Assembly: GCF_002105155.1 (NCBI RefSeq)
Contig: NW_019028985.1
Location: forward strand, 124,001-188,000
Length of the DNA stretch: 64,000 nt
DNA from: Lobosporangium transversale
Lineage: Eukaryota > Mortierellomycota > Mortierellomycetes > Mortierellales > Mortierellaceae
Reading direction: 5' to 3'
Below, one piece after another: positions 1-64,000 of the stretch (position 1 is the stretch's first letter; the number at the start of each line of letters is the position of its first letter). The notes under the pieces were generated by a model. That model had not been told where the DNA came from. It was given only the letters and a program-made list of their open reading frames with translations, and searched no databases. Both the position numbers and the translations under genes were made by a program.

Positions 1-520
1 TTATTAGTCTTTATTCTCTATTCTTTATTATCTATTACCATGTTATTACACCTCTAAAATCTTTGATATCCAGTGTCCAACACGGATATGTGTGAGAGAG
101 AGTCCATTTGAATATTTATTGAGAAGAAGGATGCATAAATAAAGAATAAAGAATAAAAAGGGGAGTAGCATGATAATTTGTGGATACCCTGACTCTGTGT
201 CCATGCATAACAACCACAGCAGCTCCAAATCCTGCTGCTGTGTTTTTTAAAACAGTTGTGAAGGAACGGAAAGGCCTTTGGAGTGTCAATACGTGCCAAC
301 GGACTCGTGTACATGCATGTTATGTGCAAAGACCAAACAGAGGAATCGCTTCCCATATCCCACCCTCTCCTTTTTTTTTCTTTTTTTTTTTTTTTTTTTT
401 TTTTTTCCGCGAGTCATGGCGGCTATCTTCTAGGGGGTTCATCTTCCATATCTAACGACTTTTTTTTTTTTTTTTTTTTTTTTTTCCCTTTTTCATGTAG
501 ACTACCATGCGCAGTCACCC
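1..520. other. 5' flank of the first gene, with poly-T tracts
   Basis: I recognise no gene here. The stretch contains two long poly-T tracts (about 371-406 and 461-485) followed by a good 3' splice site, TTTCATGTAG, ending at 500. This suggests that an untranslated or short coding exon of the next gene lies upstream. Short reading frames in this stretch are built from poly-Phe or poly-Lys and are not credible genes. Confidence 0.5.
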
Positions 521-2472
521 ATGCGCGAAGGCCACAGTACATTTCCATCAGCACCTCCGTCTCAATATTCAGGCCATGGTTCATCAGAAGAGGTACATGA
601 GATACGGTCGCAGTCTGGTGGAGACACACTCTCAATAAACGACCAAGGGTCAATGATAATTATGCCTCCACCACCTGCAGTGGGGCAACGCGAGGATCAT
701 CATCGCCATTCACCTACACTGGCTGCAAGCCAAATATTATTGGCGGCGAGCTATAGTGCCCGACCCGAATCTCCTGCCTATCTCCCTTATCAGCCATACA
801 GCAATCAACCCTTACCTTCCCCGTCCATTATGGACGCTTATCGATCCAGTGCTGCATACTCTTCACCAGGATTGGGACCTCTTCCCACAGGGTTTCCTTT
901 TGAGGAGCAGCGAGAGCGTTCATCCGACTATGGTAGTAGCAATAAAGCAGATCCTTATCGCTCCGCTTACTCTCAACAACACCACTATCATCCTCACCAT
1001 AACAGTAGCCATCTTAGTAATCAATCAAACTGTTCTCCTTATCTTGGATCAGGAACCGGATCACCCAACCCAAACGAAGACTTCTCATCCTCATTCGATT
1101 CACGATTTTCAGGCACGAGCCACCAACAACTTCAACCGCAACAGCAAAATAATAACAACAACAGTCAACAGTACTCGACGCGAGACCTGGCTGGCCAGGG
1201 ATCAACTCAAGCACTCTCAGCTACAGGCCTCGACACGAACAATGTCAAAAGACAACAAAGAAACATTAAATCCAGCGAAGTTGTAGAGGCAGCACAGCCT
1301 TTAGGTAACGATATACCCATGATGGCCATGGGCAGTAACAACCTCTCCACAGGAACGGAAGACAAGCCACAGTCTACCACTCAACTTTCTCAGTTCTCCA
1401 AAACGGATTCATCTGGAAAAACCAAGAAGGCTCCTAGCAAGATTGAAGAGGAAGAAAATGATGTAATCCTCCAAAAGCTGGGAGTCATTAGCGCTACCGA
1501 CAACAATGGGACCCGCAGTAAGGGATCTCGAAGCGGGATCTCCTACGGAAGCGGTCGCTCTCGTGGTAGAAGGAGCCAGTGGGCAGATGAATCCGGAGAT
1601 GAATATGGTCATAATCATAAGGGTCGCCGCCTTGATCGAATCCGAAGAGGACATGAAGCGCAAAGATGCTGTTGTTGCACAACACGGACTTGCGTCTTCC
1701 TCACATTTGCACTCCTCATTTCCTTTGCTTTGGCCTTGTACTTTTTGGTACCTAGGACACCCTATTTCGCGTTCGAATCTGTCACACCCAATGGACCACC
1801 TGTGATTACTAAGGACCGGATTCGAGAACCTTTTGCAATCCAGATATTGATCGATAGCAAGAGCAACTATGTGCCCATCCGTATCGATGCTATTGAAATG
1901 ACTGTAAGTTTTATTCTTTCTCTCCTGATATCCTTCTTCTACTTCAAAGGGCAAGCAGCAGTCTCAATGATGGAAGAAAAGCTTGTATTCACATTCTTTT
2001 CTTAATATATATTTATCAAATATTTTAGGTATGGCTCCAATACAACCGGACCAAAATAGCAGACAATGACGACATGGCATCCTCGTTTGTAATCCAACCC
2101 CGAGTCGATCAAGTGATATCGATTCCCATGATACTTAATTACAGATCTTATCGGATGGATATCAGCACTGACAAAGTTCTTCAAGAGTTAGTGGAAGCAT
2201 GCACCTATGTTGATCTCGACTCGTTGGATGAAGGGGTGATGGTTCCAGGGATCAATCTTATTGTAGGCGGGAGACTGCACATTTGGGGTTTGTCTTGGAT
2301 CTGGAAACCTACGTTCAGCTTCGATGCTGATAATGTACCCTGTCCTGTCAATTCTCGAGATCGTCCTGCGGGAATAAGCCCAGGTGGTGATCCCGGAAAC
2401 CCTTCAACTTCCTCGATAGTACGACCTGTTCCGGTCCCATCTGCGACTGCTATGATGACCAGCATTGTTTAA
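521..2472 (+). CDS. Single-pass membrane protein with disordered N-terminus and LEA-like C-terminal domain (hypothetical)
   Basis: Two exons, 521-1903 and 2029-2472, joined across a GTAAGT...TTTTAG intron in phase 0, give about 608 residues. The first ~390 residues are low-complexity (Ser, Gln, Asn, Pro, Tyr), with an Arg-rich patch before a CCCC motif. A single hydrophobic span (TCVFLTFALLISFALALYFL) follows near residue 395. The ~200-residue C-terminal part (VTPNGPP, VPIRIDAIEMTVWLQ, then MSxG-like beta segments) resembles the extracytoplasmic LEA-14/NDR1-like beta domain of fungal membrane proteins; this is a family-level inference. The predicted topology is a cytosolic N-terminus and lumenal or external C-terminus. 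The frame is open upstream of ATG 521 to the splice site at 500, so an upstream exon is possible. I do not know its function. Confidence 0.75.
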
Positions 2473-2701
2473 GACTCATTATCGTCCTCTCTCTCGCTTG
2501 CTCTATCTTTTTTTTTTTTATTTTATTTTTTTTATATATATATATCATTATGTACTTTATCATGGCATCCATTTTAACTATATACTTCATTCTTTGACAT
2601 TTCTGACCATAACTTTCGCATACAAACATTTCAATTTCTCCTCCCATCACTCCCCCACTTCCATTCCACTCATTGTATATAAAATCACTTTTTCTTTCTC
2701 T

Positions 2702-2745
<44 letters not shown>

Positions 2746-2988
2746 CGCTTTTTTTTTTTTTTTTTTTTTTTTTTTTCTTTTTTTTTTTTTTTTACTTAAG
2801 CTCATAAAGAAGATTGACATTACTTATGAATGCTGTTTAGACAATGGTGGTGCTCTATTCTATTAGCTTGACAAACTGTACTATGAGGTTTCAATAAGTA
2901 ATGATAGTTGAAGTAGATTAACATAAGAAAGAAGACAGCAAGAAGGCTCTTGGAGGAAGAAAAGTCAGGAGGTTCTCTTCCACTCTGT
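2473..2988. other. 3' UTR and convergent intergenic stretch with a giant T-tract cluster
   Basis: No gene is visible. Positions about 2702-2793 hold a cluster of very long T runs broken only by short C/G interruptions. It lies between the + strand gene ending at 2472 and a probable - strand gene whose stop codon is at 2989-2991. AT-rich 3' UTR sequence (TATATATATA near 2534) precedes it. Confidence 0.6.
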
Positions 2989-4400
2989 TTATTTTTTTTT
3001 ATCATCGTCATGGCCTAAACTACTTTTATACTGCTGCTGTTGCTGTTGCTGTTGCTCGCGGTAGCCGTCCAGATAACTCTGGTGGTTTGCGCTATGGAAG
3101 CTTCCTCGTCGGTCGAGGTCATACGCAAACTTGGCATATCCTATTTGGCAGACTTTTTCCTTTCCCGATTGTTAGAAAGTTTAGTAGGGAAGAATCGGAT
3201 GGGAAGATGAGAAATCAGTCACTCCTAACCGCTAACAATAATAATAAAAAAGTCCTTTAAAGAAACACGTAGTAAACACCCGAAGAGGAGATGGTTGAAC
3301 TCCTTTCTGAATGCTCCATGGCTCCTGACAGCTGAACGGCAACGGTTACAGCGAGAATATTGGTGTGAGGGAGACGCAGATGTTGACGATTCTGGATCGA
3401 TAGGAATAGATGTGTGCTATGTGGCCTATCAGGACTGTTACCAGCTCTGATCTGTCATGATCACATTTGTCTTCCTTATCGCCGTCTGATCCTCTTCTAT
3501 CGATACCACTGTCAGCTCCAATGACACTACCGGTCGACTTGATTTGTTTCTTCTCATGAGATGGACCCAATGATACTTGTTAATCAGCGGCGCAATCTTC
3601 AACTGTCCTTACAGCTGCAGTCTTCAATGCTCCCTTCTTTTTTTTATATTTTATTTTTGTTTCATTCTTCTCTTCTACATGATTATTTCTGTATGGCATG
3701 TGCGGCGTAAAAAGGTTTGTGATCACTACCGACAGAAACAAGGTTTCGACACAAAGTCCCAAAGGAATCGAGATTGCCTGAATATGTGGATAGACTTTGA
3801 TCTGAATGCTATTATTTTTACTGCTGCTGTTGCGGTTGCTGTTTTTATTGTTGCTGTTATGTCTCAGGAAAAGAAGGAGACGTTGGCTTGAGAGACAGGG
3901 CCGGGAACGACCACGTTGATGTCATTCGTAGGAAAGGAAGGGAAGGGAAGGGAAGGGGAGAAGAAGAGACATCCAAGATAGGCTCACCAGCTTTCGGAGG
4001 AATTAGAGTTGCCATTGAGAGGGGCCAGATTTCTCGGTCATTAAGGGAGGCAGGCAATATGGGAGTGACTGGACTGGAATGTGCGGAAGTAAGGATTAAA
4101 AAAAAAAAAAAAAAAAAAAGATGTAGTAAGCAATAAGAGTAATATGGCAGTAAGGATAGAACTGAGAAGAGAGATAGCAATAAAAAAAGAAGTATAGAAA
4201 AGTGAACTGAACTGTACATACCTCTTTCCTGTTTTCTTGTCTCTTTTCTTTGGAACAAGCGAAAGACGCAGCATGAGAAGCTAATATGGTCCTGCAAAAA
4301 AAAAAAAAAAAAAAAAAAGACATAGAGGATGAAGGGATTCCTTGAGAGCCTGTATGATGGGCAAGGGATATTGTGGAGGGTCGAGACTTTAGAACACATG
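2989..4400 (-). CDS. Possible multi-exon hypothetical gene, structure unresolved
   Basis: Several fragments on the minus strand look like real exons. The 3' exon (about 3150 down to stop TAA at 2989-2991) encodes GYAKFAYDLDRRGSFHSAN, then a Q8 tract, and ends in DDDKKK; it is preceded by a CTAAC branch-like site and AG. A second block (about 3570-3430) encodes a charged stretch containing STGSVIGADSGIDRRGSDGD and reaches a GTAACA donor. Another (about 4290-4222) is flanked by poly-T plus TTGCAG and by a GTATGT donor. I could not join them into one confident frame, so the limits are approximate. The protein would be hydrophilic and low-complexity, with no recognised domain. Confidence 0.3.
3940..3958 (+). 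other. Potential G-quadruplex
   Basis: Four G runs (three GGG and one GGGG) are separated by exact AA loops, fitting the canonical G3+N1-7 quadruplex pattern. It sits in the template of a possible intron of the unresolved minus-strand gene. Function is unknown. Confidence 0.55.
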
Positions 4401-6451
4401 CCTCAAAATACAAAAAACTGTATGCGTGCAGCAATGAGGTCACTGGTTCGGCGAAATACTTCAATGGCGAGATGTTTACATATCTGATGGGATGAGGGGT
4501 TACGCCCCCCTTCAGCACAGATAAAAAAAAGAAAAAAAGAAAAAAAAAAGAGATGCTGCATGCTGCCCAAGAAGGTAATAAGTATTGGCGCCATGGCCAT
4601 TACGAGGGCACAGACAAAAATAAAACAAAAAAAACTCGACTAAACGTCAGGAGAGCTGCAGGTGAAGGGAAGGGGAAGGGTTAGTGAAAGGGCAGCATGC
4701 CGGTATATGTGGGAGGGTCTAATTGAGGGTGGCAACAAAAGAAGAGATAAGGCATGAGGGCGGGAGAAAGAGAAAGGATAATCGCTGAGGCCCCAGAAAA
4801 GGAAGAAAGAAAGAAAAAAAAAAAAAAAAAAAAAAAGAGAGAAAACTAAGCAAGGTCTAGGTATGGTCTAGAGGTAAGCACCAGCTAAATGCTTTGGGAT
4901 TTAAGAATCGATGTGCAAAATAACGCGATAAAGTTTGTTGTCAAGACGCCCAACCTTATCGGGTGCACGTTTATTCCAAATAGAGCAATAGTTCACGGAG
5001 TTTAGTCACAAGTGCATGTACTACAAACAATATAACAACCAGTGATCAATCTCTTCTCACGCTAAAGTGCAACGAATGTGGTTGTGAAAAGCTCTTATCC
5101 CTTCGTCCAAATTTGCCATTATAAATTGGCTTAAAATCCAGCAATTCATGGGCATTGTCATTGTCTTGAAATTTTATTTTGATGTCGAAATAAATGACCG
5201 AAACTAAATTGTCATGGAGCTATCCTGGCTTCTTTATTTGTGCAAATAAAAAACTCTTGAAGACTTTCGCATGACCCTAGCATCCGCTTGGGGGTCCATT
5301 GTATCGTTTATTTATTGACTAGTGTAATAGCAGTGATAATATTCGCCGCCGTAGTCGTAGTCTCGACTTGAAAGGAGGGCAATCTGAGTTGATTCATTCT
5401 ACCGCACCATAGAGCTTGACTAACTTGATCTTTTCCTGTACAGCCCCGGCAAGACTTGATTTGTCACATCGTTTGCTTGCTCGTCTTCTTGCGTTCCCTT
5501 GATGTATCTGGGTTGGTAAGCACTGCTAATAGAGTTTGTTGGGCCTGTTGAAACCAGAGGGAGCCACAGCAACATATCATACCCAAGGTGATACAAATAT
5601 CTCTGTTGGAGTGAGTGGTGAACTGTGTGTGGTTCAGATGTAGTGGACATAAACGGTGAAAGAATGCATCGAAAGGATGTGAGCGGTTATGAGAGCAAGG
5701 AAGAAGGGGTTGGTATGCCTGTTCAAGTCCTTGGCAAGAGAGCATGAGTAGCAGTTGTGATCAATGGTATAGTTTCTAGACCCTATCTTCCACGTACAGC
5801 ATTGCATTATTGTTGTTTTCAGACCTGGCACCAATAATGCGAGGTATTTCTTTTTCTGAGGGTTCCTTGTGTTAAACGGTCAGACAGAAAGCTTAGAAGA
5901 GATACAGACACAACGGTGAAAAAAATGTATGTGAGCAAACAGTTGCTGTGTTTATTTGTTGTCTGCACATGCCTTCTTTCATCGCGGGCTTTTTTTTTTA
6001 TTGTCGCAAATCTTGTTTCCTTTTTTGTTCGTCAATCACTGTGTGCACGAATAAGCAGCTGAAGCATCTCTTTGGTTTCTGTACATGTATAAACACATTT
6101 TACATCGCGAGGTCTTTTTTTGTTCAAAACACAAGCGTTTTCCATTGGTGCCTCCAAACAAACTTTATCTTGGCGGCCACTCCACAATCATCTCATGGTT
6201 ATAACAATCTCAAGGAAAGAAACTCAAACGCGTCGGTATTAATCTCGCTTCTGTATTTCTAGATGCATATGTTTTGGCGATTGGTATCAACTATCAAATT
6301 CACACATACACACACCAAACGACCGCCAAAAACCACCACTCTCGCTTCTGCTCTCCCTCCATCCACAAGGCGCTGCGCAATATCACCATTAACAAGGCAT
6401 CGTCCAGTAAGAAAGGGTGCTTAGATAGCTTTTACTTCAAGCAATAAGCGC
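4401..6451. other. Gene-poor stretch before the Fanzor-like locus
   Basis: I see no convincing gene, RNA gene or repeat array. The first part (to about 4840) is purine-rich with several A runs, including one at about 4807-4836. The rest is ordinary AT-rich sequence with frames shorter than about 105 codons and no family resemblance. The missing 5' part of the Fanzor-like gene would be expected near 5500-6450, but I could not find its PIN catalytic motifs there in any frame. Confidence 0.45.
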
Positions 6452-7871
6452 ATGCAACTACATCACTCCTATCTCCGCCATTGCTGCCGGGATCTGAGAG
6501 TCAACCTTCCGCACCGTAGACGGAAGTTTGGGGTTTACGATATAGACATCGTTATCCAAGCACTAAGACTGCCATCACACGCGCATCTGGTGTTATTCTG
6601 TGCCATCGCAGGCAATGACTACTCAAGGAACCTCGAGACGTTAGGCCCGGTTAATAATCTTCGATTAATTCGAAACGTTGCGTGGAACGAGAACTACAAT
6701 AAAATGCTTCGGGACTACCTAAGGAAAGCTAGTAAGGTGTTGGGAAGGAACGCAGCCTCTGAAGAAGGCCGTTTCAGAGTAGCTCTCCGCATTTTTTACT
6801 TCCGGCCATCAAACGTCGGCCCAAGCGTTACCATCGAACAATGAGTTCGATAACTTCAAGCAGCGTCTACTCAATGGAAAGGATCTTCGCCATAGAATGG
6901 CTCAGCAAAGGCAAGCGCCGCAGAACGTAAGAAAGCTCAAGCTATAGTTTTGACCTTGAAACCAAACGTCCCCAATACTAATCGTTAGTCCCTTTCTTGA
7001 CTAATGTAGAGACACACCATCATTCTATATAGCGAAAGGGTCACATAGGAGCCAGTTCCGGCCCATCTTTTCTGACAAGGCGAGCATATTGAATGGGCGC
7101 ACAGTTGATATCAGTAACTGCCGTCAGCACGATAGGCCGGGCCTTAAGCATCCACCACGTCGGAAAAAGGCAAAAAAGAAGCAACAGAAAAAACAAAAGC
7201 GGAAGCACAAAGGCAAGAAGCCTCACAGGGCTAAAAAAGAAGGTGCACCAATTAGGAACTTGAAGGATGCTACGAAGGTTGATCACAGCTACAGCAGTAA
7301 GCACCATATCAAGGCCTTAACAATTGAGTCCCTTAAGGCCTCCATGGCAAGGAAAGGCGGACTGGACGCAGATGAAAGGGATAGTATTGCAAACCAGATC
7401 CGAGAGGCAGTTGTTGTCCTCAACCGACTACGCCGCTATGCATACTGGGCGATTGCCTTGGACATTGAGAGGATCATGCGGCTACCAGGGGCAGCAAGGT
7501 CGAGGGAAAAGGCACTGGACGAGGTCTTGGATAGCTTCCGTCTCGCCACCCTTCTTTTAAGTGGTCAAGGTGGCCCCAATTCAGCTTACGCGAGGACAAA
7601 AAAACAAGGAAAGGCGGTAGAAACGCCCCATTACCTCCTCGCTTATGAACATTTCAAGGCCACCACTGAACTTTCCCCAATAAAGGAAATAGACATCACA
7701 TTGGGGGACGCGCAAGGCTTTGATCCCAAAAAGATCTCATTTCCAAGAGCGCCAGAGCTACTAATGGGCCAAGTACAGACATCATTAAGGCAGCACTACA
7801 GGAACGCAATGGTATAACCTTGTGTAGGGTATTTTCATGTATATTCTGCAATCAAATGCTCTTTATTCAGA

Positions 7872-7904
<33 letters not shown>

Positions 7905-9543
7905 CTAGTTTGATGTCGAGAAAACAAACGAAGATATGAGCGACATTGAGTTTTTTTTGCGGGAGAACAAAAAAGTGAAAAAATACTCAGACTTTCCTAC
8001 GTCCCCCTGGTCACCCGGGTATGTGTATCTGTCTGAACACGCCCTAGTTGACATCCTCTGGGCGAACGGAGATACCAGCAGCTGCTGGAGCGTATTCTGC
8101 CTCTCAACAATCCTTCCAAGACTGCAATGTTTGAGTGTGTACAGGGAACAAAAGGGGTTTTGATTCAGGCTCTCTTTTGTGACATTGGAGGCGATCGCAT
8201 GGTTCTTGGATATCGAGACAAAGTATCCCTGCAGTCACAGGACAAAGATCTAACTCGGTTCAAACTCAAAGGAACGATTTCTACCAACGGTCTAGTTCTG
8301 AATCTACTTGCCTATGACACAACCCAGACGAAGAGACAGCAGCAGTCTGACGTAGATGAAGAAGACCCCAGCCAAGAACTGGAGCTTTCTCAGGGATTTC
8401 TCAACACGACGTGTTCAAAGGCAGCCGGTGAAGACCTGACAGATGAAGACTATGCAAACATAAACTGGAAGAGGAGCTCCAAACTGCTTGAAAATGTTGA
8501 GCTCACATTCAACAAACCAGGGCGGTGCCCATCCGCAAACACCACAACTATCGTCGGATGCGATCCTGGTATTGTTAACGCCCTTACGTTTTCCTCCCTG
8601 GGTCCTCACAACCTTAACTTGCGGCAAACGGTAAAGGTGAGAAGCAGGTTCTTGTACCTCCCTGTCCTCCGCTTCAATCACCTGTTGAACAAAAGGAAGC
8701 GTGAAAAAGGAATGATTGAGGTTGAGAGCGCCATCCCTGTGTTTGGAAGGGATACGTACAATGAGTACTTTCAATGGATGAACGAGGAGTCCCAGACACA
8801 GATAGGATCAAAGAATTTGGATGTGCTTCAAGAGTTCTACGAGTCCAGATGGCACCTGAAAAAAAAAAATGGGCCCTACGAAAGGCTCAACGAGCTACGT
8901 TCGACTACGCGGTACAGCGAGTGTTGAAGATGCTCGGGGAAAAAGGAGTGCTTGTCGTCGGCCTAGGGTCCTTTGAAAGTAGTAAAGGAGTTCCCAGCAA
9001 GCACACTGCTATAACGAGACACCTTGTCACACAGGTATGGCTTTTTTTAAAAAAAGTAAGAAAAGCTGGAGCGCCATAGAACCCTTGCTAATAAACGACT
9101 GCCATTTGAAACGCTTAGGTCAAACCACGAGGACACTTCGCTGTAGGAGCGCACGAATTTTACACCAGCGCCCGCTGTCGCCGACCCCTCTGTGATAGCT
9201 TTTTAGAGACGGTGTACCCTCGCTCTAAATATTGCCGGGCATGTAAGGTATTCTTCGACCGTGACGCAGTAGGGGCGGAAAACATCGCAAGAATCGGTCT
9301 TGCTCAAATTGAGAGGCAAGAGAGGCCTGCAAAGTACAAGCCCACGGAAGAGTCGCCTGCTCCGGCTGCAAAGCGCACGACGCTAAACACAAGTATTTGG
9401 GTGCCGGCACACCCACAAAAAATTTGTAAGTTCTGTTTATTTTCGTCTCCTGTATCCTCTCTAATCTTTTGCCCTTGAATTTCTGGACTAACTTTAAAAA
9501 CCGTACAGATCAACAGATAATTAGAGTGGTTGATCCATACTAG
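6452..9543 (+). pseudogene. PIN/XPG-like tail fused to Fanzor (TnpB-like RuvC nuclease), frame-disrupted
   Basis: A colinear series of + strand blocks. (1) 6452-6841: an H3TH-like segment of a PIN/XPG-FEN fold, GVYDIDIVIQALRLPSHAHL then AGNDYSRNLETLG. (2) 7010-7811: a Lys/Arg-rich linker and helical region ending HYRNAM. (3) After intron 7812-7908 (poly-T, TTCTAG), a block starting FDVEKTNEDMSDIEFFL. (4) About 8060-9034: the RuvC core with IVGCDPGIVNA (Asp codon 8562-8564), EFYESRWHLKKK and VLVVGLGSFESSKG. (5) After intron 9035-9118, HEFYTSARCRRPLC...YCRAC, a C4 zinc ribbon, then FFDRDAVGAENIARIG (RuvC-III, Asp 9263-9265). A further intron, 9426-9508, allows a TAG stop at 9541-9543. This order matches Fanzor proteins, the eukaryotic relatives of TnpB RNA-guided nucleases. 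Frame breaks near 6790-6842, near 8060 and in the A11 run 8859-8869, and a missing PIN N-terminus, indicate a decaying copy. Family assignment is strong; activity is doubtful. Confidence 0.85.
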
Positions 9544-10706
9544 ACACTATACGGCTTCCGTTAGATTAAGGACGCACAAACCAGCAGTAAACCTCTATCC
9601 AATCTTGATTTTTGGTGACATAGTTCTCTCTGTCATCCTATCTCACTTTTCGAAGAGACAGATCAAAAAAAAAAAAAAAAAAAAAAAAGAGAGATCAATG
9701 CACACCTTTGTGAAGTTTATTTTCGCGTCTCTTCCACGTCCATGCAGGGTTCACTATTGATTAATATTTACTGTCTACTCTAGTAAGGTTTGCATGTGAA
9801 CATGTGGAAGGAACGTTACAACGGAGAAAGGCGTGGAACAAATAATAGGGCAAGACAGTCATATTTCCGTGGCGAACTGAGGGAGGGATAACTTTCCCAC
9901 AGACTGAAGAGTTTTACTGAGCCCATCCAGTCCTCAATTTTTTTGTTTTTTGCCATTAGCGTGTGTCGATTCGTTCATATAAGAAATAAACACAATTTCT
10001 TGATCTATTATCGATAGCCGCCTTTTGTACATGTTAATATAGTATCGATTATTAATACTGTTGTATTTGAGGTGTGTTGAGGATGAGGAACACTCACTAT
10101 GTAACACAGTAGCATAGCGGATCGAGGAAAAACTTGGTTCAGCAGAAAGCAACGAGGGGTGATGTTTCTCATTTGAAGTAATTTTTTCTTTTCTTTTTTT
10201 TTTTTTACGAGCCCCCTTTCCCCCCTTTCATATCTTGATCACCCTTTCCATACCATTGAATACTTCCTGATTCCTTCCAAGATCATTGTGCTAGGCATTG
10301 TGCCATTCTTTCCCCTTTATTCCATGGTACACCCCTTGTTTGATTCCTCCTTGACCAAGACAACAAAATCCTATATACTTTCTGGTTTGTGCTTTTTCTT
10401 TTTTTCTTTTTTTTTTGTCTTCATGATCACTACATTCGTCACGCTTGTTCAATATGAGCATTAATCGAAGCTCTAAGTACTGAAAGGAACAATATAAAAA
10501 CATCATTAGTATATATACTCCCAATCACCACTATTGAATGCACAAGATTCTTCATGTTCAAACGTATTGAATGCGAAAGTCCTGGAAAGGGAATTAAAGA
10601 CAAGGGAGCTATCGCAGGGACATGCATCGATAGCCAATGGTCCTCACAGGCTATTTAAATCGTATTTTAAAATATGTTGTCAAGAGTCAAGAACAATAAC
10701 AAATGC

Positions 10707-10739
<33 letters not shown>

Positions 10740-10990
10740 ACCTCTCTCCATTTCAGTCTCTCTCTTTTTTTTTTCTTCACTTTGTTTAAACCTTCTTTGT
10801 CCCTCTGTTCTCTCTTTCTCTTCTTCTCTTCCAATCTTTTTTGCCTTCAACCCCTCTCCTTCTCCTACGCGATTCCCTTGCGTCTCTTCTGCCTTTCAAT
10901 AATACATCTGCTCACCCTCTTTCCCTTTTACCCTTTTATTGTATATTGACACGTATTGATCTCAATCCCATCGTCTGACAAATCGTACTG

Positions 10991-11019
<29 letters not shown>
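10991..11019. repeat. CT dinucleotide microsatellite
   Basis: About fourteen uninterrupted CT units within a broader pyrimidine-rich stretch upstream of the HMG-box gene. It is a simple sequence repeat, probably length-variable. Confidence 0.9.
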
Positions 11020-11023
<4 letters not shown>

Positions 11024-12046
11024 TGTGTCCTCTGTTCCTCTCTCCCTTCCCCTTCCCGAGAGATCATTTACCCTCCTGTCTCTCTTCTCTGTTCTCACTA
11101 TTTAACTCTAACTTCTCTTTCTATTTTTTTTTTCTTTACCTTCTCCATTCATTCTTTTACTACTCGTGGCTCTCAGTTGCTGTAGTATCCTGTGAGTCCT
11201 TGGTAGGTGACATGGAACGTTAGACTAATTAGAATGGGAGAAACACAGATGTGTCCACTGCTTCGTTGTTATTTGTCGTTATTGTTGCTATTGTTATTGT
11301 TTTATTTATAAGGTCCTGCATAGCCCTCTTTGCTTCATTCCTGTATAGACATTTATTTATACCCGACACATTGTATTCACTTGATGTTATTATCTATTCT
11401 ACACGAAATGCGAGGTTCTCTTTCTCCTCTCTTCTACTTGCTTTTCTTTTCCTTTTTTTTTTTTTCCTTTTTTTTTTTTTTTTTTTTTTTTGCTTCTCTC
11501 TTTCCATTGCTTTGGTCGCTTTTTGACTACATGCAGTTCGTTCTAATGCTTGTTTTACTTTATTTTATTTCCTTGTGCCACGTTTTGGTTTTACGTGTCG
11601 CGTGTGTGTTGACGTCGGCGCAGTTGGTAAGAGAGATACGACAGGAACAACAACAAAAAACTAAAACCTTTTTGCCTCGGCTTTTTGAACTTTTTTTATT
11701 ATTATTATTTTATTATTTGATTATTTGTTATTACTCTATTCTTATTATTATTACCATTGTTATTATTACGTGTGTATGCTACGCGTCTTCATCCATGATC
11801 ATCTATTGCAAAAAACTGTTAGTGTTGACGCTTACATGATGAAAAAAAAAAAAAAAAAAAGCGTCAAACGTTCACATTGTTCCTATGTTTCTCTCGATTG
11901 TTTAGTAAATAGGATCACCTTCATTTAACCGTATGCTCTTGGGCTTAAGCAATAGTAAGGGTTAAATACTTGATATCTGCATATAAAGAATTCTAAGCGC
12001 GTTGTTTATTATCTGGAGAAATGAAATGGCTACAATTTAGTAGCGC

Positions 12047-12089
12047 TTTTTTTTTTTTTTTTTTTTTTTTTTTTCCAAAAAAAAAAAAA
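12047..12089. repeat. Adjacent T28 and A13 tracts (inverted homopolymers)
   Basis: A run of 28 T is followed by CC and then 13 A, so the two arms can pair over 13 bp with a two-base loop plus unpaired T. It is intergenic, upstream of the HMG-box gene. Confidence 0.85.
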
Positions 12090-12665
12090 TTTTATAAGGC
12101 ATTTTAAGGCTTACTCTTAGTGTGCAATGATGAACAACCAATGACGCCCCTCCCCCCAAAAAAAAAATTGCTTGTTAAATGCGATACTCCATGGTCTAAA
12201 ACAAAAAAAAAAATCATTTGAAATAGTGCACAGCCTGAAAGTATGTAGTGCTTTTTTTTTTTTTTTTTTTGCGAATGCAAAAGGAAAAAATAAAGGATCA
12301 TGTCAAATAATAGCGGAAAAGAAGGAAAAGATGACCGTAATCGGATCAGACAGCGCACGAGTACAGGCAGTGATTCCAGTGCTTTTTTGCTTTGCCATCG
12401 CATTGTTTTAATCCTTTTTACGTCTTTCTCTTTTCTTTTCTTTTTGTTTTTAAAAAAAAAATTCGTCTTCTTCTCTTCTTCCTTACTCTCCTTCCCTTCT
12501 CTCTCTCCTGATAAACGAGCATAGCATTTTCGTTGTCACACAAGAAACTATAAACATTCATCCCAAGGACAACACGACAAACATTGATTCAAAAACTTTG
12601 ACACGACACGAATTCTCCCTTCAACTCAAGGCACCGCTATCCAATTTTTCTTTGTAGCCATTAAA

Positions 12666-13674
12666 ATGTCAAACCCATCTTCACACTTCGAATCAGATCC
12701 GTCCTTGATGGCAACAAATCAGAACACTACCCTTGGTGGGCCGGGAAGTGGGCCTTCTTCTTACGGAGGATATGGACATCTCTATAGCTCCATGAGCCAT
12801 AATATGAATTTCAGTACCGGTAATCACCCTTATGCCATGAACAGCCCTGTAACGCCTCCAGTCCTACCACCGCTCCACTCTAATAATCTCTCCAGCAATG
12901 GCAACAGCCACAGTAATAGCAGTAACAATACTGCCCATAGTAACCCTTATGGGAACAGCAGTGCCGGGAATGGTACCGGGAGTAGTCATGACAACTCGTC
13001 CGGATTCCAATTTTCATATCAAGGCGACATTGGTTCAGGCGGATCTGCAACTCCTTCAAGCTCCACTGGCGGTGGTAGTGGAGGAAATGGAAGTAGTCTT
13101 CACTCCTCCGTACTAGGGACACCAACAGGCTTGCATTCGTCATCAAACCTCTCGGAAAGTGGTGGAGGATCACAGATGGACTCTTCAAGAAGAAACCTGG
13201 ATGATTCAGACATGAGGAGGACAATATCAAGCTCAGGATCGAATTCAGGAATGCCCCAGCTCCCTCACCCGCAACAGATCCTTGAAGATGCTTTACAAAA
13301 GGGTCAACAGCAGCAGGGACAACAGGGACAAGGACAAGGGCAACAGCAGTACCAGCATCATTCTTACTCACCACATCCTCAACAAAGTCAACCTCATCAA
13401 GCCTTACAACAACAGCAACAACAGCAGCAACTCCAAAAACAGCAACACCAGCTACAACGTCCAATACATTCTTCACAGCAGCAATTCCACGGAACACATC
13501 CGCCATATCAGTCTGTACTATCGCACCACAATCAGCCGCAGCAACAACAACAACATCAGCTTCATCCAAGTCAAAGCCCATTACCACATCTTATGCGCGT
13601 TAATTCTAATAACATGTACACAACGGACAGTCGGCATGATCCAAGGCTCAATCAGCAGCAACCATCACAAGTTC

Positions 13675-13758
<84 letters not shown>

Positions 13759-14969
13759 CTTTGCGTTACAATATAGATCCACCATTCCAGAATGTCATGA
13801 ATAGAAGTAATTCTCGTTCTAGTGACTTAGCATGGACATCAGTACCACAGAATATGATGGTGTCGGGTGGAAACGTCACATCTACCGCTACATCAATACC
13901 TAGTAGTGGAGGTGGTGGTGGAGGAGGCGGAGGTCCGATTCGACATGGAGTGGGTTCACAACAGAATCGTTCTGCCGCCAATAAACGTAGTCGAGACTTT
14001 GGAGCCATGGATCCCAATGGCTTGAGTGGGATGGGTCCAATGGGCATTGGTCCTATGGGTGGAATGGTCTCTGGTCTACCTGGTATGAATCCGATGAATG
14101 GTAACGGCAGTGGTGGTGGCGGAAATGAGAGGATGGGATGGGGAGGCATGGTTGGAGCCGGGTCCAGCCCATATGGTGCACCAGATCATCACCATCAGTC
14201 TCATCATGGGCTACAACAGGCCCATTCACAACAAATGCAGCAACATTTACAACAACAGCAGCAACAACAACAATTACAACTACAACAGCAGCACCGAGTA
14301 GGTCCACCCGGCAGCCGAATTGGATTACCTGTTGGACCAGGTAGTAACGGAGGACCCATGAATGGTATGCCAGGGATGCCGGGGATGCCCGGGATGAGTG
14401 GCATGGGTCTTGGTGCATTTGGAGGAATGGCAGGGATGCCTGGAGGCATGAGTAATATGAACATACACCATGGTGGCATAGGTTCAATATCCAAAAAGAA
14501 ATTCAAAAAGTCTATTCCTCCAGTTATCAAAGACAAAAACTGTCCGAAACGTCCTAGGAACTCGTACATCTTTTTCACTTTAATGAAAAGGTAAAAAAAA
14601 AAAAAAAAAAAAAAAAAAAGAGTTTTTCAGGACCACATCCTTTTTGTACATGCACTTACAAGTACAGCAAAAAGCAATACTGGCAGTAATTTACTATGAT
14701 ATTTAACCCCATATTTTTTCCTTCATCTATGTAGGGACGACATCAAGAAGAAACATCCCGAATTCAAGCCAACAGAAATCACAAAAATGCTGGGTGAAGA
14801 ATGGCAAAAGCTGTCTGAATCAGAAAAGGAGTCATATGGAAACATGGCAGAGAATGACAAGAGGCGCTACCAGAACGAAATGGAGGCATACGACGCTTCA
14901 AATATTGGAGTAAATCCTATGCCTGGTGGCGGCGGACCTAATCTTATTGACATGGGTTGGAGAATGTAA
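12666..14969 (+). CDS. HMG-box DNA-binding protein with long Q/N/S/G-rich N-terminus
   Basis: Exons 12666-14590 and 14735-14969 join in phase 2 across an intron that begins GTAAAAAA, carries a ~27-base A run and ends CTATGTAG. The product is about 719 residues. Residues 1-~610 are low-complexity: Ser/Asn/Gly, Gln/His blocks including 28 consecutive Gln (13674-13757), Gly runs and Met-Pro-Gly repeats (MPGMPGMPGM). The C-terminal ~85 residues form one HMG box: basic KKKFKKS lead, CPKRPRNSYIFFTLMKR, then HPEFKPTEITKMLGEEWQKL and a YQNEMEAYD end. The intron splits the box. This fits an HMGB/NHP6-type architectural factor or transcriptional co-regulator in the nucleus. Members with such long prion-like N-termini are unusual among NHP6 proteins, which are ~100 residues. 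ATG 12666 is the first in-frame ATG after a homopolymer-free leader. Confidence 0.9.
13674..13757 (+). repeat. CAA/CAG trinucleotide repeat encoding 28 Gln
   Basis: About nineteen CAA triplets are followed by about nine CAG triplets, all in frame as glutamine within the HMG-box gene. The CAA-to-CAG switch suggests two rounds of expansion. Length variation between strains is likely. Confidence 0.9.
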
Positions 14970-15332
14970 AATCATTTGTACTCTATTTCACATCAATAAA
15001 AAAATTTAAGCAAGTATACAAAAAACAATGTGTTTATTGTAATTTTTTGTGGGGAAAGTAAAGCATACTGAGTATTCTGATATTGAAAGAAGTAAAGACA
15101 TTGGTGATATAATAGCAATAATAATAAAAAACAATAATAAAAATGTTGGAAAATGAGAGAATCGAGTAAAACAAAGAATAACAAAAAAGATTCAGCAAGC
15201 TACTCAAGGCGGAGGAAAGACAGCTTTTTGAAGCATCATCTCATCCTCTACCCTTCATCGCGAAGTAGCTTGATTTTCATCTCTCATGTTTTTCCTTCCT
15301 AATCCTTACTTTTGTTTTCCCAATCCAACAAT

Positions 15333-17198
15333 TTAGGCTTTAGCCACAAAATGTCCAAAGACCAAGTCGCAACCATCAAACTCGTACAGGATGCGATCCG
15401 TACGAGTGAAGCCTGCAATACGGCCCATTGCTTTGACCATGCGGCGCTGACGACGCTCCATCTGGCGTTCTGTCTCCATCTGACCATCCTCAGTCAAATG
15501 GGACGAAAACAGAGTCACGCTCATAGTACCAGGCTGGAAGATCTCGACTACCCTCGAGATCAACTCCGTCAAAGTTTCAGGGCCTGTGTAGGTCGCTTTG
15601 CTGACCACATCATCCTCTTTGTCGTCACCATTCTCGCTACCAGACGTAGCAGACTTAGGGGTGCTATCACCGGAAGCAGAAGAGCCCCTGATCCTCTTCC
15701 TGCTACCAAGACCCACAGGAATGTTGGTCTCAAATGAAGCATATGAACAAACAGGCTCGGGAGTAACATGGATCGTATAGTAGTTACCATCCTGCATGGC
15801 GTTAGCAGAGTATCCGCATGGAGTAAACAAATATGAATCCAGCTGCGCCTGGGGGAAGAGTCCTGCTAAACCAGTCTCTTGATCCACACGAACACCACCA
15901 ACAGTGCCAGGAACATCGTCCGGTCTCTGATAGAAGCGCTTCATGGCCTCGGGGTTGAGATTAGTCATCAAAATTTCAACGGTTTGATCATGAGAAGGAT
16001 ACAGGTAGCTGACACTGCTAGCTGAGGAGGCAAAAGAGATCGACGACGAAGAAGAGCTCACAGACGATGAAGATGATGGAGATCCAGGTGAGACCAAGGG
16101 AGAATCCTCTCCTGCTACCCCAGCGGTCGTGGTGCCATCGGTTACAATGCTCAAAGGAAGAGAGACCTTTCCTTCACCCTGTTCATCAGTAACCATTACA
16201 TCGTTGTTCTCATTGTTGACAACGTTGACGTCTTCCAAAGAGTTGGTGCTATTACGGCGAGAAGTGATGTGCGAGAGACAATCGTCCTGAGGTGCAGTCA
16301 AGTAGAGGCACCAGTGATCACCATTAACCTTTCCTACAGTATAAGCGGCTCCATGTTCTATTGTTAATCAATAAAATAAAACAAGTAATAACGTAAGACT
16401 CAGTACAAGAATCAACACATCTGGTGATTTCAGGAACCAAGTCATATTAATGGAACGCATAAACATACCAAAGTGACGATCTAAGAATGCAACCTCATCC
16501 TTCCAGTCGCGATGAACGTGCAACTGGCGCTCGGGAAACATAAAAGTCTTGCGTGAGTAAAAGACACGCCAAACCTTTTCGAGACCACAATAGTTCTGGG
16601 CGATTTCTAAAATCTTGGGCAACGCCATGAGAAGAGTGGTTGTGCCGCAAGTTTTCAGGATCAGCTTGTGAGGATAGACAAAAAAAGAGGACTCGCTCAA
16701 AAGAAACGCATCCATACAATCGTTCTGAATCGAGTTTAGGACTTGACACTTGACAATAGCCAACATTTCATCCCAAATAGGCTTAGGTACAATACGAAGA
16801 CCATAACGATCCGATCCTCCAAAGGTCTCGTCGTTATCTGCAGGTTGTAACGCTGTGGGGATGGTGCGGATGCCTTGGAGAGGAAAAGGTGCAGGGGAAA
16901 ACCAGATCTCCAAAAGCTTCTCTGGACCTTCAAACGAACCAGCTTCCTGAGTATCATTAGTGGTGTCCAAGAAAGCGTCGTTTTTAAAGCCAGCCTCGTT
17001 GTCATGTAAGTGTACATGGGCAGCAGGGGCATCGGAGTTCATAGGAGCAGCGGAATCATGGTGGGTAGTGGTGGTGGCGGTAGTAGTAAAAGGGGTTGTA
17101 AGATTAATAGATTGATGAAGATGTTGAAGGGCAACGGACTTGAGCTCGCCAGTGACGGCGGCTTGTGCCGAGGATGGGACAGGAACAGGAACGGTCAT
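15333..17198 (-). CDS. SPE2: S-adenosylmethionine decarboxylase proenzyme
   Basis: Exons 17198-16469 and 16357-15333 join in phase 1 over a GTATGT...AATAG intron, giving about 584 residues. The enzyme decarboxylates S-adenosylmethionine to supply aminopropyl groups for spermidine and spermine, in the cytosol. Hallmarks are FEGPEKLLEIWF near the start of the catalytic fold and LLSESSFFVYPHKLILKTCG, where cleavage before the second Ser of ESS creates the pyruvoyl cofactor. The second exon begins EHGAAYTVGKVNGDHW, also characteristic. The protein is longer than the usual 330-400 residues because of an ~85-residue low-complexity N-terminus (TTTATTTT, HH) and a Ser/Ala/Asp-rich insert encoded around 16020-16140. 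The gene is convergent with the HMG-box gene. A tiny upstream ORF in its leader may control translation. Confidence 0.95.
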
Positions 17199-17341
17199 TC
17201 ACGTGGGGTTCTTTCGAGTGTGTAAGAAAACGGATTAGGGTGGCTTTCTCAGAGGATGCACGAACACGAAGGGCGTTGGGGGCTGTGTTTCTGACGAAAT
17301 GATGGGCAGGTTGTTTTCGGGTGAAAGTCCTATTCAGAATA

Positions 17342-17359
17342 TTATGATAAAATCGACAT
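17342..17359 (-). promoter_or_regulatory. Five-codon upstream ORF in the SPE2 leader
   Basis: On the minus strand, 143 nt upstream of the SPE2 start, ATG is followed by four codons and TAA, encoding MSILS. Mammalian and plant AdoMetDC mRNAs are known to be polyamine-regulated by short uORFs. The peptide differs from the mammalian hexapeptide. Whether the transcript includes this segment cannot be told from sequence alone. Confidence 0.4.
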
Positions 17360-18763
17360 TTAGGGTGAATACAGATTGTTCCGTCTGAATTGTCTTTCTC
17401 TTTGTTTAGAGATAAGAAGTCTGTGACGGGTGATCTTGGCGTCATCGAACAAACCACAGTATGGTAAAGAGGGAAAAGGAAAAAAGGAGAGTTCAAAACA
17501 AAAGAACAAAAGTGCCAATTGCTTGACAAAATCAAGGAATCCGATCCAGTACTCTACTGAACAATTGACGCGCTTTCAATTGAGTTCTATGTGTATTATG
17601 CGTGGATGCTTTTGACCTTACCTTTTAATCGACTTCACAGACCAAAAACAAAGAATGATTACCAAGAAAGGTTGAAAGGGAGCAAGATAATTTTTTTTTA
17701 GGGGTTTTTTTTTGTGTTTTTTTTTAAGAAAGAAAAGCGATGAAGTTTTCTTTTTTGTTAAAGACGCAAAAGAAAAATATATATCAATTCCAATGGGGGT
17801 ATAGGGATGCTATCGGCAGCAAGGGATGGGAACGAAAGGCAACTGAGGAGTGAACTGGACGGTAGCGCAAGAGTTAGGGTTGGGACCTGGACGCATAGCA
17901 AGTGCTAAGAAGCGGGGCAAAGACAACTTTTTTTGCTTAGAGCAGTAAGGAACAGCTTTTTTTTTGAACTTGTTAAAAAAAAAGAGTGAAAAGCCTGAAG
18001 AAAGTACGAACAAATACAAATCACTGTAATTAGTAAACAGGATCAAGGGAAATAATCATTGGGAAGAGAGATGCTTTTCATGACTTTTTTTTTTCTTTCT
18101 CATGGACTGAGTGATCAGGACGGATCACAGTTGGATCTCAAGCGAATGACTTACAACAACAGGAGTGCTTTTACAAGGTACTTTTTTTTTATTGAAATAT
18201 AAATAGTGAAGAAGACAGAGCGAAATGAATTCTTCCAAGGGTACTGCAGTTGATTGGATCAAGTGAAATGTGAGGAGGTAATGGAGATCGGCTTTCAATG
18301 GGCCGAGAGGGCGAATGGGATGTGGGTTGGGTTGAACGAGAGCTGTCGAAGAAGAAAGAAGAAAAAAAATAATGGAAAAAAAAAAAAGATTGTTTATTTA
18401 TTTAGTTTTTTGACAGGTTATTGGCTCACCGCCACACGACACAAAAAAGCTAAAGAGTTTGAGATCGATCCACTACCGTTTTTGACACAAGGTCTAGATC
18501 AAATTGCTCTAGGAACAAGAGAATGGACACAATGACAACAGATATAGATATTATCTTAGTTCCGTTTAATGAGACTGACATAGAAATACAAATCAGGATG
18601 GAAGGGGGTGGAATGAACACGAAGATGAATGAGAGAGCAAACCAGAAAGGTGTGGGGAAGGATGTGTGTAACTTGATTTACTGTCAACACAAAGGATGTG
18701 CTTTAATGGATTGTGGCACTATTGCAAATCGGACAAAAGAGTGCCTGTCTGTAAATTCGCTAC
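17360..18763. other. Intergenic stretch between SPE2 and the citrate carrier gene
   Basis: No gene is recognised. It should hold the SPE2 promoter and leader (right of 17198) and the 3' UTR of the minus-strand carrier gene (left of 18764). It contains several short A/T runs (near 17690-17725, 18358-18388). The longest frames (about 80-95 codons) are Lys- or Phe-rich and resemble nothing known to me. Confidence 0.5.
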
Positions 18764-20433
18764 TTAAGAGCTGATGGGTTCATGCTCATCAAACCGATGT
18801 AGCAGCGACATGGTACTCTCATAAAGACTGAATACAATTCCGCCCGACATCTATGCAAAATAAAAAAATGATATCAAACAAAGGATTGTTAAACTTTTTC
18901 TTTCCCGTAAGATTTTAGCAAAGAGCCGTCCAATACTTTATCCTTTTGTATCACTTGTTGAGATTAGAGCAGAATTGACAGGGTCACCATCCCTTTGTGC
19001 TCTGTCTTCCAACGCTACAAAATGAAATGAACTCAACCTACTGATAATCGCGCCAATCGTGGTGTAGCACCTTTCCAGAACGCTAGGACGCCTTCGTTCT
19101 TGAGCACCTTCCAAGCACAATCGAATGCACCACCGTAAAGTTCCGTCGCCCTCAAACCTTGCATCTTGGTCTTGATCACATCCAGCGGCATAGTTGTATA
19201 AACAGTAACAATACCTGCTACCGCTCCAATTGCAAACGCATGCGTTGTAGGAAGCTGTCCCTTATTACCTAGGCTAGTCTTTGCAAGGTCGCTCAAATAT
19301 GAGTACACACCGAAGCGCACTGCACTATTTGCTCCTTGTCGTGCCATCACAGGCACTACGCCGCGGTAGATTCCTCCAAATCCTTCAGCCCGCACAATAC
19401 ATTTGACACCTAAAACATCATTAATAATTTTTGCAGTTAGTTCGACTCCTAACTTCGTTTGCTAGTGTTCATCTGCACTATATATTTCTAGTTACATTAC
19501 CATGAATAAGGCCCCGATATTGAGGACTAGGAAGGTTCCCATCATGGATCAGTTTGGTCCTATAAATACATAGATGTATGATAAGAGATAGTTAGATTGG
19601 CAGGTTAGCGTTGGCTGAGTTTGATCCCACTTTATACGTTTCAATCTTTGTACGTTTTTTTTTTTTATACTTTATCGTTTCTGTAGGGGTAACTACCAGA
19701 ATGGCCTCTGTCATTCCTGCGCCGAGTCCAGCTGCCGTTAAAATGTTTGATTAACAGAGTTTAGCAGAAATAGGAAAATCCCGCCATAAAAGTTGATTAA
19801 TACTGATTAAATTGGGAAATGAAAAATGAAATAGATCTCCGTCAGCTTACCAAGAACGGACCGTGCTCCTGTGACCCTGCCTTGTGAATCCTTGAGCCGC
19901 TCTCGGAATTGATCGAATGCAAAGAAACGAACACCAGCCTTCGCTGCTGTCCCAATAACTAATGCAGATAATCCTCGATAGATACCAGTGATGCCTTGAG
20001 TCTGTACTGTCCTCACCAGAACATCCAAAGGTCCTTTGAATTTCTAATATACACCATGTGGTTGCAAGGGGGGCCTCAGTATATTTTTACCAACAATTCC
20101 TCCGATTTCCCTATTGTAGTGTGACCCCCTTTTTACTAATGGGCAAAGACATGTCTCTTCTTCAATGATATTTCCCACGAGTAATTCCAACCATGATTGC
20201 AAATGACGCGTTTATGCAAATGGTTGGATATTCATCATTTTTTATAAATGTATGACTGCAACGAGTCCCAAAAAACAAAAACAAGAAAAGGTCGTTATAC
20301 ATACTACTCCACCGTTGCGAGCTGATGCAACACCACAATCCTGAAGTTGAAGTTGAGTTTTAACGAATTCTGTGGGATAGGTTATAATGGCCTCAGCAGC
20401 TCCTGCTACGGCCCCTGCTGTTAACGTATACAT
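18764..20433 (-). CDS. CTP1: Mitochondrial citrate (tricarboxylate) carrier, SLC25A1 family
   Basis: Six coding exons deduced from splice sites: 20433-20305, 20043-19851, 19731-19671, 19559-19501, 19409-19042 and 18850-18764, totalling 299 codons with consistent phases. Three carrier repeats are visible, each with PxE/D-x-x-K/R: TYPTEFVKTQLQLQ, TPTETIKTKL and MPLDVIKTKMQGL. The family-typical C-terminus GATPRLARL...GGIVFSLYE is present. The product exchanges matrix citrate for malate across the inner membrane, feeding cytosolic acetyl-CoA and lipid synthesis. The ATG at 20433 is the minimal start. The frame is open to an AG at 20450, and ATG 20648 (MSARK, then a weak GTGCTC donor) could be a separate first exon that would lengthen the N-terminus. 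The product matches the ~300 residues usual for the family. Confidence 0.93.
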
Positions 20434-20927
20434 GGCAGGTTCTCTGTTCTATTTTGTTGCATATAAATATATGAGTAGAAGCTAAAGTGTCAGTGATGTC
20501 CCTTTTCTTACTTTTTTTTTTTTTCCTATTGACATTTATATGGATATGAATATGGATATGAATATGGATATGAATATGGATATTAATTTTTTTTTTTTTT
20601 TTTTTTTTCATTGCTGCTTGGTATCATGAGCACCTTTCTGGCAGACATGCTTCTGGCGAAATTGAAGAAAAGCTTTCAAGTGAGAAGAAACTAAGGTGAG
20701 ACTTTTTGAAAGAGAAGAGCGAAGAGTAGAAGGGAGGTGAGTGTAGCAAGAAAAATAAGGATGGAAGGGGGTTTAAAAAGAAATTCTTCCACGAAGCAAG
20801 GTCAAAGCGGGCAAGACGACAGTAAAAGGAGGAAGAGTGTAGCAAATAGGCACAGCATTGTCAACAATAAAGGAGTAATATGCAAGAATGCAGAATTTAT
20901 TTTATGTGTCTATCTCAAAAGTCATCC
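20434..20927. other. Leader or first intron of the carrier gene, and 3' end of UTP6
   Basis: Apart from a possible five-codon first exon of the carrier gene (ATG at 20648-20646), no coding content is supported. It includes a poly-T run (about 20587-20608) and a 12-bp tandem repeat. The segment right of about 20660 is probably promoter DNA overlapping the 3' UTR of the same-strand UTP6 gene. Confidence 0.45.
20535..20586. repeat. 12-bp tandem repeat (TATGGATATGAA-type)
   Basis: Roughly four tandem copies of a 12-base unit containing ATATGGATATGA lie just before a poly-T tract, probably in the first intron or leader of the citrate carrier gene. It is a simple minisatellite with no known function. 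Confidence 0.85.
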
Positions 20928-23412
20928 TCAAGAGGATAAAGCCTCTTCATTTGGCTGGGAGTCCATCTCCATATCCAAGTCCAGTTCCGCAGCTAAATAG
21001 CTTGGTTCTGACCATTTGCCCTCAAGCATCTCGCGATATCTTTGAGAGAATGCGTCACTGTCTGCTGCGGCCTTACCCGCCCTCCACAGAACTTTGTTAG
21101 CCATTTCGACTTGCCCAGTCTCGTTTAGGAACTTGAGGAATGAGAGGTATATGTCTATCAGGATGTCACAAACAATTAGTATACTATTTCATTTAGGATG
21201 GGATCACCTATTGTAGTTTTCCCTATTTCAATCTCGAGTTTACCTTCATTCTTCTCATCAGCGTGGATGGCTTTGTCATAAAGCATACAGATTGCTTTTC
21301 TCGATGCTTCTTCGTTGATCGAATTCTTCTTTTCGAGGTTTATGCACGTCATAAAAAAGCCTGGCTCAGGTAGACTCTTCTTCAGTAGAGTTTGATATAC
21401 GCGACGCACGCCTTCAATACCCTCGGTTTCATTCATCCAGTCAAGGAACCAAGCACTGACGCTGTGCTTGACCTGTCCTACTTCGGCTCTCTCCTCTGTA
21501 ACGTCAGGGAGCAGTGCTGTGGTGGTGCGAACAGCATCTAGGAATGCTTCTTCAACTTGTTGCTTACTCATATCGTCCTCTCGGTATGCTGTCCTGATGA
21601 AACTAATATACTCCCGCCAAATATCGAGACTTTCTGTATGAGTCTTGAGAGCGTGGGCAAAAATTGCTGGAAGACGTGCGGTCTGTTCCGAACGCGAGAG
21701 TGTTCTTAATAGTCGAATCTGCTGTAGGACAAGCGCTCTTGAGGCAGGGTACTTAGCTATAGCCTGATCGAGGATTGTGAGTGCCTTCTTGTTGACGTTT
21801 TCAACAGAAAGAGTCGATGATGATAGAATCCAGTTGATTTGGAGCAAGCAAAGGTCCTCTGAATGAATATTTTTCTTGTCGGCAGACGAGAAAATCCTGT
21901 CAATAGTTTTCGAGAAGTAAAGTTTCTAAGCAAACCAGAATTCAAGTTTCCGTCGTCAGAACATGAACTCATCTATTGCCATCATATGATCATGCCAGCC
22001 TATGCCCTTACCAAGTTTTCTTCTTCTGTTTTTTGGTACTCAGCTTCCATATTCTCCACAAAAAGCTTCCACATTCTGGGATCATTGTCGTCACAGAGCT
22101 GCCAAAACGCCTTCACGGTTTCTCCAACACCCTTGACATATCCCTCCTCATCTACTTTATAGGCGTCAATAGCACGTCTAGCAACAAGTGCACGTGCTTC
22201 TGGCAAGTCTTTGAAATCAGCATTGATCGAATCGTAGATGTACTGGATCGAGTCGTCGTTCAGCGGCTTCGGCCTGATAAAGGAATTGGCAATATCCAGA
22301 AATCCTTTACGGAAGGAGAATGAATTAGGGATGCTTTTTATTCCATTCCTGTACACAACCATCGCTACCTCACCCCGAAGGACAGGATTCTTCTCTGTTT
22401 TGAAAGCTTCAGCCTTCTCTTCTGTCAATGGCGCTTTTTTCTTCTCTTTCTTGCCCTTTTTTGATAGTTTTTTCCCCAATACTCCCTTTTCATCTTGATC
22501 TAGGGCAGAAAATTCTTCTCCTGTAATGCTGGGAAGCTTGATCATATTGTCTGTATCCACCTCCCTATCTTCCAGTAAATTCTCCTCGATTTCCTCTTCT
22601 GACACATCGATCCCTAGTACCTGCCTACGAGCCAAAATCTTTGCGATGTATACAAGTTCTAAGCGGAAATATTCATGCCAAAGACTCTCTGTGGTAGTGT
22701 TAAGGCGGAGGGCACGCTGCAAGAGGACTAGTGGCAATGAGAGTTGTATTGCAAACGAAGAGAACGTTAGTCTTTATATGCTGTATGTTGATTATACTAA
22801 ATCTTGTACGGATAGCTCATTGATAACCTACTAACCTCTGGCAGCAACAATATTTGCATTCTCTTCCCATTCCCATGCTGCGGCTAGAATCCACATCTTT
22901 TCGTTTGTAGGATGGAGTTGAATTGCCTGTGCGAAGATCTTCCCGAGAGTTCTACTGGCTCCGGTTTTTTTTGCATAATTGATATATTGAAGCCAGATCG
23001 AGATATCTCCTTTAAACTTTGTAAGGCAGCGCTTGTAAATAAAGTATATGCGACGCTGTCCAGCATAATCTGAGATCGATTGTTTTGTGTTGGAAACCAT
23101 ACGAGCACGACGTTTCTTTCGTAATGCCTCCAGATTCATTTCATATTCAATGTAACGCAAATAGTCTGCTTTCTTGCTAATCCTCCGCTTCAAAGCATAT
23201 TCAAACTTTTCGCGCTTCTTGATTATTGACTGAATCTCTTTCTAAGGTATAGTACATTACGCAATGTTAGCTTCGATCTGGTATCAGAAATTGTTGCCGA
23301 TAAAATTAACACAGGAACAAGTTCAACGAACCTTAGAGAATATCCCTTTCTGCTCGAGATCTCGCAGCTCGGGGATCATCTCCTCCATGTAGAACTGTAC
23401 GGTGTCCGCCAT
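20928..23412 (-). CDS. UTP6: U3 snoRNA-associated protein UTP6 (SSU processome)
   Basis: The start (ATG 23412-23410) gives MADTVQFYMEEMIPELRDLE, the conserved UTP6 N-terminus, followed by KREKFEYALKRRISKK and DYLRYIEYEMNLEALRKKR. The next exons encode HAT (half-a-TPR) repeats such as RIYFIYKRCLTKFKGDISIW, ASRTLGKIFAQAIQLHPTNE and SLWHEYFRLELVYIAKI. A Lys-rich insert (KKLSKKGKKEKKKAP) lies in the middle. The last exon encodes IYLSFLKFLNETGQ and ends EALSS before TGA at 20930-20928. There are at least five introns. The protein belongs to the UTP-B module that binds the 5' end of pre-rRNA in the nucleolus for 18S maturation. It is divergently arranged with the YDJ1-type gene, with 504 bp between the start codons. 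Confidence 0.92.
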
Positions 23413-23916
23413 GATGACTCCAGTTGCCGGCGGTGAAGTAAGTAGTGATAGATGTAGATGAGTATTGGAATGGAATACTCGATGTAAAAGAGCTTCTCAA
23501 AGTAAGTAACACCGAGCTTCAACTACTACCAGCTCAGTTGTCTTCGCTCAAAAAAAAAAAAAAAAAAAAAAAACCACAACAATGATGACTGCTTACAAGG
23601 TAATCTACACGTGACTTGACTATCTTTTTTCGTTTCGATTCTCATGGAAACAATTTTTTCTGGATTTTTCAGCTGGCTGGTGCCTGGGCTACTAAATAAA
23701 ATGCTATTTTGTTCTTGATCGCCCCCTTTCTTCTCTTTTCTTTCATCATCACACACACTAGGCATCAAATCTATTACATCACTCTCTCCTTCTTGTTTCG
23801 TCTCGCCATCTCATTCCTCCACCCTCTCCGCTCTATTTCACATCCCATATACAACACAAGCAGCTCAACAAAGCTAACAGAACCCCAATCAACTTCATTA
23901 TAAAACTCTAATAACA
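23413..23916. promoter_or_regulatory. Shared upstream region of UTP6 and YDJ1
   Basis: Divergent intergenic DNA between the UTP6 start (minus) and the DnaJ start (plus). It has an A23 tract near 23550-23572 and a C/T-rich segment (23690-23870) just before the DnaJ leader, as in many fungal promoters. I see no further gene. Confidence 0.5.
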
Positions 23917-25479
23917 ATGGTCAAAGAAACCAAGTTTTATGACGCTCTCGAAGTCAGCCCTACCTGCTCTGATTCAGAGTTGAAGAAGGCATATCGCAAG
24001 TTGGCCCTCAAGTATCATCCAGATAAGGTAATAACTTTGCACCAACATTTTCAGGAAAAGAGATCGTCTCCATCTCTGGAATCGGACAGTCGCTTTAGAA
24101 GTGGAGTATTCAAACTCATCAGATTGTGGATCCCACCATTTCGGCTCGCAAACAGTGTGACTCATTAGCTGACTGTACTCCTTTTTTATTTTAATTTTTT
24201 TTTCTTGCTCTTTCTGTCTAGACTGGAGGCGCTACCTCTGAAAGGTTCCAGGAAATTAGCCATGCATATGATATTCTCTCCGATCCCCAAAAACGTACAA
24301 TCTATGACCAATACGGTGAGGCTGGACTCTCCGGTGAGGGTGGCCCAGGAATGGGTGGCCTCTCTCCTGAAGATCTGTTCTCCCACTTCTTCGGTGGTGG
24401 TGGTGGACGTGGCAGCCGCCCTTCAGGTCCTCGTCGTGGCAAGGATGTTGCACATTCACTGAAGGTCACTTTAGAGGATCTTTACAAAGGCAAGACCACC
24501 AAGCTTGCACTTCAGAAGAATGTTATTTGCGAGCCCTGTAACGGCAAGGGTGGTAAGGAGGGTGCGGTCAAGACCTGCACGACCTGCAATGGTTCAGGTT
24601 ACCGTGTGATGCTGAGACAGATGGGACCTATGATGCAACAGATCCAACAGCCTTGCGGTGAGTGCCGAGGAGAAGGAGAAATCATTAATCCCAAGGATAA
24701 GTGCAAGACCTGTAATGGTCGCAAGGTTAATCAGGTTCGCAAGGTCCTCGAAGTTCACATTGACCGCGGTATGAAGGACGGTAGAAAGATCGTCTTCACT
24801 GGCGAGGGTGACCAGGCTCCTGGTACTGTTCCCGGCGATGTTGTTATTGTTCTGGATCAACGTGAGCACGAACGCTTCAAGCGCAATGGTGATGATCTTT
24901 TCTATGATGCCAAGATCGATCTTGTCACTGCTCTTGCTGGCGGTAAGATCCAGATTCCTCATCTGGATGATCGTGTCCTTCTGGTTGAGATTCTTCCTGG
25001 CGAAGTAATCAGACCTGGTAAGTTTTTTTTTAATGTGGCAAAGCATCATTCAAATTTCAGCCGATAAGACCAATGAGAATCCGAGATTCTTCTAGGAGAT
25101 TCGATTCCAGTGACACACACTAACCCTTAATAATTATACAAAATTGTTATCTTTCCAATGAACAATAGGCGAGCACAAGGCTGTGATGAATCAAGGAATG
25201 CCAACAGAAAGACATCATGATTTCGGTAATTTATATATCCAATTCGAGATCGAGTTCCCTCCTGCTAATTGGACCGATATTGCCAAGATTGAGCAGCTCC
25301 GGACAATTCTTCCCCCTGCTGCTGAACTTCCTGCTCTTCCCAAGGGTGTACATGTCGAAGAGGTCAGCCTTACTGAAATGGATCCTCGCCAGAAGGCAAG
25401 GGCTGAGCAAGGTCATTTGGGCCATGATGATGATGAGGAAGGTGGCGGCCAACCCGGAGTGCAGTGCGCACAGCAGTAA
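23917..25479 (+). CDS. YDJ1: Class A J-domain co-chaperone (Hsp40, YDJ1/Mas5 type)
   Basis: Exons 23917-24027, 24222-25017 and 25169-25479 give 405 residues, close to yeast Ydj1. Order: J domain with HPDK at the first exon end and [12 protein letters not shown]; Gly-rich segment GEGGPGMGG and FFGGGGGRG; zinc-finger region with four CxxCxGxG-type motifs ([36 protein letters not shown]); C-terminal peptide-binding beta domain; and a CAQQ end. The terminal CaaX box is what is expected of farnesylated Ydj1-type proteins at the ER or outer mitochondrial surface. It stimulates Hsp70 ATPase activity and aids protein import and folding. The first intron falls exactly after HPDK. A run of about ten A and eleven C follows the stop codon. 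Confidence 0.97.
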
Positions 25480-25954
25480 AAAAAAAACCCCCCCCCCCCG
25501 AATCTTACATAAGGCATCTACCTACACCATACACATTTGCAATTTTGTAGAGAAGCGAGTCATTATTTGTTTTCTGTTCTTTTTCTTTTTCACGTTTAGC
25601 TTCATTAAACTGTCATTGTAATTAAATATCGATCTACACATTTGAAATCAGAAATACAGTGTTGGTTTTTTGTGAGATCTGGGACACAATGTTTGTTCAT
25701 AAAAGACACTTGTGCCCTCTGCTGTAGTAAGAGGATAGTGCGAGGAACAATTAGGAGGAAGTACTTCAGATGAAATGTTGGGGTGCACTGACCGCCTCTC
25801 CAGGCAGGCAGCAATGATATCATCATGCAGTCACAAGCATGGTATGGAAAATAGTCAACATTGTTCCATTGTTGGTTCATTCGCAACATCATCTCTTCTC
25901 ATTAACAAAAGCTTTGTACTCCCCTCCTCTCCTCTCCTCTTCCTTTAACTCCTA
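25480..25954. other. 3' UTR of the DnaJ gene and upstream region of RFT1
   Basis: Between two + strand genes. The first bases form an unusual A-run then C-run junction (25479-25499). Further on, a CCTCTCCTCTCC pyrimidine stretch (25921-25942) lies just ahead of the RFT1 start. No additional gene is seen. Confidence 0.5.
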
Positions 25955-28302
25955 ATGGACGATATAGACCCCGTGCTTCGGCAGCGGTCTGTCCCTGTCT
26001 CTACATCTCGATCTCATGAAATGCCAAATAAAAGGGATGAGCAGACAGTAAAGACTTCTACAACGGACGAAGCTTCCTCGATCCTGTCATCTTCAGTTCA
26101 AGGTGCAAGCTATTTGGTACTTCTCCAGTTTGTTTCCAGGATGCTGACCTTCACATTAAACCAGGTCCTGCTCCGCTTCACATCTGCAGAAACATTGGGT
26201 ATCGCATCTGTCCAGCTTGAGTTACTTCTCAACACCATCCTTTTCCTCTCACGCGAGGGTGTGCGCTGTGCTGCAATTCGTGTCAGTGATGATAATGGTG
26301 AGGATAATAATGATCCGATCAAAAAAAATGGTGACAATAGTCAGAGTCGTCAAAAAAACTATACTCAGCATCAAGATCGACAGATTTCATCATCACCCCC
26401 CCTGCCGGGTTCAGAGGAATATCGACTTCAAAAACTTATCAACATGGTTTATGCACCCATTCCTATTGGAGCCTTCATGACCCTGGCTGCCGTCGGATAC
26501 TATCTTTCACATGTTGATAACGCAAGTGAGATGCGATTCCCAGGATACAGGCTATCGATTGTTTTGTATGGCCTGGCTGCATTGATCGAGTTGTTGGCGG
26601 AACCCATGTTTATGGTGGCACAGTATAAGCTTTGGTTCAAGACGCGTGTCTCTGTGGAAGGCCTAGCCGTGATTGTCCGATGTGTTCTTACGTGTGCTTT
26701 GACTGTCTATGGAGCTCGCCAATCAGTCGTAATGAGCAATGAGAAAACTAATGGGTCGGGATCGAACGCAAATACTATGGGGGTATTAGCCTTTGCAATC
26801 GCACAGTTTGTGTATGGACTGTTGACGCTCGGTGGGTTTTTACTTGCATTTTGGAGCAAGAGTACAGAAAAGAACCAAGCCGAGAAGCGCCGCATGCATG
26901 CAGCGTTGAAAAAGTTTGACGTTGACAATGCCACTCGTAGTACAGAAACCGAAGCAGATCAGAAACAGGATTTGATCTCGATGAAGGCTCTACTGCCCCG
27001 CAAATTGATCAGAAAGAGCAAAGATGGAAAGTACGTTTCATTCGCTTCTTTTTTTTTCTTTCTTTTTATCAATGTTTTCACTATCTGAAGCCAACGCAAC
27101 TGATTCTGTATCATTTATTTCCGTCTACGACGTTATAAATAGGTTGGAAACCTTTTTCTTCGACAAAGAATTGTTAAAGCTTTCCAAGACTTTGACTGCA
27201 CAGTCGTTGCTCAAACATATCTTGACTGAAGGAGACAAGATGTTGATGGCTGGGTTCACCACCGAAGCCGACCAAGGTGTTTATGCCTTTGTTATAAACT
27301 ATGGTAATATTACACATCCTTTTTTTTTTTTTTTATGCGACAGAAGATATTTGCAGTATGAAAACCTAACTTTTACATGGCAATGCTCGTACAGGCTCAC
27401 TCGTTGCAAGGATTCTCTTTCAGCCTATGGAAGAAACTAGTCGGACATTATTCAGTAGGCTATTGAGTGACATCGGGCCAGTTGCCAAATCATCAACAAT
27501 TACTACCTCCATTACCGCAAGTAGTCCTACTGACGTGTCCAAGGACGACGAGAAACTTGATGGAGCCTCTCTAACAGACACACAACGTAGGAATCTCGTC
27601 CTCTCTCGTGATCTTCTCTTGACAATCATGAAATTCCACATCCTTTTAGGTTTGGTCTTCATCGCCTTCGGAACTCATTATACAGCGACTTTGATTGATT
27701 TGGTTGTTGGAAGCTATTGGTCGCGTCAAACAATCGCTCCTGCTGTCCTTAGCCTCTATTGCTGGTATGTTCCTATCATGGGCCTCAATGGCATCACAGA
27801 AGCAGTCGTTCAAGCAGTCGCTTCAGAGAACGAGCTTACAGCCCTCTCTTACTGGATGGTGGGGTTCTCTGCCGTGTTTTGTAGTACGGGTGCATTCCTC
27901 ATGGGAGCTCTCGGGCTGGGTGCCAAGGGTATCGTACTAGCAAATTGCGTCAATCTAACGATGCGTATCTTATGGAGTATGTGGTTTCTTTCAGGATATT
28001 ATGGGCGACACATTCCTACAAAGACGATCACCACAGCTGAGAGCAGTGTCGTAAGGATGTTTTCTTTCGTTCCATGGCGCAATGTCCTCCCTAGTTCTAT
28101 TGTTTTGGCGACATTCAGCGCTGCGTATGCGATTACAGCTGCAAGTGAACAATGGGTTGGATGGGATCGATTAATTGATAAGGCAGTTCACATAAGCATC
28201 GGCGTTTCGGCATTTGGACTGGTCATGGCCAGCATCCTCCATGCTGAGAAGTCATTCTTGTGGGACATTCGAAATATCGTCCGTCAGAGACGCAACAGCT
28301 AA
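25955..28302 (+). CDS. RFT1: RFT1, Man5GlcNAc2-PP-dolichol flipping factor of the ER
   Basis: Exons 25955-27030, 27143-27303 and 27395-28302 join in phases 2 and 1 for about 714 residues. The hallmark N-terminus SYLVLLQFVSRMLTFTLNQV is followed by LRFTSAETLGIASVQLELL and LFLSREGVRCAAIR, all typical of RFT1. The second exon carries LLKHILTEGDKMLMAGFTT, then VYAFVINYGSLVARILFQP across the next junction. Around a dozen hydrophobic segments are expected. It is required for N-glycan precursor translocation in the ER membrane. It is longer than the ~540-570 residues usual, owing to a polar insert near residues 110-150 (NNDPIKKNGDN) and another near 310-360. A paired mannose-pathway gene, phosphomannomutase, lies at 55 kb. 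Confidence 0.95.
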
Positions 28303-28439
28303 ACTTAGATTTGCATTTTTAAAAAAACATACGACCATATGTCAATAGCATTTGAAAAGAAATAAAATGAAGGTGATCCCTGTTCTTTATTTGGAAATAT
28401 CGTTCGAAAGATATGGAGCTTAAGATATGATTATCGGGT

Positions 28440-31330
28440 CTAAGCAAGACACCCCTCAGGACTATGGCGGCACCATGAAGGATATATGGGCGCTGCAGCG
28501 ACACCCATCTGGACTAGGCGGTCCCTCACAGCCGTCAATCGCTTCGCGGCATGAATCAATGGCCTGTCTTGGCCATTCTCATCTTGTGAGCCGCTCCACA
28601 GCACCTATACCAAAAGAACGAGCCAAGGAAAAGAAATGGCCTATGTTATAGTACTGATTCCTAATGAATTTTCTTTTTTTATTATTATTGTTATTTACCT
28701 CTGCAGCCGCTGCAGCTCGTGGCCAGATATTCGAATGAAGGTTTGAGGCATCTGTCTGCTCGGACCACATACAGATTTCACCTCCGTAAACCATCTTTTG
28801 CTGCTCGGTGTTCAACTGGTCGGTGAGACTATATGAGTAAACTGAAATACCCCAACAGCCATAAGTAAAGTTGTTTTCCTTTTTTTCTTATCCTTTTAAT
28901 ATCACATAGAGACATGGAGAAATTAAACAAGCGCAAGCAAATAAAGAATTGTAAATACACATACCACGCTGCCAATTGGAATACTTGCACCAGCTTTGGC
29001 CTTGAGAGCCAATGAGCCATTGACCGCTACCACAGTCCAAATACCAGTACTCAGCACTTGAAAGGATAACAGGCCATCCTTGCTCAATCACTATGGAGTA
29101 CAATTAAAGCATTAACAGAGAGTTGGTGTTAAGATTTCAGGTGCAATATCTGTTGCTTTTAAAAAAGAAAAACGATGAAAATAGATATCAATGGTAATAT
29201 TAGCTGACCTCTCTTGGCATTGACTGCATTCTTCCAGACCTGTACAATGGCTGAATCTGGCAGCTTCACTTTGTGCTCTAATGCTATCTCTTCCCATACA
29301 ATCGGTCTCTTGCCTTGTGCCATAAACATGCCGAACACTTTATCCAGATAAAGCTCTAGCAGTTTGTCTTCTCCAGATTGAGGTCCAGCCCTTGTAGTGC
29401 GCATCTTATTCTCTTTCGAAGGGCTTGTTACAGTCGGCAGAAGAGCATCCTCGTATTGACCCCGTCTGCCTGCATGCTCTATATAGTCCCGCAAGCGCTT
29501 TGAAGTCTTCCAGCAGTCAAAGTTGACCTCGTCGCCTCCTACATGAACATGCTTATCTGGAAATTGGACTCCCCACTCTTGGATGAGATTGTCGAGGAGG
29601 ATATAGGTGAATGGTTCCAATGGGTCTAATTGTCCAGCGGGTGGTTCAGCAGCATACTTTCTGTGAGGCTCCATATCCAGGCAGACTGTGAGGTTTGGGT
29701 AGGCTCGACCCCAACTGGCAGCGTGCCCTGGAGAGTCAAACTCGGGTAGAACACGGATACCCCGCTATTAATAAAGAGCATCAATGTATGTCCGCGTGAC
29801 AAGTTCACAAGTCAGTGGTTATCGTTTTTTTTTTTTTTTTTTTTTTTTTTCAAGGAAAAAAAAAAAAAAAAAAAAAAAAAAACGCGTAATAATACCCTAC
29901 CTCCTCACCATACTGAACGATATAGGCCACATCCTCTGATGTATAAATGTAGTCAGGTCGCTCAGCACCTTTAGCCGTCAAGTCAGGATAAGTCTTTGAT
30001 ACGAGTGGGTATGATTGCTGATCCAAAACATGCCAGTGGAAGACATTGAACTTGACTATTGACATTGCTTCAATAGTTTTAATGATGTCCTTGACAGGGA
30101 TATAATTGCGCGAAGTGTCTAAGAGAATCCCTCGGTGCGAGTATCGAGGTTCATCTCGAATGATCCAAGGAACATTTGGGATCACCAGTACGTTCTCAGC
30201 TGTTGCTGATATAGATTCAGCATTAATTTTAGACGTTGTTGTCATAGGCTGAGCTCGGACGAGTTGTGAAAACGTTTCTAAGCCATGGATGACACCCCAT
30301 TGTGTTGCTGCTCTGAGCACTGCGCTGTGCACTTGGAAAGCGTAAGGAGCACTATCACCATTGCCACTGTTTGCGGATTTCCGTCCGGGGATCTCGAGTG
30401 TGTACGATTCAATCATTCCATATTCGAGCGCCGCCTGGGCGTTGTCCACCAAGATGGCCAACTTTGTCAATGGGATATTATCGCCATAATCAGGCTCAAC
30501 TGAGTCCATCCTATAAAGTGTCATGTTCCTCTTGAGTTGTAGACGTTCTTCTAATCGTCCAATAGCCTTCTCCAAAATTGGTGCTATTCCAAATTGCTGG
30601 TCATTGAAAACCGTCGTCTGGATATAAAAGTCTTTGCTAAGCAAGACTTTCTGCTTTCCAAAAGTGAATGATTTGGGAATGGGCCATACAGGCTGTTCTT
30701 CTGGTAGAGCCTTGACAGCCTCATTATAGACAGGGGCCATGTCTGGATCAAAAAAGATATCTATTAGTAAAATAGTCATCAAACATCAAGAGAAAAAAAA
30801 AGAAAAAAAAAAAAAACTTACAATAGCTACTCTTCCAGGTTCTGACAATAAGCAGAATAGCTAGCGCCGCCAAGCCAGCAAGGACAGTTGTCAAAATCAG
30901 ATATCTAACCCAGTATTGATGCAAATGTTTGCTCTCGCTAACAACAGGGTTTTCCACTTCATCATCCTCGTCTTCACTACTGTTGTCCTTATCAGACCAA
31001 TGTGGTTGTTGCCGTTGCATGGGTGCAGTGGGATCCGTAGGGTCCAAACTGCGTCTGCGTCCTCGATCGCTCAGCATTTGACTTTGGCTAGTCTAACATA
31101 GTGATACAATGGAAATGAGTGTTCTTTTTGAAATATGTCTTTGTGTTCACACATCACCAACTACTCATATGTCATAACGGTGTTATGACTTGTAAATTTA
31201 CTTGACTGGGGTCTGCCTGACGATGTTGTAGCTCAGCTTTAGAAGCATTCATATTGTCAGAATCATGGGCCTCGTCTGGGTCGTGTGGACTTAGAGCGGA
31301 GTAAGAATGAGTCGTGTTCTTTTTAGACAT
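28440..31330 (-). CDS. Membrane-anchored GH20 beta-N-acetylhexosaminidase
   Basis: Reads on the minus strand from ATG 31330 (MSKKNTTHSYSALSPHDPDE) through a junction at DPSQ/TSQSQ to a single hydrophobic span near residue 110 (YLILTTVLAGLAALAILLIV), so it is a type II membrane protein. The lumenal part has the GH20 N-terminal domain (WPIPKSFTFGKQKVLL), then SHRGILLDTSRNYIPVKDII, FNVFHWHVLDQQSYPL, RGIRVLPEFDSPGHA-type sequence and the catalytic HVGGDEVNFDCW (Asp-Glu pair). Later exons give WYLDCGSGQWLIG, WCKYSNWQ, GGEICMWSEQTD and the terminal LWSGSQDENG...RHSPEGCLA. It hydrolyses terminal GlcNAc from chitobiose or N-glycans. About seven introns; one holds facing T and A tracts. The classical fungal enzymes are secreted, so the anchor is notable. 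It is divergent from RPB8. Confidence 0.93.
29825..29882. repeat. T26-CAAGG-A27 inverted homopolymer (potential hairpin) in a GH20 intron
   Basis: Twenty-six T are followed by CAAGG and 27 A. The arms are fully complementary and could form a long stem in DNA or pre-mRNA. It lies within an intron of the beta-hexosaminidase gene. Confidence 0.9.
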
Positions 31331-32029
31331 TCTCGATGATTTCAGTAATTGCAATGCTTTTTTTTTTTTTTTTTTTTTTTTTGTTTGTCACTAGCAACCA
31401 GCGAGACTTGGGAAATACTTTTTTTTTTTATGATAAAGAGAATAAAAGAAAAAAGAGAATATTCCCACGAAGCGTACTACTTGGATCGCAACATTTCTAC
31501 TTGGGGGTTTTGCGTGTCGTTTAGGCCTATTGTTTTAAAAAAAAACTCATACTTGAACATGAGGTGCTTCTATTCTTGTTTCGATTGTCAGATCGAAAGG
31601 GAACTTAAACTTCCTTCGAATAACATCATCACCGTGTCCAACAAAATACCAAATTGAATCCTCTCGCAGTCTCTGAAACGGTGACCCTCAACTTCTAACC
31701 GAGTTAAAACGGTATGAAAATACAAAAAATGGCAGCTACCCGAGTATGGACACAAACTGCAAGACTAACTCGGGTTTTGGGATATCACTATAGAAGGTCG
31801 GTGATATCAAGTCTCCGCGCCCCGCATCCCGCACGAGGATTGAGAATCAAAGTTCTGGAGAGGACTAGAAGTCTGGGTTGGTGGCCTTGGTGTTCACGTG
31901 ATCAAGTCCGGAACTTATACAGTATTCACGTGATGATTCCTTGCTTTTTTCATATCGTGTATCTGTTGGTAAACAAAAAACAGACTCTTTGCCTTCTCGA
32001 CTCCCGTTCTCATTCATCCATAACTTACA
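31331..32029. promoter_or_regulatory. Divergent upstream region of the GH20 gene and RPB8
   Basis: Between two divergent starts, 699 bp. Near the GH20 side there is a T24 tract (31359-31382). Near the RPB8 side lie two exact TCACGTGA palindromes (31894-31901 and 31926-31933). The 110-codon frame at 31714-32046 overlaps the RPB8 start in another frame and is not a credible gene. Confidence 0.55.
31894..31933. promoter_or_regulatory. Pair of TCACGTGA E-box palindromes
   Basis: Two identical 8-bp palindromes, 32 bp apart (about three helical turns), 97-136 bp upstream of the RPB8 start. CACGTG cores bind bHLH factors (CBF1, PHO4, TFE/SREBP-like) in fungi. Binding here is inferred. Confidence 0.6.
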
Positions 32030-32652
32030 ATGGCGGCCAAGGATAATGTTCTCTTTTCAGATATCTTTGACATCAAGGATGTTGATGGTGCTGGCAGGAA
32101 GTTCGACAAGGGTAAATTAAACTTTGCAGTTGTAACTCGAATAATAGGACACGCATGGACCTACAAAACCTACAAAATGGCTTGAAAGTCATTGTGAAGT
32201 GCCCTTTCATAGACTAAACCTCTTTATCATATGCATATGTATCGATCTACCAATATATCATTGTAGTCTCTCGCATTAACGCCCGTAGTGAGAATTATGA
32301 AATGGAGTTGACACTGGATATCAACAACGAGCTTTATCCTCTGGAGATTGGCGAAAAATTCTCGCTTGTCTTGGCTACATCTTTATCTCTCACCACTGCT
32401 GTTGGAAATGATACCACAGGAACACAAGAGAGTTGGCGTGAGAAGGTCGGAGGCGAAAGAACCTTGGCAGATGATTATGAATATGTCATGTATGGCAAGG
32501 TTTACAAGTATGATGAAGGCCAGGGAAGTAAAGTGTAAGTTTTTATTTTTTTTTTGTTTTTATAGTTATGAATACAAACCCGCCGACTTGATTCGTTTCG
32601 ATTTTTTTTTTTTTTTTTTTTTTACAGAATATATGTTATATATATCAGCAAA

Positions 32653-32691
<39 letters not shown>

Positions 32692-32998
32692 CACCATTTG
32701 GGCAAAGCATGGCATTGGATCAGGAACACAGGATTGATTTTTTATCACTTTTGGATGGTTGCATAAAGATCTTACTCTCATGCGTCGATCAAGCTATTGA
32801 TATGAAGCTGACTTTACGGCAATTGAGGAAATTGCTACAAAAATTATAACGACACTTATTTGACTTTTTTTATTATTATTTCTATTTAGCTCTGTTTATA
32901 TTTCATATGGAGGTCTGTTGATGTGCTTGGAGGGAGATTTTAGGCACTTACAGAACATTAGCTTGGGTGAGAATCTGTACCTATTAATGCGCAAGTAG
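32030..32998 (+). CDS. RPB8: RNA polymerase I/II/III shared subunit RPB8 (ABC14.5)
   Basis: Exons 32030-32111, 32267-32534 and 32890-32998 make 152 residues, the usual family length. The start MAAKDNVLFSDIFDIKDVD is typical. It is followed by FDKVSRINARSENYEMELTL and INNELYPLEIGEKFSLVLA, the characteristic DDYEYVMYGKVYKYDE, and the C-terminus VSVYISYGGLLMCLEGDF ending LYLLMRK. It is a common subunit of all three nuclear RNA polymerases, folding as an OB-type beta barrel. The second intron contains T and A homopolymers, including a T32 run at about 32658-32690. It is divergent from the GH20 gene. Confidence 0.97.
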
Positions 32999-33293
32999 AA
33001 AAAGAAAAAGAGAAAAAAAACACATCGCATTCATCGTGATCTTCCTTTGTATTATCACTCATACAGCTACTGTTTTTCTTCATTTATCATGACACCAACT
33101 ACTGTAATAAAACGATCGAGAAAATAGATGCACAAATTTTTTATGAATACATTTTATATGATTAAATGCTTTAAAATTAAGTGTAATGATGGAGAGTGAA
33201 ATGAGAAGGGGTATACATGTGCGAATAGACCAAATTAAATGTAGTAGGAGTGACCATGAAATGACTAATGGAAGGGTTAGCAACTAAGACCTT

Positions 33294-36188
33294 TTAGAAA
33301 TTCATAAATGTACTCTTGCGCCAGAATGGGTACCATACTAATGAGGAGCAAAACACTCCAAGCTATTAACCAAGAGATTATATTGATAAAAAAAAAAAAA
33401 AAATTAATCTCATAAACTTTTGATAATATCCGATACTCAAAGGCATCATCAACACTAAAGACTTTTGGACTTACAGTGATGCTAACGGAAATATTAACCA
33501 TGTGCAAGGCAAACTGGAAACCTTGATCTGCATTGCTCCCTATGATTGCGAGGACACCTCGGACGCCAACACTTCCGGGTACCAATAATAGCACACCGCT
33601 CAGCAATGGAACATAACTAAGTTGTCCAGTCAATCGTCCATAGGCTTGCCCTGTAATACCAACAGCGAACGCAGCTACCGCTGGTGTTACATGAGGCTTC
33701 GCCGGCATAAAATAAGAGATCGTGAACCCGACAGCCGTCACTAGAGTCATACCAAGCCATTGACTTGGATGAGCATTGAAGACAATGTTGATTGACGTGG
33801 AAACAACAGGGAAAATGAGGAAAAGCCACCAGGGATTCACAGCATGTTCACAGGCAGAAGATGAAGGAGATACCGAAGAATCACCTCCAATCTAAGATAT
33901 CAGGACAAAAAAAAAAAAAAAAAAAAAAAAAGTCTATTAGTCAAATGGATGGCATTCAGCAACGGCCAGACGAAGTGAAAGCTGACCAAACATGAATGAC
34001 TTACAGCACCCCATATCTCTGCTCCAAGTGTTAGCCCGAATCCCAAGAAAAAAGCGTACATTAGGGCATAAAACATTCTGACTGCGCCAGAGACAATATT
34101 CCTTGAAGCCAGCTCCATGATCGCTTGAGTCAATAATAATCCGGGTAAAAGGACTACAATGCCGGCCAGTGCGACTGCAGAAAAGCATACTCGGTCTCCA
34201 AATGCCTTGGCAATAAAGCCGACCAAAATGCTCGAAGTCACTTCAAACACATTTCCATAGACAGGATACTTTGCGGCGACCACTCCCAATAGACCAACCA
34301 ACAATCCACAAAGTCCTGCCAAAGCCGTATCTAACCAACTGCCATTAAAGGCCAAAGGTGCTACAAATGCAGCAGAAACCATCCAAGAGGCGACAGTGAC
34401 CCAAACAGGGTAGTAGCCCTGTTCAGTCGTAACTTTTTCCAGCGCTTTATTCGCTTCTTCAGCACTCCTGCCATGCAGCACGTCCAATGCGATGGTGTAA
34501 ACCTTTGAGAGTTTATTCATATCCATGCCCTGTGTGCACCGCAAATGCCTTGTGTCGCTCGTGTACGTCGCTGGGTCACTAAAGGAGATGGTCATCAAGC
34601 CAGGAAGGAGGGCAAAAGATGCATCGATATCCAGCTTCCTCGCCATTAAAGCACATGTCTCCTCGATCCTGTGTGTTGGCGCTCCGTATAGGATCAAAGC
34701 CTTAGCGACCATGATCAAGAAAGATTGACGTGTCAAGATATCGGCAATATCTCTTTGGATTCCTAAACTGGTGGACAATGTAGCAATACCTGCACCGGTG
34801 TGAAGTGCCTCCATCTCCTCCATATGTTCATGAGGGCCAAGTTTTGTAAGAGGGCCTGAATTGTTTATGGTTAAGGAAGGCTGAGTAGGCAAACGCGTTG
34901 TTGAGGATGGATCGCCTTCAAAAATTATAGAGTTTCGAGGAGATACTTTTGGTGTGGTGGTAACGGATGAAGCCAAATCTGCAAGTGAGTTGTTCTTGGA
35001 GGATGATCGATAAAAGGAACCTTTCTTTGTCTTTTTAATCTGCGGATGTTGAGCAAGTGGCCCAGATGATTTACTGGCTGTGCTTGGAGACCTTGAGGCA
35101 GTGGCGGCAGCAGCCTCATTCCTTTGCAACTTGAGGAGTTGACTTAGAACTCCTCCCTTTATTTTCCTATGACGCACTCGCCCTTCAGTAACAGGGCTGG
35201 CAATAGCAGAAGAATGACTATTGTTCGACTCAAAACGCCGCCTAGCCTCATTGCCTCGAGAGGATTGGCTCTCGTTGATGCCTGCCAAGGACCTAACAGG
35301 ATCCATGGCCGGTGACAGAACGGGCTTGGGTGCAAATGATAGTGCGGCCTGAGGAGTACCGTCGTTGGTAGGACCGCGAAGGTCATTCGCTATGCCATTG
35401 ACCAAATGATTAGCAGCAGTGCTATCAGACGGTTTACCCTTATCATTGCTATTATTGTAGTCATTATGGGTTTTGTTGTATTCCAGATCGGCCATGGTCA
35501 AGTCTTGCGGACGACGCTTGCCTGAAATTGCTCTTTTAATCGAGTTTAGGTTGAGTCCTATGTTCTTATTCGGTGGTTCTGCCTGAGAAGCATTGGCCCA
35601 TGGTGAACGGGTATATGTGGTGTCAGCAGACGGTTTGCCAGACGAAATAGTGTCTAAAAGTGTGTGTGAAGGTCTTCTTCCGGATGCAGGTTGATCGTTC
35701 CGAGAGAGTGAGGGTAGTGGCACTGTTCCTGAGAAGGATCCAATAGGAGCATGATCCTCAACGGCTCGAGCAAAACGTTCAACACCTAGACTGAGTTTTC
35801 TGTACCCTGCTGAGGGAGATCCCTGGGGAGTAGGAACGGGAGTCTCCTGTGGGGTGCCTTCAGGAGTGAATAGATCCCTTGGTTCGGCAGAGGTTGTGAA
35901 AGCATTGGCGCTAGGGAAGGCAAAGCCCGAAGAGGCACCTGCGTTGGGTCTCAGAGGGGTGGGTGATGCAATGGTAGGTAGATCAATTCGATTTCTATTT
36001 CGATCTCTATCTCTAGGTGGAAGATGTTCGTTCAGAGTGGAGATATTGGTGTCATTGGTGGGAGAAAGATGTAAAGATGTGGAGTTGTCATGTTGGATCG
36101 AAGACAGCGTTGAGGAGGAAGGAGTGGAAGGATTGTCGGTGGAAGGAGAATCTACCTGAACGGTAAAGTCCCTAGAGTTGTCAGCCAT
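33294..36188 (-). CDS. PRM10-like membrane protein (ThrE, threonine/serine exporter family)
   Basis: Exons 36188-34005, 33891-33475 and 33362-33294, all phase 0, give about 889 residues. Residues 1-~470 are cytosolic, disordered and Ser/Pro/Thr-rich. The ThrE domain follows: LILYGAPTHRIEETCALMA, LDIDASFALLPGLMTISF, then about five membrane spans (GLCGLLVGLLGVVA, AGIVVLLPGLLLTQAIMEL, FFLGFGLTLGAEIWGA). The second half, in the next exon, has WWLFLIFPVVS, LSYVPLLSGVLLLVPGSVG and HMVNISVSIT. The last exon supplies LGVFCSSLVWYPFWRKS and ends MNF; reading through the last intron instead gives a spurious poly-Phe end. Yeast Prm10 is a pheromone-regulated relative; the substrate in fungi is not established. 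A 43-base A tract lies just upstream of the start. Confidence 0.92.
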
Positions 36189-36238
36189 TGGGCAGACAAG
36201 AATGAGTAGAGAGAATGAAAGACAATGAGAAAAGAATG

Positions 36239-36287
<49 letters not shown>

Positions 36288-37188
36288 GAGGAGAAAAAAA
36301 GGGGAGAAGAAGTTTTTTAGAGAATGCTAGAAAACTTTTACTGTAAACAGTTGGATAAATGCAATATGGGCCATTGGAATGAACACACATCCGTGTGTAG
36401 TGCATGCATGACACAACATATTCGTATTGAGTCAAATCCAACGGAAAAAAGCCTTTCGTAAAAGGTTAGGGGGAAAAATGTGGAGCATTTTTCTCTTTTA
36501 CATGTCTGAGTTTCTTTCTTGCATCTCTCTTACTTACTAAAACAAGTGGCAAAAAGATCGTCACTATGTTCTTTCCCGTCTATACTTTTGTATACAAATA
36601 TTTCATGCTATCCACCCCCCCACACAAGGCAAAGAAACCGGATCTTATATATATATATATTTATACATACATCAAACCATTCCCTTCCAAATCTTTGATA
36701 AACTTCTCTTGACAGACCTTTATTAAATCATGACTCAAAGGCACCAGTAGCAAATTTAATGGCCGCCAGGATCCAGAGAAAAATGAACCAATAGGTTCTT
36801 TTACCTTTTTAACTTCTCGAAAGAAAATTCCTACTCAGCATTCTCTTTTATATATAAATATATATCTCTAACAAGGGCCAGAACAAAAAAAAAAAAGGGA
36901 GGGTATATATATATATACATGTATATCTCAATGGCTACCCCAGTCCTCCGTTTATGGAGTTGCACAAATCCTAATACTCATTCGCAACAAAAAGATCATA
37001 TTCTTATAGGCAAGGTTCGAGCAAAGTGTCCTTCTTCCATTGCGCATTGCGACGCGTCATAGGGATTAGATTTGGAAAAAACTGTCCAGGCTCTGCACTA
37101 ATAGAAAACCAGTCAAGGTCCAATTTTATTCAAAATAGACAAAAATGATCACACATTTCATAACTAATTATTATTTTTTTTTAAACTT
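36189..37188. other. Intergenic: upstream region of the PRM10-like gene and 3' flank of the thioesterase gene
   Basis: No gene is seen. Notable content is an A43 tract at about 36240-36282, and several TATATATA stretches (36650-36662, 36849-36863, 36906-36918). The 3' UTR of the thioesterase gene occupies the right end. Confidence 0.55.
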
Positions 37189-38394
37189 TTAAGCCTTGGC
37201 CATTAGAGGGGACACTTCTTCAAATATCTTTAGGAAGAACTTGACCATGTCCGAGATCTCCTGTGTGCATGCGCTATGGCCCATTCCAGCATACGTGTGA
37301 AACTCGACCTTGTAGTTGTACATTTGAAGGAAAGCCACAGATTGTTCACCAATATCGTATTGCACCGTCTATTATTATCAATTGTAACATTTAGCAAACA
37401 GCAGATGAAGATAGTCTAATACAGCAACTAGACCATTAGATCATTTCCTTCTTTTTCTTCTGTGCTATAATAAAAATACCTTGTCAGAGTCACCATGGCC
37501 CCAAAAGATGGGCGTATTACGATTAGCGTCCTTGACCATGGTCATGACCTTTTCATGTAAAGGCATATATCCGCTAAGGGCCACTATTCCAGCAAGTCGG
37601 TGCTCGAACGTCAATGCGGCCAGAACTGCAGTGACACATCCTTGAGAAAAGCCCCCAACGATGATCCTGTCGGCTGGGATATTGGTCTGTGCAATCTCAT
37701 CACGGATGAGTTGCATTACTTTATACGGGAGCAAAATTAATGAGCAAATTGAACAAAGTAGCATAACAAGTAAAAAAAAAAAAAAAAAAAAAAAAATCAC
37801 AGAGCTTTTAGTCATCATTTTCACTTTTTTTTTAGTATTGGTGCAAGACTCGTTTGGAGGTTATTCATGATTAATTCTTACAACTTTGTTGCGACCGAAT
37901 AAGCCCTGCTTCATCCTGCTTACGTCCACTTGCAGTAGCCACAATGACATCGAACCATGCAGGGATTAACTTTCCCCCTTGGATCGTAATTGGGATTGCA
38001 GGGGCAGTAGGGAAGATGAACTTGACGTGAGGTAGTTGTTTACTCCACTAATAAAAAGTAGAGAGAGAAATGATTGTCAATCTTTTCTTTCTTAATTGTT
38101 TTCCTATTGCATTTTATTTTATTACAAAAACTTACTTGCTCTCCAAAAGGTGCCCTGGACAATCAGATAATCAGAAAGCGCGGCATTCAGGTCAGGGGTA
38201 AGTCCAATAGTCCAATTGTCCAACTGTCCAATAAACAACAGAATATTGGCTGGCGTAGAAAAAAAGTAAAACAATTTTAATACTCACCATCCAGCTCCTG
38301 TATCGCCATACCCATGCAAAAAGATGACTGTTGCAGTGTGCTGTGCAGTAGGCCCCAGAACAACAGAAGTCAGCTTTGAGGGAGAGAGTGTCAT
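37189..38394 (-). CDS. APT1: Acyl-protein thioesterase / lysophospholipase, alpha/beta hydrolase
   Basis: From ATG 38394 (MTLSPSKLTSVVLGP) through TATVIFLHGYGDTGAGW, the oxyanion-loop segment of the family, to an exon with FIFPTAPAIPITIQGGK and AWFDV. It continues with VGGFSQGCVTAVLAAL (nucleophile Ser in GFSQG), PIFWGHGDSDK (catalytic Asp) and EFHTYAGMGHSACTQE (catalytic His), ending SPLMAKA before TAA 37191-37189. The triad is complete. The enzyme removes palmitate from cytosolic faces of proteins such as Ras or G-alpha, and cleaves lysophospholipids. There are five or so introns, one with a poly-A (sense poly-T) tract at about 37771-37795. Length is about 230-240 residues, as usual. Confidence 0.95.
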
Positions 38395-39167
38395 CGCTTT
38401 ATTTTACTCTACTTTATCCTATGGTTTAATGAAAGTACGGGAAAGAGTGGTCGGGTCGGCTTAAATTGAAGAAAAGAATGAAGAAAGGACAAAAGATGAG
38501 ATCAATGAAGAGAATCAGCTTTTATTGAATGACTAGATGATGCCATTCCGGGTCATTAAAGCAGAGAAAGAGAGATGAAAGTGGAAAGGAGTAACACGTG
38601 CAAAAGCAATGTTCTCCTTGAATGTAAACCATGCAAGAGAGAAGGTACAGTGCTGTGCTGTTGAGTAACCTTGTTGTGCAACTGGAGCAAAGAGACAAAG
38701 AGAGCTTTTGAATCGAATTGAAATGAATTGGGGGTGGGAAAGAAGGCGTAGGACCTTTGGGCGTTTGACGCGTTGGTTCTGCCCAGGCAGGGGGGCAAAA
38801 AAGGATGAGATCTCCGATTGTAAATTTTAATAACAAAGTAACAAAGTACATGAAATAATAAGATCCATTTATACATGTATTTGTATAGAATATTATATAA
38901 CAATCTATGAATAACATTGACGAAACTGTGGAGTAAAGCGTAGAACTGGAATAGAGAATAATTGATTATGCAAGCAAAAAGAAGCCTAAGAAAGAAGCAT
39001 TTATTTCCATCCCATTGTGACATCGCTATTCTTCGCGTAGCGAAAGTGCAATTGGTCCAAATGATAAAGAAAAAAAAAAAGGCCCAATCTGCCACACATA
39101 CCTCTAACACGTTTCTCGATTCCAAACACTTCAGACCATTTCATTCCATCCTCTCCATGCCCCATTC

Positions 39168-39202
<35 letters not shown>

Positions 39203-39398
39203 ACCTTCAATTTGTAGTATAAATATATTTAGCACTCTGACAGAGAACTCTTTTTCTTTTTCTTTTTCTTTTTCTTTTTCTTCTATTTCTTCTATTCTTT
39301 CTTTTCATATCTTCTCGTTCATTCGACGTACCCTTTCAATTTTATAAACTCTCGAACACACGCCCTAAATTGTCCTTCGGTGAAATCGAAAAAAAGTC
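38395..39398. other. Divergent upstream region
   Basis: Between the thioesterase start (minus) and the unknown protein start (plus). No gene is supported. It contains A runs (39069-39081, and about 39169-39200) and a TTTTTC repeat at 39250-39292, followed by a C/T-rich leader. Confidence 0.5.
39250..39292. repeat. TTTTTC hexanucleotide repeat in a promoter
   Basis: About seven near-perfect TTTTTC units, about 110-150 bp upstream of the start at 39399. Such pyrimidine tracts are common near fungal transcription start sites. Confidence 0.8.
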
Positions 39399-40668
39399 AT
39401 GGAGCAGCTTACACCTTTATTGATGAACTTCCTTGAGGAGTACGGCCGTCCTCATGTTCAGGAAAAAGTTACTGAGGAACTGGATGAGACTAAGGTCGAG
39501 CTCAAGAGGGATATGCCCAACACAATGGTTGAATACATCAAGGACTCCGAAGCCAATCCCATCGTTTCGCAACTAGCCGATGTCATGGGCGACGATCTCT
39601 TTGAACGTGTCAAGAGTGTCACTGAATTCACAGTCGAAGCTGCCTCGGAGGGTATGGACCTGTTGTTAACCAACGGTGTCATGGGTATCGCTCGAAAAGT
39701 CCTCACACAGACCACGGAGGAAGAAGGTCAGGGTTCATTGAATCTTGACTTTTTGAAGAGTGGTAAAGAAGGCATGGTCTCGACAACCATGGCAGCATCT
39801 GCGCCTGTGATCAAGCAGGTCAGTACTAACATTGGCAATAAGATTAGGTAAGTTTCCCAACAGAAAAGAAAAGAAAAAAAAAAAAAAAAAAAAAAAAAAC
39901 TGGGCTATGATAGTTTGTTATTAAAATTCCCACAGTTTGAAGGAGATGATTGGAATACAAAAAAAAAATTTAACAATCACATTTCACCTTCTTTACCTCA
40001 ATCAAATCATGTTAAAAGCGCACACCTGCCAGCATCCATTGGAGGCGCCATTCAAGAGATGATTGATGAACACGGTGGTTCTAGTGGACTGTTGGGCATG
40101 GCTGCAGGTCTTGTTCTCAAGTTTATGGGCGGCGAGGAAGACGGTCCAGGCGAGAAAACTGTTGAGGGTGGTGGAGACGCAACGGATGTTGAAAAAGTTG
40201 GTGGCCACACAGGCAAAATTCAAAAAATGGTCCAGAAAATCTTGGCTCCCAAGGTCTTGCTCCTTATTCAACCCTATCTTCAGGATTTTGAGGCCAAGAT
40301 GGTAAGGAAAATGTCATGATATCTTTTCTTAATTCTGGAAAAAAAAAAAAAAAAAAAAGCTGTAGTCTAAACACTAGTTTCTTTTCTTTTAATGTAATCA
40401 TTCAAATCAATAGACAAAGTCCTTGGAAGGCGAGCTTCGTACCAAGCTTTTCTCTCCTGATTACATTAAAACAAAGGTGTTGTCTATGATCACCGGCCTT
40501 GGAGAGGGTGGAGGCTCTGGTTTTGGAGCTATCCTCGGTGCCTTCATGGGCGGTGGAGATAACGATGACGATGAGAAGAAAGGCGGCGGCGGTGGAGGCA
40601 ATGTTGATGCGATGGGTCTCATCGGGAACTTGGCAACTCAATTCTTAAAGGGGAGGGATGACAATTAA
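39399..40668 (+). CDS. Uncharacterised helical protein with Gly-rich C-terminus
   Basis: Exons 39399-39847, 40019-40301 and 40414-40668 join with consistent phases into 328 residues. I do not recognise a named family. Residues 1-150 are amphipathic and mostly acidic (LLMNFLEEYGRPHVQEKVTE, NTMVEYIKDSEANPIVSQLA). The second exon has GAIQEMIDEHGGSSGLLGMA and QKMVQKILAPKVLLLIQPYL. The third has TKVLSMITGLGEGGG, GAILGAFMGGGDNDDDEKKG and a G6 run. No signal peptide or clear membrane span is present; the Gly-rich helices could associate with membranes. Repeated use of Met/Val/Leu helices ending in Gly suggests internal duplication. Both introns contain A tracts. Codon use and intron phases support a real gene. 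Confidence 0.8.
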
Positions 40669-40756
40669 ACCTCTTTGCTTGAACGCAGAGAGAAAAAAAA
40701 AAAAAAAAAAAAAAAAAGTCAAGGCGGAATGCCATGTAGCATGTAGTGTAGTAAAG

Positions 40757-40787
<31 letters not shown>

Positions 40788-40867
40788 GGTTGAACTTGTA
40801 TATAACAGCCAACATAAAAATATAATTGAATATAACTTTTTTTATTATTAGAAGCTTTAATAACATT

Positions 40868-41218
40868 CTACCTGGAGATTGGACGTCGCATGCAGCACCA
40901 GACAAAGACTGACGGGATGAGCATCAAGCAGACCACAAAGGCTAACGTATTTGAAAGACCGTAAAGTACAAGAGTAGGTTCCTTGTTTGAATCTCCAATA
41001 GTTGAGTTCTTAATTCCACCTCCTGCTCCGGCAAGAATAGAAGACGACGGTGCAAAAGGGCCACGCGTTGTCCATGTCCAACGTGGATTCTGAATAGATG
41101 TTACTGTGGTGATAATGGGAACAAATGGGAGTGTGGCAGTTGGGAGCTCTGCCTCTTGCAATGGCGTAGTCGTGATTGGAAGTATCAAATCTGTAGGAAG
41201 GATGAATAGGGCCAGCAT
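40868..41218 (-). CDS. Small single-pass membrane protein (hypothetical)
   Basis: An unspliced 116-residue frame from ATG 41218. It begins with a hydrophobic segment (MLALFILPTDLILPI) that may act as a signal peptide, then a Thr/Pro-rich stretch (LPTATLPFVPIITTVTS) and a Gly loop (LAGAGGGIKNST). It ends with one transmembrane span (LSNTLAFVVCLMLIPSVFVW) and a short basic tail, CCMRRPISR, with a possible palmitoylation CC. No family is recognised. It is flanked by poly-A tracts on both sides. The coherent topology favours a real gene, but it is short. Confidence 0.5.
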   Translation of the reverse strand: MLALFILPTDLILPITTTPLQEAELPTATLPFVPIITTVTSIQNPRWTWTTRGPFAPSSSILAGAGGGIKNSTIGDSNKEPTLVLYGLSNTLAFVVCLMLIPSVFVWCCMRRPISR

Positions 41219-41794
41219 TGTTTGACAGCAAATATTAAATATCGGTGCACTAAAGAGTATGGGAGAGTAGGAAGAAAGAAAAAATCTTTCTTCAGACCAG
41301 TGTCTGTCTAACTAATGCACATTGGCGTGATTTTCTGGGTTGAGGAACAACTGATATATCTTTCAACGTTACAAAGATAATAGACCCCACCCACAAAGAA
41401 ACTCAAAGACGATCGACAAAGGTAGGGTCTTCTCTTTGTGGCAGAAGCGCGTCAAAAAAAAAAAAAAAAACTGGTGTCACGTTACCAACGACCACATCGC
41501 CAAGTGCTCTCAGCTTCATCTTTCTCATCACAGTAGACAACCGTCATTCTACCATCCTTTTATTTTTTTTATTCTATTTCACAAACCATCCTCTTCTCAC
41601 AAGGACAACTTTACGCAGACACAGTTATCAATGGGCGCATGGACTGTTCTCCAGGAGAGGTATGGGCATTACTTTCCGAGCTACAGGATTAGGATACCAG
41701 ATATTAAACTGTGTTGGACCACGATTTCGCAATGGAACGACATCAACTAACAGTACTCCAATGAATAAATCAATGTTCTTTGTATAGGCAAGCA

Positions 41795-43333
41795 ATGCTT
41801 CTCGATCCAGGTAAAGTCCCCCAATACTTTTTACAACTACAACAAACAAACCAGGAATAATAATAATAATAAAAAAATATTTTTATAAAAAAAAAAAAAA
41901 AAAAAAAGCTTTTCTCTTGGAACAAAATATATTGACGTGGATCATTACAGCAAAAGTTTAACACGCAAATCAAAATTAACAAAGGCATGCTTCGTAATAT
42001 TCGCCATACAAAAAAATAAAAAAATAAAAAAAAAACAGCTATTAGGGACTGGGTCTTGTTGCCTATTATGTTGGTGATGGTTCTCGTTGGTGTTGTTCGT
42101 CATCAAGTCACCGTCCTCTTGAACGGGCCTCCTAGGAAAGCCGACCTCAAGTCTGCTCGTGAAACGTAAAGTCTTTGATCTGTATTTTTTTGCTTCAGAA
42201 ATGATTCAATCATTGTCCATTTTTGTTGACAACTTTATTTCTTATTAAATACTCATGTATTTCTTCATAGTAAGGGCCTTCAGAGAGGCAGTATCCTTCG
42301 TGCGCACGGAAATCACTTGCCCGAGTACGCATTCGAGGCACGTAAGGCTTACTTGACAGAGGCCTTCGAGAAGGGCACATATTTGAAGGATCCAAAAGCA
42401 GGAAACAAACCCAAGGGCAATGTGATGCAGGATCCAGCCTATGTTGAGACTATGATGGATGGCATGAAGAAGAACATGATGAACATTGTTCCTCAGACCG
42501 TGATTATGGGCTGGATCAACTTTTTCTTTTCAGGATTTGTTTTGAGTATGCTTCCTTCCTTCCTTACATATATATATTCATGAAGTAAAAAGGAAAAAAA
42601 AGAGAAACTCTAGACTTACAAGTTTATTTTTCCGTCATTTTTCCTTGCGCGCATTTTTTTTTTTTAAACAGTCAAGTTGCCGTTCCCACTGACAATCCGC
42701 TTCAAGAGCATGTTACAGCGCGGAATTGAGACACAAGATATGGATGTCAGTTGGGTATCATCTCTTTCTTGGTACTTCCTTAACTTGTTCGGTCTTCAGA
42801 GTGTCTTTACTCTTATCCTTGGTAGTGGACATGGTATGTGAATATATTAATGTTTAGACATTAAGTCCAACTTTCTAATCTAGTCAGTATCCCGTTTTAA
42901 AGAAATCCAATACTAATATTGATTGAGTCTTTTGCAATTGATACTCTGCAAAAAAAAAAAAAAAAAAAAAAAAAAAGCTGCGGATGCCATGCGTGATATG
43001 CAAGCAATGTCAACCATGGGCATGGGTCCCGCTGCTGGTCCTCAGATGAGTCCAACGGGTCAACCCCAGGATATGCACAAGATCTTCTTGAGTGAGAAGG
43101 AAAACATCGAGTTGACAGAGCATGAGTGGGGACTGAATAATGTTGAGACCCGTTTGTTGGTCAAGTATGGAAAGCTCCCCCGTTCTATCCTAGTGGATCA
43201 GAAGAAGGCAAAAGCTGCTGCTACAAGTGTCAGTGGCCCATCAACGTCATCCTTATCATCTTCATCACCGGCAGCCGTTGCAGCAGCAGCGGCCGCTGCG
43301 GGAGGAAAAAAGAAGGGAAGAAGACAAGCTTAA
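41795..43333 (+). CDS. EMC3: ER membrane protein complex subunit 3
   Basis: Exons 41795-41810, 42039-42165, 42271-42545, 42672-42833 and 42978-43333 give 311 residues. The start [17 protein letters not shown] matches the MLLD...WVLLPI opening of yeast Emc3. It is followed by [72 protein letters not shown] and [16 protein letters not shown]3 is an Oxa1/YidC-superfamily insertase subunit for tail-anchored and multipass proteins. The first coding exon is only 16 nt. An alternative upstream ATG at 41631 (MGAWTVLQER, GTATGG donor) would join in frame and add 13 residues. The last intron ends in a ~28-base A run directly before AG. The C-terminus is an Ala/Ser-rich tail ending KKKGRRQA. Confidence 0.95.
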
Positions 43334-43394
43334 AGATACTGCTGGAGAATGGATTAAAAAACAAGAAAAAAAAAAAAATGACGACGTCGCTGCT

Positions 43395-43426
43395 ATTTTA
43401 TTTTATTTTATTTTATTTTATTTTTT
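43395..43426. repeat. TTTTA pentanucleotide repeat
   Basis: About six TTTTA units in the 3' UTR of EMC3. Simple repeat. Confidence 0.8.
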
Positions 43427-43562
43427 GATAGCTATCACTAGATTATTGAATACAATTCTACATAAAAACAGAAAGACTCTAAAAAGTTCATTTTATATAT
43501 AATACTACTTTACTTTTTTTTTCTTCTTTTTTATTTGTTCAACTATTATATACTGCAACTAC

Positions 43563-44455
43563 TTAAAGGCCGCGAACCTTATTAAAATTCTTGGTGATGG
43601 CCTCCATGAACTCACTTGTGGTAGCATAATGTTTCCTTTCCAACTTGCTGCCATGGATTGCCAATGCAAGATCCTTGGTGATGATACCTGAGACATCCAC
43701 AGTATCAATGCAGGCCTTCTCCAGATCCAACGAGAACTTCTGAAGAGCCTCGTTCTGATCTAAATGAGCACGGTGAGCCAATCCACGGGTCCAGGCAAAG
43801 ATGGAGGCAATCGGGTTGGTGGAGGTCTCACGGCCCTTCTGATGTTCACGATAATGACGTGTTACTGTTCCATGAGCAGCTTCTGATTCCATAGTCTTGC
43901 CATCGGGCGTCACTAGGACCGAGGTCATCAATCCAAGAGATCCAAAGCCTTGCGCCAGAATATCGGACTGAACATCTCCATCATAGTTCTTGCAAGCCCA
44001 AACAAATCCTCCAGAGGACTTGAGCCCCTGAGCGACCATATCGTCAATCAATCGGTGCTCATACCAAATCTTCTTGTCATCAAATTCCTTCTTGTAGTTC
44101 CTGATAATATACCAGATCATGAACAATAACAATAAATTAACAAATAAATAAACAAATATATAAATAAAAGTTAATAAAGCAGGGTATCAGTGTTATACAA
44201 GTTAATGATTGCTTTTCCAAATGATAAGATTAGAGTGCCTTACTTCTGGTAGATTGCCTCAAAAATGTCCTTGAAGCGTCCATCATATTTCTTAAGAATG
44301 GTGTTTTTTGTGCTGAGATACAAAGGCATGTTCTTGGACAATGCCATCTGGAAGCAGCTGTGAGCAAATCCAGTGATTGACTAGCGGAAGCAGGAAAAAA
44401 AACAAGGAGAATTGGTATATTTTGCCTTGATCATACTTGTGCATCGTATCGGATC

Positions 44456-44489
<34 letters not shown>

Positions 44490-45634
44490 CTCATCAGTAT
44501 TATACATGGCCATTCCAACACCAGCGCCGTCAAAGTCGTAGACGACCCATTTCTTGGCTTCGCCTCCGTTTTTAGGCGTGAAAGTCATTTCGAAGCGGCC
44601 AGGACCTTCTGCAACAAAGTCAGTGGCTCTGTACTATGGTATACAAACACATACATACACACAAAAAACAAAAAAAGTTTAGAACAAATGCAGACAGATT
44701 GACTTTGTAAGAGTTGGTTTGACTGCTCATTTGTGACAGCTTTACCTGATCTCCAAAAGCATGGCGTCCAATGATGATGGGCTTCTCCCAGCCTGGTACG
44801 ATTTTGGGTACACTCTTGAGCAAGATGGGTTCTCTGAAGACGGTTCCATTAAGGATATTGCGGATGGTTCCATTAGGCGATTTGTACATCTTGGTAAGAT
44901 TAAATTCCTTGACACGCTGCTCGTCTGGCGTAATGGTCGCGCATTTAATACCGACATTATACTTCAAAATCGCCTCTGCAGCATCAATTGTCACCTGGTC
45001 ATTTGTCTAGTTTTGCAATAGATGGCAAGGATAGAGAAATAGAGTAAAATGGTGGTCATAAATGATGGTAAGTACAACATCACTTTGAACATTCATAACC
45101 ATATTCAATCAGAGATTTGTTCAAAGGAAGAGATTACCTTCTCACGGTGCTCGATACCCAGATCATAGTACTTGATATCGAGATTGACGTGTGGTAGGAT
45201 CAACTATCTCAATTGGAAATTAAAATAGGAAAAGATAGAAAAGGGTCAGTTGTCGTCTTTCATTAATGGATATTTGGACATTTTCATCCATGAGGTCCCC
45301 TCAACGTCAATGGCTGTGCTACTGTTTGCTGTTTGTTGTAGCAAGTCTACCTTCTCCTTGATCGACTGCCAAATAATGCGCGTCATTTCATCTCCATCCA
45401 AATCCACCACAGGATTTGCAACCTGAATGCGAGAGTCCTTGGAGTCTAGATGGTGTTGTAGTTTGGATTGAGATGATCCATGATTGTTAGACAGACTTTA
45501 GACTGTAAGAGATAAAATAAAATAAAACTGGGGGTAGACTTGCATGCACGAGTGGCCTGTGAGTTTAGGGAGACCAAAGTGGCTGCTCTAGTGATAGAGA
45601 GGGAGCGACGAGCGGTAGAAGCGAGCAAGGACAT
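43563..45634 (-). CDS. IDP1: NADP-dependent isocitrate dehydrogenase, mitochondrial
   Basis: From ATG 45634 a basic mitochondrial presequence ([20 protein letters not shown]) leads into [20 protein letters not shown], the conserved IDH start. Then [100 protein letters not shown], the active-site [28 protein letters not shown] and [12 protein letters not shown]. The stop is at 43565-43563. It makes 2-oxoglutarate and NADPH. The first intron fits only if its donor is GC (exon end 45544, intron GCAAGT..., acceptor TCTAG, exon start 45445); this gives RAYSKDSR in frame. There are six or so introns, one with a ~30-base homopolymer. With citrate export (carrier at 19 kb), this enzyme could supply reductant for lipid synthesis; that link is inference. 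Confidence 0.96.
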
Positions 45635-46274
45635 GATGCGATTATTACAGTTGCGAAGAAAAAGCCTGAGGAAAAGAACCAAGAGAAAAGAGAAGAGAGA
45701 AAAGAGAAAAGGAGAAAGAGAGAATATCTGATAACGATCATAAACTAAACCATAACGAGAATGTGCGCGCAGCTGTCAGCCCAGTCATCGCGTGCGAAAA
45801 CAGACAAGAGATCGTGACTAATCGTTGCGATTAAACTTCACTAATTTTCTAACATCGCGCTTCCAAAAAGAGGCTCCGATCTTATTTTTTTAATCCGTTG
45901 GGCCGGTGTCGTGGCCGGGTCAGATCCTTCTTCATAGACTATCTTATCCATCAGTGGCACTCTTAAAAACACCGTCTGTACTCATCTTTATTGGGGTAGA
46001 TCTTTGTGTTACGAAAAGTTTACTTTTGTTTCCCCGTTCTTACAATACTTTTTTTTTCTTTTTTTTTAACCATTTCATGCTTACTGACGCTTATTGATAC
46101 TTACTGAAATAAGATTCTCTTTATTCATTTGCATTTGCATTTGCATTTGGATTAATATCTTCTGTTGCTAATCTTTGTGTTTGCAATACCGCTATTGTTC
46201 TACATTGAGTTGTTGACGGAAATATTCATTTTATAGATGTATGACTTTGATTGCACACTAAGGTGAAGCTTGCC
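45635..46274. other. Intergenic: IDP1 upstream region and Argonaute 3' flank
   Basis: No gene is seen. It is purine-rich next to IDP1 (AGAGAAAAG repeats, 45690-45720). A short GCATTT repeat (46131-46150) lies closer to the Argonaute end. Confidence 0.5.
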
Positions 46275-49200
46275 TTACATGAACCACATAACTAAGTTGA
46301 AACAATGAATTAAAATGGATTAGTCACAAAAAAACAGACTACAGAACTGAAGCCTCATCATCAAGCAAAGGAAAAAAAAAAAAAAAAAAAAAAATTACCC
46401 TTCTGTAGTTCTGGTTTGACAGGAAGATAGGAGCTTGCATCACCTGCATTAGACTCGCTCGAGGCATTGTCACTCCACTGTTCACTACGAGAATGGAAGC
46501 GTGCGCGTGCTGCAACAAGATGCGCGTAGTATGCAGGCGGGACCATAGATACAGTGCGTGTGCATCGTGCGTATAAATGGCAGATCTTGTATGTAAAGTC
46601 CTGCAGTTCGTCTGATGTGAACTTATTATCGTCATGTAGCACACAATAGTGAGCAGGACGCGAGGTACCTAGGAGACCAGCGTGACTTTGAAGATAAAAG
46701 TCGAACTCAAACGGATGTACAATATCCGTGTCAACCACCAATCCAGGTTTGCAGTTGCCGCCTCTGTCACCGTCCTCACGCTTCATAGGGAAGAAGCGTG
46801 CATGATGGCGCTTCTGGACAACAACAAATGTAATCTTAGGATTATATGTCGCCTCAAGACGCGTGCATGCAGTCTTGATGGCCTTCACCTCGGTATTCAA
46901 GACTTCTGCAAACTGACCCTCCGAGACACCATCACGGTAGAACAAAATGCGATCTGGTTTCCTTCCACAACTAGATGCAGAAATACAGAGACAAAACGCA
47001 TCAAACAACCGAGCATGAGCATGTTAATTAAATAACAACAATAACAAGCAAATAAACACTTACGTCTGGAAGAAAGTCTTCAGCAGCTCAACCGCCATGT
47101 CACTCAAATCCACCATGTTCTCTGTTCTGGCATTCTGGACACGGACCGATGCAGCATAACGAGATGCGTTGGCATCCATGGAGGCGACCAGGGAGGCAAT
47201 AGAGGGACGTACAGAGTCACCTATTATTTAATGAAGTTGGAATAGCGGATCAGTTAATAAAATATGCACCAATGACAGACTAATAAAATAAGCTTAAAAA
47301 ACCTAATCAAAATCAATACCTGGTGGAGGATGAGAGACGTCTGCACCAAACAAGATGGTTGGTTTGCTAGTAAGGAAGGGCAGCATGTTGGGGGCAAGAT
47401 GGGAGTTCATGCCACCAAGCTTGACGTTTATCTTGAGGCAGACATTTGCGCAGTACTGCTTCTTAGGGTCGCGAGTGTGCTTGGATTGAATACACTGCGA
47501 AGAGACGCCCAAAACAGTGTCGGTGACGCGCTTGATCTCTGCATAGAGGGGCACCCCAGTCGTAGGGAGAACACAGAGAATTAGTTGGGGCTGACTCTTG
47601 ACAAGGTTACCAGCACGTTGCCAGACTTGTCTGAGGGAACCCTCAATGTTGCCATGGGGATTAGCGTAAAGGATTGGGGGGCTTTTGTTAGGAATAGTCA
47701 TGCCCGTATCTGTGCACGTAGTGATCAGCTCTCGAATGAAAGCATTTAGTTGTGGTTGAGGAATGTCACGCTCCGAACCAAAGACAATAACACCCCAGGA
47801 ACCAAGGGTAGTTCCTCTAGCAACCTTCTTGCCACGAAGATTCCAGGCACCGTCCCTGGGAACGAAGTTTGCCTCCTGGGAGGTGGGATGGTAAGAAATA
47901 GTGGGTGCAGGAAGAGTACGAGCTCTGACTGTAACCATCTCAGATGAGATCTTCATGCCGAAATCTTGCAAGAATTCGTTGTTGTTATAATTGAGGATCC
48001 TTAGGCCGTCCTTGATGATGTTAGCACGAACGTGGGGAGGCTGGCAGGTGAATTTGATCATGTCAGCTGTCTGCTTCTCATCCAGCTTTTTCATGTACCG
48101 TTGTCCCTCTACAACCGAGCATACTTCCAAGGGCAGCATGCTGGTCTTACCAACCAGAACACAAGGCAAGTTTGGGTACTGCAGCCTCTTGTCATATGTT
48201 TGTTGGAAATATTTCTCAATGGTAGTTTCGATGGGCTTGACGTTCGGATCCTCAGAGTCAATCGTAAACTTTGTTTGTCTTGCTGACGTTTGTGTCAGCT
48301 TAAAGATTTTGAACGAACGCTTAGAACGCTCGCGATGGTTTACAGTGACACGAAGTCCTTTGATCAACTTCTCAACCTTTGCCCAGTTGAGAGGAGGCGA
48401 AGTGCGATTAAGGTCACCTAGAATATTGGCATAAGTATAAAGAGTAAGTACTACCACCCACAAAATATAATATATGTTGTCTCTTAAATAAACTATAAAG
48501 CGAAACAGTTGTGCGTACTTGGACTACGGAGGTTTAAAGCCTTGATAACGATCTCGATAAGCGAGCCAGACTGGAAGAATGCCGTCGCAGACACATCCAA
48601 ATTAATCATCATCTTGCCTAGAGTAATAGTGATGGTGTTAATATTATTATGAGCACGTGATGATTTGACTTAAAGCCATGCATGCAATAAATTACTAACC
48701 CGCTGTAGGTCGGGCCGACTGGTAGAAGCCGCGCCAAACATCCAATATACCGGCCAAGGGCTGCTTTCCATCTGGCGTGAAAAAAGAACGGCCAACAGTG
48801 GCGTAAAGCAGCGATGGCTTGTGACGAATCAGGACGTCCAAGGCCATGATACCCGTAAGAATGTTGTTGGTCATAGCAGACTTGCTTTGGAGAAACCGGT
48901 GCAACTCCTCAAGATTGATGGTCGCAACCTTCTTAACCTTGAACTTGAAAACAGGGATTTGCCTCTTAGAGTTTGGGATAACATCACCTGCAAGGGTCAC
49001 CTAAAAAAGCAAAAAAAAAAAAAAAAAAAAAAAAAAACAATTACTATATTTAATATAGAATCGATATCCATAAAAAGAGAATAGCAATATACTCACATCG
49101 AAAGTGCGACTATCGAAGTTCAAGTCCTTGGGAGAGAACAAGCTCTTTCGGCCATCATAAACGGGACGAGCGCCACCAAGGTCTGTGTTGCCGTACGTGT

Positions 49201-49390
49201 TGATAAATTGATCGTAAAGCTTTCTGTTGACAGGCGGAGGCACTTCGGGGGTCACAGTTACATCGTAGTGGTACACTGTAACATTTGGCAGTTTGGTAAC
49301 TTCGAAGAAGTTAGCACGGACGGTGATAGGTCTGCCAAGCTTACCCGTGGCGGGGCGTTTGACGAAATCGGTTAATTGCAATCCTGACAT
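46275..49390 (-). CDS. AGO: Argonaute, slicer-competent
   Basis: From ATG 49390 ([20 protein letters not shown]) over seven exons to a 17-nt last exon, 46291-46275, encoding the end of VMWFM, the classical Argonaute C-terminus; about 850 residues. N domain: [66 protein letters not shown] and [32 protein letters not shown] (Asp), ARTENMVDL (the Glu finger position), [11 protein letters not shown] (Asp) and [16 protein letters not shown] (His), so the DEDH slicer tetrad is intact. It binds small RNAs for post-transcriptional silencing. The final intron (46398-46292) carries a ~23-base homopolymer. The gene is divergent from SAM50. Confidence 0.97.
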
Positions 49391-50012
49391 CTGATTCCAA
49401 AGCAGGAGATAAACAAATCGTTGTTACTAAGAGGCGTGTGAATTATGGAATGAAGAGTAATTCAAGAATAAAACTAAAAAAAGAGAGAGTGGATATGTGA
49501 TGAAACAAAACAAAGGAGAGACAGACAATAGAGAGAAAGAGAGAGGGAGAAAAGGTGGTAGAACAACAGCCACAAGCCTTGAATACAATGTGTATATGAA
49601 CGGTGGAATGAATGTGGATTATTCAGGGTGTGAAAGCATTCGTTTCAAAAATTACCTTTTCCACTTGATTCAACTAGGATGTCTGAATGGATGTTGATGA
49701 AAAAGAAAAAGAGAAACGGTAGATAATAAAAGTTTTATTCTTCGAGCAGCTGACATTTCGGGGTCAGCAGTTGGCTCATAATTTGCAATTTATCTTACTC
49801 ATGTAAATACGAGACTTCATTTGGTAAGTGGCTTCTTTCTTTCTTGCAATTGGAGGGAATATGAAAAAACAGTCCGATGGAGGGACGAAAAACCGTTGCT
49901 CCTAGGCACAAAAGACGACAAAAGATCATCGTTCTTTGTCCATCCCTCTGTTCATTTCTGCCTCTGGGCCTTCCGTCTCAACACAATTAACTTGTTCACA
50001 ACGCTTCCAACT
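49391..50012. promoter_or_regulatory. Divergent upstream region of Argonaute and SAM50
   Basis: Between divergent starts, 622 bp. The Argonaute side is purine-rich (GAGAGAAAGAGAGAGGGAGA near 49527). A short inverted repeat, GCTGAC/GTCAGC with an 8-base spacer, lies at 49749-49768. No gene is recognised. Confidence 0.5.
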
Positions 50013-52392
50013 ATGGCTGCTGTAAGGCATACACCCTGCTTATCCTTGCTCGCTTTAAAATCAACAAGCATACTATGAAACCTCTCACAAGCAGCACTTG
50101 TTTTATTATTATTATTATTTTTTTTTTAAAAAAAAAAATCGATTCCGAGGAACAAAGTCACCTTGACCTGACAAGTAAAAAAAAAAAATGCTGCTTATTG
50201 CTCTTATATAGGAACAACCGACTCAGGAGGAGATGGCCGCTCATCGGAAGCGCCAGCAGGAGTTTGAGGAGGCTGCCCGTCATATTCAGACCATAGTAAT
50301 GGGCCGATGAATATTTAACTATTGACGCGATATTCTTATATATAATACTCAATGGTCTAATTATTTTGTCAACTTAATAACGTGCCAATGCATACCATAG
50401 ATCGATAACATTCGTCATGATCCCATGACGCTGCACAAGATCACTGTCCGCGGCGCGTCTAAGACCAGAGAGTCCTTCATGTACCGCATTCTCCAACCCA
50501 CATTCGAGGCACGATCACTTCACGAAGTCATTGGTCTGAGTCGACAGGCTGTGCGCAGGATGGAACGTTTCGGGATCTTTGACGATGTAAAATTGCAGCT
50601 TGACAGTCCCAATGATCCTTGGCTGGCAGATCGTAAGGATCTTGTCGATTTAGGTATCTGGGTTAAGGAAAGCAGCCGACTTCAGATCAGGACCGGGACA
50701 GAGGCTGGGAACGCTGAAGCTAGCATGGTAATGCATCAACAACAATACATATCAAACTGTTTTTTTGGATCTATAGGAAAAACAAATCAAATAAGCAGAC
50801 GCCTCGCTGGTATTAAGGAGACGCGAATTTATCGACTTATATATCTATTGCAATGACCTTTGTTTTTATATGTAACTAGTATGGAGCGATGACCCTCAAA
50901 AACGTCTTCGGCGGCGCTGAGACCTTGAGCACTAGCATGGCCTTCGGAACGCGTACATCATCTGCCTTCCAGGTACTTTCTTTACGAATATTGCAATACT
51001 CTGGGATAAAATAATTATAATAATTTACTCCTGCTAACAGCTTTGGATCGATGGCTACTTTTCATACAGTTTACGCTTGCCACTCCTGTTCTTGCAGACC
51101 CAGACAAAAATTTGTCAGTCAATTTCTTCAGTCAGGCTAGAAATAACACTCAATGGAGTTCGTATGAAGAAGAGTTGAAGGGCACCTCTTTGAAATATAC
51201 CGTAAGTCAAAATTGCTGATCCATAGAAACGTTACATTGATGGTTCTCAGTTTCTTCATAGCTGATAGCTCTCTCTTTTTTAATGTAGACAATCAGTCCT
51301 CTCGGTTACCATGAGCTTGCATACGAAGGCCATTGGCGAGAAGTCTGTCGACCTTCTGAAAAGGCGTCACTTAGGTATCTTTTTTTTTTTTTTTTTTTTT
51401 TTTTTTGTATGGATAGTAAAGCGAGTACCATGAATGAAAGCGGCTGATCACTATTTTAATGCCGAAATTTTAACGCGTCGATGTACCCGACCTTTTGTAG
51501 TATTCGTGAACAATGCGGCCATAGTTTGAAATCAGCATTGACTCACATGTGGATCCACGACATGAGAGACGAGCCCTTGATGCCTTCAACAGGCCACTTG
51601 GTGCGAGTAATTCAAGAGTATGCTGGATTGGGTGGAGATGTTAACCATTTGCGCCAAGAGGTCGAGGCTCAAATCGCCCGCTCAAACGATGCAGGATATG
51701 TATGGACCATAGGAAAATGTAATCATTTTTCTGTAGTGCTCCTGTAATGCCATGCTCGGATACTAATATTGAATGTCTTTATTGTTGTTGTTATTGTTGT
51801 TATTGTTGTTATTATTGTTAGATTCTGTCCGCAACTGTAAAGTCAGGATACCTACACTCCTTGAATGGAAAGAAATCAAAGATTTCAGACCGCTTCTTCC
51901 TCGGAGGCCCCATGTCTGTTCGTGGTTTCAAGTCGAATGGGCTTGGCCCACGCGAAGGAGGTACAAGCAATCGATTCATAATTGGTTTTAGCGACAATCT
52001 TCCCTTTTTGCCGCTAGCTTTTGCTAATTTTGTGAACACGTTAATGTTTGGCCACCAATTGGTATTGAATAGACGACTCCCTCGGCGGTGACGCCTACGT
52101 GTCTGCGGGTGTCAGCTTATTGACACCATTCCCTGGTCTTACAACCCGAGATTCTTTCAAGGCCCACGTCTTTGCTAATGCAGGAACATTGGTCAGTGTT
52201 GAGCCAGGTCAGTCGGCCATGAAGACCGTAAATGACTTGACAAAGATTCCCAGTGTCTCAGTTGGAGCTGGTATTGTTTACCGCCATCCACAAGTTCGTA
52301 TCGAGCTCAATTTTGCACTACCTCTGATAGCCACTAAATCGGATGCTATTTCAAGAGGATGGCAGCTTGGTCTTGGCATTAACTTTTTATAA
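50013..52392 (+). CDS. SAM50: SAM50, outer mitochondrial membrane beta-barrel assembly protein
   Basis: The first coding exon is nine bases (50013-50021, MAA), spliced to 50212 (EQPTQEEMAAHRKRQQEFEE) and then 50401 (IDNIRHDPMTLHKITVRGAS). Further exons give TRESFMYRILQPTFEARSLH, ERFGIFDDVKLQLD (POTRA-like), YGAMTLKNVFGGAETLS, TPVLADPDKNLSVNFFSQAR, PLGYHELAYEGHWREV, SIREQCGHSLKSALTHMW, RFFLGGPMSVRGFKSNGLGP and a final barrel exon ending GWQLGLGINFL. The loop motif (F/V)RGF is present, as in Omp85 proteins. It inserts beta-barrel proteins into the mitochondrial outer membrane. About nine introns. Confidence 0.95.
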
Positions 52393-52594
52393 ATACTTAG
52401 TCAATCCTGTTGATAATATACAGATCAGCTAATGAGAAAAAAAAAAAAAAAAAAAAAAAAAAAGTACAGAAGAATAGATTGGATTCTTTCGGATTGTAAG
52501 CCCTCTACCCTAGATTTGAATTCAATAAATAAATAATAAAAAAGAGCATTCAATTATAATTGCATGTTGGCTCCATGGTGCTTGTGTTGCACAT

Positions 52595-53052
52595 TTATTT
52601 GACAGGGTTGAATGCGATCAGCTCTCTCACTTCCGTCAATTCCTTCTCTAGCCCTGCAATGCGCTCCTGTAGCGTATTCATTTCCTGCTTGGAAACTGAG
52701 AGTTGTTGTTGCATTTTTAAGAAATCTGCGGCAACTTCGAACCCACTTTCGACCACCCCTTCCTCCCGTTGACTCCTTTCTGTCGATGCTTTGAATTGCT
52801 CCAACTTTTGTACACTTGTCTTTGCTGGCTTTGTAATATCTTTGAGTGTTAAAATATTAAATAAAATAAAAAATAAAAAATATTAATGAGAATTTGAGAC
52901 TTGTTCTTATTTTCAAAACGTTCACACAACATACCTTCATCTAACATTTTGGTATTCAGTGATTGTTGCGTGAGCGAAATAGATGCCGTATGTAATATGG
53001 AGAGGTCCTGGACAATGTCCATAAGACTTGGTAGAGGTACCGAGGACGACAT
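52595..53052 (-). CDS. Small coiled-coil protein (hypothetical)
   Basis: Exons 53052-52935 and 52839-52595 join in phase 1 across a GTATGT...CAAAG intron, giving about 120 residues. The N-terminal part is MSSSVPLPSLMDIVQDLSIL; the C-terminal part is a heptad-rich helix (FLKMQQQLSVSKQEMNTLQE, IAGLEKELTEVRELI). The size and helical make-up are like small subunits of multiprotein complexes such as Mediator or kinetochore components, but I cannot assign it. It is convergent with SAM50. Confidence 0.6.
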
Positions 53053-53154
53053 AATGTTACGGGAATGAAGAACATGAGTAATGCATCATTTTCAATAAAT
53101 TTTATTAAACTATCGCCACTCAATTTACAAGTCACTTAACACTTATTGCCACCA

Positions 53155-54491
53155 TTATTCTTTTTTTCGAAGATATTGTTTCTTATGCTCTGCCGCGCTG
53201 ACCATGTTCTCTTGGGACCAAATTCCAATCTTGCGCCTCCTAAATGATGAAGCAAAAATAAAGAAAAAAGCAACATAAAAGAATTGTGATAAGGATGCGT
53301 GTTGCAAAAGTAGGATACTTTTAAGAAAATATAAAATAAAAGACTTACTTTGCTTTCGTCTCGATCCGTTCAAATTCATCGAGCATATCACCATATTCGA
53401 ACCCATGCTGTCGATAAATCTGCGCATACCCAACCTTAAGCAGTTGCAAACTGACATTCTTTTTGGGAAGGAATGGCAAAAATCTTGGATACCAAGCCAT
53501 TGAGACCTAAAAAAAGAAAAAAAAAAAAAGAAAAGGGTGTATATTTCATACCATTATTTAGAATGCGGAGCAAATTCATGGTGTTACATTGACGAGCCAC
53601 CTTGGTTTTTCTTCGTTTGCATACCACACGATCATAACGATCCTTTGTATACGGTTTGACTAAGACAGTCTTTCCATTCACCTCCTTCCGAAGCCATTCC
53701 AATGATTCTTTCGAAAATGGTTGCGCCGGCATACCAAAATGCGCACCCTAAATCAAAAGATTCAAAAGAAACGTTAGAACATTTAGACAAATCTAAATCC
53801 GATGCTTATATACCGATCGTTTGATATGCAGCACCTACCTCGGGGGCATCAATCCCAGCAAGGCGGATGTGTAACGTCTGATTCTTTAGTTCTAATCAGT
53901 CCCACAAATCGTATCCATCCTCAACAAACCGTTAAAAAAAATTTTTTTTTATTGGTCAGAATGGAAAACCATCAAAATCAATTCTCATTTTTTTTTTTTT
54001 TTACCTTTGCTGCCAGTGGGAACATGTCGGAGCCAGCCCCAACCTGCCCAAATACCCCCAGGTGTATGGTAGAATCTAAAATTGTCCGAGTCTCCGACAC
54101 TGGTGACTTTGCCCTTCAGAACTCTCTTTCCTTGTAAACTATTGGGCGTCAAGTATTCTACATTAGGGATGCGACGAAGACGTTTCCTATAGAAGACGGA
54201 GCCTGCAATCCCGACTCCAAAGATAAGAGAAGTAATCAAGTAGGGCGATACAGAATCTGGAATACTGGAAAAAGCGAATTTGATGATGCCAACTGTTGAC
54301 GATGAAGCAGCAGAAGCGGTGGAGGTCATCTCCTCAATTGAGGTAGTCAGGTCCTCGAGAGATGCCTTTGTGGACTGAAGAATTTCTTTTGCATCCTGTC
54401 CTGCATGCTCTATAGAATCCCGTGCTGATGATGCAATTGAAACAAAATCATTTTTATCCTTTGAAGAGTCTGATGTAAATGGCCAGACCAT
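53155..54491 (-). CDS. LCL3: LCL3-like membrane-anchored endonuclease (staphylococcal nuclease domain)
   Basis: From ATG 54491 ([20 protein letters not shown]), a long helical N-terminal extension leads to one membrane span ([20 protein letters not shown]). LCL3/SNase motifs follow: [63 protein letters not shown] and [11 protein letters not shown], continuing across an intron as [10 protein letters not shown]. Then [36 protein letters not shown] and [12 protein letters not shown]. The catalytic Arg of LAGIDAPE-type loops and Asp residues are conserved. Yeast Lcl3 is a mitochondrial-associated protein; the cellular role is unclear. It is longer than yeast Lcl3 because of the N-terminal ~80 residues. 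Confidence 0.9.
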
Positions 54492-54631
54492 AGTTGTACA
54501 ATTGATGCACAATAAAAAAAAAGAATTCAGGAACAAGTGTGTAAAACATATGTGGATTGCTATTTTTTATTTTATTATAAAAAAAAAAGTTACAGTTCTA
54601 ACGGGTCTGATTTACTTGACAATTCTACTCT

Positions 54632-56075
54632 TTAGAAAAAAAGTTCCCTGAGGATCCTCTCAGTGTCCACGGGACTGGTGACAGAATGACCGATGACACG
54701 GGGGTCGGAATAGATCTCATAGTCATTGCCTCCTTTGAAAGTCTTATCGCCAAAGAAGTGGATCGTCTTGAACTTCTCATGCTCAATGTGACGAAGGCAG
54801 TAGGTCTTATCCCAACCAGTGGGGAAGACATCGAACGAGATCTGACCGCCAATTGAGTAAGTCAAGCCATAATCAGGGAATTCATTCTGGAGAGCAAGGA
54901 CAAACTTCTCACGAAGCTTGTGCTCCTATTGCGAGACAAACAAGGAAATGAAAGAATGAAGGTTTCGTATTAGAACTTTGGTATAATCAATCCCATCCCA
55001 TTCTCAGAAGTAATATACGTTGTGGTGTTCAACATGTCAGACCGACGTACCAAATCGAATCTCTCAAACTCGTTACGCTCAGGATGACTGCAGTTGCGTC
55101 CAATGGGTGAGATGTTGATCATTCCGTTGCGGAACTCGATGAATGTACCACTAATTTTATAATATCGCGTAAATACTGTTAATACTAAACTAACTACTGA
55201 ATTGGATCAAGCGACCGGCTGCTCTAAATCAAAAGGGCATTTCACATTCACTTCGTGAATACAACTTACCGTTTGACGGGGATATCCAAGTCAGCGATAT
55301 AGCGGAGAACAAAGTTGACAAGCTTCTTGTAGCGGTCCTCACCCAAATGTCCGATGAAGCTCTATATTAGACGTAATAGGGCAGATAGCATGTCAGTTGG
55401 AATGATCAATCGTCATTAATATCAATAAATTCATAATATCAAATGCAGTGATCATTACAAACCTGGGAAGCAAGCTGGACACCTTTCTTATAAGCGGTCA
55501 ATCCGTTCTCAGAGAAGCAGTAGTCAAAATTCTGGAGGACTAAATACAGAGGCACGGACATAAACAAAAGATTAGGGCGAGAACATCTAGGGGCCAAATT
55601 CCAGAACGCTGTCCCTAGATGGACTTTTTTTTTTCTCTTCATTGCTGGTACATGTTTCTTCAACCAAATAACCGTCCAAGACTTGTGCATTATCAATTGA
55701 TTCACTAGAACTTAACGCTTGGTGACTCAAAGGGAATAGCATGAAAAAAAAGATAATCTTCCTTTACCATTGGGTCCGAGTTGCTCGACTTGCTTACTGA
55801 GATCAGATCCTCCAACAAAGCCAACTACACACTTCTTACGCAGTTCAGCAAGGGTCTGCTCCATGGCGGGGGTGATTCCCTACAGGTGAAATCAGGGAAA
55901 ACATTTGATTTAATAAGAAGGCTAGTCGTATGACTCAAAGACTTGTCCGGTTCAGAGGGTTAGAGATATAAAAATGAGATTTTACCAGGCGAGCAGGTGT
56001 AAGAGTACCGTCAACATCGAACAGACAGATGGTGTCAGGATGAGTGCGGTCAGAAAAGTCAGATGGGCCAGTCAT
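54632..56075 (-). CDS. SEC53: Phosphomannomutase
   Basis: From ATG 56075 ([15 protein letters not shown]) into the HAD nucleophile motif [14 protein letters not shown]. Then [127 protein letters not shown] and a C-terminus ending ERILRELFF. All PMM motifs are intact; length is about 250 residues. It converts mannose-6-phosphate to mannose-1-phosphate in the cytosol for GDP-mannose, glycosylation and GPI synthesis. About five introns. Its start is 312 bp from the divergent SEC61 beta gene, another secretory-pathway gene. Confidence 0.97.
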
Positions 56076-56387
56076 ATTTGTGAATTTAAATGAAGGAAAG
56101 AAGGCGGATGGAACAGAGGACGGAGAAGAAGGATTTGAATGAGTGAATGAGATGAAAGAGAGAAAGATGAATGGGCCAATATAAATAATGAAGCTTTTTT
56201 TTTTTTAAACGTGTTCGAATTCTGTGCAACAAGTGAATAAACAACCAAATTGGGGGGACATTGCTGCCCCTGTTATGATGTCGTCTTTTCATTGGACGAC
56301 AACTTTTATTTGATTTTCTTTATTTTTGCTCTGTTCCATCTCATCTCTTTTATTCTTGTCCCTTCCTCCTCAACCATCCTAATCACC

Positions 56388-57277
56388 ATGGTATGTTTAG
56401 CGCCTTTATTGAAATCGCTAGATGCATAGCATTCAATACAATGGTTTCTTCTCAATAATGATGCATAAGAAAAAACCGATTAGTCTGTGGAGCTACTGCG
56501 ACTATTGTTGATTTCACAAACAACTAAACAACTACTCATTGGTTTCTTTCTATTCGATCGCGCAAACTATATTACCTATAGTCTGATTCTGCTCCCTCTC
56601 CCAACCCCGCCGGCGCCTCTCCTCGTGCTGCTTCTCTAAGGTGCGTTAATACATCATTTGTCATGAAAGTGCAGCATTTGCATTTGTCCTTGGGAGAATG
56701 TACCAATAGGATGAAATGCTTTTATATTCTGGCAGGATGGTGGTCTGATCGCGATCTTGTGTTTGACGCAATGAACACAATGGAAACATGCAACTAACAA
56801 ACTCTGGCCATGTCACTGTATTCATTCACCTTATTATGGGCCTTCTTTGTTATCTAGGAAACGCACTACTAGCTCCAAGGCTCAGACTTCTCGCGCTCCG
56901 GGCCCTAGTACATCTGGAATGATGCGCATCTACACTGATGATTCTCCTGGTCTTCGTGTGTAAGTCACTATCTATTCAACGATCATCTCCTTATGATCGC
57001 ATCACCTTAATTCTCATCTACAACCACTATCGCTGTGGCACCATCAAATGCAAAGCGAACACAGAAAGCCTTTTTTTCAGTCCTACGCCTTCATCTAGGA
57101 TGAATTATGATCCCACCGAGGGACGCTCATAACAAATGTTTTGGAGATTAATATTCTTATTTCATAACCCTCATGTTGATATATAATAGTGACCCCGTTG
57201 TCGTCCTCGTCTTGTCATTGGCCTTCATCGCTTCGGTTTTCGCCCTCCATATTTACGGAAAGTTGACCCGTGCTTAG
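56388..57277 (+). CDS. SBH1: SEC61 translocon beta subunit
   Basis: Exons 56388-56390, 56582-56640, 56858-56959 and 57190-57277 total 84 codons (83 residues). The first coding exon is just the ATG, followed directly by GTATGT. The protein reads MSDSAPSPNPAGASPRAASL, RKRTTSSKAQTSRAPGPS, then MMRIYTDDSPGLRVDP and a C-terminal membrane anchor (VVVLVLSLAFIASVFALHIY). This is the tail-anchored beta subunit (Sbh1/Sbh2) of the ER protein-conducting channel. The motif MxRxYTDDSPGLxVDP is diagnostic. Confidence 0.96.
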
Positions 57278-57426
57278 AGCAATTTTGTAGCTGGATCTCC
57301 AAGAACATTTTTATCATCCATGTATCATACCAACACAGCCAATAAACTATTAATTAGTTGCGTTTCTTTATTAATATGGCTGTATAAATGTATAAAAATG
57401 CATGGACATAAAAACGCGCAACAAAA

Positions 57427-58593
57427 CTATGTTCGACCCTCTTTGCGCATCTTGTATGTACAGATAGGACGCATGATGGCGACGACTTTTACAAAGGATC
57501 CCAGATCATCAATTATATCTGTTATTTCCTTGTAGGCTTCTGGTTGTTCCTCAAATAACAGATCTGTATCTTCACAAATCACACTTGAGCCAAGAGCTGT
57601 AGTTTGGAGTGCTGAAATTGATGCCTGTTTCGAAGTCTGTGGTCGTTTCTGTAAGGCCTTTGCTCTTGGTAGTAATCGACCGGCCCCATGAGCCAAAGAG
57701 AAACCATTTTTTTCCTGTTCACCATTTGGCATCACCAAGTACGAGAAATGACCACGTGAGCCTGGGATGACAACTAAGCCGCGATCACTGGGAGCAGCAC
57801 CCTTACGGTGGATCCAACAAGGCCTCTCTGCATCTATACTTGGGATAAGTTTTTGCTCCACATTGTTATGCCAGATGTCCAGGATCTTCTCTGCATCTTC
57901 TTCAGCGTTTAAGCGGGTAAGGACACGATGCGCAATCAGCTCACGGTTTGTTCGCGCCCAGGCACAGGCCAGATCATGTTGTTTCAAATAACTTTTCCCG
58001 ACTTCAGAGTCTGCAACAATGCCCAATTGTTTCTTCTCAACCTTCGTCTGCATACTATTGGTAGTCTCGAGAACAGTCTGCCCGAATCTGCGAGATCCAG
58101 AGTGAACGATGAGATAAGCATTTGCGTCCGTGATCCCGATGGAATCGCAGATCTCCTGGTCTACTCTGTGCTCCACGACTACGAATTCTGCAAAGTGGTT
58201 TCCACCACCAACAGTACCGAGTTGGTCCATATGTGCTTTTCCAGTTTCCGAATGCTCTTCACCGAGCTGTGAGATCAGAAATCCATGTGGATCGCCCTCA
58301 GTCCAGCGGCCCTCCAAATGATGCAGCTTGTCGACTATTTTCTGAGGCTTTATATTAGAAGGCAATCGCGTCTTATATACAGCCATGCCACAACCCTAGT
58401 AACATTATCAATTTTCAAAGAGTATAGACTGATTAGCTTTTATTTTTCCTTTTGAAAGACTTTTTGATGGAGAGTGTATTAGTCCTAGGGAAGTCATCTT
58501 ACAATATCGTTCCCAATCAATGCTGGATAAATCAGACTTTGCGTGATAAATGTAGCTCCAATAGGATGCTGGTTGCCTAAAATTTTCAAAACC

Positions 58594-58624
<31 letters not shown>

Positions 58625-59310
58625 CGTCAGTGACATGTCATTTCATTTACTGCTTTACTGCCACTTTTCCTAATGTTCATTTTTTTATTTAAAAAAGAGA
58701 ATTACCGGGATGAAGATCTGGCTGTCCGATGACCTGACGCATACCAGGCAACATAGCAGTCCTGTTGAGCTGTGCGTTTGCTTCAGGATCGATATAGCTC
58801 TTTTTGGCCAAAATGGTAATTGTTGCAGAGATTTCTGGTTCCAATTCTAGAGTGCTCAGCTTTTCAGCGATAGAATCTGGTTCAGCTTTGTCGGAAGAAG
58901 CTGACAAATCATTCTGGTTCTCTACTGGTGTAGTTGTGGTATCTGATTTTGTTTGTCCAACGTATCCTTCACCACAGGAGACATAAATCAAACTAATATT
59001 CACACAGAAATAAGAATGATCAATTAACTCTTTCCTTTTTACCAAACTAAAAAAAAAGAAAGAAAAGAACATTGCCTTACCTATCTTGAGTAACTTTGCC
59101 ATTGAGCAGCCATGTTGGGTCATTAAGTTCAACTCCATGGTTCAGGTACAATGTTTTCGCTTTTTTGAGACGCAACTTGTTCTTTGAAAGGGTGAGAATA
59201 TCGTTAATAGGATCCGCGGATCCATCAAGCGTATCACTGATTTTGAGAATGACAGCAGACTTCTGGGTCTGCTTGGCATTGTTGACGAGTGTAAGACGGA
59301 TCGAGGGCAT
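57427..59310 (-). CDS. RtcB-like RNA ligase, release-factor-H-coupled type
   Basis: From ATG 59310: an N-terminal ~75-residue ubiquitin-like or KHA-like region (MPSIRLTLVNN, ILTLSKNKLRLKKAKTLYLN) and a Ser/Thr/Asp/Glu-rich linker. The RtcB core follows: MLPGMRQVIGQPDLHPG, PIGATFITQSLIYPALIGND, IGCGMAVYKT (metal-binding Cys), LGTVGGGNHFAEF, YLIVHSGSRRFGQT, WIHRKGAAPSDRGLVVIPGS and SLAHGAGRLLPRAKAL (the guanylylated His). Catalytic positions all look present. RtcB enzymes join 3'-phosphate or 2',3'-cyclic phosphate RNA ends to 5'-OH ends using GTP and Mn. The pattern PDLHPG...YPALIGNDIGCGM resembles the bacterial PrfH-associated subfamily rather than the canonical tRNA-splicing RtcB; this is from memory. 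It is divergent from MAGO, with 307 bp between starts. Confidence 0.9.
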
Positions 59311-59617
59311 TATTATTGATATTAATGGCTCGTTATGAGAATAAAAAAAATAAAAGCCAGCGTCGGAAGGGAAGAGAGATAGGGCATCAAACACATTTCT
59401 TGCTTGCTCTTATTTATATACATTTTAGATTATCCCAAACGCGTGTGGCACAGTAACTGCCGCAGAAAAACTGCGGGCTTTCGCCCTCCCACAGCCCGTG
59501 TCAATTCACATGACCGATAATTCAATCTACGTCATAGCATTGGGAACTTACTTTATGGCTTATTGAGTTGATTCAAGCAACGACTTCATTCGAGGATCTT
59601 TCCATCCAACATCCATC

Positions 59618-60971
59618 ATGCCAGCAGAGGAATTCTATGTGCGATACTAGTAAGGCGTTGGAAACTATAGCACTATAGCTGTTAGATTTTTTTTTCCTTT
59701 TTTGGGGGGGGGATAAAGCCTGGAAGAGAAATCGGCATTGCAGGGCTGAGGAGAGGAATGACCCTCAAGAGCGTCCATGAACTATCATATAAACAATTTC
59801 CTGACAAGGCCTATTTGTCCGACATCACGCTTATTTGCATAAAAACATATACACATATTTAGCTCCGGTCATCAAGGACGCTACGGACATGAGTTTATCG
59901 AGTTTGAGTTCCATGCTGACGGACGTTGTAGATATGCCAATAACTCCAATTACAGGAATGACTCTTTGATCAAAAAAGAAAGTATGTATGCGCTATGACT
60001 TTTGGATTTTACCGATTTTAGGACCAAGCGACATGTCCTTTTCTTTTTCTTTTTTCTTTTTTTTTTTTTTGTTGCATCAATCTTTAAACAGGCATATTGA
60101 TCAATCACGATCTTTTTTTTATTTTTGAATGTTTATTTTATCCTTCAGTGACTGTGAGTCCCCTGATGATCAAGGAACTCAAGCGGATCATTGACGAGTC
60201 TGAAATTATGAAAGAAGATGATCAAAAATGGCCAAAGAAGAATGTTGTTGGGAAGCAGGAGCTTGAAATTCGATTTGGCAATGAACACGTCTCCTTTGAG
60301 GTATAAAAAACGAATAAGATGGACAAAATCCTAAATCATCTCATGTGGACTTGACTCAGCAATATGAGAACGGACAATCAAAAATCGAGTCTAGAGAGAC
60401 AAAAAAAAAAAAAAAAAGAAAAGAAAAAAGAAAGAAACTGTGGCCAAATGCTTTGGTTCGTCATGGATACGATAGCATTTATGTCAGAGACAAGCTTGAC
60501 AAGACAGCCTGTTCATGGAAAATACCCATTTGATTTTTGGAACATGAAAGAGTCAAATCTCCAGCAAGATTATCTAAGGATTTGCGACGACGAGCGAGTT
60601 TTCTGAGTAGATAACAGCTATCCTAGGATCCTGGAGTCCTGAAGGACGAGATTTGGATATTTTATGGCATTGATTTAAACATTTTCTTTCTCCTTTTCCT
60701 ATCTGTAGACTGCCAAAATTGGATCACTTGTTGATGTTCAAGGAAGTGAAGATCCCGAAGGATTGCGCGTATTTTACTACTTGGTTCAAGATCTCAAGTG
60801 TCTAGTGTTCTCACTGATCACTCTGCATTGGAAGGTATAGCCGGATGCAGTTTGCTTTACATTCTTTACATATGTGTAACTTCATATTATTTGTTGTGAG
60901 ATTTTTTTATATGTTTATTAAATCCTTCTTTCTTTCCTTCGTTCGTAACACTTTAGATTAAGCCTATCTAA
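59618..60971 (+). CDS. MAGO: MAGO nashi, exon junction complex core
   Basis: Exons 59618-59649, 59863-59981, 60149-60300, 60709-60834 and 60957-60971 make 147 residues, the exact family size. It reads [96 protein letters not shown] and [18 protein letters not shown], with IKPI from a 15-nt last exon. MAGO pairs with Y14/RBM8 and eIF4A3 on spliced mRNA. Its presence fits the very intron-rich gene set here. No Y14 gene is seen in this window. Confidence 0.97.
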
Positions 60972-61140
60972 ATCAACATTCAGAGTAGTTAATGTGAATA
61001 AAATGGTATTTTTTAAAAGGAAACTAGCACTTGAATTTACTCAAGTACTACTCACGAGTGCTTTCACTCTACTAGGTCTTCCACATTGTTTCGATATAAA
61101 GATTTAACTAGTTTTTTTTTTATTTTTTTTTTTTATCTGT

Positions 61141-62391
<1,251 letters not shown>

Positions 62392-62821
62392 CTACATGCC
62401 AGGAGGATTTTTTTTTTTTTTTTTTAAACAACACATTAATGTAGGTGTAAAAGTAAGTAGATACTCTGGATGTTCGCAGCTTCAATATCAGATGTAAAGT
62501 TGACAACTATTTGCAAGTCATTCGGAACATGGGATATTGGAGACACGTGCCATATTAGGAGGAAAGAGAAGATTGTCTAGTTTTGTTGGGCAAGTATATG
62601 GATGAGGTCTTTGTTAACAATGGAGGCAAAAGGAAGGGAGTAAAGAGGGTAGAGAAGATGGTTATCAGGATAAGACGCTTCAAAAAAAAAAAAAAAAAAA
62701 AAAAAAAGACAAGAACGAGAACGAGAACGAGATCAACTTAAAATGTTTAATTGGGGCAAAGCCCACCTAGAAGATATTATCTCACGTGTTTCTAGAAACC
62801 GATATGATTTATTATCATTTT
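62392..62821. other. 5' flank of the UPRTase gene
   Basis: This should contain the missing first exon and promoter of the UPRTase gene. Two long homopolymers are present (T20 near 62408-62425, A27 near 62681-62707), plus a GAGAAC repeat (62713-62732). A fragment at about 62510-62470 (minus) that could be read as SDIEAANIQS is a weak first-exon candidate. Confidence 0.4.
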
Positions 62822-63778
62822 CTATCTCCGGTGTAACCACTTAATGACTAAATGGGCAAACCAGGTTCCTTCAAGTACAACCCATCGTACCATGGCCTCG
62901 ATAAGGATGCAGTCGATCACCCCGGAATACAAACCAAGGATTCCTCCACCAGATGGCCGGATGGATTGGATCCAGCAGTCCCAAAATCCACGATATGGAG
63001 TAGGCGCCATACCAATACCGGGAAAAGAACCACCATATGCGGAAACACGCGCCGCTACGGTATCAAGCGGGTAAAGTAACACTCGAGTGATCATACTACT
63101 GGTCATAGCACTGACCATCTCGGGATAAAACTCTTGTAGAAGTGTAGGGTTTCGTGGGGTCACTGTAGAAAGATATCGTAGTCCACGTCTAGCCCGATTG
63201 ACTGCCATGGTTGTTGAAGCAGACGAACTGGATGAGACTGTTGGCATGGCCGCCATGATTGTCGCAGAGATTTCGTTCGCAGATACCATTGTCATAGCCC
63301 CGCTATAGTCTGGCCCCGAATGCTGCTGTTGTTGACCTTGTTGCTGTTGCTGACCTTGTGGGTGTTGGCCATTTCGACGTGCCCCAGACTCTAGTGATCG
63401 TTCCAATGATGAGCCAGCGGCCACAGTAGGCACTGCTGTATGGTCAGAAGCCATATTTGCTGTGCCTAGTGGCGCTGGTGATAAAAGCTGTCCTGGCGGA
63501 GGATGTTGCACTGTTGTTTTCGCTGACTTTTTCCTTGTGAAAAAATTGGCTGGCACTAGTTGCGGATTAATCCATCTGAAGATCCAAGTTTGAATGATCT
63601 CAAAGAGAAGATTTAAGATATAAGAGGGCAAGACAGTTGAGTAGAGAGGTAGTATGCTGGGAGATTGACCCTGCCTGTGAAAGAGTCCAATGAGGTCACG
63701 GACATAGTCGGTAGCAAAAGTCTTGAGCAAATGAAAGTACGAAGAATTTGTAGGCCAAGGGCCAGCATGGGAGTCCAT
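62822..63778 (-). CDS. SLC25A46/Ugo1-like mitochondrial carrier-fold protein, possibly 5'-incomplete
   Basis: A 318-residue open frame from ATG 63778 to TAG at 62824-62822. The first part has ILPLYSTVLPSYILNLLFEI and WIFRWINPQLVPANFF, a carrier-type helical pair. A long low-complexity insert follows (GQHPQGQQQQQGQQQQ, SSSSSASTTMA). The C-terminal half is a carrier repeat: EFYPEMVSAMTSSMITRVLL, YPLDTVAARVSAYGGSFPG, YRGFWDCWIQSIRP, LGLYSGVIDCILIEA. The P-x-D-x-x-x-x-R signature is degenerate, as in outer-membrane SLC25A46/Ugo1 proteins involved in mitochondrial fusion. The fold normally has more repeats, so an N-terminal exon may lie upstream, even beyond 64000. The assignment to SLC25A46 is tentative. 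Confidence 0.75.
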   Translation of the reverse strand: MDSHAGPWPTNSSYFHLLKTFATDYVRDLIGLFHRQGQSPSILPLYSTVLPSYILNLLFEIIQTWIFRWINPQLVPANFFTRKKSAKTTVQHPPPGQLLSPAPLGTANMASDHTAVPTVAAGSSLERSLESGARRNGQHPQGQQQQQGQQQQHSGPDYSGAMTMVSANEISATIMAAMPTVSSSSSASTTMAVNRARRGLRYLSTVTPRNPTLLQEFYPEMVSAMTSSMITRVLLYPLDTVAARVSAYGGSFPGIGMAPTPYRGFWDCWIQSIRPSGGGILGLYSGVIDCILIEAMVRWVVLEGTWFAHLVIKWLHRR

Positions 63779-64000
63779 CCGCAGAAGAAGAGAGTTCCGG
63801 AGAAGTGGATAGAGAGGTATATATAGTATAAATTCAATACTATTGAGGTAGGGTAGGGTATTCCAAAATTAAGGAGCATGAGATACAGATGAAGGAGATA
63901 TAAAGCAGTTGGAAGTTCAGTGGAGAACTTTGCTACTTACACTCTTGTAGATAGATAAATCATGGTTTTTGATGGAGTCTTTTTTGAACGATGTCGAAGT
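63779..64000. other. Window edge upstream of the carrier-like gene
   Basis: Only 222 bases are available. No separate gene can be called. It may be leader, or an intron plus part of an upstream exon of the carrier-like gene. Confidence 0.4.

Follow-up and report, generated by a model that had tools for sequence, protein, structure and literature searches.

Fanzors are eukaryotic RNA-guided nucleases. Rad2/XPG and FEN1 are host enzymes that serve repair or replication and, to our knowledge, are not fused to RuvC nucleases. Among described Fanzors, the Fanzor1 protein SpuFz1 (8gkh; PMC10432273) is carried by eukaryotic mobile elements, and the portions of that paper covered here mention no fused or additional Fanzor domain. 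In Fanzors, an alternative Glu six residues ahead of the zinc ribbon replaces the canonical Glu, and a TDG motif in the WED domain is a further feature, according to the covered portions of PMC10711439. The same portions describe TnpB, found in IS200/IS605 and IS607, as prokaryotic, mostly with the canonical Glu, and paired with TnpA. An extra lineage-specific domain is present in a Fanzor1 of an early-diverging fungus, PpFz1 of Parasitella; its FRI domain is tied to cyclophilin binding and is not a nuclease in the covered portions of PMC11423790, the main text of which has no mention of XPG or flap.

Here, we analyze a window of 64,000 nt from Lobosporangium transversale (Mortierellomycota; GCF_002105155.1, NW_019028985.1, positions 124,001-188,000) that holds a decayed member of a real and apparently undescribed Fanzor variant, XPG-Fanzor. 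It resembles SpuFz1 in its RuvC triad with the alternative Glu before a C4 ribbon, its DPG and DRD motifs, and, more tentatively, a TDG-like motif. Unlike SpuFz1, it has an XPG/FEN domain and a Lys-rich linker ahead of this module, and no transposase was found. With TnpB it shares RuvC and TNB ribbon ancestry; with Rad2/XPG and FEN1 it shares an MG N-terminus and the acidic order D-D-E-D-D-D-D, but only weak overall similarity. The fusion was not found in the one open-access library searched, where Fanzor nowhere occurs with XPG, PIN domain, or Mortierell- names, and the papers pairing TnpB with XPG or flap endonuclease were judged irrelevant.

Layout of the decayed copy

The original prediction placed a PIN/XPG-like and Fanzor gene at 6452-9543. 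The motifs that it quoted are all present on the + strand and in the predicted order: AGNDYSRNLETLG (reading frame 6425-6844), the Lys-rich linker (7005-7817), VGCDPGIVN (8052-8927), GLGSFESSKG (8765-9079), and the C4 ribbon with FFDRDAVGAENI (both 9119-9478). The extent needs revision, as the element runs from ~5094, a left terminus set by eye, to 9519. Its left part aligns to a fuller copy, L049, at positions 26-307, 310-615, and 642-1382 of the left 2.2 kb of that copy. The features, in window coordinates, are as follows.

~5094-9519, +: decayed copy of the XPG-Fanzor mobile element, family A (left part aligned to L049; right-end word)
5094-6504, +: 5' non-coding part of the element (no ORF in the equivalent region of a full copy scores above a Pfam cut-off)
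6505, no strand: deletion junction; relative to full copies, ~1.3 kb is gone, comprising the 5' leader and ~204 codons of the XPG exon
6505-6926, +: exon 1 remnant, C-terminal part of the XPG/Rad2-like domain, with GNDYSRNL (compared with L049, L050, and L051)
6927-7009, +: intron 1, GT-AG (position shared by L049 and L052; in relatives, its removal keeps the XPG exon in frame with the linker)
7010-7811, +: exon 2, Lys-rich linker and next segment (translation)
7812-7908, +: intron 2, GT-AG, T-rich (letters, L049 comparison)
7909-9034, +: exon 3, start of the Fanzor module with RuvC-I and RuvC-II (compared with L049, L050, and L051)
8562-8564, +: RuvC-I Asp in VGCDPG, the DPG signature (D constant in 7/7 aligned rows)
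9035-9118, +: intron 3, GT-AG (letters, L049 comparison)
9119-9386, +: exon 4, with alternative Glu (HEFYTSARC), C4 zinc ribbon, and RuvC-III DRD (PF07282 and the L049 exon 4 frame)
9155-9157, +: alternative RuvC Glu, six residues upstream of the zinc ribbon (E constant in 7/7 rows)
9257-9265, +: RuvC-III DRD (constant in 7/7 rows)
9426-9508, +: putative 3' UTR intron (acceptor 11 nt from the element end; donor and acceptor alike in family B)
9509-9519, +: right terminus of the element (right-end word shared by copies)

The missing XPG codons are counted against full exon 1, which begins at L049 position 3206. The end of exon 4 is estimated from L049; the frame of the window copy itself continues to 9478. 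Frameshifts lie near 6797 in the exon 1 remnant, and near 8070 and within the A-run at 8859-8869 in exon 3. The window copy is a pseudogene, with at least three frameshifts and an XPG deletion that removed six of seven putative catalytic acidic residues of that domain. The proposal of an XPG/FEN segment ahead of the linker holds for the order of the parts, but the window retains only the C-terminal part of that segment, in a pseudogene.

Two nuclease-type domains in one gene

We consider it highly probable that the XPG/FEN-type domain is encoded N-terminal to the Fanzor core, with linker and zinc ribbon, in one gene. The locus had been read as intron-interrupted; the GT-AG introns that link its blocks are in frame in relatives (L049 and L052 share the intron 1 site), and the order XPG, Lys-rich linker, RuvC, ribbon is common to three divergent families (A, B, and C) of the genome. 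Large hypothetical proteins of Mortierella-like fungi with this order had also been anticipated, and such predicted proteins occur in M. alpina (1121 and 1186 aa) and Mortierella sp. GBA43 (998 aa; gene model without the ribbon). Three gene predictions from GBA43 and M. alpina (P0001, P0021, and P0024, the latter two from M. alpina) run uninterrupted over the XPG-Fanzor junction, around which relatives share the motif FY(V/I)...RP.F. A check for two separate genes found the fuller relatives annotated as a single gene. A protein search with alignment A1 gave three matches, its candidate list probably crowded by Lys-rich words.

The two domains are also associated across the genome. Same-strand XPG matches lie upstream of 42 of the 69 zinc-ribbon matches, where ~0.5 would be expected, and the other 27 have no detected XPG partner. 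In family B, a ribbon follows downstream of each of the 15 near-complete XPG exons. These pairings are not independent, since many are copies of one family. The two domains diverge concordantly over 15 family pairs (Spearman 0.73).

In fuller copies the XPG/Rad2/FEN1-type domain spans ~345 aa. Similarity to yeast Rad2 is weak for the window fragment (E 0.036) and reaches E 1.3e-4 when the complete family A exon 1 is used; the complete family B exon 1 matches XPG/ERCC5 at E 5.4e-4, and a five-sequence XPG profile (A3) matches archaeal FEN-1 at E 9.4e-6. The HMMER alignments to Rad2/XPG/FEN take in the surroundings of the final acidic residues and the sequence that follows them. A family C exon passes the Pfam XPG_I cut-off (25.9 vs 24.9 bits). 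Family B exon 1 scores 13.9 against the same cut-off, P0024 scores 18.3 against a PF12813 cut-off of 24.2, family A exon 1 has no Pfam match, and P0001 and P0021 have no XPG match at E up to 0.1. A three-row full-length profile (A5) matched zero XPG/FEN chains in PDB at E up to 10. Six of the seven XPG acidic residues are constant in all five aligned sequences and the seventh in four; we take these to be the FEN1 active-site positions D-D-E-D-D-D-D. The MG N-terminus and an ND site are constant in 5/5, and family C retains all of these features by eye. One acidic residue is absent in GBA43, and likewise one in copy L051. Judged by its sequence, the domain is a putative nuclease with conserved catalytic residues.

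The C-terminal block had been assigned to TnpB/Fanzor, and no other family emerged: its RuvC profile, compared with PDB at E up to 10, matches SpuFz1 alone. This match is marginal (E 0.009) and drops to E 0.46 under the three-row full-length profile. The ribbon of the window copy scores 25.0 and 25.7 bits against PF07282, just below the cut-off of 26.3, while another family A copy passes it (27.9), as do P0021, P0024, and most of the 69 genomic zinc-ribbon matches; P0003 (25.7) falls just short and P0001 has no match. In the RuvC alignment (A4), the D-E(alternative)-D triad is constant in 7/7 rows, with DPG at RuvC-I (VGCDPG in the window) and HE(F/Y)(F/Y)TSA-C around the alternative Glu in every row, whereas the GLGSF segment lacks a conserved Glu. 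The motif [TS][TS]xx-C4-x(5,50)-RD and the TNB domain are both present. Family C has DLG in place of DPG. The DPG, alternative Glu, C4, and RD features agree with the Fanzor rules in the covered portions of the published work (PMC10711439). The candidate WED motif reads TDG in P0003, P0004, P0007, and family C, and TNG in the window as well as in family B and the full-length M. alpina proteins. Against the NCBIfam guided_TnpB model (NF040570; cut-off 100), the best of four scanned proteins scored 23.0 bits and one had no match, which sets them apart from TnpB.

Copies and ends of the element

Fuller copies elsewhere in the genome are ~5.8 kb long with one recognizable gene. The window block has at least 21 other near-full copies in L. 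transversale at 93-97% identity (a lower bound, with 40 of 139 candidates scored), and is thus not a product of chance. All six copies translated throughout (L049-L054) carry defects. Measured against L049 in 13 copies, dN/dS is 0.60 for the XPG exon, 0.75 for the linker exon, and 0.42 for the RuvC exon.

Element boundaries are sharp and recurrent at both ends. Of 20 copies, 19 carry the right end ACAGATCAA(A)CAGATA, and a pattern of 21 bases for this end recurs at 38 sites across the genome. The family C terminal word GTGCTGTACTC occurs 35 times in the genome, compared with 7 for a reversed control; the loci inspected account for only a minority of these sites. Target-site duplication amounts to at most 3 bases in the five family A copies with both flanks, and the only inverted match seen by eye at family A termini is TATC/GATA. 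Imperfect inverted repeats lie close to the family B ends (L053 793-1185 with 5608-5819). No transposase was found: two copies, one from each of families A and B, have 17 listed 5' ORFs of 70 aa or more outside exon 1, and none of these scores above a Pfam cut-off.

Among 19 left flanks read from 21 left-end sites (two pairs are duplicates), A is at -1 in 14 and T at -4 in 12, a signal too weak for a TAM. A viral origin was rejected: 37 IMG/VR stretches fit the RuvC-alignment pattern with none confirmed, and P0024 has no match in phage records.

Proposed mechanism and alternatives

Our main reading, to which we assign a probability of roughly 0.6, is that a mobile element has left a dead copy in the window and that its fuller copies encode an XPG/Rad2/FEN1-type domain fused N-terminally to a Fanzor1-type module, with the mechanism proposed here. 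That mechanism, taken alone, is tentative and somewhat short of an even chance. An RNA from the right end would direct the Fanzor part to vacated sites or allelic empty sites, where it would open the DNA and cut it. The XPG part would incise the branched intermediate, be it the displaced strand of an R-loop, a bubble, or a 5' flap. Repair would then copy the element back, or into the empty allele, promoting its retention or spread. The broader notion of a single two-nuclease, RNA-guided protein, whose Fanzor module would be addressed by RNA and cut while its XPG/FEN domain would process the R-loop or flap, so that it replaces a transposase or acts as a homing enzyme across Mortierellomycota, is slightly more doubtful still.

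The XPG part could instead be the mobilizing nuclease of the element, cutting and trimming strands at a site located by the Fanzor part, with excision or insertion carried out by the fusion. The failure to find a transposase among the 17 ORFs suggests this, as do the sharp, recurrent ends and the lack of target-site duplication beyond 3 bases. However, a transposase could act in trans from elsewhere in the genome, the family B repeats resemble those of transposase-moved elements, and we know of no XPG-family transposase; we regard this as unlikely. We see about as little chance that the XPG part merely binds DNA without cutting it, as an aid for Fanzor in finding or opening branched DNA. Its weak similarity to active XPG enzymes and the acidic residue lost in GBA43 and in L051 would fit, but a module that only binds would need no conservation of acidic residues, and six of seven are constant, together with the MG N-terminus and ND site.

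Two L. transversale gene models, P0008 and P0020, span the RuvC half only, as would be expected if one element yielded two proteins through separate transcripts or post-translational cleavage. The frame preserved by intron 1, the shared junction motif, and the continuous predictions in other species make this highly improbable. The C-terminal block might also be a TnpB-derived RuvC nuclease that acts without RNA guidance. It is far from known Fanzors, as the marginal SpuFz1 and low guided_TnpB scores indicate, and the omega-like guide RNA expected at the 3' end gave no signal in the family A window copy, where folding is no better than in shuffles (z +1.18) and the single Rfam match scores well under the cut-off. 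However, P0001 has ~490 aa between the XPG part and RuvC-I, space for WED and REC; the TDG/TNG motif and catalytic triad are retained; and the family C right end is weakly structured with one both-sided pair change. Loss of guidance seems improbable.

The conserved fusion to a structure-specific, flap-type nuclease is a direct clue to the natural role of Fanzors, hinting at R-loop or flap processing as elements are retained or spread. The fusion is a naturally occurring two-nuclease protein for study, and it makes testable the idea that an RNA-guided enzyme may mobilize an element, or let it home, when no transposase takes part.

Structure and decay of the element

The genome that holds the window (C95:124001-188000; 42.7 Mb in 127 contigs) carries three divergent families of the element, A, B, and C, and the window copy belongs to family A. 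The original prediction placed an XPG/FEN-type domain, a basic linker, and a TnpB/Fanzor RuvC core in one gene; all motifs that it quoted are found in the window, on the plus strand and in the order claimed. The C4 zinc ribbon scores 25.0 bits against PF07282, slightly below the cut-off of 26.3. The annotated protein at this locus (P0020; BCR41DRAFT_348054, partial, 426 aa) spans the RuvC half only.

This copy is a pseudogene. Relative to full copies, its C-terminus is altered and an internal deletion ending at 6505 takes out the 5′ leader and ~204 XPG codons, including six of the seven acidic residues. It also carries frameshifts:

near 6797, plus strand, frameshift
near 8070, plus strand, frameshift
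8859-8869, plus strand, frameshift in an A-run

An apparent 3′ UTR intron (9426-9508) has its acceptor 11 nt before the element end, and its splicing would bring the stop region directly onto the terminus and flank. Family B has a similar donor and acceptor after its stop codon.

At least 21 other near-full copies of the window block occur in the genome (93-97% identity), a lower bound, as 40 of 139 candidate copies were scored. The right end ACAGATCAA(A)CAGATA is present in 19 of 20 family A copies examined; one copy (L034) is 12 nt short. Sequence beyond the right ends varies among copies, except for common flanks in L042/L044 and in L037/L041. A 21-base right-end pattern (up to two mismatches) has 38 genome sites, against none for the reversed control. 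The left terminus is as sharp, as seen in three full copies, and a 25-base pattern for it (up to three mismatches) occurs 21 times (control, 0). The five copies with both ends within one locus measure 4.1-5.8 kb, and any target-site duplication in them is at most 3 bases long. In the 5′ parts of one family A copy (11 ORFs, exon 1 excluded) and one family B copy (6 ORFs), 17 ORFs reach 70 aa, and Pfam gives no family over cut-off for any of them.

Several loci bear traces of rearrangement or neighboring elements. The family A copies L037 (C14) and L041/L051 (C66) differ in their left flanks and have right flanks that are ~96.5% identical over at least 1.4 kb, as if downstream sequence had been carried along with the element or a duplication had broken at its left end. 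A family A copy at L069 (C37:47393-47453) has a left flank that resembles, by eye, a family B right end; this looks like an insertion of family A into a family B element. An antisense fragment in a family B 5′ region (L053:1535-1753, minus strand) looks by eye like the family A RuvC exon and has no Pfam match. ORFs at L052:649-1312 (C1), upstream of the start of family B homology, look by eye like the DDE transposase of another element.

Two nuclease domains in one predicted protein

Fuller copies reveal the gene. In three family A copies (L049, L050, and L051), exon 1 begins MGLKSFFKLV and encodes a ~345-aa XPG-like domain; a GT-AG intron separates it from the Lys-rich exon 2, with the frame preserved, and exons 3 (RuvC) and 4 (ribbon) follow. 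Family B (L052-L054), at 32% (XPG) and 39% (RuvC) identity to family A, keeps this exon order and has its introns at matching positions. The family C copy (C13), interrupted by in-frame stops, reads MGIEGLWSFL..., EADVAIA, VSRDSDM, and SKNDY, followed by a Lys-rich linker, RuvC, and ribbon. Each of the six copies read through (L049-L054) has some defect. Of the family B XPG exons, the top 15 (14 of full length, one starting at residue 20) are stop-free and 97-100% identical to the query, which suggests a recent spread. The dN/dS ratio is 0.60 in exon 1, 0.75 in exon 2, and 0.42 in exon 3 (13 copies versus L049). These values, below 1 but not strongly, are as expected for selection on an active lineage mixed with decay of copies.

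Predicted proteins of related fungi have this domain order, as the original prediction had stated for Mortierella-like fungi. A Mortierella sp. GBA43 gene prediction (P0001, 998 aa) aligns over 99% of a ribbon-less family A query at 47% identity; its C-terminus departs before the ribbon, which the protein as annotated lacks. Two M. alpina gene predictions (P0021, 1186 aa; P0024, 1121 aa) have the XPG domain at the start and PF07282 at the end. A common motif is kept at the domain junction among the sequences aligned.

We find an XPG match within 6 kb upstream, on the same strand, for 42 of 69 genomic PF07282 matches, many of these matches being copies of one family and so not independent events; ~0.5 would be expected from a rough density. 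By comparison, one ribbon has an XPG match downstream and two have one on the opposite strand; 27 ribbons have no detected partner. The count took in all 69 ribbons plus 39 of 93 and 85 of 105 matches from two XPG searches, the others being, as far as checked, further pieces of loci already counted. A ribbon lies downstream of each of the 15 near-complete XPG exons of family B. Across 15 family pairs, which are not independent, identity in one domain tracks identity in the other (Spearman 0.73, P = 0.002).

Against PDB sequences, the family A exon matches Rad2 (E = 1.3e-4), the family B exon XPG/ERCC5 (E = 5.4e-4), and a five-sequence XPG profile archaeal FEN-1 (E = 9.4e-6); with a three-row full-length profile, XPG and FEN chains are absent from the matches up to E = 10. 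Pfam XPG_I matches family C above cut-off and family B at 13.9 bits. P0024 has a sub-threshold XPG_I_2 match and, in NCBIfam, an archaeal flap endonuclease match far under cut-off (15.3 bits); the family A exon has no Pfam match, and P0001 and P0021 have none of XPG type. At the positions that correspond to FEN1's seven acidic residues, six are invariant in the five-sequence alignment and the seventh is kept in four, with N in GBA43. A further divergent XPG-like gene, L059 (C117:642140-645361; MGIVGLWPLL..., XPG_I 27.0 bits), has no ribbon match within 6 kb downstream.

For the RuvC part, SpuFz1 is the single PDB match (E up to 10) of a seven-row profile (E = 0.009), and again the sole one of the full-length profile (E = 0.46). 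Published Fanzor signatures include DPG, an alternative Glu located six residues ahead of the ribbon, [TS][TS]xx-C4-RD, and TDG in the WED domain (PMC10711439, PMC3627910). The window sequence has the first three, and TNG for TDG; TDG is found in three relatives (P0003, P0004, and P0007) and in family C, which has DLG for DPG. All seven rows share the RuvC D, alternative E, and D.

Candidate guide RNA at the right end

An omega-like guide RNA, sought at the 3′ end of the window copy, did not emerge from folding or Rfam searches: the 180 nt at that end are no more stably folded than shuffled versions, and Rfam gives a single match in the window, far under its cut-off. Five aligned right ends (85-138 nt) of family C and its relatives share a terminal GTGCTGTAC-C:

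L001, L002, L003, L005, L008: family C-type right ends, terminal GTGCTGTAC(T/C)C

The terminal 11-mer has 35 genome sites (7 for the reversed control). Four of the five ends were folded (z = -2.14, -0.62, -2.03, and -0.54). The folds of L005 and L002 pair the terminal ACTC/ACCC with an upstream GAGT/GGGT, where one position has changed on both sides; in L003 and L008 the end adopts a different fold. By eye, a GCGTGTC-type hairpin is present in four of the five. This structure is a candidate guide-RNA scaffold, a lead and not proof.

Distribution and possible role

A protein search with a limit of E = 1 returned 24 proteins, query included, and the named relatives are all Mortierellomycota (Lobosporangium, Mortierella, and Dissophora). 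XPG-Fanzor relatives were neither confirmed in viral contigs nor found in phages. Absence outside the named groups is weakly supported, because the search depends on shared words. In one open-access library, we found no paper that mentions Fanzor together with XPG, a PIN domain, or Mortierella-type fungi. We file the window family as Fanzor1-type with an XPG/FEN fusion, a predicted protein.

For TnpB and Fanzor, a right-end RNA specifies the DNA that is cut; the substrates of FEN/XPG enzymes are flaps and bubbles, which they incise. In the simplest reading, which we infer from these activities, an XPG-Fanzor nuclease would open and cut the vacated or empty site and then process the branched intermediate, which would favor retention or spread of the element.
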